DNA from: a virus | Length of the DNA stretch: 50,068 bases | Strand: one strand, 5' to 3' | Virus record (IMG/VR): IMGVR_UViG_3300013120_000266 | Span: 1-50,068 of that record | Part shown: positions 1 to 50,068 of the stretch, piece after piece | Layout of the letters: the number at the start of each line of letters is the position of its first letter | Numbering within the stretch: the stretch's first letter is position 1 | Notes under the pieces: generated by a model | What the model was told of the DNA's origin: nothing | The model's input: only the letters and a program-made list of their open reading frames with translations | Database searches by the model: none | Program-made: the position numbers and the translations under genes

Positions 1-5
1 AGAGC

Positions 6-362
6 ATGGCTTGCTCTGTCTGTCATTTACCAAAGAGGCCACTTACCTATCGTCGCTTGGATGGCACCAAAAGGTATGTCTGTGATGAATGTTTTGACAA
101 AGTGCAATGCGGATTCTGCCTGGGGCAGGTGCGTAAGTTTCGTGCGAAGATTGCACAACAAGATTCGATTTGGTTTTACCTATGCAAGAAGTGTCAGCGT
201 GCTTGGGCGGAGCGGTTCAGCGTCCCTAAGGGTGTACCATCTCAAGATCAGATTGAGCAGCGGGCTGCTCAGATCCGCGCGACATGGACGCCCGAGGAAC
301 GCGACAAGCGACGCTCTGGTATTCGTGAACTGCTTGCTGTATTAGCGGGAGACACTGAATGA
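6..362 (+). CDS. Small zinc-ribbon protein (phage accessory)
   Basis: This 118-aa protein has four CxxC pairs in its first half (CSVC at residues 3-6, then CDEC, CGFC and CKKC). The spacing fits two treble-clef or zinc-ribbon zinc sites. The second half is basic and helical with no recognisable catalytic motif. The gene starts almost at the window edge, so a longer upstream start cannot be excluded, but the CxxC motif at the very start of the protein suggests it is complete. It overlaps the next gene by an ATGA stop-start junction, so the two are probably translationally coupled. Small zinc-ribbon proteins of this kind are common in phage early regions, where they may bind nucleic acid or host polymerase; no specific function can be assigned. 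Confidence 0.7.
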   Translation: MACSVCHLPKRPLTYRRLDGTKRYVCDECFDKVQCGFCLGQVRKFRAKIAQQDSIWFYLCKKCQRAWAERFSVPKGVPSQDQIEQRAAQIRATWTPEERDKRRSGIRELLAVLAGDTE

Positions 363-793
363 CGCGTTCACGCGATTTATCAGAGTTCGGCCTCCTAGAA
401 GCCCAGGAGCTAACAAACCAGGGGAGGTACTGGTATCTCGCCAGCCCCTACACCAAGTACACCGACCACGACTATGCTTTCCGGGAGATCGCTCGCTGTG
501 CTGGCTGGCTTCTTCGCAGGAAGGTGCACACTTTCTGTCCGATCACGCACAGTCACCCGATCTCTTTGTATGGTGACATTCCGCTGTGTGATCACGGTAT
601 CTGGATTCCGGCAGACGAGCCGATCTTGCGTGGCGCCTGTGGAATGATCATTGCCCTAATGCCTGGTTGGGATGACAGCAAGGGTATCGAGATTGAGACC
701 GACATCTTCTGCGAGATGGGTCTGCCGGTTCGTCATTTACTTTGGCCACGAGACGATCCTGAATGGGAGGCATGCCGTGCACGACTCGGGTAA
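359..793 (+). CDS. DUF1937 family protein (nucleoside deoxyribosyltransferase-like fold)
   Basis: This 144-aa protein carries the hallmarks of DUF1937. These are the beta-strand motif YLASPYTKY at residues 26-34, a central HTFCPITHSHPI segment, and MPGWDDSKGIEIE at residues 101-113. In the wider nucleoside 2-deoxyribosyltransferase-like superfamily, the SPY segment and the acidic SKGxxxE segment line the nucleotide pocket. It starts in the ATGA overlap with the zinc-ribbon gene. The next gene, a predicted dNTP diphosphohydrolase, starts inside its last 17 bases. The neighbourhood therefore points to nucleotide-pool metabolism. The substrate is unknown, and many family members remain uncharacterised. 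Confidence 0.75.
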   Translation: MTRSRDLSEFGLLEAQELTNQGRYWYLASPYTKYTDHDYAFREIARCAGWLLRRKVHTFCPITHSHPISLYGDIPLCDHGIWIPADEPILRGACGMIIALMPGWDDSKGIEIETDIFCEMGLPVRHLLWPRDDPEWEACRARLG

Positions 794-1331
794 GAGAGAG
801 CAATTCAAAGGCGGTACTGTGCGAGATACAGCAGAAGGAAAACCGAGGCCAGACCTAGCGTCTCCATTTGCAGAAAAGCGAATTGGAGAATGGTTCAGGC
901 TTGGCGCAGAGAAGTACGCAGCCAGAAACTGGGAGACCGGGATGCCGATCTCACGAGTCTGGGCATCACTGCGCAGACACGTACTCGACTGGCAGTCCGG
1001 AGACCGTTCCGAAGATCACCTCGCAGCTATTGCATGGAACGCCGAGGCGATCATGCACTATGAGGAGATGATCGTCCGCGGGCGACTTCCGGAAGAGCTG
1101 GCAGACATGCCGGACTACAAAGTCGCCGAGAAGTTCCAGTGTTTCAAGTTCCGTGCCCCGGCGGTCGAATCGGAGGAGTCTATCAACGAGAAGATGCGGG
1201 AGGCCTCAGACTGTCTCACGTGCATGTACGACGGGGAGTGCGATGGGAATGTCTGTCAGTGTCCTCCGGAGGGCGCCCAACAGCGAGGCTACGATCCCAT
1301 CGATATCACTGAACCCAATTCCGGAGAATAA
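777..1331 (+). CDS. dATP/dGTP diphosphohydrolase-like protein (DUF5664)
   Basis: I choose the GTG at 777 because a GGGAGG Shine-Dalgarno lies 6 nt upstream and the DUF5664 homology begins immediately after it. The product is 184 aa. Characteristic segments are GGTVRDTAEGKPRPDL, RLGAEKYAARNW and DRSEDHLAAIAWNAEAI. They form the all-helical MazG-like fold in which acidic residues bind metal and hydrolyse dNTPs. In some phages related enzymes remove dATP or dGTP to favour modified bases. No PurZ-type gene lies in this window, so a base-modification role is not supported here. The C-terminus adds a cysteine cluster (CLTCMYDGEC, CQC) that could bind zinc and is unusual for the domain. It overlaps the DUF1937 gene by 17 nt. 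Confidence 0.7.
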   Translation: MHDSGKREQFKGGTVRDTAEGKPRPDLASPFAEKRIGEWFRLGAEKYAARNWETGMPISRVWASLRRHVLDWQSGDRSEDHLAAIAWNAEAIMHYEEMIVRGRLPEELADMPDYKVAEKFQCFKFRAPAVESEESINEKMREASDCLTCMYDGECDGNVCQCPPEGAQQRGYDPIDITEPNSGE

Positions 1332-1332
1332 T

Positions 1333-1890
1333 ATGGACGCCGCCTTCGCATGGTTGAGTGAGTTAATCTATGCCGTGGCAAAGATTCTACCGCGGCGTGT
1401 GATCGTTCAGGCGACGCACCAACTGCTCGTGTACAAACGAGGGCGCCACGTCCGAGTGAAGGATCCCGGTGTGCGGTGGTACTGGCCATTCTGGACCAAG
1501 GTACAACTCTGGCCGGTTGTTCGTCAGCGTGTCATCACTGAGCAGAGGATCGAAGAGAAAGGTGGTCAGACCGTTTGGGTCAAGGCCGTCGTTCTCTATC
1601 GTGTCAAAGACCTAAAGGTCTTTCTGACGAAGAACTACGAGCCTGACGACATGATGGGCGAGATTGCCGAAGCTGGCGTCAAAGAGGCCGTAAATGAGCA
1701 CACCATCGAGTACATACGCTCATACGGCATAGACGACGAGCTGTTAAAGAAGGTGCGTATGTCGTGCCGCAGTATGGGTGTCATGGTCTTGCGTGCGAGG
1801 CTTACCGAATTCTGTCCTACTGTGGTGTACAGCCTGACTGGAATAACCGGCGCACTGGTGCCTCCGGCGTCCGACGAGGAAGAAGAATGA
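1333..1890 (+). CDS. SPFH/band-7 (stomatin/prohibitin-like) domain protein
   Basis: The ATG at 1333 follows a GGAG site and lies 1 nt after the upstream stop. The 185-aa product begins with a hydrophobic amphipathic stretch (WLSELIYAVAKIL). An SPFH-like core follows: VIVQATHQLLVYKRGR, GVRWYWPFW, then VKAVVLYRVKDL. SPFH proteins form membrane-associated rings that scaffold proteases or lipid microdomains. The usual long C-terminal coiled coil is missing, and the protein ends in an acidic DEEEE tail. A phage copy could act on host membrane quality control, for example on FtsH/HflKC-like complexes, but this is inference. It overlaps the next gene by ATGA. Confidence 0.65.
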   Translation: MDAAFAWLSELIYAVAKILPRRVIVQATHQLLVYKRGRHVRVKDPGVRWYWPFWTKVQLWPVVRQRVITEQRIEEKGGQTVWVKAVVLYRVKDLKVFLTKNYEPDDMMGEIAEAGVKEAVNEHTIEYIRSYGIDDELLKKVRMSCRSMGVMVLRARLTEFCPTVVYSLTGITGALVPPASDEEEE

Positions 1891-2009
1891 GGTTTGAAAA
1901 ACTTGGATATCATGCGGCTCTTGGCGAATTCCGAGAGTTTGGAGAGGATGTTGTTAACGAGGCAATACGAACAGTCGCATTTAATCAACCGAAGGGCGGA
2001 TGCCAATGA
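1887..2009 (+). CDS. Small hypothetical protein (40 aa)
   Basis: This 40-aa frame starts in an ATGA overlap with the SPFH gene, downstream of the purine-rich GAGGAAGAAG that also encodes the acidic tail of that gene. It ends in another ATGA overlap with the HTH gene. The product begins MRFEKLGYHAALGEF and is predicted helical. No family is recognised. The two flanking stop-start overlaps are the main evidence that it is translated. Confidence 0.5.
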   Translation: MRFEKLGYHAALGEFREFGEDVVNEAIRTVAFNQPKGGCQ

Positions 2010-2464
2010 CTAAGACGCCAGACCGCGATCGAGACGGCCGGCTTCAGAAGCTCTCTGAGGAGGCCCTTCGTGAAACCGTTGAAGTCTTTCTGGAGTGTGA
2101 TCAGGTCGGTTCTGTGGCTGCCGCCAAGCTAGGTATGCAGCCATCCACTTTCCGCAGTCGCTTACAACGTGCAAGGCGCCGCGGATTCCTGGAACCACGA
2201 CTCCAGGACGTGATACGAATGGAAGCGAGGAAGAAGCGAGAGAGAGAGCAGCTCGGCTGGAATGAGCTAATGCCAGAGAAGAGTCTCGACGAGCTGCTGG
2301 CAGTCCGTCGTTCTTACCAAATAGGTGTCTTGAAGCCGCTCACAGAGAAGGACATTTTTGATCGTTGCAAGAGTGCCATTCCTGGCTTCAATCCAAACTT
2401 CAAGCAATTCAGGGAGTGGCTTAATGACAAAGAAATCCAATCGCCGGGCGATAAGCCTAGCTGA
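2006..2464 (+). CDS. HTH DNA-binding protein upstream of metallophosphoesterase
   Basis: The start is the ATG at 2006 in the ATGA junction, with GAAGGG about 9 nt upstream; an in-frame ATG at 2000 is an alternative. The 152-aa protein has a helix-turn-helix at about residues 20-60 (VGSVAAAKLGMQPSTFRSRL), resembling Fis, sigma-region-4 and transposase-type HTHs. A highly charged helix follows. The C-terminal segment (LTEKDIFDRCKSAIPGF) may be a second small domain. Its 3' end overlaps the phosphoesterase gene by 41 nt. HTH proteins are often encoded beside this phage phosphoesterase family, so the pair may act together on DNA. A transcriptional regulator is equally possible. Confidence 0.6.
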   Translation: MTKTPDRDRDGRLQKLSEEALRETVEVFLECDQVGSVAAAKLGMQPSTFRSRLQRARRRGFLEPRLQDVIRMEARKKREREQLGWNELMPEKSLDELLAVRRSYQIGVLKPLTEKDIFDRCKSAIPGFNPNFKQFREWLNDKEIQSPGDKPS

Positions 2465-3515
2465 AGATCTGCAACAAGAAGCCGAGTACCTTGGCAGTTC
2501 TGGACGAGACGTCCACCTGTCGAAACTGACCACAGACTTGTCAGTTCTCAGGAAGAAGTACAAGGAGGCTATTGAGACAATCAAGTTGCAGGAGCTGTCG
2601 ATTGCAGCATTCCAGAGACTGAAGGAAACGCCGATTACGAGGAAGAAGATCCGCAAGCGGAAGTTCACCAAGCCGGTGGGTGGCGCTGCGGTTGCGGTCG
2701 TCTGGAACGATTGGCACCTCGAAGAGGTCATCGATCCGAATGTGTTGGAGTACCCAAACGAACACAACCTTGAGATTGGTAAGCGACGTTTCGAGATGTG
2801 CATCGCGAAGGCGAAGCTGCTTCTCGATTTATCTCGGACCTTCGCGGACGTAAACGAGTTTCACGTGTTCATTCTCGGCGACTTAATGTCGAATTATCTG
2901 CACGAGGAAAGCGTCGAGACAAACGAACTAGGTCCCACTGAGGCGATGCTCGAAGCCCGTGACCGGATCGAGACGGGTGTTATGGATCTCCATGAGTACG
3001 CCAAGGCGGATCGGTTCAAGGTCACGACCTGCCATGGTAACCATGGTCGGCTGACTCATCGTCGCCGCTATAAGGTCGCTCACAAGACCAACCTTGAATG
3101 GCAGGTCTGTGAGGATTTGAAGCGGCGCCATGCTGAACGGGGCAGTCTGATCGAGTGGCAGGTCAGTAAGAGCAACTTTGCCCGAACTGATGTCTTAAAT
3201 TGGAAGGTTCGTCTCACTCATGGCGATGACCTGAACCATCAAGGCGGCATTGGCGGTCTGACGATTCCGCTTCTCAAGGCCTGTAAGCAGTGGGACGCTA
3301 ACCAGAAGGCTGACTATACTATCGTTGGCCACTGGCATCAGTTCATCCGCTTGTGGAACATTCTCGTGTGTGGCTGCGCTTGCGGCTTCAATGAGTACGC
3401 ACAGGGCAAAAAAATGGAGGGGCAGCCTCCAACACAGACATTCATTTTGTTTGATTCCGACAAGAAGGTTATTTTGGCGGAACCATTATTCATTGAACCA
3501 GGACACGTGGCGTGA
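2424..3515 (+). CDS. Calcineurin-like metallophosphoesterase (phage type)
   Basis: The start at 2424 has an AGGGAG Shine-Dalgarno; it gives 363 aa. After a basic coiled N-terminus of about 90 residues come the five metal-ligand blocks of the family in order: VWNDWHLEE, FILGDLMSNYLHEE, CHGNHGR, LTHGDDL and IVGHWHQF. Together these bind a two-metal centre that hydrolyses phosphodiesters or phosphomonoesters. Phage members are usually annotated as DNA-repair exonuclease or phosphoesterase-like, and the true substrate is mostly unknown. All ligand positions appear intact, so it is probably active. It overlaps the HTH gene upstream and is followed 1 nt later by a small gene. Confidence 0.85.
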   Translation: MTKKSNRRAISLAEDLQQEAEYLGSSGRDVHLSKLTTDLSVLRKKYKEAIETIKLQELSIAAFQRLKETPITRKKIRKRKFTKPVGGAAVAVVWNDWHLEEVIDPNVLEYPNEHNLEIGKRRFEMCIAKAKLLLDLSRTFADVNEFHVFILGDLMSNYLHEESVETNELGPTEAMLEARDRIETGVMDLHEYAKADRFKVTTCHGNHGRLTHRRRYKVAHKTNLEWQVCEDLKRRHAERGSLIEWQVSKSNFARTDVLNWKVRLTHGDDLNHQGGIGGLTIPLLKACKQWDANQKADYTIVGHWHQFIRLWNILVCGCACGFNEYAQGKKMEGQPPTQTFILFDSDKKVILAEPLFIEPGHVA

Positions 3516-3516
3516 G

Positions 3517-3807
3517 ATGGGACTTCAAGAACAGCTGATGTGTGAGGCGATTGACCTCTATTCGCAGGCAAAAGCGTATCAAACGTTCGCCGAGGCAAAA
3601 TTGTCGGCAGCTAGGTGCGCGATCGAACATGCTGAAGGGGCCGTTGCTAAAACGGAAAAAGAAATGATTGCCGCCGCAGTGAAAGCCGTTCAGATCGGCA
3701 AAGGTAAAAGCCAAGTTGTGGTTCGCAACAACCAGGGCTACGAATTTAAAAAGGACAACAGTGGTGCAGTTTCCTTAACAGAAGTCTTTGACGTCGTTTT
3801 ATTCTGA
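3517..3807 (+). CDS. Small hypothetical protein, helical
   Basis: The ATG at 3517 lies 1 nt after the phosphoesterase stop and gives 96 aa. Residues 1-60 are predicted helical and alanine-rich (EAIDLYSQAKAYQTFAEAKL), with a basic, valine-rich second half (SQVVVRNNQGYEFKK). The Shine-Dalgarno is weak, which suggests translational coupling to the upstream gene. I do not recognise the family. The 72 bases after it, before the DUF1353 gene, contain no clear terminator. Confidence 0.6.
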   Translation: MGLQEQLMCEAIDLYSQAKAYQTFAEAKLSAARCAIEHAEGAVAKTEKEMIAAAVKAVQIGKGKSQVVVRNNQGYEFKKDNSGAVSLTEVFDVVLF

Positions 3808-3879
3808 CGTTGACTAATTGCCCGCCGTCAAATTTCTGGTATCCTGTTAGGGTGGACATCCTAGTGAATGGGGGTCGGC

Positions 3880-4305
3880 ATGAATCAGCCAACTGCGCCT
3901 AAAAACCGCACCTTTCTGGGCGACTTGACCGTTCGAAAGACGCCAGCTATTCTCGGAGGCCGCCCAATTTGGGAGCTACGAGAACCGTTCGGCTACCAAT
4001 ATGGCTCTAATCTCGAGACATATTCTGTGTGGGTTCCGGCGGAATTCACGACCGATTTTGCCTCAATTCCGCGGTTTTTCTGGCGCCTGATTCCGCCATC
4101 TACCGGTATTGAGGCTGCTGTAATACACGATTATCTGTACCGTGAACGGGTATTCGCGAGACACGTTTGCGACGCAATTTTCCGCGACGCCTTGAAAACT
4201 TGCGGTGTCGGACCATCCACGCGCTGGCTGATGTGGGCCGCTGTTCGGATGGCAGGCCGCCTCGCCTATGGTACGTCAGACGGCAACGAGGAGAGCGAGG
4301 CATGA
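3880..4305 (+). CDS. DUF1353 family phage protein
   Basis: This 141-aa protein contains the DUF1353 signature: VPAEFTTDFASIPRFFW, then PSTGIEAAVIHDYLYRER. DUF1353 proteins are common in phages and have no established biochemical role; the conserved D, H and D residues suggest a metal or catalytic site. I prefer the ATG at 3880, which has a GGGGG stretch 5 nt upstream. The ATG at 3868 would add four residues. It ends in an ATGA overlap with the following membrane-anchored protein. Confidence 0.75.
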   Translation: MNQPTAPKNRTFLGDLTVRKTPAILGGRPIWELREPFGYQYGSNLETYSVWVPAEFTTDFASIPRFFWRLIPPSTGIEAAVIHDYLYRERVFARHVCDAIFRDALKTCGVGPSTRWLMWAAVRMAGRLAYGTSDGNEESEA

Positions 4306-4679
4306 AGAAGTACGTGATTATCGTTGTGGCAGTTTTCCTGATTTTGATGCTGCTTCGTGTGTTGGGCCAAGATTCCGCACGGGGTGCCGAGATCTGGCAG
4401 TGGAATCCCACCGCGCCACACCACGATGCAGTTGTCGAGATTAGATGTGATCCAGCGTCCGCAGAACGAGACACCACTCCCGGACGCTGCCCAAATTGTG
4501 GCGACATTCATGGTCCGCAGGGAGGTAGCAGGGCGGAACCTCAGAGTATGGGGCCGCTGCCAAATGGCGGCAGTTACAACGGAAACGGAAATGGCTCGCG
4601 GTATCGGATCCAACCACGCGGCGACATACGAGGCCTGCCAAACATGTTTGGGCCTAGTAAGTGCGGACCTGGCGGATGA
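4302..4679 (+). CDS. Membrane-anchored N-terminal segment, probably of the adjacent protease
   Basis: This 125-aa frame starts with a signal-anchor (MKKYVIIVVAVFLILMLLRV) and continues with a CPNC pair and a Gly/Asn/Pro-rich stretch ending KCGPGG. It stops at a TGA (4677-4679). Translation in the same frame directly after that TGA reads ADGSQVV and runs into the trypsin-like protease without another stop. This organisation looks like one gene (secretion signal, linker, protease) interrupted by a single in-frame nonsense codon where Cys or Trp would fit. It could be a real break, readthrough, a sequencing error, or two genuinely separate coupled genes. It overlaps the DUF1353 gene by ATGA. Confidence 0.6.
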   Translation: MKKYVIIVVAVFLILMLLRVLGQDSARGAEIWQWNPTAPHHDAVVEIRCDPASAERDTTPGRCPNCGDIHGPQGGSRAEPQSMGPLPNGGSYNGNGNGSRYRIQPRGDIRGLPNMFGPSKCGPGG

Positions 4680-4703
4680 ACTTCTGCCGATGGGTCGCAG
4701 GTT

Positions 4704-6269
4704 GTGATCACACCACGACGAGGCGTTGCAGCTCCTGCAGGGACTGGCGTCTTGGTCTGGAAGAATGCCCCTGACGGGGAAGATGCCACGGAGGGCATCA
4801 TTCTTTCAGTCAAGCATATTCCATACAACGGAGGGATGAAGTATTCGCAGTCAGTCGTCACTTGGCAATTTCGAGAACAGACCTCCTTCGCCAAGCTCGT
4901 CGGAGTTGGGGAAAACTCCGACCTTTCCGTGTGGCTGGTTGATCCGCCTCCTGGATCCGTTACGATCCCGGTCGCCACATTTACCCCTAGTGTCGGTGAA
5001 GTCGCTGAAGTGTGCGGGTTTGGCTCCAGCGAAGGAAGTATGCGGGCCTTCAACGCGAAACTCACAGGCGTAGCCGAGCAGATGACTATCGACCGGCCTG
5101 TGATCTCTGGCGACTCAGGCGGCGCCCTGGTATGTCGCGGACAGCTGATTGGGATCATCTGGGGAGGCCACGGGACCAAGGGGTCCATCACCGACAGAAA
5201 CGGAAAGCGGCTTCCGCTCGTGCAACCAGCAAAGGCTTGGGGCTGCACGCCGATCCGCGATTTACTTGGTCGGCTCTTCCCAAAGTCAAGGGGCTTTGCG
5301 GATGGTCCGCAGCCCGGACAGATTGCCAGACCAGGCGGAGGCGCCGCGCCACCCGCCGGTCCGCCACAGATACCGATTCCAGATCCGACAACCACCCCGA
5401 CTCCGCCGGCGCCACCCGCGAAAGTCGTTGATCTCGGACCGATCAAAGAACGACTCGATGCAATCGACGCGAGGATTGACGCGATCGGTGGGATTGCAGC
5501 CGAGGCGAGAGGAACCGCCGACGAGGCCGTCTCTGTTACCGATCAACTGACCGTGCAATCGCTGAATGCCGCCAAACAGACTAAGGAGTGGCGCAGTTTA
5601 CACGAGTCTAACGTAAACACCCTGCAAGGTTCGACAAAGTCTATCCGCACAGAGTCGATGACTCGGCACGAAGCGATCCTCGCCCAACTAAAGAACACGG
5701 TCTCCGTCGAGGTGCTTGAAGCCAAATACAAGGAAGCTCGCAACGCCGGGTCCGCTGCCGGCATGGTAGCAGGAAAGCAAGCGGCCGTTTCCGTGTTCAT
5801 CGAGAAGGTGGAGAACGCCAAGTTTTTCTCCCTTGGCCGGACATTGGCAACGGCTTTCGGGTTCGGCGGCCCGCTAGGACTCGGGGCAGGTCTAGCTGGC
5901 TGGTTCATTGGTCGCCGCGTACGTAAACGGGTTAGGGGGCGGCTTGGAGGCGGTGACTCACTCGCCGTGCCCCCCCCGCCCCCCGTTACACCGCCTCCGG
6001 CGCCACAGCCTGCTTCGCAACCACAACAACCTCCAGACACTTCTGGCGAGAGTGGAGATCGAATAGTCGTCGTTGATGCGATTCCGCCTGAACCTAACAC
6101 TGTTATCGAGCAGCACTTTCAGCCCATTGAAACGGACTCCTACAGAAAGGCCCACGCCTGGGCGAGGAGTCATATGGCCAGGAGGTATCCAGGGACACTG
6201 GAAGCCCTGGAAACAGAACAAAGTCTGATCGACCAGTACCTGGCCGGTCTGGACAAAGATAAGGACTAA
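4704..6269 (+). CDS. Trypsin-like serine protease with C-terminal coiled coil and membrane segment
   Basis: From the GTG at 4704 the product is 521 aa. The N-terminal 180 residues are a chymotrypsin-fold protease: His in LSVKHI (about 38), Asp in NSDLSVWLV (about 73) and Ser in SGDSGGALV (about 138). A Pro-rich linker follows, then a coiled coil at about residues 245-350, a Gly-rich hydrophobic segment (LATAFGFGGPLGLGAGLAGW), a basic stop-transfer, a second Pro-rich stretch and an acidic tail. It has no signal of its own; the in-frame upstream segment at 4302-4679 would supply one. Its own start has only a poor Shine-Dalgarno. Trypsin-like proteases are unusual in phages. It may process virion or host envelope proteins. 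Confidence 0.75.
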   Translation: MITPRRGVAAPAGTGVLVWKNAPDGEDATEGIILSVKHIPYNGGMKYSQSVVTWQFREQTSFAKLVGVGENSDLSVWLVDPPPGSVTIPVATFTPSVGEVAEVCGFGSSEGSMRAFNAKLTGVAEQMTIDRPVISGDSGGALVCRGQLIGIIWGGHGTKGSITDRNGKRLPLVQPAKAWGCTPIRDLLGRLFPKSRGFADGPQPGQIARPGGGAAPPAGPPQIPIPDPTTTPTPPAPPAKVVDLGPIKERLDAIDARIDAIGGIAAEARGTADEAVSVTDQLTVQSLNAAKQTKEWRSLHESNVNTLQGSTKSIRTESMTRHEAILAQLKNTVSVEVLEAKYKEARNAGSAAGMVAGKQAAVSVFIEKVENAKFFSLGRTLATAFGFGGPLGLGAGLAGWFIGRRVRKRVRGRLGGGDSLAVPPPPPVTPPPAPQPASQPQQPPDTSGESGDRIVVVDAIPPEPNTVIEQHFQPIETDSYRKAHAWARSHMARRYPGTLEALETEQSLIDQYLAGLDKDKD

Positions 6270-6273
6270 AGAC

Positions 6274-7107
6274 ATGCCTGTTACAAACACTGACGCCGTT
6301 CTTCACTACAACGTTGGCATCTTCGGAGACTTGGGTTACGGTGTGCCGAACTTCGGCAACGATGTCGGCTCACTCAACCCGCAGATCCTCGACCTGGTCA
6401 ACAGCATGGGAGCTAACCTGTTCCACATCATGCATCATCAGGACGTTGACATGCGCACTCCGCCGTCAATCAACACGCTGACGCGCCTCCACAAGCTCTA
6501 CGTTCGGACCGGCAAGATTCTCGAAGGTCGGGCCATCGCCCCGGGCGAGCTCAACATGGAGACGCGTCACGTCTCGCCTGGTGGGGAGGTGTTCATGGTC
6601 TTCCCCTGTCCGTACTTCAAGGTGCGTAACCCGTACATCAAACGATGGGCGGGCCTGCTGATGATGGCTCTCAGCGAGGCCATGCAGCACACAGAGAATA
6701 GGAAAGAGATGGAGATTTCCACCACCTTCGCCGGACTGGTTGACCAGTACCTGCGCAGGGTCTACGTTAACATGGCCGTCGAGATGTTCGGGATCGATCG
6801 CCCAACCGCATCGGCGCCCGGCTTCATCATGACGGCCGAACAGCTCGCCGGGTACGATCCCACGAAGTGGTTCACCGGAACGGAGATGGTTGACACTGTC
6901 CCGAGTCTGGCGAACGTTATGACCGAGGACCGGCTCGAGACTCTCCGTGAGGGCATCCCGGTTACGCAGCTCCCCGATCTGAAGCCGTATCCGGTCAATC
7001 TCACGAGCTACTACGAGCTGATCCGCAATGGCGGCGGATCGACCGGCAGTAGTGACGCCAACGCCGCGTCCGGCGATCGGGCCAGTTTCCCGACCCCAGG
7101 TGTTTGA
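6274..7107 (+). CDS. Hypothetical protein, 277 aa, possible virion protein
   Basis: The ATG at 6274 follows an AAGGAC site. The 277-aa protein is soluble, mixed alpha/beta, with no transmembrane segment or catalytic motif that I recognise. Conspicuous segments are PNFGNDVGSLNPQIL, HIMHHQDVDMR and PCPYFKVRNPYIKRW. It ends in a Gly/Ser/Asn-rich tail. It is the last gene before a strong hairpin terminator, so it probably closes the transcription unit that started upstream. A structural role is possible because of size and composition but is not demonstrated. Confidence 0.6.
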   Translation: MPVTNTDAVLHYNVGIFGDLGYGVPNFGNDVGSLNPQILDLVNSMGANLFHIMHHQDVDMRTPPSINTLTRLHKLYVRTGKILEGRAIAPGELNMETRHVSPGGEVFMVFPCPYFKVRNPYIKRWAGLLMMALSEAMQHTENRKEMEISTTFAGLVDQYLRRVYVNMAVEMFGIDRPTASAPGFIMTAEQLAGYDPTKWFTGTEMVDTVPSLANVMTEDRLETLREGIPVTQLPDLKPYPVNLTSYYELIRNGGGSTGSSDANAASGDRASFPTPGV

Positions 7108-7142
7108 TCAACCTCACCTTCGATACTTAACGATGGGTGCCT

Positions 7143-7176
7143 GCCCCGGGTCGTTTAACCGCGGCCCGGGGCCTTT
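7143..7176 (+). terminator. GC-rich hairpin, probable intrinsic terminator
   Basis: A perfect 8-bp stem (GCCCCGGG at 7143-7150 with CCCGGGGC at 7165-7172) encloses a 14-nt loop. It is followed by a short CTTT tract. It lies between two same-strand genes, right after the 277-aa gene. The U-tract is short, so termination may be partial. Confidence 0.6.
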
Positions 7177-7214
7177 CCACAAAACGGTGAGAGTAGACTG
7201 AAGGGGCAATGACG

Positions 7215-7604
7215 ATGCCTGCTAAGAAGGAAAACAGCAAGCTCTTACAGTGGTGGCCGATCATGATCGGCGTTACAGAAATCCTTTTGATCTGCTCGCT
7301 GCCAGTGATCGGGTGGGGAGCAAACGCGTTAGTCAACCATGAATCACGCTTGTGTGTTGTCGAACAAGACATGCTCTCGAAGGACGATGGTAGGGACATC
7401 TACAATGCAATCACAGCTGTCGAGAGAGATGCAGGAGCGGCAGTCTCCCAAATTCGTCAAGCGCTCGCTGGCATACCCTCTGAGGTTCCGCCCGCGTGGT
7501 TTATTCAACGTGTCGACAAGATCGAGTCACGACAGGACAAGATCACGGACAAACTGGAGGAGATATCGGATGCTCTGACTCGACTGGAAGGTCGTAAACA
7601 ATAG
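7215..7604 (+). CDS. Single-span membrane protein with coiled coil (holin-like candidate)
   Basis: I choose the ATG at 7215, because AAGGGG lies 8 nt upstream; the ATG at 7209 is too close to it. The 129-aa product has one hydrophobic segment (PIMIGVTEILLICSLPVIGW) near the N-terminus after a basic KKENSK. A helical, coiled-coil domain follows, ending DKITDKLEEISDALTRLEG. The topology recalls small phage membrane proteins annotated as holin or lysis-associated, but no endolysin is adjacent, so lysis is only a guess. It follows a terminator, so it probably starts a new transcript or relies on readthrough. Confidence 0.6.
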   Translation: MPAKKENSKLLQWWPIMIGVTEILLICSLPVIGWGANALVNHESRLCVVEQDMLSKDDGRDIYNAITAVERDAGAAVSQIRQALAGIPSEVPPAWFIQRVDKIESRQDKITDKLEEISDALTRLEGRKQ

Positions 7605-7652
7605 GGGTGTGAGAGTCTCGATCCAATTTCTTAATGTACGAAGGAGCTTGTC

Positions 7653-7988
7653 ATGTCGTCTGGAAAAACTGGCCCCGTAAAATACGCCAACATCAATGTG
7701 AGCGCCGCCACCTCCAACGAAATCGTTGCGGCCGTTGCTGAAAAGCAGATCCGTGTTTTGGGTATGTTTGTCTACGCCGCATCCGCCGTTACTGTCACTG
7801 TTGAAGATGAAGACGGAACCGACCTGATCGGTCCGACCGCGCTCGGGGACTCCGGTAGCGGATGGGTACTTCCGCCCCACGAACTCGGTCACCAAGAGGC
7901 TCCGACAGGAAAGGCCCTACACTTGCTTTTATCCGCAGCCGTTCAAGTTGGCGGGTGTGTGATTTACCAGGTAACAGATTCAGATTGA
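7653..7988 (+). CDS. Small beta-rich protein (virion-associated candidate)
   Basis: An AAGGAG Shine-Dalgarno precedes the ATG at 7653. The 111-aa protein is Ala/Val/Gly-rich with alternating hydrophobic beta-strands (RVLGMFVYAASAVTVTVEDEDG) and a Gly-rich turn before LPPHELGH. Small jelly-roll-like phage proteins with this pattern occur next to tail or head-fibre genes. Here the next gene is a large Asp-box tail protein. No enzyme motif is present. Confidence 0.6.
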   Translation: MSSGKTGPVKYANINVSAATSNEIVAAVAEKQIRVLGMFVYAASAVTVTVEDEDGTDLIGPTALGDSGSGWVLPPHELGHQEAPTGKALHLLLSAAVQVGGCVIYQVTDSD

Positions 7989-8042
7989 GCGCAGCTAGCC
8001 TGAACTGACTGGGATACGCTTTTCATTGCAGGAATGTGACTA

Positions 8043-10199
8043 ATGGCATCCGTCAAGCTCTGTGGCCGGTCGTTTACTTTCACGCGGGCGAGTGTGGCCT
8101 ATACCCAGGATGATGACGCGTGCACGCAGGTAGCAGCTGATGTACCTGTCACTCGGCCTATGCAGCGATTGCATAGGGCCGCTGGCAAGGTGCAGAAGTA
8201 TTCTTTCAGCGGCGACGACTTGATTGCTGACGATGAGGGCGCCGAGAATATCATCCCGATGGCAACTGACGGGATCTACTTGTACGGCCGTCATGTCGGT
8301 GCGTCTGCTGTGCCCTGGCGCACTTCAGATCTCTTAACTTGGGTCAAGGTTGGCGGTGTTCAGGCAATTTCCTACATGTATGCCATGAAAGATGGCACTC
8401 GACTCCTTGGTATCAACGGGTCCACCGCTTACTACTCTATCGATCAGGGAGCCACCTGGGTAGAGGCCACGACGCAGCCCGACTGGACCGCCGCCGGGCT
8501 AGTGTGGCCACTTGCAGACTCTGGCTGGTCCGAGGATGATTCTGGCGTTGTCATGTTTGGCGAGTACAAGGCCACGGCGGGCGGCCATCGCATACACAAG
8601 TCAACCGATGGCGGAGTGAACTGGTCTACTACACTCGACGTTGCCGGAGAATCCCCAGAGCCAAAGCACTGCCACTGCACATGCTGGCACGCCGCAACTG
8701 ACACGTGGTTCGCCGTTTTCGGCGATAGTGAACAGCGGCAGTGGTGGAAGTCAACAGACAGCGGAGACAGCTGGGCCCTTTGGGGTGCTGGCGGCGCCGA
8801 CAGAGGCCGCCAGCCAGTCAACCTGAGAGACTTTGGGGACGCGAAGTATCTATTTCTTGGCGCCGACGAAGGCTGCAGTGCGGCCGGTCTCGTTGATGCT
8901 ACGGCAGCGGCGTTTGAAACCGCCGAGATTATTGAGTTTCGATGCTACTGGACTGACGGAATTGGTTTGCAACAGAACTCATGGGCGATCGAGTATCACA
9001 ATGGAATTGCGTACCTGTTTCAGCGAGCAACAGCAGCCGCGGCCACACAAATGCGTGAACTCTCCGTTTCTCAGAATCTCACGGACTGGACGACAGTCGC
9101 TATTACAACAATAGCTACCGGCTTTGAGCATTCTGCTGGCGTGTTTCTCGGCAAGGTACACCTGAACCGTTCGCACGCCGACCACTACGTACTAGACATA
9201 ACCGGCGTGGTCGATGACACAGCCGTGCTTCTGTCTCCTGGGCACACCAACCTATACGCGGAAGCGGCGTCCGATGCCTCAAATAAAGCGCTGTGGTTTG
9301 CAGCTTCGGGCCAAGCTTTAACGGATGACGCCGCTACTCCATATGTCGGCGCCTCTGCAGTGAAGGCCCGCAGGGCCGACGAAGCCGTCACAAATACCAC
9401 GGTGTACGGCTGCTATTATTCAGTGGTGGCGCTCACACTGAACACGCTTTACTCCGCCAGCATGCGACTACGAGGATACAACACCGATGATTCATGCGAG
9501 TTTTTTCAGCTCCGTTTCGGACGATCCACTGGCGCTGAGGGGCTAACTGGGTCTGTCCGCCTTAGCGGCACAGATTGGGGTAAGGCTCAGGTGCAGCACA
9601 CGCCAGGAGTGAGCGCCAACTTTTGGCTGACGGCAAACGCATTGCGTACCACCAACGGCGCCAACGACATTTTGCACGATGCCCTTCAGATCAACGAAGG
9701 CGATCAGCAGCCGTGGCAGATCGGAGGAACAGCACTGGCTGCCACAGTAGCCTCCGCATCAGTTTCCGGAGACGTTTCTCACGAGATCGTGCTGCAACCA
9801 TTCACCGCGTCATACCGACAGTCGAGCACGCCTCTTAAGTACATCTTCAGTTACGTTAAGGATGCCAGCAACTACCTGCGCATCTATTACGATCCGGCGG
9901 ATAAGGTCTTCGGGTTCCAGCGCACTGTTGGTGGTGCTGATCAATCAGCCGTCGAGTCGGCTGCAGTCGAGTTTGGCGATCAGTCTGAGATCAGACTGAC
10001 AGTCTCAATGACCGCCTCTGCCACCACGATGGTTGTGAAGGTGAATGAGGAAAGCGAGACTATCAGTGAAGAGAACGGACTCGACGGAATCGTCACCTGG
10101 AAATATGGTGACCAAGACGGAGCAAACGGCTGGACTTTCTGGCTGTCACAGACAGCTGGCGAGCAAAAGGCCGACCTTGCCCTGGTTGATGTTTCTTGA
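8043..10199 (+). CDS. Tail/receptor-binding protein with Asp-box propeller and lectin-like domain
   Basis: This 718-aa protein has at least three Asp-box (BNR) motifs, S/T-x-D-x-G-x-x-W: SIDQGATW, STDGGVNW and STDSGDSW. They lie between about residues 130 and 250. In sialidase-like beta-propellers these motifs mark blade turns. The C-terminal half, from about 390, is Ala/Thr-rich beta structure with features of a concanavalin/laminin-G-type jelly roll (RIYYDPADKVFGFQR). A short N-terminal domain could be the particle attachment module. I see no clear sialidase arginine triad, so glycan binding is safer than hydrolysis. It is probably a tail fibre or tailspike. It starts at the ATG at 8043, downstream of a CAGGAA site. 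Confidence 0.65.
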   Translation: MASVKLCGRSFTFTRASVAYTQDDDACTQVAADVPVTRPMQRLHRAAGKVQKYSFSGDDLIADDEGAENIIPMATDGIYLYGRHVGASAVPWRTSDLLTWVKVGGVQAISYMYAMKDGTRLLGINGSTAYYSIDQGATWVEATTQPDWTAAGLVWPLADSGWSEDDSGVVMFGEYKATAGGHRIHKSTDGGVNWSTTLDVAGESPEPKHCHCTCWHAATDTWFAVFGDSEQRQWWKSTDSGDSWALWGAGGADRGRQPVNLRDFGDAKYLFLGADEGCSAAGLVDATAAAFETAEIIEFRCYWTDGIGLQQNSWAIEYHNGIAYLFQRATAAAATQMRELSVSQNLTDWTTVAITTIATGFEHSAGVFLGKVHLNRSHADHYVLDITGVVDDTAVLLSPGHTNLYAEAASDASNKALWFAASGQALTDDAATPYVGASAVKARRADEAVTNTTVYGCYYSVVALTLNTLYSASMRLRGYNTDDSCEFFQLRFGRSTGAEGLTGSVRLSGTDWGKAQVQHTPGVSANFWLTANALRTTNGANDILHDALQINEGDQQPWQIGGTALAATVASASVSGDVSHEIVLQPFTASYRQSSTPLKYIFSYVKDASNYLRIYYDPADKVFGFQRTVGGADQSAVESAAVEFGDQSEIRLTVSMTASATTMVVKVNEESETISEENGLDGIVTWKYGDQDGANGWTFWLSQTAGEQKADLALVDVS

Positions 10200-10268
10200 T
10201 TTTAACGCACTGAATCAACTTCAAATTTTGCTGTCCAAGTTTTAACTTCACGAGGCGAGGAGAACATT

Positions 10269-11339
10269 ATGCCTTCCCCCACTACTGAGCAATTCAATCA
10301 ACACGTCGAAGCCCTTATCTTTGCCTGTGACGACTGGAGCCAACGCGACGAACCCGTGCGCGAGTGGTTCGGCGCCATGGTCAAGGTCATTAGCGATGGG
10401 ATCGACCAGGCTGCTATACAGCTAATTGATTTTTTAGAATCCGAGAACAGCACGCTAATTGAAGAGTCCAGCTGGCACACTGTCTTGGCTGCTGACTACT
10501 TCGCAGAGAAGTGGCAAGCATGGAAGAAGAGCATCGCGATGCGGCCGCAGACGACGCACCCTGGTGGTGATGATTCGTTGTGGATCGCCTATCGTCAAAT
10601 GTGCGAAGCACGCGAGCCGAGATTTTTCTCCACCCTCGAGGGCATGTTGGACTTAGAACGCCAAGGCGTCAGTATGCGACAGCGGGCCATCATGTACGGC
10701 TACTATCTCGACAACGGCGAGCCCGATTTAATGGCCGCCAATATTGAGACTGAGCGACAACGCAAGAAGGGCTATGAGCCAGCCGAAACAATGACGCCGG
10801 ACGATCGCATTCGTGAGGAAACACATAAGGCTGACTGGGCTAAGCGATCGGTGCGCGTTACGGAAGTGATTGAGTCGAGGATTGACAAGCCGTCAAAACA
10901 GCCAACCGAGAGCGTGCACGACCTCGTGATCTTGCCACACATCACAAAGCGACAGATTAAATTGATGTTATCGGACGTCACCGACGACCAGATTGCCGAG
11001 GCCTGTGCCATTCACGGCGTCCGTCTTAACGAGCAACAGTTTGCTGTGCCGGAGCCGAGGCCCGAGACTCACGAGGAGGCCCAGAATGCCCTCGAGGCGG
11101 AGCAAAGGGCCGTGGCAGGGGAGGCGGACCGTCTGACTCATGCTGACGATGTGTCGCACATTGAAGACGTGGAAACTCGTATTATGGCGTTGCACGAGCA
11201 GCAAGGCCTGAAGGCTGGCGAGATTTCTAAGTTGCTTCTTAAGGACGGCACACAGATAGGACCATCGCGAGTTGGAAAGGTGATTTCTGAAATCAAAAAG
11301 CGGCGAAAGGAAGAATCACTTGCGGGTCATACAGGTTGA
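10269..11339 (+). CDS. Hypothetical protein with C-terminal HTH-like region
   Basis: This 356-aa, largely helical acidic protein starts with a strong GAGGAG site. The first 230 residues hold no recognised family. The last 60 residues (RIMALHEQQGLKAGEISKLL, then IGPSRVGKVISEIKK) look like a helix-turn-helix of the kind used to detect repeats or bind operators. It precedes the Acb2-like and terminase small-subunit genes. A role in DNA packaging control or transcription is possible. The function is unknown. Confidence 0.55.
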   Translation: MPSPTTEQFNQHVEALIFACDDWSQRDEPVREWFGAMVKVISDGIDQAAIQLIDFLESENSTLIEESSWHTVLAADYFAEKWQAWKKSIAMRPQTTHPGGDDSLWIAYRQMCEAREPRFFSTLEGMLDLERQGVSMRQRAIMYGYYLDNGEPDLMAANIETERQRKKGYEPAETMTPDDRIREETHKADWAKRSVRVTEVIESRIDKPSKQPTESVHDLVILPHITKRQIKLMLSDVTDDQIAEACAIHGVRLNEQQFAVPEPRPETHEEAQNALEAEQRAVAGEADRLTHADDVSHIEDVETRIMALHEQQGLKAGEISKLLLKDGTQIGPSRVGKVISEIKKRRKEESLAGHTG

Positions 11340-11366
11340 CAATCAGACAGAGTTTTGTTGACAATC
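11336..11366 (+). repeat. Direct repeat TTGACAATC, 22-bp period
   Basis: The 9-mer TTGACAATC occurs at 11336-11344 and again at 11358-11366, one period (22 bp, about two helical turns) apart. It lies between the stop of the HTH-like gene and the start of the Acb2-like gene. Each copy contains a consensus -35 hexamer, but the -10 options downstream (TATAGA at 11377) are too close for a standard promoter. It may be a regulator-binding site. Confidence 0.35.
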
Positions 11367-11395
11367 CCCTACCTTTTATAGAGACGAGATTCGCT

Positions 11396-12088
11396 ATGAG
11401 TCATGACTACGTAGCTCCGTCGTTTTCTGAGAAGATGGCTCAGCTTGCCGAACAAAATCGCAAGCTTGTAGAATTGGCCGGGCGCCTAGAGGCAGAGAAC
11501 CAATCCTTGAAGGCCGGGAAGGCCGGGAAGGCCGGTTACAGTAAGGAAGGTCCGCCTCCAGACGGTATTGGTGGTTTGGGCCCCTGTCTTGATTGTCAGT
11601 CCCCATGCCAGTACGCAGGGACGCCTGGACCAGACAATACGCTAGAGGTCCATGACTGTGGTCCATCGCGACCTGTCGACATCGACCATTCGTTCGGCTC
11701 GCATCTGCCCGATACAGTGCATCTGCCGGTCAGCGAATCCGAGACCGGCGACTTAAATCTGACCGGCCCGGCGACCGAATTCTGCAGCCATCACGCATGT
11801 AGGCATGATGGAATGGTCATTGGCGGCGGGTCTAACGGTTCGGGATTCTCGATCTGTTGGCAGGTTGGGCCCACGATTGATGATAGCGGCCAGCAATTCC
11901 AGAACGGGGCAATCGTCGATACCGTGATTGGCGCCTGCATTGATCGGCTGGCTGCTTATCAGCGATCGCCGATGGCGTGCAGCGAGACGGCACTGGCAAT
12001 TCACCGTTTAAGATCGGCCCTAGAACATCTCCAACACCGCCGTAGCAAGAGGCAAGTACGGGGAGTACTCGGCACCCTGCAGCAGTGA
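11396..12088 (+). CDS. Acb2/Tad1-hairpin-like protein, candidate anti-defence sponge
   Basis: The start is the ATG at 11396 (product MSHDYVAP, 230 aa). The N-terminus is a short coiled coil, followed by a Lys-Ala-Gly tandem repeat (residues 39-46) and two Cys/His clusters (CLDCQSPC, CSHHACRH). The last 90 residues match my recollection of the phage family now called the Acb2/Tad1 hairpin domain. Matching parts are a FSICWQVGP strand, QNGAIVDTVIGACIDRL, YQRSPMACSETALAI and the closing arginine-rich helix with RGVLGT. Acb2 and Tad proteins sequester cyclic nucleotides made by CBASS or Thoeris. The family call rests on pattern recognition, and activity is inferred; the Cys-rich front half has no such precedent that I know. 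Confidence 0.55.
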   Translation: MSHDYVAPSFSEKMAQLAEQNRKLVELAGRLEAENQSLKAGKAGKAGYSKEGPPPDGIGGLGPCLDCQSPCQYAGTPGPDNTLEVHDCGPSRPVDIDHSFGSHLPDTVHLPVSESETGDLNLTGPATEFCSHHACRHDGMVIGGGSNGSGFSICWQVGPTIDDSGQQFQNGAIVDTVIGACIDRLAAYQRSPMACSETALAIHRLRSALEHLQHRRSKRQVRGVLGTLQQ

Positions 12089-12107
12089 AGTATACAAGAG
12101 CGTCGTC

Positions 12108-12884
12108 ATGAAGAACCAACACATGAAACCTTCGGCCAAAGACAGGTTACTCCGGCGGCGGGAGTTCGTCGCGGACCTGTATATCCGTGGCTGGAACCAA
12201 TACAAGATTGCTGACCACCTGGGAGTCAACCAGGCGACGATTTCGCGCGACCTGGTTAAGGTCCGGAAGACCTGGCAGGACAACATGTCGGAATCGTGGG
12301 AGACTCACGTTGGTCGGGAGTTGGCGAAGGTGGACGCGATTGAGGCTGCGGCATGGGAGGCTTGGGAGCGTTCCAGGGCCGACAAGCTAACTTCCAAAGT
12401 CAAGAAAACCACCAAGGACGGTAAGATACAAGAGGTCATTCGGCATGGTCAATCTGGGTCTGGTGATCCACGATTCCTCGCCGAGGCCCGTCATTGCGTA
12501 GAACGCCGCTGTCGTATCCTTGGCCTGGAACAACAGCAGGACAACATCAACAGCACGCATGTCGATATCGTGGAGATTGAGGTCACGAACCGCGAGGATG
12601 CCCACAGAATTCTCAGCGTCCAGGAATTCGAGCAGATGGGTGGTCACATCGATCTAAGCACATTGGACACTGAGGGCCTGCAGACGGTTGCACAGGAGCC
12701 CGCAGAGGACGCGACAAAACTACCAGCAACGCAGGACGGGAATGGGCGCCATGAGGGCAACGGGGACGGATTCCCGCTTCCGCCAGGAGGGCCGAAACGC
12801 CGAAAGCCGCAAGGTGGACATGGAGGTTCACTCAGCGGCGAAAGTCCCAGTGACAGTAAGCTAGGAGGCAATGGGAAACCATGA
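12108..12884 (+). CDS. Terminase small subunit (DNA-packaging recognition protein)
   Basis: This 258-aa protein starts with a helix-turn-helix (residues 18-55, IRGWNQYKIADHLGVNQATI). Long charged helices follow (VGRELAKVDAIEAAAWEAWE), then the typical GDPRFLAEARHCVERRCRILGL segment. This arrangement is characteristic of terminase small subunits, which bind the packaging start site as ring oligomers. The C-terminal 70 residues are a Gly/Pro/Lys-rich disordered tail. The large subunit lies 1.9 kb downstream, separated by a methyltransferase and a minus-strand island, instead of being adjacent as usual. It overlaps the next micro-gene by ATGA. Confidence 0.75.
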   Translation: MKNQHMKPSAKDRLLRRREFVADLYIRGWNQYKIADHLGVNQATISRDLVKVRKTWQDNMSESWETHVGRELAKVDAIEAAAWEAWERSRADKLTSKVKKTTKDGKIQEVIRHGQSGSGDPRFLAEARHCVERRCRILGLEQQQDNINSTHVDIVEIEVTNREDAHRILSVQEFEQMGGHIDLSTLDTEGLQTVAQEPAEDATKLPATQDGNGRHEGNGDGFPLPPGGPKRRKPQGGHGGSLSGESPSDSKLGGNGKP

Positions 12885-12997
12885 GCGGCATCCGACCACC
12901 TGACCACTTTTTAATCATCTTGGCGTCAGCTGCTTTGCTGACCACAGTGGCATACGTTGTTGCGTACGGTATGATATTGATTCGACTGGCAATGTGA
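12881..12997 (+). CDS. 38-aa single-span membrane micro-protein
   Basis: This short frame starts in the ATGA overlap with the terminase small-subunit stop and ends with TGA at 12995-12997. The product is 38 aa with a hydrophobic core (LIILASAALLTTVAYVVAYG) flanked by a short polar N-terminus and an Arg near the C-terminus. An AGGAGG lies about 14 nt upstream and a closer GGGA about 5 nt upstream. The exact stop-start overlap and the clean transmembrane profile support translation. Candidate roles are lysis accessory or membrane-targeted inhibitor; none is shown. Confidence 0.5.
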   Translation: MSGIRPPDHFLIILASAALLTTVAYVVAYGMILIRLAM

Positions 12998-13006
12998 GGT
13001 GATACA

Positions 13007-13603
13007 ATGACGTTCGCAGAGAACGGGTTTCCACCCCTAGCAAAAGTTAGCTTCGGCGAAATGTCACAATTGCCGGGCGCCCTCGACATGCTGGCGGACA
13101 TCATCCGCGGCGACGCGATCGATGTGGTGATAGAGATCGGATCAGCATCTGGCAACTTGGCAAGGTGGCTGTCCATGTTGGCCATTAACCACGGTCCGGA
13201 TTATCAAGTGCACTCTTTCGATGTTGTAGAAGTGGCTGACAATTCTGGCCACTTCGCCAACTTTCACGTGGGTGACGTATTCGACTTCTCCCGAAGCTCT
13301 GGCGCCAGAACGCAAGTAATAGACCTGATCGACTCCGCTCGGCGCCCGCTGCTGCTGTGTGATGGCGGAAACAAGATCCGCGAGGTCAATACGTTTGCAC
13401 CACTGCTGCCGCCTGGTGGCATCGTGGCCGTTCATGATTTCGCGTTGACGCGTCGAGACTTCGAGGTGCGACTGCGCGGACAGGAGATCTGGCCGTGTTG
13501 CGAGTGCGTACTTGATGATATCGTGGCCGCTGTTGGAACGTGGCAGCCACTTTATGAAAGAACGCTGCCCGTCGCTTGGGGGATGTGGCGACGGACAGTG
13601 TAA
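13007..13603 (+). CDS. Class I SAM-dependent methyltransferase / CmcI-like
   Basis: The ATG at 13007 has a GAGGTGA site. The 198-aa product shows a Rossmann methyltransferase core. IDVVIEIGSASGNLARWL is motif I, VHSFDVV is the acidic end of strand 2, and LLLCDGGNK and GGIVAVHDFAL are the later strands. The LCDGGNK and VHDF pair resembles the cephalosporin-hydroxylase (CmcI)/Methyltransf_24 group, which often modifies sugars or small molecules. It is one of at least four putative methyltransferases in the window. The substrate is unknown. Confidence 0.7.
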   Translation: MTFAENGFPPLAKVSFGEMSQLPGALDMLADIIRGDAIDVVIEIGSASGNLARWLSMLAINHGPDYQVHSFDVVEVADNSGHFANFHVGDVFDFSRSSGARTQVIDLIDSARRPLLLCDGGNKIREVNTFAPLLPPGGIVAVHDFALTRRDFEVRLRGQEIWPCCECVLDDIVAAVGTWQPLYERTLPVAWGMWRRTV

Positions 13604-13782
13604 CGGAGGAGGGTAACAGGATGCACAGTCAATTCGCAATCAGGCGCCGCTGGTGCATTGTGTGGCCAAACGGCGGGTCATGGTCATGGTCGTACTTGAT
13701 TACAGCAGCTTGGATTTTGTCTGCCGCATCTCCCTCGTTTTCTCAGTCTGAAGTAACGGACAATAGAACATTTGGTTCAGCT

Positions 13783-14097
13783 CTACAGGCTCAGGTTTGG
13801 CAGAACATGCAATGCGGCCAGTTTTTGCTGCATCCGCCGAATTACTGGTGTCCAACCTTGTGGAGTGGACGGCAACAGTCCTGTGCGGCCCACTGCTACC
13901 GACACCGGATGTCCGTCAGACATTCCTCCAGCATAAATAATAGAATTGCACCAAATTTGCCAGTTTCGATCGTCATCCCATTGCTCGATATTTCCAATAT
14001 AGCCGCAGCTGAAGGAAAGGTCAGGATAGAACTCCTCCAGACAATTAGTTGCCCAGTGGATGTCGAATTGTCGTTTCGCTGCATTGATGGTCGCCAT
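13783..14097 (-). CDS. Hypothetical protein of minus-strand island (104 aa)
   Basis: The ATG whose complement is at 14095-14097 is preceded by an AGGGA site 7-8 nt upstream. The 104-aa product is rich in Trp and Asp (IGNIEQWDDDRNWQIW) with two Cys residues and a basic C-terminus. No family is recognised. It is the second gene of a two-gene unit running against the surrounding late genes, about 100 bp downstream of its partner. An opposite-strand reading frame covers the region, but its translation is Arg/Ser/Cys-rich and looks like an antisense shadow. The position and orientation resemble a moron or anti-defence insert. Confidence 0.5.
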   Translation of the reverse strand: MATINAAKRQFDIHWATNCLEEFYPDLSFSCGYIGNIEQWDDDRNWQIWCNSIIYAGGMSDGHPVSVAVGRTGLLPSTPQGWTPVIRRMQQKLAALHVLPNLSL

Positions 14098-14202
14098 GTC
14101 AAGTTCCCTGTGCTGAAGACCCTTGAATTGCATCGGTCGACTTCCCGAAAAATGCCATCTACGATTCAAGAATTGCCTGAGCGAGCATCTAGGACAACGC
14201 CG

Positions 14203-14679
14203 CTACGTGGATGCGATTGCGGCGGGAAAGGGCTGCTCTTGGTTCAATTCTCTGATTGTCGCTTCGATGGCCGATCGGACTGGCTCCCATGTGGGACAAT
14301 CACCGTAGTGGGACTCCTCCGAGCAGGCGTTGTCAAGGCAGGCCAATGCAGCGTCGTAATCGCTGTTGAGGATGTGATCCATGGCGTCTTCTGCCAAACA
14401 CTCCGCGTGATGCGCAGAAGCCGCACAAGTGTCACGGTACTCCCGAGCCGATTTCAGCGCCGAGAGATAATGTTCGCACGCGTCCGCCGGGGGGGCATCA
14501 ATGTCTGGGTCGGTAGGCTCAATCGCGATCTGCGATCCGCACAGCGACAAGCCGCCGCAATATTTGCAGTCGTCATCATGAGCGCCGAACGAATGGGTCC
14601 ATTCCCACCCTGTCCAGGATTGCGTGGCATTCTCATAAGTAGTTTTGATTTCAGTCGTCAGTTTTTCCAGCGTCGTCAT
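14203..14679 (-). CDS. Acidic Cys/His-containing hypothetical protein, first gene of minus-strand island
   Basis: The start (ATG complement 14677-14679) has a GGGAG Shine-Dalgarno 7 nt upstream; it is preferred over an upstream in-frame ATG. The 158-aa protein is acidic. It contains DDDCKYCGGLSLCG, possibly a metal site, then helices with regularly spaced Ala and Cys (HHAECLAEDAMDHI, YDAALACLDNACSEESH). A candidate promoter lies 50-80 bp upstream. It is divergent from the terminase large-subunit gene. Small acidic proteins in such reversed islands are often DNA mimics or host-takeover factors, but no homologue is recognised. Confidence 0.55.
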   Translation of the reverse strand: MTTLEKLTTEIKTTYENATQSWTGWEWTHSFGAHDDDCKYCGGLSLCGSQIAIEPTDPDIDAPPADACEHYLSALKSAREYRDTCAASAHHAECLAEDAMDHILNSDYDAALACLDNACSEESHYGDCPTWEPVRSAIEATIRELNQEQPFPAAIAST

Positions 14680-14731
14680 TTTCCGTCTCCCTGTGTTACT
14701 GCTGGTCATGTTTCCGTCTCTCACTGTCTAC

Positions 14732-14761
14732 ATTTTATCGGCTAGATAAGACGGCCGTCAA
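14732..14761 (-). promoter_or_regulatory. Candidate sigma70-type promoter of the minus-strand island
   Basis: On the minus strand TTGACG (complement of 14756-14761) is separated by 18 bp from TAAAAT (complement of 14732-14737). Each hexamer matches the consensus at 5 of 6 positions. The expected start site would leave a leader of about 45 nt before the ATG at 14679. It sits in the only divergent intergenic gap of the region. Confidence 0.5.
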
Positions 14762-14796
14762 TACCCCTGACGCCAAAATTCCGGGAATTTTCCAAA

Positions 14797-16194
14797 ATGG
14801 TTAAAATGGCCGTAAAAAAGTGTTTTTTGCACCCCAAACAGGCCCAGTTTCGGCGCCTCCGGGAGCGGATCTGCGGCTTCGTGGGCGGCCGCGGCGTAGG
14901 CAAGACCTACGTGGGATCAGTTGATGCCATTTTCAGCACGCCCGGCGGGATGCATGCCATGGCGGTCAGCCCAACTTATTCGGACGTGGAAGAGACCACG
15001 CTGCCCACTTTCATCCACGCCGCTGAGACCCTTGGCGTGTTACACCGCGTCCGTAGATCGCCCCCGCCGCGGGTCTGGTTCCGCGCGAGAGACGGCGGGA
15101 TCGCCGAGATAGTTTTCCGGTCCGGGGAAGAGCCTGAGCGGTTACGCGGTCCCACAAAGTGTCTGCTGTGGATCGATGAGGCGTCCGTCCAGGTCGAGGA
15201 AGTTTTCAAACTCGGCTTGCCAGTGTTGCGCGAACGCGGGCAGCCCGGTAGGCTGAGTATGACGTTTACCCCAAAGGGGCGTCGACACTGGACCTATTCT
15301 ACATTCTTCCGTCGCGTTGGTGAGGAAGAGATCCCGAGGCCCAACACGGCTCTCGTTCAGGCGCACACGAGCGAGAATCCGTTCCTTCCCGACGACTACG
15401 CCGCGACGATCGCCGAGTACTACTCGTCCGCGATGCGTGAGCAGGAGCTGGCCGGTAAGTTTGTCGACTTACTGGGGCTGATGTTTAAGCGTCACTGGTT
15501 CCAGCTGACAGATCACATTCCGACTGACGCCACCCGTATTCGTTATTGGGACAAAGCCGCCACGGAGGGCGCCGGGGCGTACTCGTGCGGCGTCCTGGCG
15601 TCCAGGACCCAACAGGGCAGGGTGACCGTGGAAGACGTCGTGCGAGGTCAATGGAGTTGGGAGAAGCGGAATCAGATCATGCTGCAGACTGCGGAGGCAG
15701 ACGCCGCGAAGTGGGGAAACGCGGTCATCATCTATTTTGAGCAGGAACCCGGATCCGGCGGCAAGGAGTCGGCACAACAGACAATCCGTATGTTGTCGCG
15801 GTTTCCTGCCTACCGCGACATCGTGAGCGGGAAAGAATACCAGGTCAAGGACAAGCAAAAATTGCCCGGCGAGGCAAAAGTTGTCCGGGCTCGGCCATAT
15901 TCTGCGCAATGTGAGGCTGGGAACGTGTATCTCCGGCGAGCGCCGTGGGTTGGGGATTACCTCGACGAGTTGACAGCATTCCCGGAATACAGCTACGCCG
16001 ACCAGGTGGATGCTAGCAGCGGCGCCTACAACAAGTTGGCGGACCGGTCCGGTTACTGGAATGAGCCACCATCTGCAATGAGACCTGACCCTGTGGACGC
16101 TGGTGAGCGGTTTGGCATCCATTTTGAACGACACGAGGACGTAGGCCGGGATACCGGCGGGAGGCGAGAAGTGCCTTGGGAGAGACACCGATAA
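14797..16194 (+). CDS. terL: Terminase large subunit (ATPase/nuclease)
   Basis: This 465-aa protein has the complete motor-nuclease layout. Walker A GGRGVGKT is at about residues 30-37 and Walker B LLWIDEAS at about 123-130, followed by a coupling motif in LSMTFTPKG. The C-terminal RNase-H-like nuclease has acidic sites in YWDKAATEG, YFEQEPGSGGKES and DQVDASSGAY. It cuts concatemeric DNA and pumps it into the prohead through the portal. The Walker A arrangement and the YWDKA nuclease strand are typical of large terminases of siphoviruses and Mu-like heads. The start at 14797 has no strong Shine-Dalgarno; the ATG at 14806 is an alternative. Confidence 0.95.
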   Translation: MVKMAVKKCFLHPKQAQFRRLRERICGFVGGRGVGKTYVGSVDAIFSTPGGMHAMAVSPTYSDVEETTLPTFIHAAETLGVLHRVRRSPPPRVWFRARDGGIAEIVFRSGEEPERLRGPTKCLLWIDEASVQVEEVFKLGLPVLRERGQPGRLSMTFTPKGRRHWTYSTFFRRVGEEEIPRPNTALVQAHTSENPFLPDDYAATIAEYYSSAMREQELAGKFVDLLGLMFKRHWFQLTDHIPTDATRIRYWDKAATEGAGAYSCGVLASRTQQGRVTVEDVVRGQWSWEKRNQIMLQTAEADAAKWGNAVIIYFEQEPGSGGKESAQQTIRMLSRFPAYRDIVSGKEYQVKDKQKLPGEAKVVRARPYSAQCEAGNVYLRRAPWVGDYLDELTAFPEYSYADQVDASSGAYNKLADRSGYWNEPPSAMRPDPVDAGERFGIHFERHEDVGRDTGGRREVPWERHR

Positions 16195-16267
16195 GACCAG
16201 TTTCATTTGCACTAAGATCCTTACAGGAGAATAGATGCCTTGTGGTTCTGTTCACCGCGTTAGCGTG

Positions 16268-16273
16268 TATAAT
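16268..16273 (+). promoter_or_regulatory. Perfect -10 box (TATAAT), weak -35
   Basis: TATAAT at 16268-16273 lies 55-60 bp upstream of the ATG at 16328. No good -35 hexamer is present at 16-18 bp. If used, it would exclude the upstream ATG at 16235 as a start and supports the choice of 16328 for the following gene. Confidence 0.3.
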
Positions 16274-16327
16274 ATGTGCATCAGGAACGTTTGGCCCGTT
16301 TGCAATCTAAAGCACAAGGGGATGGCG

Positions 16328-17293
16328 ATGAGCGAGAAACTGACAGCACTTGAGACAGCACTTGAGGAAACAGCACTTGAGGAAGAGGCTCGACAGTGGA
16401 CCGAGAAACCCGGTTTGCTAAACCCGGACAGCCCGCTAGCCTACAGTACAAGCGCCAGGGCGATGCGGTATGCCGCGGAGTTTATGCACGACGAGTGGTT
16501 TCAGTTGCCAAAGACTCGGGAATGGTGCGACATGACGACAGCCGTCATGCACATGACTCGGCAATTGCGGCGTCTTGCGGCCCATTACTACGTAACCGCT
16601 GGACGCGAGATCGAGCGTGTACGAGAGATTAAAGTGGAAGAAATTGAGGCCGAAATTGCAGCCGAATTTGAGCCAGACGAAGAGCCTGAGGTGTTGGCGT
16701 ACTTCGACGATTCCGGCGCCATATTGCCTCCTGGCGTGTGTAGCGTCAACGCGATTCCGGAAGGCACGAAAGATAAGCCGCCAGTCGTGTGTGATCCGGC
16801 GAAGCACATCCGCGGCATATGTGATTGCGACGACTGCGACCACCAGGTGTGTGGAACCGCTGACCAGTGCGTAAACCCGCAAGCTGACGACAGCTATCAT
16901 GTCGAGGAGGTGATCACGACGAGATCAGCAGGACCTGAGCAACCTGCTGTTGACGTAAAATTAACCGGGATTTATGCGGCCACGGACGAGAAGTCACGGC
17001 TGCTTGCCGATATTGAACGACTGCAAGGCGCGGCCGCGGAGTCTGCGATACATAACTCCCGAAAAGACAGGATCGCCAGAGAGGAGGCAGCACGAAGTCG
17101 AGATATGGCGAGGTCTGAGATATATGCAATAAACGGGCACATACACAACCTCCGCGAGGCCGCTAAAGGCTGCCCACGGTGCACGATCAGCAACGATAAC
17201 ACATTGAGCCATTGTCAGGCGTGTAAGGACGCCATCGCAGTCAAGAGCCGTTGCCTGTTTAATATCGAAGCCGAGCAACTGGGAATCAGATAA
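16328..17293 (+). CDS. Cys-rich coiled-coil hypothetical protein
   Basis: I choose the ATG at 16328 (product MSEKLTAL, 321 aa), with AAGGGG about 6 nt upstream. The ATG at 16235 also has an AGGAGA site but adds a 31-residue extension of unusual composition. The N-terminus holds a short internal repeat (ETALEETALEEE). The centre has a Cys cluster (GICDCDDCDHQVCGTADQC), and the C-terminus has a helical segment followed by two CxxC pairs (CPRC, CQAC). Two zinc sites are likely. No family is recognised. Confidence 0.6.
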   Translation: MSEKLTALETALEETALEEEARQWTEKPGLLNPDSPLAYSTSARAMRYAAEFMHDEWFQLPKTREWCDMTTAVMHMTRQLRRLAAHYYVTAGREIERVREIKVEEIEAEIAAEFEPDEEPEVLAYFDDSGAILPPGVCSVNAIPEGTKDKPPVVCDPAKHIRGICDCDDCDHQVCGTADQCVNPQADDSYHVEEVITTRSAGPEQPAVDVKLTGIYAATDEKSRLLADIERLQGAAAESAIHNSRKDRIAREEAARSRDMARSEIYAINGHIHNLREAAKGCPRCTISNDNTLSHCQACKDAIAVKSRCLFNIEAEQLGIR

Positions 17294-17412
17294 CCATGGC
17301 AGACATTCGCGAATGCATCGCATGTTCGGGCGCTACCTGAAAAGGAGGCAGTTGAGGCGAGTATCTGAGAGACGAACGTTTGTAATCCATTTCCGAGTGA
17401 AGGAACGAAACC

Positions 17413-18426
17413 ATGACATTGAAAAAAATTCTAATGATGGGCTTCGCGCCCTTCTGTGTTTTGGGATTCGCATGCGACGACGGCTGTAGCAAACACTCAC
17501 ACGGCGCCGAACAATCCGCCAACGCCGTGCAGACCGCCGACTTAGCTCCCGAGAACATAGCAGCACATCTACAATCTTGTTGCGTTACGCTCAAGGCTGG
17601 TAGCGCAGAGGGCTCTGGAACGATCTTCCTTCGGAGCGTTGAAGGCCAGTCTGTCGTCTTCATTTTGACGGCCCACCATGTTGTTGAGGGCCTGCGCAGG
17701 ACAAAAAAGGTAATCAATGACAAGGGAGACTCGAAGACTCAGATCTCATATGGCGATGCGCACGTGGTTCAGGAATGGCTCGACCAGGAGACCGGTGAAC
17801 GTGTCGGCGAGACAAAAGTTCTGTCAAAAATCCTTACCGTCGACGCCAAGAGAGATATTGCGCTTCTCGAAGTCAAAGCGAAGGGATGGAAAAATGTCTC
17901 GATGCAGTTCAGCCAAGAGGAAAAGTTCATTGGAGCGGGCACGGCGATTATCCACTGCGGCTCGCCCGGCGGTCAGTCCATGGGTGCGGGAAGTGTGCTC
18001 TTCGGCAATGTCGCAAGGGTTGGCTGCCGCATCCCCGAGTTCGGCCCCTTCCCCTTCGACCAACTCGCCTGTCCAGCCCTCGGAGGATCCTCCGGCGGAA
18101 TGGTCGTCCGACGAACAGGATCGGAAGCCGGCCGATGGGTCGGAATGATTACGCTTGGTCTACGCGGCGCCGACTCGTTCCACTGGATGGTCCCTATCAG
18201 GGTGTTGCGAGATTGGGCAGAAGAAGTGGACGTCGAGTGGTTGCTCGCCGACGACGGTAAGACGACGCGGGATGACATCAACAAGATTCCGCTGGAGAAC
18301 TCAAAGACCGGTTTCGACAGGAATTCCAAATACTCAGCACCGTCCTTCGTGCCGCCCCATCCTGGCGAACCATCAAGGCCGGAGTATCACCGGCTGATTC
18401 GCGGATCATTGAAGCCGCCTTGCTAG
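17413..18426 (+). CDS. Secreted or lipid-anchored trypsin-like serine protease
   Basis: This 337-aa protein starts with a signal peptide (KKILMMGFAPFCVLGFAC) that could be a lipoprotein signal with Cys21 as anchor, although the lipobox is imperfect. A chymotrypsin-fold domain follows with an intact triad: His in LTAHHVVEG (residue 89), Asp in KRDIALLEV (148) and Ser in GGSSGGMVV (227). The C-terminal 60 residues are polar and Pro-rich. GAAGGAA precedes the ATG. It is the second trypsin-like protease in the window, not closely similar to the one at 4704 outside the catalytic motifs. An exported protease on a phage could modify host surface proteins after infection or block superinfection. Confidence 0.75.
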   Translation: MTLKKILMMGFAPFCVLGFACDDGCSKHSHGAEQSANAVQTADLAPENIAAHLQSCCVTLKAGSAEGSGTIFLRSVEGQSVVFILTAHHVVEGLRRTKKVINDKGDSKTQISYGDAHVVQEWLDQETGERVGETKVLSKILTVDAKRDIALLEVKAKGWKNVSMQFSQEEKFIGAGTAIIHCGSPGGQSMGAGSVLFGNVARVGCRIPEFGPFPFDQLACPALGGSSGGMVVRRTGSEAGRWVGMITLGLRGADSFHWMVPIRVLRDWAEEVDVEWLLADDGKTTRDDINKIPLENSKTGFDRNSKYSAPSFVPPHPGEPSRPEYHRLIRGSLKPPC

Positions 18427-18472
18427 TGCGGCGAACCGTTTACGGCAAGAAGTGTTGTTTTAAGGCCAGGAA

Positions 18473-19708
18473 ATGTCAAGACTAGCAAAACTCGCCGCTG
18501 CGGCAGCAGAGAGGGCCGCTCAACGGGCCGCACGAAGAGCGTTTGCGCAGTCCCCGATCGGGCAAGTCGAGCAGGGATTGCGGCGCCTACGTGCATCTAG
18601 CGGAGCCCAGCGTCAATTAGTGCAATCGGTACAGTCTGCTACAGGCGCTGGGATTCTCGGCGACATAGAGAGGGCCGGCGGAGTCGAGCGGTATGCCATG
18701 GGGTTGGCAGCGCAGGTCGCCCTCAGGACACTGCTCGGCTCCTTAGGTCCGCTCGGTATGGTTTTTCAGACTCTTGCTGAAGCTCAGATGCGCGGTCGCC
18801 AGGTCGAACGTCAAGTTGAAGTCGCGACGAGGTTTCTACAGGCTATGGGATATGATGTCCGGAAGGCCGCCGGAACGATGCGCAGCGCTATGAGGACGCT
18901 AGAGACCAGTCAAAGTCGGAAAGACAAAGACATCGCGAAGGCACTGCGCGGTCTTGCTAAAGAACACGCCAAACAGGAGAAGCAAGAGAAGCGGCGTGCA
19001 TCCCGTGTGAATCGAGCCAGGGCAAAACTGCGTACTGCACGGCCGGGCACGAAGCCCCACAGGGACGCGATCGCAACCCTGGAACAAGAGGGGATTATCC
19101 CCGAGATTTGGCCGGAAGAGCAGGTTATTCCGACCAGGGCTCGCGGCGCCCCACAGCCCGGCGAAGGTATCCTGGAGAAGGAGATTGAGACACCGGGAAG
19201 TAGTAACGTGTTCTCGATCGCCTTCCAGCGCGAAAGTAGATACAACGGTGTAATGTTTGTGACGTTCAAGGCGTGGGCGCCAGGGATGAAGGGTGCAAAG
19301 CGGGCTCATATTCGCGGGCCGATGTATGGCTATTATGGCGTCCCTACAGCCCGTTGGGCGAAGTTCAAGCGAGAGATAGGATCGTCCGGTAAGGGCGCTG
19401 GGAAGGCCGTCTGGGATCATCTGCGCACCAGGGGTAGTCGATACGAACACCAATTCTCGTATCGGTTGCAGCAAGGCGCCTTGTTTGCCAATGTGCCTGG
19501 TTCGCCAATGCCGGACGATATCCCGGTCCCACCGGGTGGAGTGTACATTCCGCGAAAGGCGACAGCCAAGGGATTTAAGACCCGCCATTTGCCGATGCAG
19601 GGGCCAGGTGGTCGGATGCGAGGTCGATCGGGCGTGATGCGCAGTACGTTGCCAGAAGTCGAATTCCGAGCGAGACCAAACACGGGGGCAGCCTCGAGGG
19701 AGACGTGA
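18473..19708 (+). CDS. KTSC-domain protein, possible minor head/tail protein
   Basis: This 411-aa, strongly basic protein begins with an Ala/Arg-rich helix (LAAAAAERAAQRAARRAFAQ). A hydrophobic stretch (LAAQVALRTLLGSLGPLGMV) and a coiled-coil segment follow. Residues 245-330 resemble an expanded KTSC domain: SSNVFSIAFQRES, then YGYYGVPTARWAKF and SSGKGAGKAVWDHLR. KTSC is a small beta-rich domain found in phages and beside lysyl-tRNA synthetase, with unknown chemistry. The basic composition fits DNA binding or a virion interior protein. AGGAA precedes the ATG. Confidence 0.6.
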   Translation: MSRLAKLAAAAAERAAQRAARRAFAQSPIGQVEQGLRRLRASSGAQRQLVQSVQSATGAGILGDIERAGGVERYAMGLAAQVALRTLLGSLGPLGMVFQTLAEAQMRGRQVERQVEVATRFLQAMGYDVRKAAGTMRSAMRTLETSQSRKDKDIAKALRGLAKEHAKQEKQEKRRASRVNRARAKLRTARPGTKPHRDAIATLEQEGIIPEIWPEEQVIPTRARGAPQPGEGILEKEIETPGSSNVFSIAFQRESRYNGVMFVTFKAWAPGMKGAKRAHIRGPMYGYYGVPTARWAKFKREIGSSGKGAGKAVWDHLRTRGSRYEHQFSYRLQQGALFANVPGSPMPDDIPVPPGGVYIPRKATAKGFKTRHLPMQGPGGRMRGRSGVMRSTLPEVEFRARPNTGAASRET

Positions 19709-19770
19709 GATGACTAGACCAACCTTGGATGTCCCGAGATCACTGGACGCCGAAAAAGAAGGATGACGCA

Positions 19771-20145
19771 ATGCCAAAACTCATGGCATACTCGACGCGG
19801 TTTCGTCGCGGACAAGGCTGGACCGCTTTGTTTCGCGCTCGATTACCGAGCGGTTCGTATATCACACCAGATACGATATCCACCGTTAACTGCAAGGTGC
19901 AGTACCAAGACGGAACTGAAACGTACGATACCAACTTGACGGTTGCAAATGTTGTCAAGAGCGACCTTGTTACGGATGACGCGAGGTGGACGAAGGATTC
20001 TACTGGCTACAATTTCTTGCATGAGGTGCCAGCTTCCGCGTTTGACGCAGCCGGTTACGTGTGCGTCGAGTTTATGTTTACTCCAGTGGCTGGCCAAACT
20101 TTCATTGTGGCGTACAATGGGCCAGTTTTTAGTAAATTAACATGA
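19771..20145 (+). CDS. Small beta-rich protein, tail-associated candidate
   Basis: The ATG at 19771 has an AGAAGGA site 7 nt upstream (product MPKLMAYSTRF, 124 aa). The protein is made of alternating beta-strands (TISTVNCKVQYQDGTETYD) without enzyme motifs, like an immunoglobulin-like or fibre-adaptor domain. An 18-codon frame at 19710-19766 ends just before this start and could act as a leader peptide. It heads a run of beta-rich genes up to 23.7 kb, so a tail or surface-structure role is likely. Confidence 0.55.
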   Translation: MPKLMAYSTRFRRGQGWTALFRARLPSGSYITPDTISTVNCKVQYQDGTETYDTNLTVANVVKSDLVTDDARWTKDSTGYNFLHEVPASAFDAAGYVCVEFMFTPVAGQTFIVAYNGPVFSKLT

Positions 20146-20180
20146 TCGCAAAAGGCGTTCTATAAAGAAATGGAATAATC

Positions 20181-20762
20181 ATGACGCTTTTAGACTCAAC
20201 AGCATGGTCTGCGGCCGAAAAGCAGAACCTCGAAATGAACACGTCCGGCAGCGGCTACAGAAAGATCGCCACCTTTTCGCCGCCCGCCGACACTGCTTGG
20301 TGTGTAGTCGGCTGCGTGTTGGCCGCCGCCGTTGAAAAAACAGACGAAGCGACGCTGATTGCCAACATCGAGTCGCTCTCGCAAGTAACCTCCGTCCATG
20401 ACCCGCGAGTGTGGCTTGACGCGCCTGCCAGCATCGAAGACGCCGCGAAGGAATTGAGATTGCACGTCAATGCCAACGAATCGGGCAATCAAGGCTTTGG
20501 CGGGGATGTGTGGGGATATAGCCGCAAATTCAGTGAGAATATACTGCTGACATCATACCTAGGAAAGGCGATGTTTGTGCTCGCGCTACGAGTTCCTGCT
20601 GACCTCGACGCTGCTGCTATTACCGCCTTGGAGACCGCAATCACTGGAGTAACTGGGATTTTAAGCACCGAGCACCTCGTTGGTGGATTAGTGCCCGCCA
20701 ACTCCAGCAGCGTGAGTCTAAGCGTAGAGATCCGATTCCGCATTGATGACATTTCAACGTAA
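20181..20762 (+). CDS. Hypothetical protein, 193 aa, in the beta-rich cluster
   Basis: No family is recognised. The protein begins MTLLDSTAWSAAEKQNL. Its central part is Ala/Val-rich and mixed alpha/beta, and it ends in beta-strands (SSSVSLSVEIRFRIDD). The Shine-Dalgarno is weak. Its position between two beta-rich genes suggests a virion accessory protein. Confidence 0.55.
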   Translation: MTLLDSTAWSAAEKQNLEMNTSGSGYRKIATFSPPADTAWCVVGCVLAAAVEKTDEATLIANIESLSQVTSVHDPRVWLDAPASIEDAAKELRLHVNANESGNQGFGGDVWGYSRKFSENILLTSYLGKAMFVLALRVPADLDAAAITALETAITGVTGILSTEHLVGGLVPANSSSVSLSVEIRFRIDDIST

Positions 20763-20769
20763 CTGAACC

Positions 20770-22182
20770 ATGACGACGAAGTATTACCGATCCAACAACT
20801 CTGATTGGAACACGGACGCCAACTGGTCAACAACCAGTGGCGGCGGCGCGGATACTACGTTTCCAACGGCCGGCGATGACGCAATCTTCGACGACAACAG
20901 CGGCAACTGCACTCTGGACTTAGCTGCCGCTTGCGACAAGATCACCATTGGCACAGTCGGGGCTCTCTACACTGGCACGCTAGACGCCGCCACTTACGAC
21001 GTTACCATCGGCACGGGTGGCTTGGACTGCACCTATGGCGGCTCGGCTACGCTCGACTTGGGCAGCGGGACTTGGACTTGTAGCGGGGATTGGGACTCTC
21101 AGGATTTAGGGACGCTAACACCTGGCACATCGCGCGTCAAACTAACTGGTTTGACAAAAAACGTCCGCACTCACGGCACTAACGGCCCGCTGTATGAGTT
21201 GGAAATAACAGGATCTTACACACACACAGACTCCTCCAGCTATCTCGCGATCACTAGCGGCCTCTATGTGTCGGGTTCGTTGATTAACAGCGACACAATC
21301 TATGCCACGAATGCCGACGTTCAAAACACTGGATCGATCACCGGCGCGGCCAAGATACAATTGGGGTATTTAACCAATTCGTCTAACATCAGCGTTCAGT
21401 CTGGCACGCTCTCTGTTCCACTAGACGTACAGTGGGGAAGTACAATCTGCGCGGCGACATACGGGGGTGCTGTGACATTTTCGTGCAGTTCGTCTTTGAC
21501 TCGCACTAGCACATGGGGAGCGGGTACGTACACCTTTGAGGATGTTTTTGCTGTTGATGAAGCACATCCAACGGGGACATACGTAATGGACCTGGCCACC
21601 AACAATCCGGATATGGCGTTCCAGGGCAACGTGACAATATCAGAGTCAGGCGGCGGAACAGTTACCTGGACCAAAGGCACGGGCACAATCACGCTCTCGG
21701 GCTCGTCGAACCAAACCATTACTACCCTCAACAAGCCCCTCGAAGATATCGTCATCGACAAGACTGCGGGCGACATACAGCTTGCTGACGGCCTGACTAC
21801 TGAATCCTTCACTGGCACATCTACAGGCACGGGCGACTTCGACCCCAACGAACAGACACTCACCATCGGCGGCAACTGTTCCTGGGCTGCGGCGTTCACG
21901 ATGGAGGGCAGCGCCGACCATATGAATGGCAGCGACTGGCAGGTGACGGGCAACTTTACTGCGAATGGACAATCGTTGTCCGCTACTGCTGGCTGGGATT
22001 TAGACGTTACAGGAACGGCCGTGGCGTCTGGTACGGGCGATGTTGAATATTGCACAGCAGGCGGAACGGAGATAGACGCGAGCGCTGGGCCATGGACGGA
22101 TAACGGGAATAATACTAACTGGAATTTTGGGGCCGCGGGTGGCCGGATTAATGTAATGGTTGGCGGTGGAATTTTTGGTTGA
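20770..22182 (+). CDS. Adhesin-like beta-solenoid tail protein
   Basis: This 470-aa protein is Thr/Gly/Ser/Asp-rich with short beta repeats throughout. The N-terminus (SDWNTDANWSTTSGGGADT, then AGDDAIFDD) matches the NWS...GDDAxFD pattern common in bacterial surface adhesins with beta-solenoid folds. Repeated units such as TLDLGSGTWTCSGDW and TLTIGGNCSW follow. It ends in a Gly-rich tail. No catalytic motif is visible. It is probably part of a tail fibre or capsid-surface filament that contacts glycans. Confidence 0.6.
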   Translation: MTTKYYRSNNSDWNTDANWSTTSGGGADTTFPTAGDDAIFDDNSGNCTLDLAAACDKITIGTVGALYTGTLDAATYDVTIGTGGLDCTYGGSATLDLGSGTWTCSGDWDSQDLGTLTPGTSRVKLTGLTKNVRTHGTNGPLYELEITGSYTHTDSSSYLAITSGLYVSGSLINSDTIYATNADVQNTGSITGAAKIQLGYLTNSSNISVQSGTLSVPLDVQWGSTICAATYGGAVTFSCSSSLTRTSTWGAGTYTFEDVFAVDEAHPTGTYVMDLATNNPDMAFQGNVTISESGGGTVTWTKGTGTITLSGSSNQTITTLNKPLEDIVIDKTAGDIQLADGLTTESFTGTSTGTGDFDPNEQTLTIGGNCSWAAAFTMEGSADHMNGSDWQVTGNFTANGQSLSATAGWDLDVTGTAVASGTGDVEYCTAGGTEIDASAGPWTDNGNNTNWNFGAAGGRINVMVGGGIFG

Positions 22183-22206
22183 CGGAAAGAATAAAGGAAC
22201 GCAAAA

Positions 22207-23520
22207 ATGGTGCAGCCAACTCCAGATGGCCTGACACTAAACGCCGGTTCGGGCGGAAGTGATCTGTACGGGGACACAATCGGCACGCAGTTTGCCGAAG
22301 GCGTTCTGCTGTGTTACTCCACAGGCGACGGGTCTGCCAATTTTGTGCAGGACGACACTGGTTTGCCAATAGTACCAGCTACCGGCGCCACGTTTCAGTT
22401 GGCGGCCGGAACCGCAGCCATCGGAAAGCTTGCTGCGAATAGCGGTGTGGATATTGGAGACGTTGATGTTATATCCATACCAGCTACTGCGACCGAAGCT
22501 GCGGCCTTGCCGTCTGTGTTCATGGTTGTAGCTGGAGACGATGGAACAGACACGCATCCGTTGCAGACAAATGCCGTGGGCGATCTCAAGGTAACTCTTG
22601 ACAGTGAGACAGTGGCAGTCACGCAAAGCGGTGCGTGGAACGTCACGAACATCAGCGGCACGGTGAGTCTGCCGACGGGAGCTGCGACCGAAGCCACCTT
22701 AAATACCCTGGACGGAAAAGTAACCGCATGCAATACGGGTGCGGTCGTCATTTCGTCCGGGACCGTCACAACAGTCTCTGCAGTCACGGCCATCACTAAT
22801 GCACTTCCTGCTGGCGACAACAACATTGGCAATGTAGATGTCGTTACGCTCCCGGCTGGCAACCTGGGCATGCAAGCCATGTCTGCGTCTTTATCAACTG
22901 TGCCGGCGTCCGATATTACAGACGCCACCTACATTGGGGATATCAAATTTGGCGAAAGCTTACCGGCTGGCACAAGCGCCATTGGGACCGTTACGGCTGT
23001 TGGCGCCGCGGCGGAAGACGCGGCAACCTCCGGGAATCCTGTGCTGTTGGCAGGTCGGTATGACTCAAGTGAGCGTACCACTGAAACTGGTGACGTTACG
23101 ACACTGGCAGCATCCGCCCAGGGCTGGATGATGGTCGGTAATCAGTCGTCTTATCTGTTCGATGGAGCCGTGCGGTGTGAAGTCAAGCGTGCGTCTGGCG
23201 TGGCTGCAACTGGAACCGTCGAGATGATACCGGCAGCCGCCGGCAAAAAAGCCAGGATCTTGGCTCTTACACTCATTCCGACATCAACAACTGTAACGAA
23301 TGTTTACGTCGCCTCCACAACAGATACCGATATGCTCGGGAATGCGGCCAACCCGATCCCGCTATCAACTGCAGTCGCCGGAAATGATATGCCGGGCTTT
23401 GTTTTGCCGTACAATCAGGGCGGATGGATGCAATGCAGCACAGCCAATGAGGCCATTAACGTGATACTTTCCGCTGCGCAAGACGTTATTTGGTCTGCGA
23501 CTTGGATTGAGGTTAACTGA
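22207..23520 (+). CDS. Tail structural/fibre protein with LPAG repeats
   Basis: An AAAGGAA site precedes the ATG at 22207. The 437-aa product has several LPAG/DVxxLP-type repeats (LPAGDNNIGNVDVVTLPAG; ATEATLNTLDG) seen in phage tail fibres. Its C-terminal 140 residues look like a compact beta-sandwich. Composition is Ala/Thr/Val/Gly-rich. The gene ends 1 nt before a small ORF. Confidence 0.6.
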   Translation: MVQPTPDGLTLNAGSGGSDLYGDTIGTQFAEGVLLCYSTGDGSANFVQDDTGLPIVPATGATFQLAAGTAAIGKLAANSGVDIGDVDVISIPATATEAAALPSVFMVVAGDDGTDTHPLQTNAVGDLKVTLDSETVAVTQSGAWNVTNISGTVSLPTGAATEATLNTLDGKVTACNTGAVVISSGTVTTVSAVTAITNALPAGDNNIGNVDVVTLPAGNLGMQAMSASLSTVPASDITDATYIGDIKFGESLPAGTSAIGTVTAVGAAAEDAATSGNPVLLAGRYDSSERTTETGDVTTLAASAQGWMMVGNQSSYLFDGAVRCEVKRASGVAATGTVEMIPAAAGKKARILALTLIPTSTTVTNVYVASTTDTDMLGNAANPIPLSTAVAGNDMPGFVLPYNQGGWMQCSTANEAINVILSAAQDVIWSATWIEVN

Positions 23521-23521
23521 C

Positions 23522-23680
23522 ATGCCGGCTGGATCTTGGCTGTTGAATCTCTTGTTTGGAGGCACTATTGCCGGGACAGGCATCGCCGCCGATACGTCGG
23601 AAGATGGCGATTCATTTCTTGCTGGAGCGGATGGAGCTGATAGCTTTCTTGCTGGAGCGGATGAAGCTGATAGCTATTGA
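23522..23680 (+). CDS. 52-aa micro-protein with 10-residue tandem repeat
   Basis: This frame starts 1 nt after the preceding stop (TGA-C-ATG) and ends just before the portal gene. The product has a hydrophobic, Gly-rich N-terminus (GSWLLNLLFGGTIAGTGIAA) followed by two copies of DSFLAGAD[GE]A and DSY. Comparable very short Gly-hydrophobic proteins occur between phage fibre and portal genes. Function unknown. Tight spacing on both sides supports it. Confidence 0.5.
   Translation: MPAGSWLLNLLFGGTIAGTGIAADTSEDGDSFLAGADGADSFLAGADEADSY
23615..23674 (+). repeat. Two tandem 30-bp units in the micro-protein gene
   Basis: Units at 23615-23644 and 23645-23674 are identical except for one base. The unit length is a multiple of three, so it codes for the repeated 10-residue motif and can expand or contract in frame by slippage. 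Confidence 0.8.
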
Positions 23681-23692
23681 TGATTGGAGAAA

Positions 23693-26600
23693 ATGATGGA
23701 CGATTTCCCGCCACGCAATGTTGGTGTCAGCGAACGCGTTATCAATTTAGCTGACCTTAATAAGTACCCTGCTACAGTTGTCAACGAGCAGACCAAGGAT
23801 CCAGCGCACGGGGTCGACGGCGCCCCGCCGAATTTCGCTAGACCAATGGTTCCGCACATCCATACGGTGCAGGGTCGCGTTGGGACTATCTCTCGCGTCT
23901 ATCGTCCCTCTGACGAAGCCCTCCGTCACTCGTATCACAACGCTCGTTATATGCGCAACGAGTGCGGCATCATGGAATGCCTCGAAGGTCGGCAACGCGG
24001 GTCGATTTTACTGAAGTGGCATCTTGAGCCAGAAGACGAAAAGTCAACCGACCAGCAAGCCCTGGTACAACAGCTAACTGACATCATTGACCGCATCCCG
24101 GACTTCACGGAGTATCGCAGAAATCTCCTCGAGGCCCTGTGGTTTGGAAAATATGCAACCGCACATAATTGGGGCTGGGACTGGGTGAAGGGCCGCCGGC
24201 GGAAAGTCATTAAGACGTGGGAACCGCGACATGGCGATAAGATCGTTTTCCGTTACGACGATGGCCGTCACAATTACGACCCGCGTCAGATCGGCATCCG
24301 GATTGGTGCCGATTATCAATGGGACGTGCACCACAAAAACTTTCTCGGTGAACCGCACAAAAAGGTCGAGGCTACCGACCAAGGTCTTGCGTATTTCCTC
24401 AATCAGTGGGAGCGAGACTTCCTCATTGCCATACATAAACACATCATAGAAGACGGTGCCTATGAAGACCCGGAACAGGCTGGTAGCATTCATGGCATCG
24501 GCATCAGGTCGCGCATTTATTGGACGTGGTATCAAATGTCTGAGTGCACGGCATGGCTGATGGAATATCTCGAACGCACAAGTTTTGGCGTTGAGCTGTG
24601 GCCGTACAAAGCTGGCAACCCGACCAGCGAACAGAAGACGCGCGAAGCCGCGCAAAAGCGAATCGGCGGCGGCCGGTCGATCGTCTTGGTGCCCATTCAG
24701 GAAGGTGAGGATCCGGCGTTGTGGCAAGTTCAGCACTTGGAACCTGGTCTGGCTGGTGCGGATGCCGTGAAAGACGTCATACAATCGTTCTTCCTGCAAA
24801 GAATCAAGCGATACATACTCGGGCAAACCCTCACGAGCGAAGCAGAGGCTACTGGGCTCGGCTCTGGTGTTGCGGACGCTCACCTCGCGACTTACATGGA
24901 TATCGTGCGATACGACGCCCGTAAACTCGAAGAAACCCTCACGACGGACCTGGTACGACCTTTGCAGCTGCAAAACTTCCCAGCATCGCACAGTATTCGG
25001 ATCAAGTTCAAAATCGACACGGAAGCTGACAACGCGTCCGAAATGCTCGAAGCTTACGAGCGAGCGTGGGCGATGGGGTTGCGGATCAAGGCTGATGACG
25101 TGGCGAGTATGATTGGCGCCGCGAAGCCCGATACCGACGACGAGACACTTCGTAACCCGCGGCTCGAACAGGCCGAACAACAGCAGGCAATGCTGGAACA
25201 GCAGCAAGCGATGGGTCTGGGGGCCGGTCCGGGGCAACCGGGGCAACCAGGACAACCCGGCCAGCCAAACGGCTTGCCCACGCAGGTCCCCGGCTGGACT
25301 CCACCCAGCAGTGACAATGAAGACGTGGAAGAATTTGATGATCCAGAAGGCCCGGATGGAGGAAAGAATGTCAATCTGATCCCTGAGTTTCGTCCTGGCG
25401 GGCCGTTTGATGATGAGGAAGAGCGGCACGCCAAACAGTGGGACGAGAGTAAACACCCGCGTGCTGCAGACGGGAAATTCGGACACGGCGAAGGCGCCAT
25501 TGCTCCCGGTGTAGCAGAAAAGTTGGCTCTCGCAGAGGCAAATGAGGAGGGCGTGCAGTACGCCCAGCTTGGCTTCAACTTCAAAGAGGAAGACCATCCA
25601 CGCGACGCTTCCGGGAAATTCACTGAAGGTGCCGGAGAGAAGAAAAAGCCCGCGGCCGCCGAAGCCGACAAGCCCTTCGAACTGAAGAATAAAGCCCCCT
25701 GGAAGAAAGCCGAATTTACGCCAGAGAAAAAGAAACAGGGGCAGCTCCTGGCCGGGTTGGACCTGTCGCCTGGACAGACTGATTTTCTGGAGGAACGGCC
25801 CGAGTTGGCCGCGGAGACGCATCCAAACCCCAAGCCTGAGCTTGCGGCAGAGACACACCCAGAGAGCAGCGGGGACGCGTCAGCTAAAGACTGGGCTGAC
25901 AAGATCATGCCGGCGGGCAAGTTCATTGACGAAGATGGTAACGAGCGAGGCGGAGACTGGTTTTGGGACGTGGTTGGCGAGATGTCCGACGAACAGCTCC
26001 AGGAAGCCCTAGAGCACGTTCGCGAGAACGGTACGCCACAACAGCAGAGGTGGCTTGTTCCGCCAATCAAGAGTGAGCTCGGCAAGCGAGCCAAGGGTGA
26101 GCCAAAGGAACCGCCGGCCGCCGCCGCGAAGCAAGCAAAAGCCGTGAAGGAACCGTGGGAGATGACTGGATATGAGTATGCAACTCAGCATTCTGGGAGA
26201 ATGAGGGAGTTGCGGGAAGCAAAACCGAGACCGATCGATAAATTATACGGAAAGAATGGCCCCACGCCCGAACAGGCAGCCGAACACAAGCAATTGATGA
26301 AAAGATGGAATCGTGCTTATCGTGCTGCATCTAAGGCGCATAAGGCATACCTGGAAGATCAAGGGAAACATCAGCGACTTGTTAAACAGGCCATCGACGA
26401 CGGCAAACCTGTCCCGGCTAAGGTTCTCGAAGGCTACCCAAGCCTCGCTTCTGATAAGGAACGAGAACGCCATACCATGCAAAACGACCAGTCTCTCGGC
26501 GCACTCTTCCGCGAGTGCTATCGCAATATGTCCTCTCCTGGCCAGCAGTCAATCATGGGAAAGGGCGGAACCGGAAGCCGATCAGCCAAGACTCAACAGG

Positions 26601-29164
26601 GACTGAAGTGGATCACGATCGGAGGTTCTCCGGGCGAAGGCGGCGAGCACGAGGGCGGCACACCGGTCAAAATAGACGAGAAGGGCCGAATACATGGCGG
26701 GTCCGAGGCATTGACCGGAGAGACGTTGGGGAAGATTGACAAGGACAAGGTTGGCGACAAGGGTGGCGGGAAGGCTGGCGGCGGGAAGCCAGAGAAGGTG
26801 TCGGAGGGTGGCGGCCCTGCAATGAAAGACATAGCTCCTGGGCACGAAAAGAAGATCCAAGATGCCTTGGCCGCCATCGCTGAGCATGACCCGCAATTAC
26901 TGGCCGGCCTCAAGCAGATTCAGGGCGGTACGCTGCCTCCAGGATTGAAGGCCAATGCGGTCGCAAGTACATCGTCTGGTACGATTTGGCTGCCTGACGG
27001 AAAAGCACCAGAAGAGCATTCAACTCTGGTTCACGAGCTAACGCATTTAAGGCAAGCAGCGGAAGGCAAAATTCCAGAAGGCGGTCGAGATGTAATGGAG
27101 CCAGACGCTTACAATCAACTCGAAATGGAGGCACGCCGCGCAGCCGCAAAGTACCAAGAACACGTTGATGAGAAACGGATCATGGACTATCTGAGTAAGT
27201 CTCAGGGAAAAGTCGGCCTGCGCGACCTTCGTACCGCCCTGGGCCATCCAAAGGTCGATCCTCAGGACCCGCTGTCAAACCAGATTCATAAAGCACTGGC
27301 CGGACTGCGGGACGCCGGTCGGGTTCAGGCTCACGAACCGGAACGCGGGGAGCCTAGCTTTTCGGCGAAGCCGGCTCAGCGGGCGGCCGCGGAAGGCAGT
27401 GAGGAGTCGGCTCCCTCCGCTTCTCCGCCATCGACTCCCACTGAGGCCTCCGTGAAAGCCCAGCCAACCCTAAAGGAACCCACAGCCGTATCGATACAGG
27501 GACACGATATGGACGTAGGCCAGTCCCGGGGAATGTGGTTTTTCCGGAGGTCATCTGCAGCTGGTTGGGTTGGGGCCAGTCCTGGCCTGTCTGCAGCCAT
27601 TGAGCAACAGCTCGGAGGCGGACAGGAAGAGCCTACAGAAACCCCTAAGGAGCGCGGTCGCGCGTCAGCAAAACAGTCACTAGACGAGGCTGTAGCCAGT
27701 GCTGTGGGTGACTCGCCGGAAGATCAGGCCGGATTCAGGACCGTCGTCGATGAGGTATGGAAACGGCGAAACAGAGAGGCGGCGGCCGAAAATAGCTCAC
27801 TCAGGAACTTGCTTGGCAATTTCGGATACGATGGCGCCAGACAGGGAGCACTAATACGGACCATACAAAAGACAGAGGACCCAGACCAGCTGACAAAAGG
27901 CAAGTCTGGGCTGAGGAAGCAGTGGGATCAAATCGTGGAATACGCGATTGCACACCACCCAGATCTCTTGGAATGGGGTGGTGGCGAGTTTATCGGGAAA
28001 GACGATGCCGAATACGCACTATTCAACCGCCTAAAAAAGGGGCTGGTGAAGGCCCCGCCGCGACATGACCCGGAAGTAATCCAGGAGGCCCTGGACTACA
28101 CGGAGACGGCGTCCGGCGGCGAGTTCGGAGAAGGTGAGGGCGATCTAAGTGGCCCGTGGGATGAATCACTGGCCGCACAGTCTGAGTCGTTTTCGGCTGG
28201 GATGTGGGAGCGAGCTGTAATTTACGCGAGGCGAGGCAATGCTGAGCAATATAAACAATTGACGACATTTGTGGAAAGCGAACACCCGCGAAATGCAGAT
28301 GGGGAATTTACAGATAAGGCCCGTGGACCTACAATGAAAACAGTGATTCGCAGTGGCAAATCATTTGTCATGGGTGACGGATCGCCGCTTCCTACGTACA
28401 TTCCGCGAATCCCTCCAGCATGGACAAAAGTATCGGTTGCAACCTCGCCGGATGCCCCTCTCTTGGTGACTGGGATTGATGCGAAAGGGCGAAAACAAAG
28501 CATCTATTCTACCTCTCATGCCATGCGGGCTGCTGCAGCGAAATTTGCGAAGATATCAGAATTGGTTGCGAAACGCAATGAAGTTATAAATGAAATGCGA
28601 GAAGCTACGTCTCGCGGGAATACGGAGGCAGAGGTCGCCCTGCTGATCAACGAAACGGGCTTGCGCCCTGGCTCTGGGCGGGACACAAAGGCTGAGAAAC
28701 AGGCATATGGTGCGACAACGCTTCTGGGGCGTCATGTTGTCGTGACCGATAGTGGCGTAAGACTGGTTTTTACAGGCAAGAAGGGCGTGGCTATTGACGT
28801 GGCAGTCACCAATCCTGCTATTTCGTCCATGTTGGCCAAACGCAAGCTGACAGTTGGCGAGCATGGCAGGCTGTTTGACACCAATGATCAGAAATTGCGG
28901 GCGTATGTGGCCACTCTTGATGGTGGAAAATTCAAGCCCAAAGACTTCCGTACTCTTGTCGGAACGACTCTTGCATCAGATTCAGTGCGGGAGAGGGTGC
29001 CAGCCAAAAATGATAAAGAATACAAGAAGCAAGTGCGTGAAATCGCACAGCACGTAGCGGCAAAGCTGGGCAATACACCGACCGTGGCGCTGCAGTCGTA
29101 TATTGATCCGACGGTTTTTAGTCGATTGCGGCCAATTTCACATGAGGAATCAGGTAATGAATGA
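23693..29164 (+). CDS. Portal polyprotein: DUF935 portal + zincin motif + topoisomerase IB
   Basis: ATG 23693 (or 23696) follows GGAG; the product is about 1823 aa. Residues 1-480 are a Mu gp29/DUF935 portal (YILGQTLTSEAEATGLGSG). A Gln/Pro/Gly linker follows. HPRxADGxF-type motifs occur at about 588, 635 and 1531. The middle is low-complexity, with a metallopeptidase HELTH motif at about 1114-1118 in TLVHELTHLRQ. From about 1540 to the end is a bacterial-type topoisomerase IB: IPRIPPAWTKV, ARG-GRKQ-like KGRKQ, ETGLRPGS, then catalytic candidates Arg1658, Lys1696/1697, Arg1753 (KDFRT), Asn1794 (LGNTP) and Tyr1803 (SYIDP). A portal of about 500 aa is usual; this is over three times longer. The topoisomerase part lies inside a segment bounded by a 32-bp direct repeat, which suggests later acquisition. 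It may be processed during assembly. Confidence 0.85.
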   Translation: MMDDFPPRNVGVSERVINLADLNKYPATVVNEQTKDPAHGVDGAPPNFARPMVPHIHTVQGRVGTISRVYRPSDEALRHSYHNARYMRNECGIMECLEGRQRGSILLKWHLEPEDEKSTDQQALVQQLTDIIDRIPDFTEYRRNLLEALWFGKYATAHNWGWDWVKGRRRKVIKTWEPRHGDKIVFRYDDGRHNYDPRQIGIRIGADYQWDVHHKNFLGEPHKKVEATDQGLAYFLNQWERDFLIAIHKHIIEDGAYEDPEQAGSIHGIGIRSRIYWTWYQMSECTAWLMEYLERTSFGVELWPYKAGNPTSEQKTREAAQKRIGGGRSIVLVPIQEGEDPALWQVQHLEPGLAGADAVKDVIQSFFLQRIKRYILGQTLTSEAEATGLGSGVADAHLATYMDIVRYDARKLEETLTTDLVRPLQLQNFPASHSIRIKFKIDTEADNASEMLEAYERAWAMGLRIKADDVASMIGAAKPDTDDETLRNPRLEQAEQQQAMLEQQQAMGLGAGPGQPGQPGQPGQPNGLPTQVPGWTPPSSDNEDVEEFDDPEGPDGGKNVNLIPEFRPGGPFDDEEERHAKQWDESKHPRAADGKFGHGEGAIAPGVAEKLALAEANEEGVQYAQLGFNFKEEDHPRDASGKFTEGAGEKKKPAAAEADKPFELKNKAPWKKAEFTPEKKKQGQLLAGLDLSPGQTDFLEERPELAAETHPNPKPELAAETHPESSGDASAKDWADKIMPAGKFIDEDGNERGGDWFWDVVGEMSDEQLQEALEHVRENGTPQQQRWLVPPIKSELGKRAKGEPKEPPAAAAKQAKAVKEPWEMTGYEYATQHSGRMRELREAKPRPIDKLYGKNGPTPEQAAEHKQLMKRWNRAYRAASKAHKAYLEDQGKHQRLVKQAIDDGKPVPAKVLEGYPSLASDKERERHTMQNDQSLGALFRECYRNMSSPGQQSIMGKGGTGSRSAKTQQGLKWITIGGSPGEGGEHEGGTPVKIDEKGRIHGGSEALTGETLGKIDKDKVGDKGGGKAGGGKPEKVSEGGGPAMKDIAPGHEKKIQDALAAIAEHDPQLLAGLKQIQGGTLPPGLKANAVASTSSGTIWLPDGKAPEEHSTLVHELTHLRQAAEGKIPEGGRDVMEPDAYNQLEMEARRAAAKYQEHVDEKRIMDYLSKSQGKVGLRDLRTALGHPKVDPQDPLSNQIHKALAGLRDAGRVQAHEPERGEPSFSAKPAQRAAAEGSEESAPSASPPSTPTEASVKAQPTLKEPTAVSIQGHDMDVGQSRGMWFFRRSSAAGWVGASPGLSAAIEQQLGGGQEEPTETPKERGRASAKQSLDEAVASAVGDSPEDQAGFRTVVDEVWKRRNREAAAENSSLRNLLGNFGYDGARQGALIRTIQKTEDPDQLTKGKSGLRKQWDQIVEYAIAHHPDLLEWGGGEFIGKDDAEYALFNRLKKGLVKAPPRHDPEVIQEALDYTETASGGEFGEGEGDLSGPWDESLAAQSESFSAGMWERAVIYARRGNAEQYKQLTTFVESEHPRNADGEFTDKARGPTMKTVIRSGKSFVMGDGSPLPTYIPRIPPAWTKVSVATSPDAPLLVTGIDAKGRKQSIYSTSHAMRAAAAKFAKISELVAKRNEVINEMREATSRGNTEAEVALLINETGLRPGSGRDTKAEKQAYGATTLLGRHVVVTDSGVRLVFTGKKGVAIDVAVTNPAISSMLAKRKLTVGEHGRLFDTNDQKLRAYVATLDGGKFKPKDFRTLVGTTLASDSVRERVPAKNDKEYKKQVREIAQHVAAKLGNTPTVALQSYIDPTVFSRLRPISHEESGNE
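28211..28242 (+). repeat. 32-bp direct repeat, copy 1 (inside portal polyprotein)
   Basis: This is an exact 32-base match to 29354-29385, starting CGAGCTGTAATTTACGCGAG. Here it is coding and is read as RAVIYARRGNA in the polyprotein frame. The two copies are 1143 bp apart, a multiple of three. Confidence 0.95.
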
Positions 29165-29363
29165 TCCGCATAATGCTGGTGCAGACATCTTTTTTGTTGG
29201 CAAAGACGAGATTGATTGGCGAGAAGAAGAAGAAACGGAGGACCCAGATGATTTACAGGTTGAAACGCCAGTAGATGTGACTCTTGTTCTTGGATTTGAT
29301 CCAACAACGTGTGAGGATGTCGGCTGCGGCGGGAAACCCGAAAGTTTGGCGAACGAGCTGTAA
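29157..29363 (+). CDS. Small acidic hypothetical protein (68 aa)
   Basis: The ATG at 29157 overlaps the end of the portal polyprotein by 8 nt, with GAGGAA upstream. The 68-aa product is very acidic (EIDWREEEETEDPDD) with two Cys residues. Its stop codon lies inside copy 2 of the 32-bp repeat, so it appears to belong to the same inserted segment as the topoisomerase domain. Possible roles are DNA mimicry or partner of the topoisomerase; neither is shown. Confidence 0.55.
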   Translation: MNDPHNAGADIFFVGKDEIDWREEEETEDPDDLQVETPVDVTLVLGFDPTTCEDVGCGGKPESLANEL

Positions 29364-29385
29364 TTTACGCGAGGCGAGGCAATGC
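29354..29385 (+). repeat. 32-bp direct repeat, copy 2 (stop, ribosome site and start codon)
   Basis: This copy carries the TAA stop of the 68-aa gene, a GAGGCGAGG Shine-Dalgarno and the ATG of the next methyltransferase. Reading through it in the polyprotein frame gives RAVIYARRGNADTGSAV and a TGA at 29405-29407. That is probably the original portal C-terminus. Confidence 0.95.
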
Positions 29386-30002
29386 CGATACCGGATCCGC
29401 CGTTTGATCGCCAGCAGATACTGGCGATGGGAATGGAAGACTGGCAGGACGGGTGCGTCAAGTACGCGGTAGATGTTGATGCATGTTGGGAAGACAACGT
29501 GCGGCGCGCCGAAATGCTCGGCCTGATGGCCACGCAACAGCATTACGTCCTAGACCTTGGTGCCGGCTTCGGATTCTTTGGGGCGGCTACAGGCCTCAAA
29601 GATCATGTGGTGTTCTCGCTCGATTGCGATCGGCCAATCATTCGCCGCGCGGCAGAGATCATTGGAGGCCGCCGCATCTGGGGCAAAATCGAAGACGCCA
29701 TCTCTGGCAACCTTTGGCCGGACGCGCCAATCTCGCTTGTCACAATGTGGCAGGTCATCTCAGGCGACGTGTGGAACATTGGCTTACTCACGTCTAGCAT
29801 TGCGGCAGTCCTGTTGAGGCTCCCGAATGACGGCCGGTTCGTAATCGGTTGGAACGAAACGCCCGCCGACTGTGACCTGCATCGCAGCACGTCATACGTC
29901 ATGGGGCAGCTGGCCAAAATCTTTGCGGTGGAGAACCATGAAGGCTTGGCCATGAAGACCGGAACTTACAAAATGTCCATCATTCGCAGGCAAAGGAATT
30001 AG
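29382..30002 (+). CDS. SAM-dependent methyltransferase
   Basis: The ATG lies inside repeat copy 2, 3 nt or so after GAGGCGAGG. The 206-aa product has a clear class I motif I (VLDLGAGFGFFGAATG), the acidic loop FSLDCDRP and a later strand GRFVIGWNE. Size and motifs fit a small-molecule, sugar or protein methyltransferase; I see no DNA-methylase DPPY-type motif. It lies between the portal and a beta-helix-like gene, so a role in modifying virion components or their glycans is possible. Confidence 0.65.
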   Translation: MPIPDPPFDRQQILAMGMEDWQDGCVKYAVDVDACWEDNVRRAEMLGLMATQQHYVLDLGAGFGFFGAATGLKDHVVFSLDCDRPIIRRAAEIIGGRRIWGKIEDAISGNLWPDAPISLVTMWQVISGDVWNIGLLTSSIAAVLLRLPNDGRFVIGWNETPADCDLHRSTSYVMGQLAKIFAVENHEGLAMKTGTYKMSIIRRQRN

Positions 30003-30004
30003 AT

Positions 30005-31042
30005 ATGTATCCAGCACACAACACGCAAGTGTCTCTCGCGGGAACGATCGCAAATGCCGTTACGCGTCATGCCCCGGTCGAGATGCGCGGAACGTACATG
30101 TTAGATACAACGTTGCACCTTCAGAAGGGAGACCACCCGCGGCCGCGATGGATCGCGGGACTACACCTGTTTGGCGGCGGCCCAATGTGGGATCACCAGT
30201 GCGGTGCGGATTGGTTTTGCTGGGGCGGCGCCGCACTAAAGTGGCGGGGCAGGAAAGGTGGCACGATGGCGTCAGGCCACACTATCAACTCATTGTTCCA
30301 AGGGATCGCCTACCACGGGGCCAAGGCCGCCGAAATCTGTCATCACATTAAGTTTTCAACTGGATGGGGGACATCACGGAATACGTGGCGGGACTGTGCA
30401 TTCGAAAACGCCGATCTGGCGATCGTCGCAGGAGAGAAAAAGGAAGACGGAAACAATGACACATGTCGCATCGAGAACTGCCGATTCAATCATCTCGACG
30501 CCGCGTTTGAAACTCGTAATTGGCAAAGCTTCGGACATGTCATTTCGGACCCGATCGTGCGCCACACAGCTGCCCTGGTCCGGGTGAAGTACGGCGGCAA
30601 GGTGACCGTCCAGCGGCCAATGATCATGAGTGTTGAGGCCATCTTTGACGTCGAGCGCACGACTGATCAACTGAATCAGTTCACTCTGGACGGGTTTGGC
30701 GTTGACGGTGACGGAGATCCTCCCACACTGATGTGGGCCCATAATCTGCCCGGCTATCCTCCAGTGTTCTTCGTCGCGAGGGACGGCCACACGACGAAGC
30801 CTAACGACGTCAATCCAGTGATCCGTGCGGATAGCGATGTGATTGCCAGTCTGTCAAACATTCGCCGTCTAGGGTGCTTGTGCGACGGTCCGGCCAGGGC
30901 ACGCATTCGAATCGAGAATTGCGTGATCGCGGACAATTGCGTGCCCGGCTATCCCGCCGGCCTCGCCAACGGCCAGCTCTTGTACGACAACGGAGACTGG
31001 TCGGGTGAGCTGTCCTACGTTGAGGCCGGCACTCACCTATAA
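30005..31042 (+). CDS. Pectate-lyase-like beta-helix protein, tailspike candidate
   Basis: An AAAGGAA site precedes the ATG. The 345-aa protein has repeated short strands with conserved Asn/Asp/Gly turns (TWRDCAFENADLAIVAG, CRIENCRFNHLDAAF, ARIRIENCVIADN) typical of right-handed parallel beta-helices. Trp/Gly-rich segments (GGGPMWDHQCGADW) are near the N-terminus. Phage beta-helix proteins are frequently depolymerases or receptor-binding spikes; no catalytic residues can be assigned. It is the last gene before a 310-bp intergenic gap. Confidence 0.6.
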   Translation: MYPAHNTQVSLAGTIANAVTRHAPVEMRGTYMLDTTLHLQKGDHPRPRWIAGLHLFGGGPMWDHQCGADWFCWGGAALKWRGRKGGTMASGHTINSLFQGIAYHGAKAAEICHHIKFSTGWGTSRNTWRDCAFENADLAIVAGEKKEDGNNDTCRIENCRFNHLDAAFETRNWQSFGHVISDPIVRHTAALVRVKYGGKVTVQRPMIMSVEAIFDVERTTDQLNQFTLDGFGVDGDGDPPTLMWAHNLPGYPPVFFVARDGHTTKPNDVNPVIRADSDVIASLSNIRRLGCLCDGPARARIRIENCVIADNCVPGYPAGLANGQLLYDNGDWSGELSYVEAGTHL

Positions 31043-31113
31043 ACTACGGCCGCCCGCTACAGGTCGATCGTTTCGCCGCGGTGGCGCACTAACCGTGACA
31101 TGCCATTCGACAC

Positions 31114-31144
31114 TGAAATCTCGGTGTCAATCTTCGAGATTTCA
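31114..31144. repeat. 10-bp inverted repeat (hairpin or operator)
   Basis: TGAAATCTCG (31114-31123) pairs with CGAGATTTCA (31135-31144) around an 11-nt loop. No U-tract follows, so an operator or RNA element fits better than a terminator. Confidence 0.6.
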
Positions 31145-31161
31145 ATGTAAGTGGAAGATTT

Positions 31162-31180
31162 TCCGGTAGACTGTACCGGA
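31162..31180. repeat. 7-bp inverted repeat
   Basis: TCCGGTA (31162-31168) and TACCGGA (31174-31180) pair perfectly around a 5-nt loop. It lies 18 bp after the first inverted repeat. Confidence 0.5.
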
Positions 31181-31241
31181 TAGAGGCTGAGGAAACGCCA
31201 GGGCTCGGCACCCCTTACTGCGACCCGTTGACCATTAACCC

Positions 31242-31269
31242 TTGACTCGCCCGGTTTCTATGCTAATCT
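31242..31269 (+). promoter_or_regulatory. Candidate promoter upstream of the 77-aa gene
   Basis: TTGACT (31242-31247) is followed after 16 bp by TAATCT (31264-31269), with an extended -10 TG at 31261-31262. The -35 is good and the -10 is mediocre. It lies in the only sizeable gap before the head genes, 90 bp upstream of the next start. Confidence 0.4.
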
Positions 31270-31356
31270 TGCACATTGACTGGGCGTTTTTTGTACGGTC
31301 TGGCGAGAGGCACCTTTTCACCGACAACCAGCGTGGACAGCGTGGAGGGTGCCCAG

Positions 31357-31590
31357 ATGGCCAGAAAGAGCCGTAACAAGAGGCGCCACACCATTGAAGG
31401 CGACGATGCTGACCTCCATAATGCCCTGGCTATCGACCGGGCTTGTGCGCAGCTAAGGAATCTGGCTATCGATCAGATCCCTGCGGGCTCTGGACACGGT
31501 TGGGTCAGCTGTAAGATTCGCTACAGTAAGCACAGGATCACGTACAGCGATCTTGACACACATGAGGCCATCCAGGCTGATAAAAACTAG
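31357..31590 (+). CDS. Small basic hypothetical protein (77 aa)
   Basis: The ATG at 31357 has GGAGGG 8 nt upstream. The product starts with a basic stretch (MARKSRNKRRHTIEGDD) and then forms a helix and beta hairpin (WVSCKIRYSKHRITYSD). No family is recognised; nucleic-acid binding is plausible. It lies alone between a candidate promoter and a strong terminator, so it may be transcribed as a separate short message. Confidence 0.6.
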   Translation: MARKSRNKRRHTIEGDDADLHNALAIDRACAQLRNLAIDQIPAGSGHGWVSCKIRYSKHRITYSDLDTHEAIQADKN

Positions 31591-31634
31591 AACGCGATAG
31601 CCGCGTCACCCACAACCCGAAAGGCCAAGCGAAG

Positions 31635-31687
31635 GGCCATTTCCTCTAGACCCGCAACCGCGGGTCTAGAGAAAATGGCCTTTTTTT
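31635..31687 (+). terminator. Strong intrinsic terminator
   Basis: The stem has 12 perfect pairs (CTCTAGACCCGC at 31644-31655 with GCGGGTCTAGAG at 31660-31671), then one mismatch and 8 more pairs (GGCCATTT with AAATGGCC). It is capped by a 4-nt loop and followed by seven T residues (31681-31687). The ATG of the next gene is only 7 nt beyond the T-tract. Confidence 0.9.
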
Positions 31688-31693
31688 ATTGTC

Positions 31694-33160
31694 ATGATAG
31701 CAAAAGCAAATCTTGCCGAGCTGGAACAGATCGCTCAGGACACTTTCAGTCCGGCGAAATTCATTCGCGTGCCTGACGTGTGTGTCTTCGGGGAACACGA
31801 AACGCAAGACAGAAAGGGTAAGCCACAAAAGTACGACAAGGCCGCTCTTGACGCGATTTGCGCACGGTGCAACGAGAGGATACTCGACACTGGCGACTTC
31901 GCCACTCTGGTTGACGGCCACACGCCCTCGCGGGCGGAGCTCCTCCAAGGTGCGAGGATGCCGGTTGTCGTTGGTTTCGCCGGACCATTCCGGGTCAAGA
32001 AGTTCGGTCGCGTAAGGTCCCGCTGGGGGATCTTCACCGACGAGTTTCACTTCAAAGACGATCACGACAGCTTGGTAAAACGACCTCGTCGGAGCGTAGA
32101 GCTGTGGATGTCGGACGACATGGCAAAACGCTTCTTCGACCCTATTGCCTGCCTGGGAGCTGAAACGCCGAGACTTGATCTTGGCGTCAGGTTCTGCAGG
32201 TTGGTAAGCGGCGAGACGGTTGAGAAGTACACTGCCGTAGCACCGAGTGCGGGTAGTACGTTCGTCCAGGCATTCAAAGGCTCTGACGAAGAGCAAGACC
32301 AATATGAAGGGGACCAGACGATGCTCGCTCCCGACGAAATTCAACAGATCGTGGCAGCCATTAACGAGCTTGATTTCGTCCAATGGGCGAGACAAAAAAT
32401 GAGCGAAGAGGAAGCCGCTGCTGAAAAAGACGAGTCGCTCGAAGACGCCGGAGAAGGGATTGGGGGAGGCCCCAGTCCAACTGGCGTTGAAGCCGCCATG
32501 GGCGGCGAAGGCGAAGCCGAGATGACTGGTGAGCCGGAAGGCGTTTTACCGGCTGAAGCAACTGTCGCACCAAAACCTCCTCTGGTAGCTGCCGTCGCCC
32601 CTGCGACTGGCACTCCCGTAGAGGAGGAGGACTACGCCTGCAAACCTAAAAAAGAGGACAAAGTCAAGATGGCCAAAAAAACCCCCGACACTGACCGCGA
32701 AAACTACGCCAAACTCCGAGTTGATCACGATCAGCTCAGTGAGAAATACGCGAAGCTGGTTGTTGACAACCAGGCCAAGGACGACCGGATTACCGCTCTG
32801 GAGAAGGATGCTTCTGATGGCCGGAGATCCGCCATTATCGAGCGGCTCGTGAACACCTACGCTATTGACGGCGAGGCCGAGAGGGGCCTGTGTCTCTACT
32901 CCATGGAGTCCGATGAGCGGAAGGAAACCATGACCGACGAACAATTTAATGCACACGTCTCCACGATCGAGAAGTACGCGACGCCTAGTGCAGTTGGCGC
33001 TCCGACCCTCCCGGCTGGCGAGCTCCCAGAGGAGTCTGACAAGCAGGAGGCGGAAAAGTACCAGCGAGCTCTTGACTATGCTGACGTCCAGCGAAAACAG
33101 GGCAAGGACATCACGTGGGCTCAGGCTGAGGCGTGGGTCGAAGCCAACCCGAAAGGCTGA
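31694..33160 (+). CDS. Prohead protease/scaffold-like protein
   Basis: This 488-aa protein directly precedes the decoration and major capsid genes. The N-terminal 200 residues contain FSPAKFIRVPDVCVFGEHE, VDGHTPSR, VVGFAGPF, RRSVELW and FFDPIACLGAETPR. This looks like the phage protease/scaffold family found with DUF935 portals (Mu gpI-like role). The central part is acidic and Ala/Pro-rich, and the C-terminal half is a coiled coil (DHDQLSEKYAKLVVDNQ), as expected of a scaffold. The ATG at 31694 has no Shine-Dalgarno, because a terminator hairpin and T-tract occupy the leader. A role in capsid maturation is inferred; the catalytic residues are uncertain. Confidence 0.65.
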   Translation: MIAKANLAELEQIAQDTFSPAKFIRVPDVCVFGEHETQDRKGKPQKYDKAALDAICARCNERILDTGDFATLVDGHTPSRAELLQGARMPVVVGFAGPFRVKKFGRVRSRWGIFTDEFHFKDDHDSLVKRPRRSVELWMSDDMAKRFFDPIACLGAETPRLDLGVRFCRLVSGETVEKYTAVAPSAGSTFVQAFKGSDEEQDQYEGDQTMLAPDEIQQIVAAINELDFVQWARQKMSEEEAAAEKDESLEDAGEGIGGGPSPTGVEAAMGGEGEAEMTGEPEGVLPAEATVAPKPPLVAAVAPATGTPVEEEDYACKPKKEDKVKMAKKTPDTDRENYAKLRVDHDQLSEKYAKLVVDNQAKDDRITALEKDASDGRRSAIIERLVNTYAIDGEAERGLCLYSMESDERKETMTDEQFNAHVSTIEKYATPSAVGAPTLPAGELPEESDKQEAEKYQRALDYADVQRKQGKDITWAQAEAWVEANPKG

Positions 33161-33228
33161 TCGTTTTTTCACCGGCAAGTGCGGAGCGTAAGCCGCCAAG
33201 CAAACTCTCACAATGAGGACTAATAGTC

Positions 33229-33651
33229 ATGGTACGAGAAAATCCAACCTTTATGGCCGGTGGGAATATTGTGCCCAGTCGGTTCGTGAAATGGAATCTC
33301 GGCGAGGATAATACTGTTATCCAGGCAACGGCTAACGCCAAGATTCAAGGCATTGCGCAGGAGGGCAGCCGTGAGGCGCCGATTCCTTCCGTCAGCACCG
33401 TCTACGCCGCACAAGACGGCGAAGAAATTCACGTTTACGGGCAGGGCGAAGTGTGTCTGCTCGAACTGGGCGGAACGGTTGCGGCCGCAGACGACCTGAA
33501 GTCCGATGCGAACGGCAAGGGGGTCGTTGTGACGGCCGGAACGACCACGCAAGAGGTCGGCGCCCAGGCGTTGCAGTCGGGCGTAAGTGGAGAGAAGATT
33601 CGCGTCCAGGTCTTGCTGAAGGCCGAGGGCCAGACTGTCATCTCCAGCTGA
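33229..33651 (+). CDS. Capsid decoration/cement-like protein (DUF2190-like)
   Basis: A GAGGA site precedes the ATG. The 140-aa beta-rich protein shows the pattern of DUF2190-like head decoration proteins: GGNIVPSRFVKWNL, AKIQGIAQEG, EIHVYGQGEVCLLELGG and a closing KIRVQVLL. Such proteins trimerise on the capsid surface and stabilise it. It lies between the scaffold and capsid genes, the usual place, and is followed by a terminator. Confidence 0.7.
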   Translation: MVRENPTFMAGGNIVPSRFVKWNLGEDNTVIQATANAKIQGIAQEGSREAPIPSVSTVYAAQDGEEIHVYGQGEVCLLELGGTVAAADDLKSDANGKGVVVTAGTTTQEVGAQALQSGVSGEKIRVQVLLKAEGQTVISS

Positions 33652-33667
33652 CCAGAAGTAAACGTTT

Positions 33668-33713
33668 ACTCTCCTCGCCCTTCACTGCCATGTGCGGGGC
33701 GGGGAGAGTTTTA
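33668..33713 (+). terminator. Intrinsic terminator between decoration and capsid genes
   Basis: ACTCTCCTCGCCC (33668-33680) pairs with GGGCGGGGAGAGT (33697-33709) with a single G-U pair, followed by TTTAAC. The 16-nt loop is large and the U-tract short, so partial termination that tunes the ratio of scaffold to capsid transcripts is possible. Confidence 0.65.
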
Positions 33714-33762
33714 ACAAACCCCTCGGGTGCACACGCTACCCAACTAAATGAGGAACGAAATC

Positions 33763-34833
33763 ATGGCAAGTGGAACAGCTGTTCATCCGAGTGGCCTTAA
33801 TACTTTTGTGAAAGACCACCGTGCGACCGGCGGATTGATCGTAGACTTCTCTCGCAACCCAACTAAGTTTGCGATCAACCGTTACATCCAATTGCGGAAG
33901 GTGCAAAAAAGCTCTGGCTATTTTTTACAGATGACCGTCGAGGAAGCAGGACGAATCCTCAATACGAATCTTTCGGATTTCGTATGGCCAGATTCTCAGC
34001 CTCGTCCCGAGCGGCGTGAAGGAACGGAAACGTTCAAGTTCACGGATTACCTCACGCAGCGCTACGAGTATGGATTCATGCTCGGTGACAAGGCGATCGA
34101 ACAGGCCGACTGGGACATCGTTGGCACACACTCGCGAATCAAAGCGCAACAAGCGATGACCGCGAGAACGCAACTCGTCAAGACGGCCCTCGACACGATC
34201 GGCGACGGCGCCGGAGGTGGTGATACCACGCACACGTCCGCCGTCTCTTCGATTACCGGCAATACCGGTAAGTGGTCTGCCTCGACCACGCAGCGCCAGG
34301 ACGTCAAGCGATCCCTTAATTCCTCCGCCGAGATCATCTTGGCTGACACGCTGGGCGCCGTCGAAGAGGAAGCGTTGATGCTGGTCGTTTCTCCTAACGT
34401 TGCGATCCAGTTGTCACAGTGTCAGGAGATCGTAGATCATATCAAGGGATCTCCCGGTGCGACCGATCAGGTCAAGGGCAATGCCGCATTCGGTAACCCG
34501 AATGCACGCTGGGGTCTCCCGCTGCAGCTGTACGGCTTCGATGTGGTCGTTGACGCGACCTACAAGGTCTCAACAACCAAGGGCGCTAGCTCGACGACTC
34601 GCGAGGCTGTCCTCGGAACCGACGTTGCCTATTTGGTCTCGCGACCGGGCGACTTGGTGGCGGCCTCCGGCGGTCCCTCTTTCTCGACTCTCATGATCTT
34701 CGCTTATGAGGAGATGACCGTCGAGACACTGCGAGACTCCGACCACAGAAGGGTTAGGGGATCGGTTGTGGATGACATCGACGTAGTTGTGACGGCGCCT
34801 GCCACTGGGTTCCGGTTCACCTCGGCCGTTTGA
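33763..34833 (+). CDS. Major capsid protein
   Basis: The ATG at 33763 has GAGGAA 8-9 nt upstream, giving 356 aa. Position between decoration and DUF1320 genes, size, and composition fit a HK97-fold major capsid protein of the Mu gpT/DUF935-portal type. Supporting segments are RYEYGFMLGDKAIEQADWDI (a long spine helix) and ALMLVVSPNVAIQL. GLPLQLYGFDVVVDATYKV is P-domain-like, and the C-terminal strands are VVVTAPATGFRF. No long N-terminal delta domain is visible, consistent with a separate scaffold upstream. Confidence 0.85.
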   Translation: MASGTAVHPSGLNTFVKDHRATGGLIVDFSRNPTKFAINRYIQLRKVQKSSGYFLQMTVEEAGRILNTNLSDFVWPDSQPRPERREGTETFKFTDYLTQRYEYGFMLGDKAIEQADWDIVGTHSRIKAQQAMTARTQLVKTALDTIGDGAGGGDTTHTSAVSSITGNTGKWSASTTQRQDVKRSLNSSAEIILADTLGAVEEEALMLVVSPNVAIQLSQCQEIVDHIKGSPGATDQVKGNAAFGNPNARWGLPLQLYGFDVVVDATYKVSTTKGASSTTREAVLGTDVAYLVSRPGDLVAASGGPSFSTLMIFAYEEMTVETLRDSDHRRVRGSVVDDIDVVVTAPATGFRFTSAV

Positions 34834-34879
34834 TCATTCCAAGACAGTATCATTTGTGGCGCTATTTTGGACATGCAAA

Positions 34880-34914
34880 CCCGCGGGTGGGAACTTGAAA
34901 TTCCCATCCGCGGG
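34880..34914 (+). terminator. 14-bp hairpin after the major capsid gene
   Basis: CCCGCGGGTGGGAA (34880-34893) pairs with TTCCCATCCGCGGG (34901-34914) through one G-U pair around a 7-nt loop. No U-tract follows. It may attenuate transcription or protect the abundant capsid mRNA from 3' exonucleases. Confidence 0.5.
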
Positions 34915-34936
34915 ACAATTCTGAACCGAGACGACC

Positions 34937-35446
34937 ATGGCTTATGCCACTGCAGCACAGCTTTTTGATCATCACGACATTCGAACTATTAGTCGACTGG
35001 CGAGCGATAGCGGCGGCGAGCTAAACCGACAAGATCTTGCGACGTGTTCGAAGGTAACATCAGCCCTCACGGCGGCCAGCGGCGAGGTCGACGCAGCCCT
35101 CCTGGCTGGTAGCCGGTACTCACCAAGTGATTTATCTGGCCTCTCCGGCAATGCCGCCGCACATCTCGTGCAGATGACCTGTGACATCACAATGTCACGC
35201 CTCTTTCGTCGGCGCCCGGCCTTGGATCCGGATCTCGCCAAGTCTTACCACGAGGTGGCGAGAGAACACCTCGAAGCCCTGCGTAAGGGAGTCAACGTCT
35301 TCAATCTAACGTCTCAGCAGGCAAAGATGCACCCGACAGTGGACGGGCCAACATCGCTGGAGTACCAACAGAACAACCTCCTGCCGGACCGCACGAAGCA
35401 CTACTACCCTGCTCGTGAGTCAAGGCTGCCAACTATCCGCACATGA
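34937..35446 (+). CDS. Head-tail connector, DUF1320 (Mu gp36-like)
   Basis: This 169-aa helical protein begins MAYATAAQLFDHHDIRTI and contains DAALLAGSRYSPSDLSGL and MTCDITMSRLFRRRP, the pattern of DUF1320/Mu gp36. These proteins form the ring below the portal that joins head and tail. The gene follows the capsid gene, as in Mu-like head modules. Confidence 0.75.
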   Translation: MAYATAAQLFDHHDIRTISRLASDSGGELNRQDLATCSKVTSALTAASGEVDAALLAGSRYSPSDLSGLSGNAAAHLVQMTCDITMSRLFRRRPALDPDLAKSYHEVAREHLEALRKGVNVFNLTSQQAKMHPTVDGPTSLEYQQNNLLPDRTKHYYPARESRLPTIRT

Positions 35447-35458
35447 TAAGGTGACGAC

Positions 35459-35965
35459 ATGGCCCAACAGATCCAAGTCGCAAAGGTCACGACCGTCAAA
35501 GTCGACACGGGCGATGGCTCTGGCCTTCAAACGTTGGGCCAAGCCCTCGACATGCCGGAGACGCGAGACCAGTCTTTCATGCACGACGTTCCAGGAGACT
35601 CACACGGCGGACCGCAAGGCCCGCCAATTGATATACAGTTCCTGGGGCGCATTGTTCATGTCCGCTGCGAGTTAAGCAAATTCGACAAGACGGTAGCTGA
35701 TCAAATTCGAGCCCGTCTCGCAGCCAATACCGAAGCACTGAAGGGAACCGTTCAGACAGCCGACATTGGGACCTTAATGATCCAGGACGCCAAGTATATG
35801 CGCGTTTTGCTGTCGAACACCAATGACCCCATGAATTTCCCGATCTGTATTGTACGAAACCCGATCGAGATAGCGCATGGTACGAAGTTTTCGTCCATAG
35901 TGCTTGAGTTCGAAGCACACCGCAATCAGACAACCGGGGTGATTTACAACACGTTAAATTCGTAA
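35459..35965 (+). CDS. Major tail protein / tail-tube candidate
   Basis: An AAGGTGA site precedes the ATG. The 168-aa product is beta-rich with a central helix (DKTVADQIRARLAANTEALK) and a closing strand pattern (FSSIVLEFEAHRN), consistent with a tail-tube fold. The main evidence is synteny: it sits immediately before the frameshifted tail chaperone and the tape-measure candidate, where most siphoviruses encode the tube protein. No tail-sheath gene is visible. Confidence 0.55.
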   Translation: MAQQIQVAKVTTVKVDTGDGSGLQTLGQALDMPETRDQSFMHDVPGDSHGGPQGPPIDIQFLGRIVHVRCELSKFDKTVADQIRARLAANTEALKGTVQTADIGTLMIQDAKYMRVLLSNTNDPMNFPICIVRNPIEIAHGTKFSSIVLEFEAHRNQTTGVIYNTLNS

Positions 35966-35986
35966 TCCTTGGATGGGAGGTGAGGG

Positions 35987-36421
35987 ATGTTTTGGCAGCG
36001 AAAGAAGAAGAGGTGGATCTTCACGTACTTTGACGGACTCTGCACGAGATCTGTGGATCCAATGGTTGCCTTTCGGACACTGCGAGATGACAAAGAGTTC
36101 CGTGCAGAAGTGCATCCGCATCTCGTGGACGTTGGCGATGAGGAGGCCGTCCAAGTCACCCTGCGTGCTATACGGCGCACTTTTGGCGTTACAGCCTATG
36201 CAGACGATCTGGCGGGAGGGCTCACGGAACTTGAAACACTGGAACTTCTCGGCGACTTTTATGAATTCATCGATTCCGTAAAAAAAAACACCAGGCCTTC
36301 GCAGACGCCATCTGCCTCTACGGAGCCGATCTTGTCGCCCTTGAACGAGATGAGCCCGAGCGATACGGCGCCTTGCTCTTGCTCCAGCCAAGAGAAGAGC
36401 TTCGAGCAGCCAACAGAATAA
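35987..36421 (+). CDS. Tail assembly chaperone, short product (gpG-like)
   Basis: GGGAGGTGA precedes the ATG. The 144-aa frame encodes a compact alpha/beta chaperone domain (RWIFTYFDGLC; VAFRTLRDDKEF; ELLGDFYEFIDSVKK), followed after codon 100 by a low-complexity Ser/Pro/Thr-rich tail. The heptamer A-AAA-AAC at 36283-36289 lies at the end of the folded part. A -1 shift there fuses it to the downstream frame. Abundant short and scarce long chaperones control tail-tube length and tape-measure loading in lambda-like tails. Confidence 0.75.
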   Translation: MFWQRKKKRWIFTYFDGLCTRSVDPMVAFRTLRDDKEFRAEVHPHLVDVGDEEAVQVTLRAIRRTFGVTAYADDLAGGLTELETLELLGDFYEFIDSVKKNTRPSQTPSASTEPILSPLNEMSPSDTAPCSCSSQEKSFEQPTE

Positions 36422-36576
36422 GGGCGGGTGCCGATGCGGCGATTGGCATGGTCACGGGGCGACGCTTGCCGCCTGGATGGTTTGATGCGATGGCTGACAC
36501 GCCTGAGGAAGCAACGTATCTGGCGGACAAACACAAGGCACTAAGCCGCCTCAACGAAGCGCCCGGTACGCAATGA
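35987..36576 (+). CDS. Tail assembly chaperone, -1 frameshift product (gpGT-like)
   Basis: Slippage by -1 at 36283-36289 moves ribosomes into the frame that reads HQAFADAICLYGADLVALER and continues to TGA at 36574-36576. The fusion is about 196 aa: 101 shared plus 95 extension residues. The extension is helical with RIRAGADAAIGMVTGRRLPPG, has no good independent start near its beginning, and is conserved in style with coding sequence, unlike the short frame's tail. The position just before the tape-measure candidate is the classical one. Confidence 0.75.
36283..36289 (+). promoter_or_regulatory. Programmed -1 ribosomal frameshift site A-AAA-AAC
   Basis: The zero-frame codons are GTA AAA AAA AAC (Val98-Lys-Lys-Asn101) within a run of nine A residues. 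The downstream bases could form a stem that stimulates shifting, but I have not folded it. Confidence 0.75.
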
Positions 36577-36586
36577 GGTAACATCA

Positions 36587-37558
36587 ATGGCCGGTACGCT
36601 GCTCGCATCTATAGCTGGAACTCTCGCCTCCCTGCTGGCCCGCCTCGGCTTGGGCGCTGCCGCGTCTCAAGCCGGGGCGGCCAGTGGTGCTTCTGTGGGC
36701 GGAGCCAAGGCAGTTGGACTCGGCGGGCGGGCCGCGGCGGCCGCCGAGTCCCGCCGCGTTATAGCCGCGGCGGCCGCCGAGTCCCGCCGCCAAGCCGCCG
36801 CCAGTGGTGCTACTGTGGGCGGAGCCAGGACAGTTGGACTCGGCGGGCAGGCCGCGGCGGCCGCCGAGTCCCAGGCGAGCTTACTTCAGAAGTTTGGCAA
36901 GATGGGGGCCATTGCCGATCAAGTCTCTAGTACGGGGGTAAAGGCGAGACAACAACAACAACACGAGGACGCACTAAAGGAAGCCAAAGCCCAGGCGTTA
37001 AAGACAACCAAGCGACTCACGTTCGGCATTCTTGGCATGTCTCTTGCCATGATTGGACTGCCAAAGGCCATCCAGAAAGTAACCGAGCGACTAACTGAGA
37101 AAGCCAGGGCCCTGGAACAGTTCGGCGGGGCCATCGCGATCGCATCGCAGAACCTTGAGGCTCAGCGCCTCGCTCGCCACGTTCATTTGGCCAGTATGAC
37201 CGGGGCGTCTTCGACACGGTTGATGAGGAGTCAGAACGATCTTGAGAAAGCGATGTTGCCATACAAGGTAATGTCCACAAATGTGCTCAACGATATAGCC
37301 GCCGCCGCCAATAGGGCTACCGCGTTCGCTGTCTCAAACGCTAGAGCTATCAGCGCCAAGTTTGACCTGTTAATGCGTCTTCTGGAACTGTGGTATGGCG
37401 AAGCAAACCCCATGGCCGTCCCATGGGTCAACTTCATCAATGATTTGTCGAATGGTGACGTCGGTAGAGTCAGTGTTCGCGAGCGAATGATGGAGGAGAG
37501 GCGAGCGGCCGAGGCAGCGGCCAGAGAGCGGCGCCGGCAAGGCCGCGTGGCTCCATAA
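36587..37558 (+). CDS. Short tape-measure-like protein
   Basis: A GAGGT site precedes the ATG at 36587. The 323-aa product is Ala-rich and helical, with an N-terminal low-complexity domain made of duplicated ASGA[ST]VGGA and AAAAAES units. A hydrophobic segment (TFGILGMSLAMIGLPKAI) and a basic C-terminal helix (RAAEAAARERRRQGR) follow. Tape-measure proteins have just this mix and follow the chaperone genes. At this length the tail would be short, about 50 nm if the usual 0.15 nm per residue applies. It may be an internal virion protein instead. Confidence 0.55.
   Translation: MAGTLLASIAGTLASLLARLGLGAAASQAGAASGASVGGAKAVGLGGRAAAAAESRRVIAAAAAESRRQAAASGATVGGARTVGLGGQAAAAAESQASLLQKFGKMGAIADQVSSTGVKARQQQQHEDALKEAKAQALKTTKRLTFGILGMSLAMIGLPKAIQKVTERLTEKARALEQFGGAIAIASQNLEAQRLARHVHLASMTGASSTRLMRSQNDLEKAMLPYKVMSTNVLNDIAAAANRATAFAVSNARAISAKFDLLMRLLELWYGEANPMAVPWVNFINDLSNGDVGRVSVRERMMEERRAAEAAARERRRQGRVAP
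36681..36872 (+). repeat. Imperfect 72-bp direct repeat within the tape-measure candidate
   Basis: The segments 36681-36752 and 36801-36872 are nearly identical (four or so differences). A partial third copy of the GC-rich CGGCGGCCGCCGAGTC element lies between them. The 120-bp period is a multiple of three. Confidence 0.75.
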
Positions 37559-37568
37559 GGATGGTCAC

Positions 37569-39332
37569 ATGTCAACAGTCATGATATACAACGGGGTGCA
37601 ACTGCTGGACGTGCAGACGCTCGTTTTTGATGAGACTGCACAGTACGACGAGAGCGATACCGATTTACTATACCACGACTTTCGGATACGCGTAATGGGA
37701 TTAGCCCACACTACCAGCTTGGCCGGAAGTGGTCACGTAATCGTCCCATGGGGAGCACCGCCAACAGCAGCAAATGCTGTCGAGCAGATTCATGGCCAGC
37801 TGATGCACCCGCGGGCTGACTTCTTGTATGCTATCAATGGCGAAACCGTACTGCAGGCTACCAGTAATCCAAATTCGGGGGACTTGGATGTGCGTAGTGG
37901 GCCCCGGCCAATCTCTTGCAGCATTACGCATGTGGCGGGATCAAAGGTAATCCGCATTGAGTATGAAATACAGGTATGTGTTTTGAAGTGCGGCTCCGAA
38001 TGGAGTGATGGCGAGTATAGCCAGACGGGTCGCCCGGTCCAAAATGTCCTCAATAATAAATGGTCGCTTGAAGACACGAGAGACGAAAATTTCTATGTGA
38101 CCCGTACGTGGGAAGGAGTGTTGCGGGTTTCGCACGCGAGCAAGTTCCCGAATGCGTACCGCAATGTCGTTATCCCACCGCTGCGCGATGGCTACAAGCG
38201 AACATTTAATCGATTTCGGTCGACGCCTGACGGTCTAAATCTTCGCTACTCGATCACCGACAAGCAGGTGCATGCGGCGCCGCCATCTCCCGCCAAGTCC
38301 TGGAAGGCGAGCCATACGGAAGGGATTGCTGCGGGCGGCGGAAAGGGGCATGCGGAGGTCCATGTAACATTGACGGGGGCGCCAGAGACCAACAAGCGAG
38401 ACCTGATCGTGAAGTGTGCCCAGGTCGTTGAGGCGAGACTCGGCGACATGCGTAAGAGTTTTGGTGCAGATAGTGAGAACGGACAACTTCTACAGAGTGC
38501 TTCACTCGTAGAAGAACTAGACACAAATAGGGTGTCGATGCACGTTCGGGTCATGAGGGTACCCAACCAGGAGACGTATCTCAATTTGCTAAAGAAAGAC
38601 CTTGGTGAATTTCTGGACCAAGGCCCGAAGCCGATTCCAAACTACAATCACACGAAAAGTCCATTCCCGCCAACATTCGACGACGAAACGAAGCCCTCTG
38701 TCATGTTCGCGACATATCTCCAGAGCCCATGTCACAGCGAACATGGTGTGCCGCAGATCAAAGAACTGGAACTAGAGTCTCCTGGCGACAAATATAATAA
38801 ACGCAAGGTGCCAGTCGAGATTTCGGGCGAGGACGAGAAATTTGACTCTGGCCACGGGTTATCACAGGCACATCAGAATAACATGTACACGTATGTTGAG
38901 GTCAGCAGCGAGTACATGACACACCGCGGTGTTTACCAGATGCCAATTTCGGCTTATAGTGGCACTCGCCAAGAGGATGCGGACACCAGCGCTTTCGTGC
39001 AAGCGCACGAGCCTATAACAAAACGGGTTTACAAAGTAATCGCCGAACGGGTTGGCGAATGGCCCGACGTGGCTGGACCTGTTGAATCCCGGACGGACCC
39101 TAATGGAATCACCGAGCGATTGCTCGATGACACAATACATTTGTCCGATCCAGAGCTGGCTTCAGACGGACGTTCCCTGCTTTATCACATTGAGCTGGCC
39201 TACACATACGGCCTCAGCCGTACGCCAACCCTGGCCGAGACATTGAAGTCGGGGACCTCGCCAATGCTAAGTAGGAAGCCATGGGAAAACTACTTCCTTG
39301 GCTATGAGCATTACAACACAGAGGCAGAATAA
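37569..39332 (+). CDS. Large tail/baseplate structural protein
   Basis: An AAGGA site precedes the ATG. The 587-aa protein is beta-rich in its first two thirds (DFRIRVMGLAHTTSLAGSG, VIRIEYEIQVCVLKCG) and has a coiled region around residues 300-360. It is the first large protein after the tape-measure candidate, so a distal-tail or baseplate role is likely. No recognised enzymatic motif is present. It shares a TAATG stop-start overlap with the next gene. Confidence 0.6.
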   Translation: MSTVMIYNGVQLLDVQTLVFDETAQYDESDTDLLYHDFRIRVMGLAHTTSLAGSGHVIVPWGAPPTAANAVEQIHGQLMHPRADFLYAINGETVLQATSNPNSGDLDVRSGPRPISCSITHVAGSKVIRIEYEIQVCVLKCGSEWSDGEYSQTGRPVQNVLNNKWSLEDTRDENFYVTRTWEGVLRVSHASKFPNAYRNVVIPPLRDGYKRTFNRFRSTPDGLNLRYSITDKQVHAAPPSPAKSWKASHTEGIAAGGGKGHAEVHVTLTGAPETNKRDLIVKCAQVVEARLGDMRKSFGADSENGQLLQSASLVEELDTNRVSMHVRVMRVPNQETYLNLLKKDLGEFLDQGPKPIPNYNHTKSPFPPTFDDETKPSVMFATYLQSPCHSEHGVPQIKELELESPGDKYNKRKVPVEISGEDEKFDSGHGLSQAHQNNMYTYVEVSSEYMTHRGVYQMPISAYSGTRQEDADTSAFVQAHEPITKRVYKVIAERVGEWPDVAGPVESRTDPNGITERLLDDTIHLSDPELASDGRSLLYHIELAYTYGLSRTPTLAETLKSGTSPMLSRKPWENYFLGYEHYNTEAE

Positions 39333-40981
39333 TGGCCATCACACTGACCGGCAACACGGGGCTGTTTACTCAGCTCGGCAAAATCTTCTATGCCCAAGAG
39401 CTGATCAATGCCGCACGCGGAACAACCGTTGAGAATCAATTCGACGCGATTATTACGCAGTTTGAATATCTGGCGGACGAGATTGATATCCAGCGGTTGA
39501 TCGAGAACCTGATGCGTGAGTTTGTCAACTGGCGAGAAGTTAATACAGCAACGGCTGCCCTGCAGTCAATGGCCTCGAACATGTTGGTTAAGTTTGCTGA
39601 CGATGACGTGAACTTGGAAAACCTTGACGTGCGTATCGCCATGCTGGAGCTTATTGACCAAATGGAGGGCGCCGGCGGTGAATCGAATCCAGACAATGAC
39701 GTGAATGCAAGCACAGCCGCCGCGTCTGTTACTGCCGGTACTGGCAACAATACAGATGCGGAGCTGACAGTTAGCGTCCTAAATGGAGACGGGCGTAACG
39801 CAGAAAATACGTTGGGCGAAACGGTGCGCGGCACGGTGACCTCCGTATCTGGGAATGGCGGAATCGCCCTGGCCGGCGAGGCGTCCGTTTACACAATCGA
39901 TAGCTCACAATGGCCGCAGGGAAGCGCCGCTTCAGCCTCGCAGTCTGCGGCAGCTAGCGGCCTGCTGGCCAATGGAAGTTTCGACGCTGAAGACGACCGC
40001 GACAATACGCCAGACGATTGGGACGTTGTTGTCGGATCGATTGGCACTACGATTAAGATGACCAATTACGAAGTCCAGACGGTCACGATTACGGGAACGC
40101 CAACAAGTGGAACCTTCATACTCGTATATACGGACGTCAATAGTCATGTCCAGTATACGGCCCCCGTGGCGTACAATGCCGGTGCAGCGGTCGTACAGTC
40201 CGCCCTAAGGGCCCTCAGCGGATTAGCAAGCGTGACGGTATCTAGGAGTGGAACAGCTCCGAATTACGTGTACACGGTCACGTTTAAGCAGGCGCATCCG
40301 CCAGGTGACATACCCACACTATCGTCAAGCGACACATTCGATGCTGGCGGCCTTTCTCACGGCACAACTGTTGCGGGTACCGCCCATGTCCTGAGGGGTA
40401 AAGCTGTCGAGTTCGATGGAAACGGGACCAATTTGACGTCCATCCAGCAAAGGCTGTCCGGACTTAAGCGGCGGACGGTCTACGCATGGAATGTGTACCT
40501 TAAAATGGATGTATTCCCGGCCGCCGGCGCATTGGTCGTCGAGCTGGTTGATGGGACTGGGACCGTTATCGCGGACGCTCAAGGGACCAATAACACCACT
40601 ACGCAAAGCCTGATCAGTGGCGGCGGCCTCAGCATAACGGCATTCACTGCGGTTAATGGCTACTTTAGAATGCCGGCGGTTGTGCCTGATGTTGTCAATT
40701 TCCGAATCAGACTATCGACGGCCATCACGTCCGGGTCGAGTCTCTTTATCGATGAGGCGACCTTCCTGGCTGCCACGGAGTTATACACAGGCGGACCGTT
40801 CGTCGCATTCTTCCGCGGAGGTACTGATCTCGGCGCCGACGACACGTGGGAAATCACCGTAACAAACGACCGAGCCGGAGAATTCCAAGAATGGTTCCGG
40901 CGCAACTTCAGACAAGACGACTTGCTGCTGCCGAGCAACAGTGCTGGCGGCGAAACAATTTCTGATGGACTGATTTCTTAA
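39332..40981 (+). CDS. Tail protein with beta-sandwich/carbohydrate-binding-like domain
   Basis: The ATG overlaps the previous stop (TAATG). The 549-aa product has a helical N-terminal 115 residues (QFEYLADEIDIQRLIENLMR). An Ala/Thr/Asn-rich linker and beta-sandwich repeats follow (VQTVTITGTPTSGTFILVY; ASVTVSRSGTAPNYVYTVTF), then a jelly-roll segment starting LLANGSFDAEDDRDNTPDDW. The NGSF...PDDW pattern recalls CBM-type domains that bind glycans. It ends with an extended Asp-rich segment. A tail fibre or tail-tip adhesin is likely. Confidence 0.6.
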   Translation: MAITLTGNTGLFTQLGKIFYAQELINAARGTTVENQFDAIITQFEYLADEIDIQRLIENLMREFVNWREVNTATAALQSMASNMLVKFADDDVNLENLDVRIAMLELIDQMEGAGGESNPDNDVNASTAAASVTAGTGNNTDAELTVSVLNGDGRNAENTLGETVRGTVTSVSGNGGIALAGEASVYTIDSSQWPQGSAASASQSAAASGLLANGSFDAEDDRDNTPDDWDVVVGSIGTTIKMTNYEVQTVTITGTPTSGTFILVYTDVNSHVQYTAPVAYNAGAAVVQSALRALSGLASVTVSRSGTAPNYVYTVTFKQAHPPGDIPTLSSSDTFDAGGLSHGTTVAGTAHVLRGKAVEFDGNGTNLTSIQQRLSGLKRRTVYAWNVYLKMDVFPAAGALVVELVDGTGTVIADAQGTNNTTTQSLISGGGLSITAFTAVNGYFRMPAVVPDVVNFRIRLSTAITSGSSLFIDEATFLAATELYTGGPFVAFFRGGTDLGADDTWEITVTNDRAGEFQEWFRRNFRQDDLLLPSNSAGGETISDGLIS

Positions 40982-41004
40982 CCCCCCGCAAGAGGACCAG
41001 ACAA

Positions 41005-41232
41005 ATGGCTACCTTTGCAGACCGAGTTGCCGCAGCCGTTCTGCCGATCGGCAACACCACTTATCGAACCAACATCGATACGGCCGTTGACACCTTCGAG
41101 GCTGCCGTTAAGGCCGAGGTGATCACCGGCGCCAGTCGCACCGAAGAGGCCGGAGGTTGGTTGGACATTCAAGACAAGATGATCGATATCACCCGGATGA
41201 TCGCCAGCGAGCTTGCTGACACAAGCGACTGA
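41005..41232 (+). CDS. Small helical hypothetical protein (75 aa)
   Basis: An AGAGGA site lies 7 nt before the ATG. The product is acidic and helical (YRTNIDTAVDTFEAAVKAEV). No family is recognised. It lies between two tail genes in the same transcription unit. Confidence 0.6.
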   Translation: MATFADRVAAAVLPIGNTTYRTNIDTAVDTFEAAVKAEVITGASRTEEAGGWLDIQDKMIDITRMIASELADTSD

Positions 41233-41262
41233 CCGTAACGCACAGGTGAGAGGAGATGCGTT

Positions 41263-41769
41263 ATGACTCGGGAATACGCGACCGAAGAACAGATCCTGGA
41301 GTCAATTGTGGAACGACTCCGGGACAAGATTGACGAGTGGTCTGGCGATAGCGTCATGCTGACCGACCACCCGCAGCCGTTGAAGGTCCCACCAAGCGAC
41401 ACGTTCTGTACAGTGTCTGCAGGCGACGGGACCTTCCCACCGGAGATGTTTCAAGGCGGAGGCGATCTTACGTGCACGGAAGTCTGCAACATCATTGTGG
41501 CTCCGTATTCACAGCACGATTTAGACAGCATCGATTCACTAGAACACGCCCTTCTGAAGGCAGAGCGGGGCGTGCTGTCGCGATACAAGCGACAGATCTT
41601 GAAGATGCTGCTAAAGGACTGGGAACCCACCTACAATGGAAATGAGCTCCTGCGGTCCATGATGCGTCCCGCTTACAGTACCAAGCCGGAGGTTTTGACC
41701 GTGCCTGGTGGGATGTCATTTGTGACCATCAGCCTCGTGTTCGAGGTTGAGTTTGACTGGGAACTGTAA
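41263..41769 (+). CDS. Tail completion/terminator-like protein
   Basis: The ATG follows AGAGGAG. The 168-aa product has an N-terminal helix (ILESIVERLRDKIDEW). Strands and a second helix follow (DSIDSLEHALLKAERGVLSR), then a closing strand pair (MSFVTISLVFEVEFDWEL). This layout resembles tail terminator or minor tail proteins that cap the tail tube. That gene normally lies upstream of the tube gene, so its position here is unusual and the call tentative. Confidence 0.45.
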   Translation: MTREYATEEQILESIVERLRDKIDEWSGDSVMLTDHPQPLKVPPSDTFCTVSAGDGTFPPEMFQGGGDLTCTEVCNIIVAPYSQHDLDSIDSLEHALLKAERGVLSRYKRQILKMLLKDWEPTYNGNELLRSMMRPAYSTKPEVLTVPGGMSFVTISLVFEVEFDWEL

Positions 41770-41771
41770 CC

Positions 41772-42797
41772 ATGGCGAGAGCGAAAAAGGTTCTGATCAT
41801 TTCTGATCGTCCGAATTGGTGTTTCACGCGCCGCGCGGAGGCTATTCGTACAACGCAACCTGACGATCTGCAATACGAGATCATCTGCTATGACGAGACG
41901 CCAATCGAGACGATCGCGTTCTCGAAGTATGACATGATCTTTTGTCTTCCGACTAACATCGTCGGGATGCTGCGCAGGCTACTGGACGCCGCAAAGCTGG
42001 ACATCCCGGTCGTCTCGTCGCACAACTCCGGACTCGGGCGCCGACATTGGATGTTAGTCGAATCGATCATGGCGGCCGACTACACGATCGTGAATAATTA
42101 TGCATCGTGGGTCAATATGAGAGCCGTCTCGATGGAACACAAGTACACCGCGTGCAATATCTCCAACGGAGTTGACACCAACGCCTTTTATCCGACAGTG
42201 CCGATCAAAGAGAGACCGCACAGGGTGCTGTGGTGTGCGTCGAAGTCAAAGATCGACCCGAATCAATCCGAGGAGATGAAGGCCGGACAGCCGGACGTGA
42301 AGGGCTTCTGGCGTATCCTGACGCCGCTACGGGAGCTTTTAGATAACGTCGGGGACGGGTGGGACACACACTACCTGGTGCCGGACACAGGATGCGGTCT
42401 CGACCAGGACCAAATGCGAGAGTGGTACAATTCAGGGTCTTACCTGATCTGCGCATCGTCGAGCGAAGGAACACCGAACATTGCCCTTGAGGCCGCTGCG
42501 TGTGGGTGCGTTGTCGTCACGACACCGGTCGGCAATATGCCGGAGCTGATACAGCATTGCGTCAATGGAGTCTTCTTCTCAGACTGCACGTTGACGAGTG
42601 GCGCCTGGAAGGCCTTGCAGATCGCCCGCGAGAATCGCGAGTTTCTGTCGGTGAACATGAACTCGTCAATAAGGCAGTGGGACTGGAAGATCCGGGCGGA
42701 GTGGTTTCATAGGGTCTTCGGGATGATTGTACGCGGCGACTTACCTCGTCCATTCACCTGGTTGGACACTGCACCAGAGGCAATCCAGAGGATGTAA
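41772..42797 (+). CDS. Glycosyltransferase, GT4-like (GT-B fold)
   Basis: This 341-aa protein begins with a Rossmann strand (KKVLIISDRPNWCFTRRAEAI). Its C-terminal domain carries the GT4 donor-site signature SSSEGTPNIALEAAACGC followed by VVTTPVGNMPELI. The Glu pair and glycine-rich loop bind the nucleotide-sugar phosphate. A glycosyltransferase embedded in tail genes, directly before the tail-tip gene, could glycosylate virion proteins or alter the host surface polysaccharide to exclude competitors. Donor and acceptor are unknown. It starts 2 nt after the previous stop. Confidence 0.8.
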   Translation: MARAKKVLIISDRPNWCFTRRAEAIRTTQPDDLQYEIICYDETPIETIAFSKYDMIFCLPTNIVGMLRRLLDAAKLDIPVVSSHNSGLGRRHWMLVESIMAADYTIVNNYASWVNMRAVSMEHKYTACNISNGVDTNAFYPTVPIKERPHRVLWCASKSKIDPNQSEEMKAGQPDVKGFWRILTPLRELLDNVGDGWDTHYLVPDTGCGLDQDQMREWYNSGSYLICASSSEGTPNIALEAAACGCVVVTTPVGNMPELIQHCVNGVFFSDCTLTSGAWKALQIARENREFLSVNMNSSIRQWDWKIRAEWFHRVFGMIVRGDLPRPFTWLDTAPEAIQRM

Positions 42798-42799
42798 TC

Positions 42800-45700
42800 A
42801 TGGCAGCAGTATCCATCACATACGCCGGACAGCCGTTGTTGATCTTGGATCCACAGCTTCACAATTGGCTAGAGAAGTGGTACGACCTAGACCAGATCAA
42901 TCGCATTCAGACTGACGTCCTGGATCGGTCGCCGTGCATCAGCCGGATCGACCCGCCGAAGATGAAGGTCAACCAGCTGTACTGGCCACTTGGCGCCCAG
43001 CGGTGGAGCTCGTTTTGGGGTCTCACGACGGCCATTGGCAAGGATGCGATTGCCTCGAAATATCCGAACAGTCGGACGATGGACGTGATTCCCGAATTGA
43101 TTGTCAGGGCAATTCACGAGGCTGGTGGACGCGAGGAGAATTTGATTGAATCAACCCTGACGGCTAAGATGTGGCTGCTTCCCCCAATTCCGGTCACATA
43201 CACCTATTCCAGCAACACAACCCGAGACGATAGTCTCTGGCTATTGCCACTTGTCGATCAGAGATATTGGTGGCAATTCCGTGATGTTGGCGCAATGACG
43301 CTCACGAAGACATCAACGTGGGCAAATCTGTTTAGTGATCTTGGGTCAGCAATCGGAGTGACGATTGACCTGGATGATGTCAATCCATACTACCTGAACC
43401 CCGATCCGGTTTCATTTAACCAAGACCACCATCCGGCGCCGTCTTTGCTTGATGCAGCTGCTTATTCAATCGGCCACAGAATCATTGCCGGCTTCGACGG
43501 AACCGTGAAGACGCAAAGTTTCAGTTCTGCTCGGCCGGTTTCGTTCGAAGCGGAAGCGACTTCCTATCGGTCTGGCGGAAATGACGGTAGTGATATGCTG
43601 GCCCAGGGTGCTGCCCCGGAGAAAGTGGCTATAAGTTGCGGCCGAATCCGCCACTACGTTCCGCGAAAGGACGGATTGCGGCACGTGTACCGGGTAGATC
43701 ATTCTATTGATGAGTACTTTCCCGACTCGGCTGTGACTCCTGGTACTGAGAAAATCATCCGCACGACTGCTTACGCCGACTTCACCGCAGGCGGAGCTAC
43801 ACCAAGCAACACTTCATCTCTCCACGATCTCGCAACGCAAATTACTACTGACTACTATCTTCGCATGCGAGACAATTACGACATTGTGAAGAATGGACTC
43901 GACACTGCAGAACAGACAGCCTATGACGACGTGATGCTGTATTCGGTCGCCATGCTCCGTGAGGACCGACATGGTGGCCAGTATGATGTATCAACTCGCT
44001 GGACCACGGCTCCGATCAACGAAGAAATCGAGGAGATGTATCAGCAGGACCCAACAGATATTTTGACAAGCCCGCAGAAGGGCAAAAACGATGGTATTAG
44101 GGCGCCCGGAGGGAGCGGGCAGACTTCCATTTACAATGACGGGGGCGACACCGGCCTGAATGTGCGCGGTTATTACGATTGGGCAGAAGGGACGGAATCA
44201 ATTCCGGCAGACACCGAACTGGTACTGGATTTTTTTGAGGACGATGATAAGTGGATCATACGGGCCGACCTGGATGCGGATACGGAAGTCTTTTGGGGAT
44301 TTACAGAATCCAACTGGGAACAAAATGGCGGCGACCCGAAGGTATCGTGTAAACTTGTGACCGGTTCGCCAGGAAGAACCTCGTCAACCACTTCCGGAGA
44401 CGCCTTCGACGTATTCCTCCCGCGTACCTGCGGAGGGCAGGATCCTAATGTTGTGGCATGCCGCAACATTGCCTTTATGGTGGACACGGACGGCAACCGT
44501 GTGTGCGTGAGCGACTACCTCGACGATAAGATCTTGACCGTCAAGATGTGGGTAGGAACAACTGCCAATATACCTACTGGCTGGGCCGTCATGAATGGAG
44601 TGACCAATTCGGTCGGAAACGGCGGATCGGGCATCGTAATGGCGCAAGGCTCAGACAAATATTTTGCACGAGCCACAGATGCTGATGTGGAAGTTGGAAA
44701 TGCCGGCGGATCAGACAACAGCATTATTGACCCTCACACGGCCACTGAAGTGGTCGCGTGCATTCAAGACCACAATGCGGCCGACATTGACAATCATATA
44801 GCTAAGACTACAGGATACGAGTCGGAACATACGCACTCAGGAGTCACAGACTCTGATGGAGCACACGCTCACAGCGGAACGGCCAGTGACGCAACTGGCG
44901 ATACGGATTATGCCGTAGTTGTCCTTGAGACACATACAGCAGCCGACGTTGTTGCGTGCATTGAGGATCACAATGCCAATGTCATTGATACCCACGCAGC
45001 TAGTACGACTGGACTTGATGGGGATCACACGCATTCCGGCTTGACTCAAACCGACGGGAACCATAGTCATACTGGAACAACTGACGGACGCGCCATAACA
45101 ACTGATAATGGCTATGCCAATATTGGAGATCACACCGGCGCCGAAGTTGCGGCGGTCCTGGAAGATCATGACGCGTCAGCGATAGATACTCACCTTGCTG
45201 GCGTTACCGGCTCCGATGGTGCACACACTCACGGCGGAACAACAAATACTGATGGCGCGCATGGTCACATCGGGAATACCGACGCCTCCCCTGGAAGTAC
45301 TGGTGACGAGACAACAGACATTACGGTGGATGCACATACAGCATTGGAGGTTGTTGCGTGTATCCAGGATCACAATGCAAATGTGATTGATGACCATGCA
45401 GCTGGCGTCACTGGCGCCGGAAGCTCGCACAATCACGGCGGCGTCACCGGAGGTGGCACGGGGAATGTTGCCGAGGGATATGCAGATTGTGAGGACTCTG
45501 GACATCATCACGACTCTGGGCAGGACGTGACGGTTGATAATAACAATGATGGGTCCGTTGTCGATGCCTGGTCGTCGAGCTCGCCGTCTGATGATGGCGT
45601 AGCAGTGATCACTGATCTTGGCCACACACACGGTGCCGGAACTCACACCCACACGATTCCAGCGGAAAACACACACACCCACGCAACGCCGGTACACACA

Positions 45701-46390
45701 CACACTGGGACTTTGGAACACACAGCCACTGCAGCCACCCTACCACATTCAGTCGATGAAGATCCACATTCTCACTCTATAGGAGCGCACACACACCCGT
45801 TCTCAATTGCATCAAGCGGGGCGCATAATCACGTTTTCACAACAGATGGAGCTACTCCAGCCACGCACACCCACACGTCGCCGGCACATGCACATACCGG
45901 AACTTTAGAGCACGCCGGAACGCTGCTTGGCACCCTGGGACACACAGACTCCGGGCACGTCCACACAGACGGCGAACATACGCACGGAGTTTCTCTGGGA
46001 CCGGATGGGCCTCACTACCATGTGATTATCGTTGGTGATTTAAGCACTTCTGAAAAGCATGACCACACCACACCAGCATATCCGCATACCGGAACTTTGC
46101 CGCACAGTCCAACGCTGAACGATCTTTCACACACAGAGCCCTTACCAGGTCATCGGCATGGGCTGGCGGAGCACACACACCCAGTGGTGATTCCGTTGGG
46201 AGGTCCTCACTATCACGCAATTACCGGCCTGAACGCAGCAACTGCACATCAACATACTATCTCACAGTACGTCCACTCCGGATACCTCTCGCACTTACCA
46301 ACAGAAGCTACGCTTGATCATGATGCAGTAGACACGATACCGCCATGCCGATACGTGATGTACATTGAGCGACTAGATAATTCGATCTAA
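42800..46390 (+). CDS. Tail-tip/fibre protein with collar-like entry and HxH-rich C-terminus
   Basis: A GAGGA site precedes the ATG. The 1196-aa protein starts with about 450 residues of hub-like sequence (WPLGAQRWSSFWGLTTAIGK). At about 600 a tail-collar-like segment appears (PTGWAVMNGVTNSVGNGGSG). Four repeats of about 67 residues follow, each with VVACIQDHNA-type and HTHxGxT motifs. A second block is even richer in HxH (about 25 in all). It ends IPPCRYVMYIERL, like the last strand of collar-domain fibres. In T4 gp37 and similar tips, HxH pairs bind iron ions along a trimeric needle. Glycan or membrane recognition is likely. Confidence 0.75.
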   Translation: MAAVSITYAGQPLLILDPQLHNWLEKWYDLDQINRIQTDVLDRSPCISRIDPPKMKVNQLYWPLGAQRWSSFWGLTTAIGKDAIASKYPNSRTMDVIPELIVRAIHEAGGREENLIESTLTAKMWLLPPIPVTYTYSSNTTRDDSLWLLPLVDQRYWWQFRDVGAMTLTKTSTWANLFSDLGSAIGVTIDLDDVNPYYLNPDPVSFNQDHHPAPSLLDAAAYSIGHRIIAGFDGTVKTQSFSSARPVSFEAEATSYRSGGNDGSDMLAQGAAPEKVAISCGRIRHYVPRKDGLRHVYRVDHSIDEYFPDSAVTPGTEKIIRTTAYADFTAGGATPSNTSSLHDLATQITTDYYLRMRDNYDIVKNGLDTAEQTAYDDVMLYSVAMLREDRHGGQYDVSTRWTTAPINEEIEEMYQQDPTDILTSPQKGKNDGIRAPGGSGQTSIYNDGGDTGLNVRGYYDWAEGTESIPADTELVLDFFEDDDKWIIRADLDADTEVFWGFTESNWEQNGGDPKVSCKLVTGSPGRTSSTTSGDAFDVFLPRTCGGQDPNVVACRNIAFMVDTDGNRVCVSDYLDDKILTVKMWVGTTANIPTGWAVMNGVTNSVGNGGSGIVMAQGSDKYFARATDADVEVGNAGGSDNSIIDPHTATEVVACIQDHNAADIDNHIAKTTGYESEHTHSGVTDSDGAHAHSGTASDATGDTDYAVVVLETHTAADVVACIEDHNANVIDTHAASTTGLDGDHTHSGLTQTDGNHSHTGTTDGRAITTDNGYANIGDHTGAEVAAVLEDHDASAIDTHLAGVTGSDGAHTHGGTTNTDGAHGHIGNTDASPGSTGDETTDITVDAHTALEVVACIQDHNANVIDDHAAGVTGAGSSHNHGGVTGGGTGNVAEGYADCEDSGHHHDSGQDVTVDNNNDGSVVDAWSSSSPSDDGVAVITDLGHTHGAGTHTHTIPAENTHTHATPVHTHTGTLEHTATAATLPHSVDEDPHSHSIGAHTHPFSIASSGAHNHVFTTDGATPATHTHTSPAHAHTGTLEHAGTLLGTLGHTDSGHVHTDGEHTHGVSLGPDGPHYHVIIVGDLSTSEKHDHTTPAYPHTGTLPHSPTLNDLSHTEPLPGHRHGLAEHTHPVVIPLGGPHYHAITGLNAATAHQHTISQYVHSGYLSHLPTEATLDHDAVDTIPPCRYVMYIERLDNSI
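44725..45545 (+). repeat. Four imperfect repeats of about 200 bp in the fibre gene
   Basis: Units begin with the codons for HTA[TA]EVVACIQDHN-like sequence near 44735, 44935, 45133 and 45337. They are diverged at third positions but keep His, Asp and Gly. The average period is about 200 bp, in frame. Confidence 0.7.
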
Positions 46391-47502
46391 GTAATTCCGA
46401 ATTGCTCGCGTAGGAAGTCCCGCACGGTCTGAGGCTCAAACTCTACCCCTGCCTGTTTACTGGCTCGGCTGATCACTGCGAAGATTGGATCTGCCCACCC
46501 TGCTGGCGATAGCTTGTGTTTCCAATAGTATGGATTCATGCTGTGTGAGTGGGTTTTGAGATAAATGGTGTCGTCTATGCGCGGGGCCTCCAGATCGAGA
46601 TGCCCGAGTACGTTATCGATGGTAAACTCTTCCCGGACTTTTTTTGAGAAGTAGTCTAAACTGGGCCACCATGCGTTTTGCGCAGAGCTCCAGATCAGGA
46701 AGCGGTCACCGAGATTGCCATCGGGAAGTGTCCGCCATCCGAGTGATGAGTCATAAGGCTTCGTTCCAACCATCTCTGATGGCGTCACTAGAAACGGCTT
46801 TTTTATTGCGGGATCGCACTTCCGGCGCCCGGCTGGAAACGACCAGTCTCCGGCACAGCCATTGTCTACAAGGATGGGAATCTCATCGCGTAGTGCACAG
46901 ATCTCACTATCTGATCCGGCCAAAGCCCAGCGTCCATGGATAAAACACCATCTGCCATTTTCGCCGAAAAACTGGCGATAGTGGTTTCGTGCGTGTTTTA
47001 CGTAGCGACTAAAGCGTGCTGAGTCCAGTCTTGGTGTACTGTGCTCTTGGATCCATAACCGCATCGCAAGCTGCTCGTTTGTGAGTGGCGGGTGAGTCCT
47101 AGGAATAAGCTTTGGTGCAGGACATGCATTCTGGGTCCAGAGCTCGTGATGTATATGGAGATGGATGTCAGCAAGCTGGTCCCAGGCTGTTGCAATGACG
47201 CCATTAAGAGACGGTTGGTACGGATTTCGTGCAAAGACAACCTGGTCGTTACTTGGTGGATCATACAGAGATGGAACAGGAATGTCCTTCGCTAGCCATG
47301 GCCGATACTGCGGATCTAAAAACAGGGACCACTTCGTGTATCTCGTTGACGCGATGTATGCATGAAACGCCTCTAGACTATACAGATGGCTTTGTTGGAC
47401 GTACCAGTCGGGCTCGAAGTGGTCCGTGTGGATGTGGACGATACGATTGAATTGCTTCTGCTTGCAGATTATTTCAATTCGCTTGGCGATCTGATTGAGC
47501 AT
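46387..47502 (-). CDS. Hypothetical protein with HIHTDHFEP motif, glycan-cluster associated
   Basis: The start at 47502 (MLNQIAKRIEII, 371 aa) follows a GGAG site; an upstream ATG at 47553 would overlap the preceding gene by 80 nt. The N-terminus has a His/Asp-rich motif (IVHIHTDHFEPDWYV) that looks like a metal site of deacetylase- or amidohydrolase-type enzymes. A second acidic/aromatic region (GENGRWCFIHGRWAL; ILVDNGCAGDWSFP) follows. I recall similar sequences from polysaccharide clusters but cannot name the reaction. Its stop overlaps the fibre-gene stop by 4 nt in tail-to-tail orientation. Confidence 0.6.
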   Translation of the reverse strand: MLNQIAKRIEIICKQKQFNRIVHIHTDHFEPDWYVQQSHLYSLEAFHAYIASTRYTKWSLFLDPQYRPWLAKDIPVPSLYDPPSNDQVVFARNPYQPSLNGVIATAWDQLADIHLHIHHELWTQNACPAPKLIPRTHPPLTNEQLAMRLWIQEHSTPRLDSARFSRYVKHARNHYRQFFGENGRWCFIHGRWALAGSDSEICALRDEIPILVDNGCAGDWSFPAGRRKCDPAIKKPFLVTPSEMVGTKPYDSSLGWRTLPDGNLGDRFLIWSSAQNAWWPSLDYFSKKVREEFTIDNVLGHLDLEAPRIDDTIYLKTHSHSMNPYYWKHKLSPAGWADPIFAVISRASKQAGVEFEPQTVRDFLREQFGIT

Positions 47503-48499
47503 TCCCGTATCTCCGAATGGCTTCGTGAAACAGGCGGGCGTATTGGGCGGCAACGTAAGAAGCCTGATAACATTGCCGCATTCGCTTGCAGTTATAGATG
47601 CGAAGGGCTGTTGTCTCCTCCCAACAGTCCAGTATATTGGTCACGACATCCTTCAGGTCAGACCAGTCAGACTTACAAAACCACACGCTATCAGCTGTGA
47701 GGATATTCGGATCCGTCTTTACGAACGACGTGTCTGGTTTAATCAGGACGCACCCAGCAAACAGGGCTTCGTAGTCGCGGTATGCCATTTCGCCGTAGCC
47801 CCAAGGTGATACGCAGATCTTCGAGCTGCACAGCGCCATGTCGTATGCTTTGCGTATCATAACACGCGAGTCGTGTAGCAGGTGTTTACCTGATATCGCC
47901 CTTATGGCGCGTACACACCCCTCCCTGTGGCTTGTAATGGCATCAACGCCGTACTTGGTAGTGCCGGCAAACATGCAGTCGAGTTCGCGTACTCCACATA
48001 CGACCTCCTCTGCGGTCTTGTATTGCAGCCATGGCCACATGTGGGAGTAGGCGCCGTAGGATGGGCCTACTCGAAACTTCCGCAAGGCTGACGTTGACAG
48101 TGGCTGGCGGTCAAGGTTTGGTTGGTCCTCTAGCAGCCATACGTGATACCGGCTGTGTTTCGCATGATTTGGCAAGTGACTAAGTAGAGCTCCCTTGATC
48201 GACATGATAACGCTGTGGTGTTCTGTCAGACGACGCGAGAATGGGGTCGCGGCATCGGCTCGCTCTAAAATGACGACAGGCTCGGCTTCTTCAAGCCAAG
48301 GTTCATTACCGTACAATAGCGTCTGTTGTGCGACAACGAGATCGCACGCACCGACCGGACGTCGGTCAGCAAACAACTTTAGCTCCCAGCCGAGATCCGC
48401 CAGCTCTTGTGAAGCCCGAATCAGCGGACCTGCCGTTCCCAGATCTGTCGGACGAAACCACAAGTGTACTCTCTTCGTTCTTGGCATGTTTTGACTCAT
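47474..48499 (-). CDS. Glycosyltransferase-like protein
   Basis: The start at 48499 gives 341 aa (MSQNMPRTKRVHLW). The first half has a Rossmann-like strand/helix pattern (GPLIRASQELADLGWELKLF). The second half carries KICVSPWGYGEMAYRDYEAL followed by GCVLIKPD. This C-terminal pattern resembles exostosin-like and related GT-B glycosyltransferases in surface-polysaccharide loci. It overlaps the upstream methyltransferase by 134 nt and the downstream gene by 29 nt, an unusual degree of packing. Confidence 0.6.
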   Translation of the reverse strand: MSQNMPRTKRVHLWFRPTDLGTAGPLIRASQELADLGWELKLFADRRPVGACDLVVAQQTLLYGNEPWLEEAEPVVILERADAATPFSRRLTEHHSVIMSIKGALLSHLPNHAKHSRYHVWLLEDQPNLDRQPLSTSALRKFRVGPSYGAYSHMWPWLQYKTAEEVVCGVRELDCMFAGTTKYGVDAITSHREGCVRAIRAISGKHLLHDSRVMIRKAYDMALCSSKICVSPWGYGEMAYRDYEALFAGCVLIKPDTSFVKTDPNILTADSVWFCKSDWSDLKDVVTNILDCWEETTALRIYNCKRMRQCYQASYVAAQYARLFHEAIRRYGNAQSDRQAN

Positions 48500-49337
48500 T
48501 GATTGGAATTTCCGTCTTGCGTGCTGTAACCAGTTGCCGCCCCGCGACAACATCACACTCGATGATCTGTAGGCCCGCGTCGCGGCACATGATTTCGAGG
48601 CCCACAATTGTCGAGTAGGTCGTCTCCTCTGGTCGGACCGGTAGGTTGGTCCCCATCGCCTGTGTGCTGAAGAACAGAATACCGTTAGGCTTCAAGGCGG
48701 ACGCGAGCGAACGTACGGTGCGGTAGCCGCTCGTGACATGCTCGAAGGCTTCAGAGAAAACGATTAAGTCTGGCTGTTTGTATCCATCCAATGCGAGCGA
48801 AACCACTTCGATGTTGTTGCAGGAGAGCTGGTTTAAGTTGAACATTACGGCCTGGATGAAGTCAAAATGTCTGTCCATGTATCTGACGTATCGTAGGTTT
48901 CCATCGATCCCGACAAACATCTTCCAGTTTCTGTCACACTGTGCGTTGGCCACAATGAGGTACTGGCCAATTCCGCACGCTACATCCCACATAATGGTGG
49001 CACTGTCAGGTACGTGCTTAATGAATCGTTCGTACCGCGAGTAGTACCCACACCACGCCTTACTGTTGTCGGCATGTTCCGGGCGACCCATTTTCTGCAC
49101 GTAGTGGTCACCTACATGGGACTGGTTGGTCGGAACCGTCTCCAGGTACACAGAATGGCAGCGCATGCACTGCGCGAACACGTAACGGTCTTTGGCGTCA
49201 AGGGTCGAAAGGTTCTCGATCTTTGCCATCGGAAGAATGACAGGTTCGGGTAACGGCTTGAACGGAATGATCCAGCATATTGTAGAAAGGTGGAAGTTGC
49301 ACACCGGACACGTCTCTCGCTTCATCTTGTTGATCAT
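48366..49337 (-). CDS. SAM methyltransferase with N-terminal zinc motif
   Basis: The ATG at 49337 has a GGTGAG site; a GTG at 49346 overlaps the previous stop but lies in that site. The 323-aa protein begins with a zinc-binding module (CPVC and CMRC). It continues with a class I methyltransferase core: MWDVACGIGQYLIVAN, FVGIDGNLRY, DLIVFSEAFEHVTSG and PNGILFFSTQ. This is the architecture of sugar C- or O-methyltransferases of the Methyltransf_23/11 group. The last 35 residues are polar and overlap the next gene by 134 nt, so the natural end may be shorter. Confidence 0.65.
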   Translation of the reverse strand: MINKMKRETCPVCNFHLSTICWIIPFKPLPEPVILPMAKIENLSTLDAKDRYVFAQCMRCHSVYLETVPTNQSHVGDHYVQKMGRPEHADNSKAWCGYYSRYERFIKHVPDSATIMWDVACGIGQYLIVANAQCDRNWKMFVGIDGNLRYVRYMDRHFDFIQAVMFNLNQLSCNNIEVVSLALDGYKQPDLIVFSEAFEHVTSGYRTVRSLASALKPNGILFFSTQAMGTNLPVRPEETTYSTIVGLEIMCRDAGLQIIECDVVAGRQLVTARKTEIPINESKHAKNEESTLVVSSDRSGNGRSADSGFTRAGGSRLGAKVVC

Positions 49338-49342
49338 AACTC

Positions 49343-49942
49343 TCACCTTCGTATTGGAATGTAGTGTTTGGCACCCATCCCCACATCAACGACGTCTCCA
49401 CACGCGAGATTGAGGGCGTACGGGTCGTTTTTCCGACCATAGAGAGATGGATTGAAGATCACGTCGATGCCGTAATTGAGGGCCTCCTGGAAGAACGGCT
49501 CGTCGCCTTGCAGGTCGTTCGCCGAGGCGACTGCGTTGTAGGTCACCAGGACGTCGCAGCTGGCCACTAGGGCGCCTTGCCATCTTTGATGGCTGACTGT
49601 ACAATTACTCCCCAGGAACGCCCCCAGGCGCCGCGCGAGGTTATACCGGCCCGTCTCCGCGGCCATTACATCGTAGCCTGTCATGGCGAGGGTGTGGCCC
49701 AATTGACAGAGCCCGCCACAGATCTCCAAGACCCGGCAAGGCCTTGGGAAATGCTTGTGTATATAGAGGAATAATACTTCGTCCGCCACAGAAATAATCC
49801 CGTGGATGTTTCTGAGTTTCGACGCGTAGTAATTTCCGAGCCCGCCAGACGCCTTTTCGCCCGTTTTCTTCAGTTCCGTCTGACACCATTCAGTTATTTG
49901 GTTGTCAATGTCGTATAGCCGCATCTGCAGAATTGTGGTCAC
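49343..49942 (-). CDS. SAM methyltransferase-like protein, first gene of minus-strand operon
   Basis: I choose the GTG at 49942 because AAGGAGA lies 6-7 nt upstream; the ATG at 49981 has no such site. The 199-aa product has CRVLEICGGLCQLGHTLAM (motif I), then VMAAETGRYNLARRL and DVLVTYNAVASAND. The catalytic class is uncertain because motif I has Cys where an Asp/Gly is usual. It is followed 5 nt later by the second methyltransferase. A TATAAT box and a tandem 10-bp repeat lie in its leader. Confidence 0.6.
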   Translation of the reverse strand: MTTILQMRLYDIDNQITEWCQTELKKTGEKASGGLGNYYASKLRNIHGIISVADEVLFLYIHKHFPRPCRVLEICGGLCQLGHTLAMTGYDVMAAETGRYNLARRLGAFLGSNCTVSHQRWQGALVASCDVLVTYNAVASANDLQGDEPFFQEALNYGIDVIFNPSLYGRKNDPYALNLACGDVVDVGMGAKHYIPIRR

Positions 49943-49988
49943 TCTTCGTCTCCTTGAATTGTCCAGCAGTTTAATATACACGCGAACT

Positions 49989-50008
49989 TAGAACATGCTA
50001 GAACATGC
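49989..50008 (-). promoter_or_regulatory. Tandem 10-bp repeat in the leader, candidate operator
   Basis: TAGAACATGC occurs twice head to tail (49989-49998 and 49999-50008, plus-strand reading). It lies directly downstream of the -10 box and about 50 bp before the GTG, where a repressor would block initiation. One repeat per helical turn fits a dimer or two monomers on the same face. Confidence 0.5.
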
Positions 50009-50017
50009 AAGAGCTAT

Positions 50018-50023
50018 ATTATA
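50018..50023 (-). promoter_or_regulatory. -10 box (TATAAT) of the minus-strand operon
   Basis: The minus strand reads TATAAT at the complement of 50018-50023, inside an AT-rich stretch. I see no good -35 at the standard distance, so an activator or an AT-rich UP element may help. It should drive the four minus-strand genes down to 46387. Confidence 0.5.
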
Positions 50024-50068
50024 TACAAAAGGAATGCGTAAGTCGTTGCTATGCAATGCTTTGCGTTT

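Follow-up and report, generated by a model that had tools for sequence, protein, structure and literature searches.

Organization of the locus

The window (the whole stretch of viral DNA that was analysed, 50,068 nucleotides, IMG/VR record IMGVR_UViG_3300013120_000266) includes a terminase and belongs to a portal-terminase phage in which an effector domain is fused to the portal. The portal polyprotein gene starts with a Mu-type core and ends with a topoisomerase IB domain preceded by a linker of the HPR type; it is followed by a small gene encoding an acidic protein and by a gene for which the putative name methyltransferase-like is taken from its motif only (Table 1). Besides its HPR linkers, the polyprotein holds a metallopeptidase-like stretch. 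The carrier is a Portal_Mu protein and has no N-terminal MuF domain.

Table 1. Features around the portal 3' end, with their positions in the window
Feature	Position	Strand	Remarks
Portal polyprotein gene, 1826 aa	23684..29164	+	Pfam Portal_Mu 1.4e-30, Topoisom_I 7.2e-16
Mu-type portal core	23714-25156	+	51% identical to L059/L117
Direct repeat, copy 1	28211..28242	+	Within the portal frame, codes RAVIYARRGNA; vestigial RBS and ATG
Putative inserted cassette between the repeats	28243..29353	+	GC 0.50 vs 0.56-0.58 in flanks
HPR linker ESEHPRNADGEF	28274..28308	+	One of three; others near 25445 and 25586
Topoisomerase IB domain, C-terminus of portal gene	28331..29164	+	Pfam and PDB matches
Small acidic partner gene, 68 aa	29157..29363	+	Overlaps topoisomerase stop; own stop in repeat copy 2
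Direct repeat, copy 2	29354..29385	+	Acidic-gene stop, Shine-Dalgarno-like AGGCGAGG, ATG of next gene
Methyltransferase-like gene, 206 aa	29382..30002	+	LDLGAGFG motif; start preserved

By its sequence, the C-terminal domain can be assigned to the topoisomerases IB (catalytic core Arg-Lys-Arg-His/Asn-Tyr). It matches the Deinococcus and variola enzymes (PDB 2f4q, 5e-18; 2h7f, 1e-6), and the catalytic Arg, Lys, Arg, Asn and Tyr are all present. This pentad is conserved across 79 homologues, the sole exception being one Asn replaced by His. The model of one relative (L008) has the topoisomerase IB fold, and the structural search also finds Xer and integrase folds, much more weakly.

In 67 of 77 viral loci, the topoisomerase is followed immediately by a gene related to the acidic gene of the window, and in 5 more such a gene is at most 820 nt away. 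Although strongly tied to topoisomerase IB, the family that it defines (consensus DxHFG...DWR...DPDDEE.ETP.DVVA.LGFDP, with LGFDP invariant in the alignment) is unannotated, as no family of Pfam, PHROG or NCBIfam covers the acidic protein. A divergent version was recognized by eye in L005 and L008 and is fused to the topoisomerase polypeptide in the latter. The acidic protein has a low-confidence model that is largely coil and in which a short helix precedes LGFDP. In the model of the L008 fusion, the acidic tail is disordered.

The direct repeat and the joined flanks

The longest direct repeat of the contig is an exact 32-mer, CGAGCTGTAATTTACGCGAGGCGAGGCAATGC, whose two copies are spaced by 1143 bp, i.e. 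381 codons; the only longer repeat is inverted (37 nt, 1119/36223). When extended to 28208-28245 and 29351-29388, the copies are identical at 36 of 38 positions. About 8e-11 such repeats would be expected by chance from base composition. The 20-mer core was found in no other viral contig searched, and Rfam gave no match.

The two copies have different roles. The portal frame passes through copy 1 and gives ERAVIYARRGNAEQYKQL there; in copy 2, the 68-aa gene ends with its TAA (PESLANEL and stop) and the 206-aa gene (MPIPDPPFDR) has its AGGCGAGG and ATG. Since they are used in different frames, their identity is not explicable by constraint at the protein level. The AGGCGAGG-ATG of copy 1 is vestigial, as it opens only 7 codons (MLSNINN and stop); it reads as a copied gene start, which would be expected under such an origin. 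When the flanks are joined across one repeat unit, the portal frame ends in ERAVIYARRGNADTGSAV followed by a stop and overlaps the methyltransferase-like gene: the joined reading closes on GMWERAVIYARRGNADTGSAV and the TGA at 29405-29407, which overlaps the gene starting with the ATG at 29382, and the peptide of the joined flanks is MWERAVIYARRGNADTGSAV. An earlier reading made from the sequence alone (hereafter the sequence-only reading) had described exact 32-mers 1143 bp apart, the second of which supplies the stop of the 68-aa gene as well as the ribosome site and start codon of the methyltransferase, and had stated that deletion of one unit joins the portal frame to the TGA at 29405 across the start of that gene; all three descriptions are borne out.

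The block between the copies also differs in composition. Over the contig as a whole, no 1111-bp stretch has a lower GC content than the one beginning at 28211. Within the surrounding 7 kb, the low-GC block of maximum likelihood (28248-29307) lies between the repeat copies; its left edge is 5 nt inside the left copy and its right edge falls 47 nt before the right copy. The log-likelihood gain is 10.1, as compared with a mean of 4.2 and a highest value of 12.3 in 60 block shuffles. The composition therefore gives moderate support to the cassette boundary, which is suggestive and not overwhelming. A general low-GC rule for all cassettes was rejected, the mean GC difference being -0.007 over 78 loci, so that the shift is specific to the insertion in the window.

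The module in other phages

One viral scan gave 177 relatives, of which 80 were kept. A scan of 85,000 species genomes found one match, a truncated bacterial MAG relative, a count that is a lower bound because a single peptide pattern was used; named phages have only a distant standalone topoisomerase. The topoisomerase nearly always closes its reading frame as the C-terminal domain, in most cases after a linker of the type HPRDxxGKF (the class found in the window, which precedes many topoisomerase domains in other phages), GxGSGNFGHAGRPG, HLQGRHNQLTHGRG or similar. Among 49 members, the domains found upstream include those of portals, namely Phage_portal_3 (17), Phage_portal (3), Phage_portal_2 (3) and Portal_Mu (2), as well as MuF (5), NUDIX (3), InPase (3) and ADP-ribosyltransferase (2) domains. 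Some relatives of the topoisomerase cargo thus sit on MuF proteins.

When the host-gene context is mapped on a tree of 79 topoisomerases, 14 changes are counted. In this tree, the window topoisomerase groups (98%) with copies found in other contexts and not with that of L059, the only other copy fused to the portal lineage of the window. Furthermore, L064 and L062/L044 have DNA in common over the linker and the topoisomerase (and over the acidic gene for L044) and little in common outside. These comparisons of sequences support the view that the linker, the topoisomerase IB domain and the acidic gene form a real portable module, found as a unit in dozens of other phages.

Single-sequence searches of viral contigs found no relatives of the portal, the terminase or the methyltransferase-like gene of the window. 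A two-row profile (window and L059) retrieved 25 portal relatives with 32-53% identity. Among them, only L117, which is the same contig as L059, has a topoisomerase inside the portal gene. In complete genes, the extension that follows the portal core is 57 to 2212 residues long and may include ART-PolyVal, InPase, NUDIX or methyltransferase domains. When 19 records of the portal lineage were searched whole, 17 were found to lack the topoisomerase and the acidic gene and 2 to have both; in one of the latter (L109/L056), the pair is located away from the portal. The variable extensions and the presence of the pair in 2 of 19 records show that the portal C-terminus is a site of variable cargo, of which the topoisomerase pair is an optional occupant. 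It is therefore not the case that all relatives carry the topoisomerase and no repeat, a pattern that the sequence-only reading had regarded as incompatible with capture.

The 206-aa downstream gene has no match in Pfam or PHROG and no relative in the viral contigs, the phages or the 19 portal-lineage records. A cassette-free relative with a portal ending near RRGNADTGSAV was looked for, as the sequence-only reading had suggested, and none was found, the methyltransferase-like gene being without detectable relative in the collections searched; likewise, the empty site of the window itself was not found among the portal relatives, none of which has a relative of the downstream gene.

A parallel case and repeats at other loci

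Two loci, L025 and L092, encode portals that are 80% identical in amino acid sequence. In L092, portal core and tail are joined with nothing between. In L025, a linker and a topoisomerase, then an acidic gene, a linker and an ADP-ribosyltransferase-like domain lie between core and tail. In both, the portal tail overlaps the next gene (CCATGA). In L025, a second copy of the tail sequence follows the acidic gene (31 nt exact, 7028/7972), and a linker repeat of 86 nt with 98% identity (5848/7055) brackets the topoisomerase and the acidic gene. L025 shows the same outcome in an unrelated phage, i.e. a cassette at the portal 3' end with a duplicated end and an intact start of the neighbour. The sequence-only reading was not aware of such an insertion logic in portal genes; the comparison of L025 with L092 shows that the logic is not unique, and fusions of effectors to portal and MuF proteins are published (PMC5512222, PMC5576092).

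Exact repeats of at least 28 nt at a distance of more than 300 bp were found at 10 loci (in about 1.2 Mb from 101 related loci), and 4 of these 10 have them at cargo/linker junctions (L025, L041, L049 and L089). Bracketing repeats scoring at least 16 are enriched (14 of 69 loci vs 30 of 673 control placements, Fisher p 1.2e-5), in a test that is conservative because the controls partly include the same repeats. In most other phages, the junction repeats are linker repeats and not pure target duplications.

Origin of the probable insertion

The explanation that we favour, with a probability of about 0.7, is that a portable cassette entered the 3' end of the portal gene through illegitimate recombination, with duplication of the target. 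The capture proposed by the sequence-only reading is supported in part: the module is real elsewhere, the composition is deviant, the pair is absent from most records of the lineage and the flanks join, but a cassette-free relative of the window itself is missing. As this empty site was not found, the direction of the event is judged from parsimony, composition and the L025/L092 parallel, which favour an insertion over a deletion from an array.

The following scenario can be drawn. A cargo cassette, made of the HPR linker and topoisomerase IB followed by the acidic gene, would have entered where the portal 3' end overlapped the start of the next gene, and 32 bp of this overlap would have been duplicated. 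Owing to the left copy, the portal frame would run on into the cassette, and the ribosome site and ATG of the neighbour would be preserved by the right copy. The likeliest route, which we infer, would be an illegitimate recombination out of register between concatemers or between phage genomes that replicate together; insertions would have survived if the overlap of their two join points was large enough to leave both genes unharmed. Against this scenario, a target duplication of 32 bp fits, to our knowledge, no known transposase, and the junction repeats of most other phages are, as said above, linker repeats. The 32-bp identity should permit excision by ordinary homologous recombination. The site-specific excision envisaged earlier is unsupported, as the cassette carries no recombinase besides the topoisomerase and no inverted repeats at its ends.

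The repeats might also be remnants of a tandem cargo array, in which an adapter-linker was duplicated with each module, the size of the array was changed by homologous recombination and copy 2 marks a lost module. This has to be taken seriously, since repeats of this kind are often seen in these phages: modules have linker or adapter repeats at their flanks in L025 (86 nt), L041 (47-75 nt), L034, L049, L079 and L089, that of L049 being 32 nt exact, before the ADP-ribosyltransferase-like module and before the topoisomerase, and the enrichment of bracketing repeats given above points the same way. For the window, we nevertheless consider an array unlikely. Its repeat is upstream of the HPR linker and is not the linker itself, and copy 2, which is not in the portal frame, provides the start signals of the neighbour as an original gene start would.

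That a metagenome assembler joined unrelated contigs through a common 32-mer is very improbable. The window is a single metagenomic contig, the length of the repeat is close to common k-mer sizes and the contig also has an exact inverted repeat of 37 nt; but the portal frame continues uninterrupted across copy 1 and into the fused topoisomerase, as in other contigs including one of the same portal lineage, and the module order and the overlapping topoisomerase and acidic genes match those of relatives. More improbable still, although conceivable in principle, is that the topoisomerase IB moves its own cassette, the repeats being attachment or staggered-nick sites; the sequence lends this no support. 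The enzyme is a tyrosine transesterase and has its fold in common with tyrosine recombinases. Its catalytic pentad is intact and the Xer and integrase folds are found, albeit much more weakly, but the cassettes have neither a common end sequence nor inverted repeats at their ends, most copies are without flanking repeat, the lengths of the repeats differ (31, 32 and 86 nt) and no topoisomerase IB is known to integrate genes. An insertion sequence or transposon was rejected, since only the topoisomerase and acidic genes lie between the copies and inverted repeats are absent from the ends, as was an element integrated by a tyrosine recombinase, since the cassettes have no common core and their repeats differ in sequence and length.

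Possible function and relationship to known systems

Portal C-termini generally face the capsid interior. A topoisomerase IB fused there would therefore act on the DNA in the capsid or in the course of packaging, or, if released from its linker, after ejection. The portal made from the locus would end in this topoisomerase IB, presumably on the inner side of the capsid and with packaged or ejected DNA as its substrate. The acidic protein would be made separately as its partner, perhaps as an inhibitor, a chaperone or an adaptor, and could mimic DNA. Both the location or delivery of the topoisomerase with the virion and the roles of the two proteins are what we infer from this arrangement. A wider proposal, which we consider possible but rather doubtful, is that many environmental phages carry in their virion a topoisomerase IB tethered to a portal or MuF protein and checked by a dedicated acidic, mostly disordered partner, the pair being portable through overlap-preserving duplications at portal 3' ends and resembling a toxin and its immunity protein, with an action on DNA topology in packaging or entry. 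If so, an enzyme of DNA topology, accompanied by a partner gene of its own, would join the cargo that phages may pack beside their DNA. A simple rule is also offered for the entry of cargo into tightly overlapping operons of head genes, namely that the insertion must duplicate the gene overlap.

Iyer et al. (2017, PMC5512222) describe phage polyvalent proteins, whose enzymatic domains are fused to portal or MuF proteins and are presumed to be packaged and delivered; in the part of their work considered here, recombination of cassettes is raised as a possibility only. The polyprotein of the window resembles these as a multidomain protein of a portal-terminase phage, and its portal relatives carry the ART-PolyVal, InPase and NUDIX domains. 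In contrast, the text of PMC5512222 names no topoisomerase as a fused domain, and the paper describes no acidic partner gene. The MuF polymorphic toxins (Jamet et al. 2017, PMC5576092) combine variable cargo, a conserved carrier and a proposed immunity gene. As in these toxins, the cargo of the window is at the C-terminus of a head protein and a small gene follows directly; unlike in them, the carrier is a portal, the cargo is a topoisomerase and one conserved acidic family is tied to one cargo. Fusions of effectors to portal and MuF proteins are thus known from both papers, and what is added here is the topoisomerase IB cargo with its acidic partner. No paper linking topoisomerase IB with portal proteins was found in the literature searched.

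The cassette can also be compared with the morons of tailed phages. These are extra genes that lie between neighbouring phage genes, deviate in composition and are absent from relatives. Like them, the cassette differs in base composition and is absent from relatives (which are about 50% identical and therefore not close), but it continues the reading frame of an essential gene and lies between the copies of a direct duplication. In the cassette, a scan for consensus matches only gave no terminator-like site on the + strand and 4 promoter-like sites vs 1.0 expected. Finally, the phage enzymes have the fold and the catalytic residues of the bacterial and poxviral topoisomerases IB (PDB 2f4q, 2h7f), but unlike these they form a branch of C-terminal extensions of head proteins with an acidic partner gene. 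This branch is about 30% identical to plasmid-borne bacterial copies.

Other repeats of the window and of related viral loci

Linker types appear to be uniform inside one phage and to differ from phage to phage; this is suggested by the numerous near-identical HLQGRHNQLTHG linker repeats found within the single phage L041. In the related locus L049, a duplication spans the entire adapter segment located 5' of the linker: one copy of a repeat coding EAKDAEWKESE precedes an ADP-ribosyltransferase-like module and the other precedes the topoisomerase.

The small acidic gene lies 320–820 nt downstream of the topoisomerase domain in L062, L031, L022, L085 and L077, which suggests that later insertions have split this gene pair. 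Immediately 3' of a long portal polyprotein gene in L102, a direct repeat (GCGGGCC..TTTTTTT) looks like a duplicated hairpin terminator.

The window itself carries an inverted repeat that codes KVAEKFQCFKFR in one frame and is reversed within an unrelated reading frame, its copies being 35 kb apart; it could be a further short-duplication event or an assembly chimera. GC-rich repeats (two 76-nt copies with 93% identity, and also 27-nt units) occur within a reading frame of the window.

Positions of the repeats
Feature	Locus	Positions	Repeat
Linker repeats	L041	8603, 9176, 10243	near-identical
Adapter repeat	L049	5100, 5983	32 nt, exact
Terminator-like direct repeat	L102	14788, 16275	30 nt, exact
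Inverted repeat	window	1119-1155, 36223-36259	37 nt, exact
GC-rich repeats	window	36677-36877 (frame 36587-37558)
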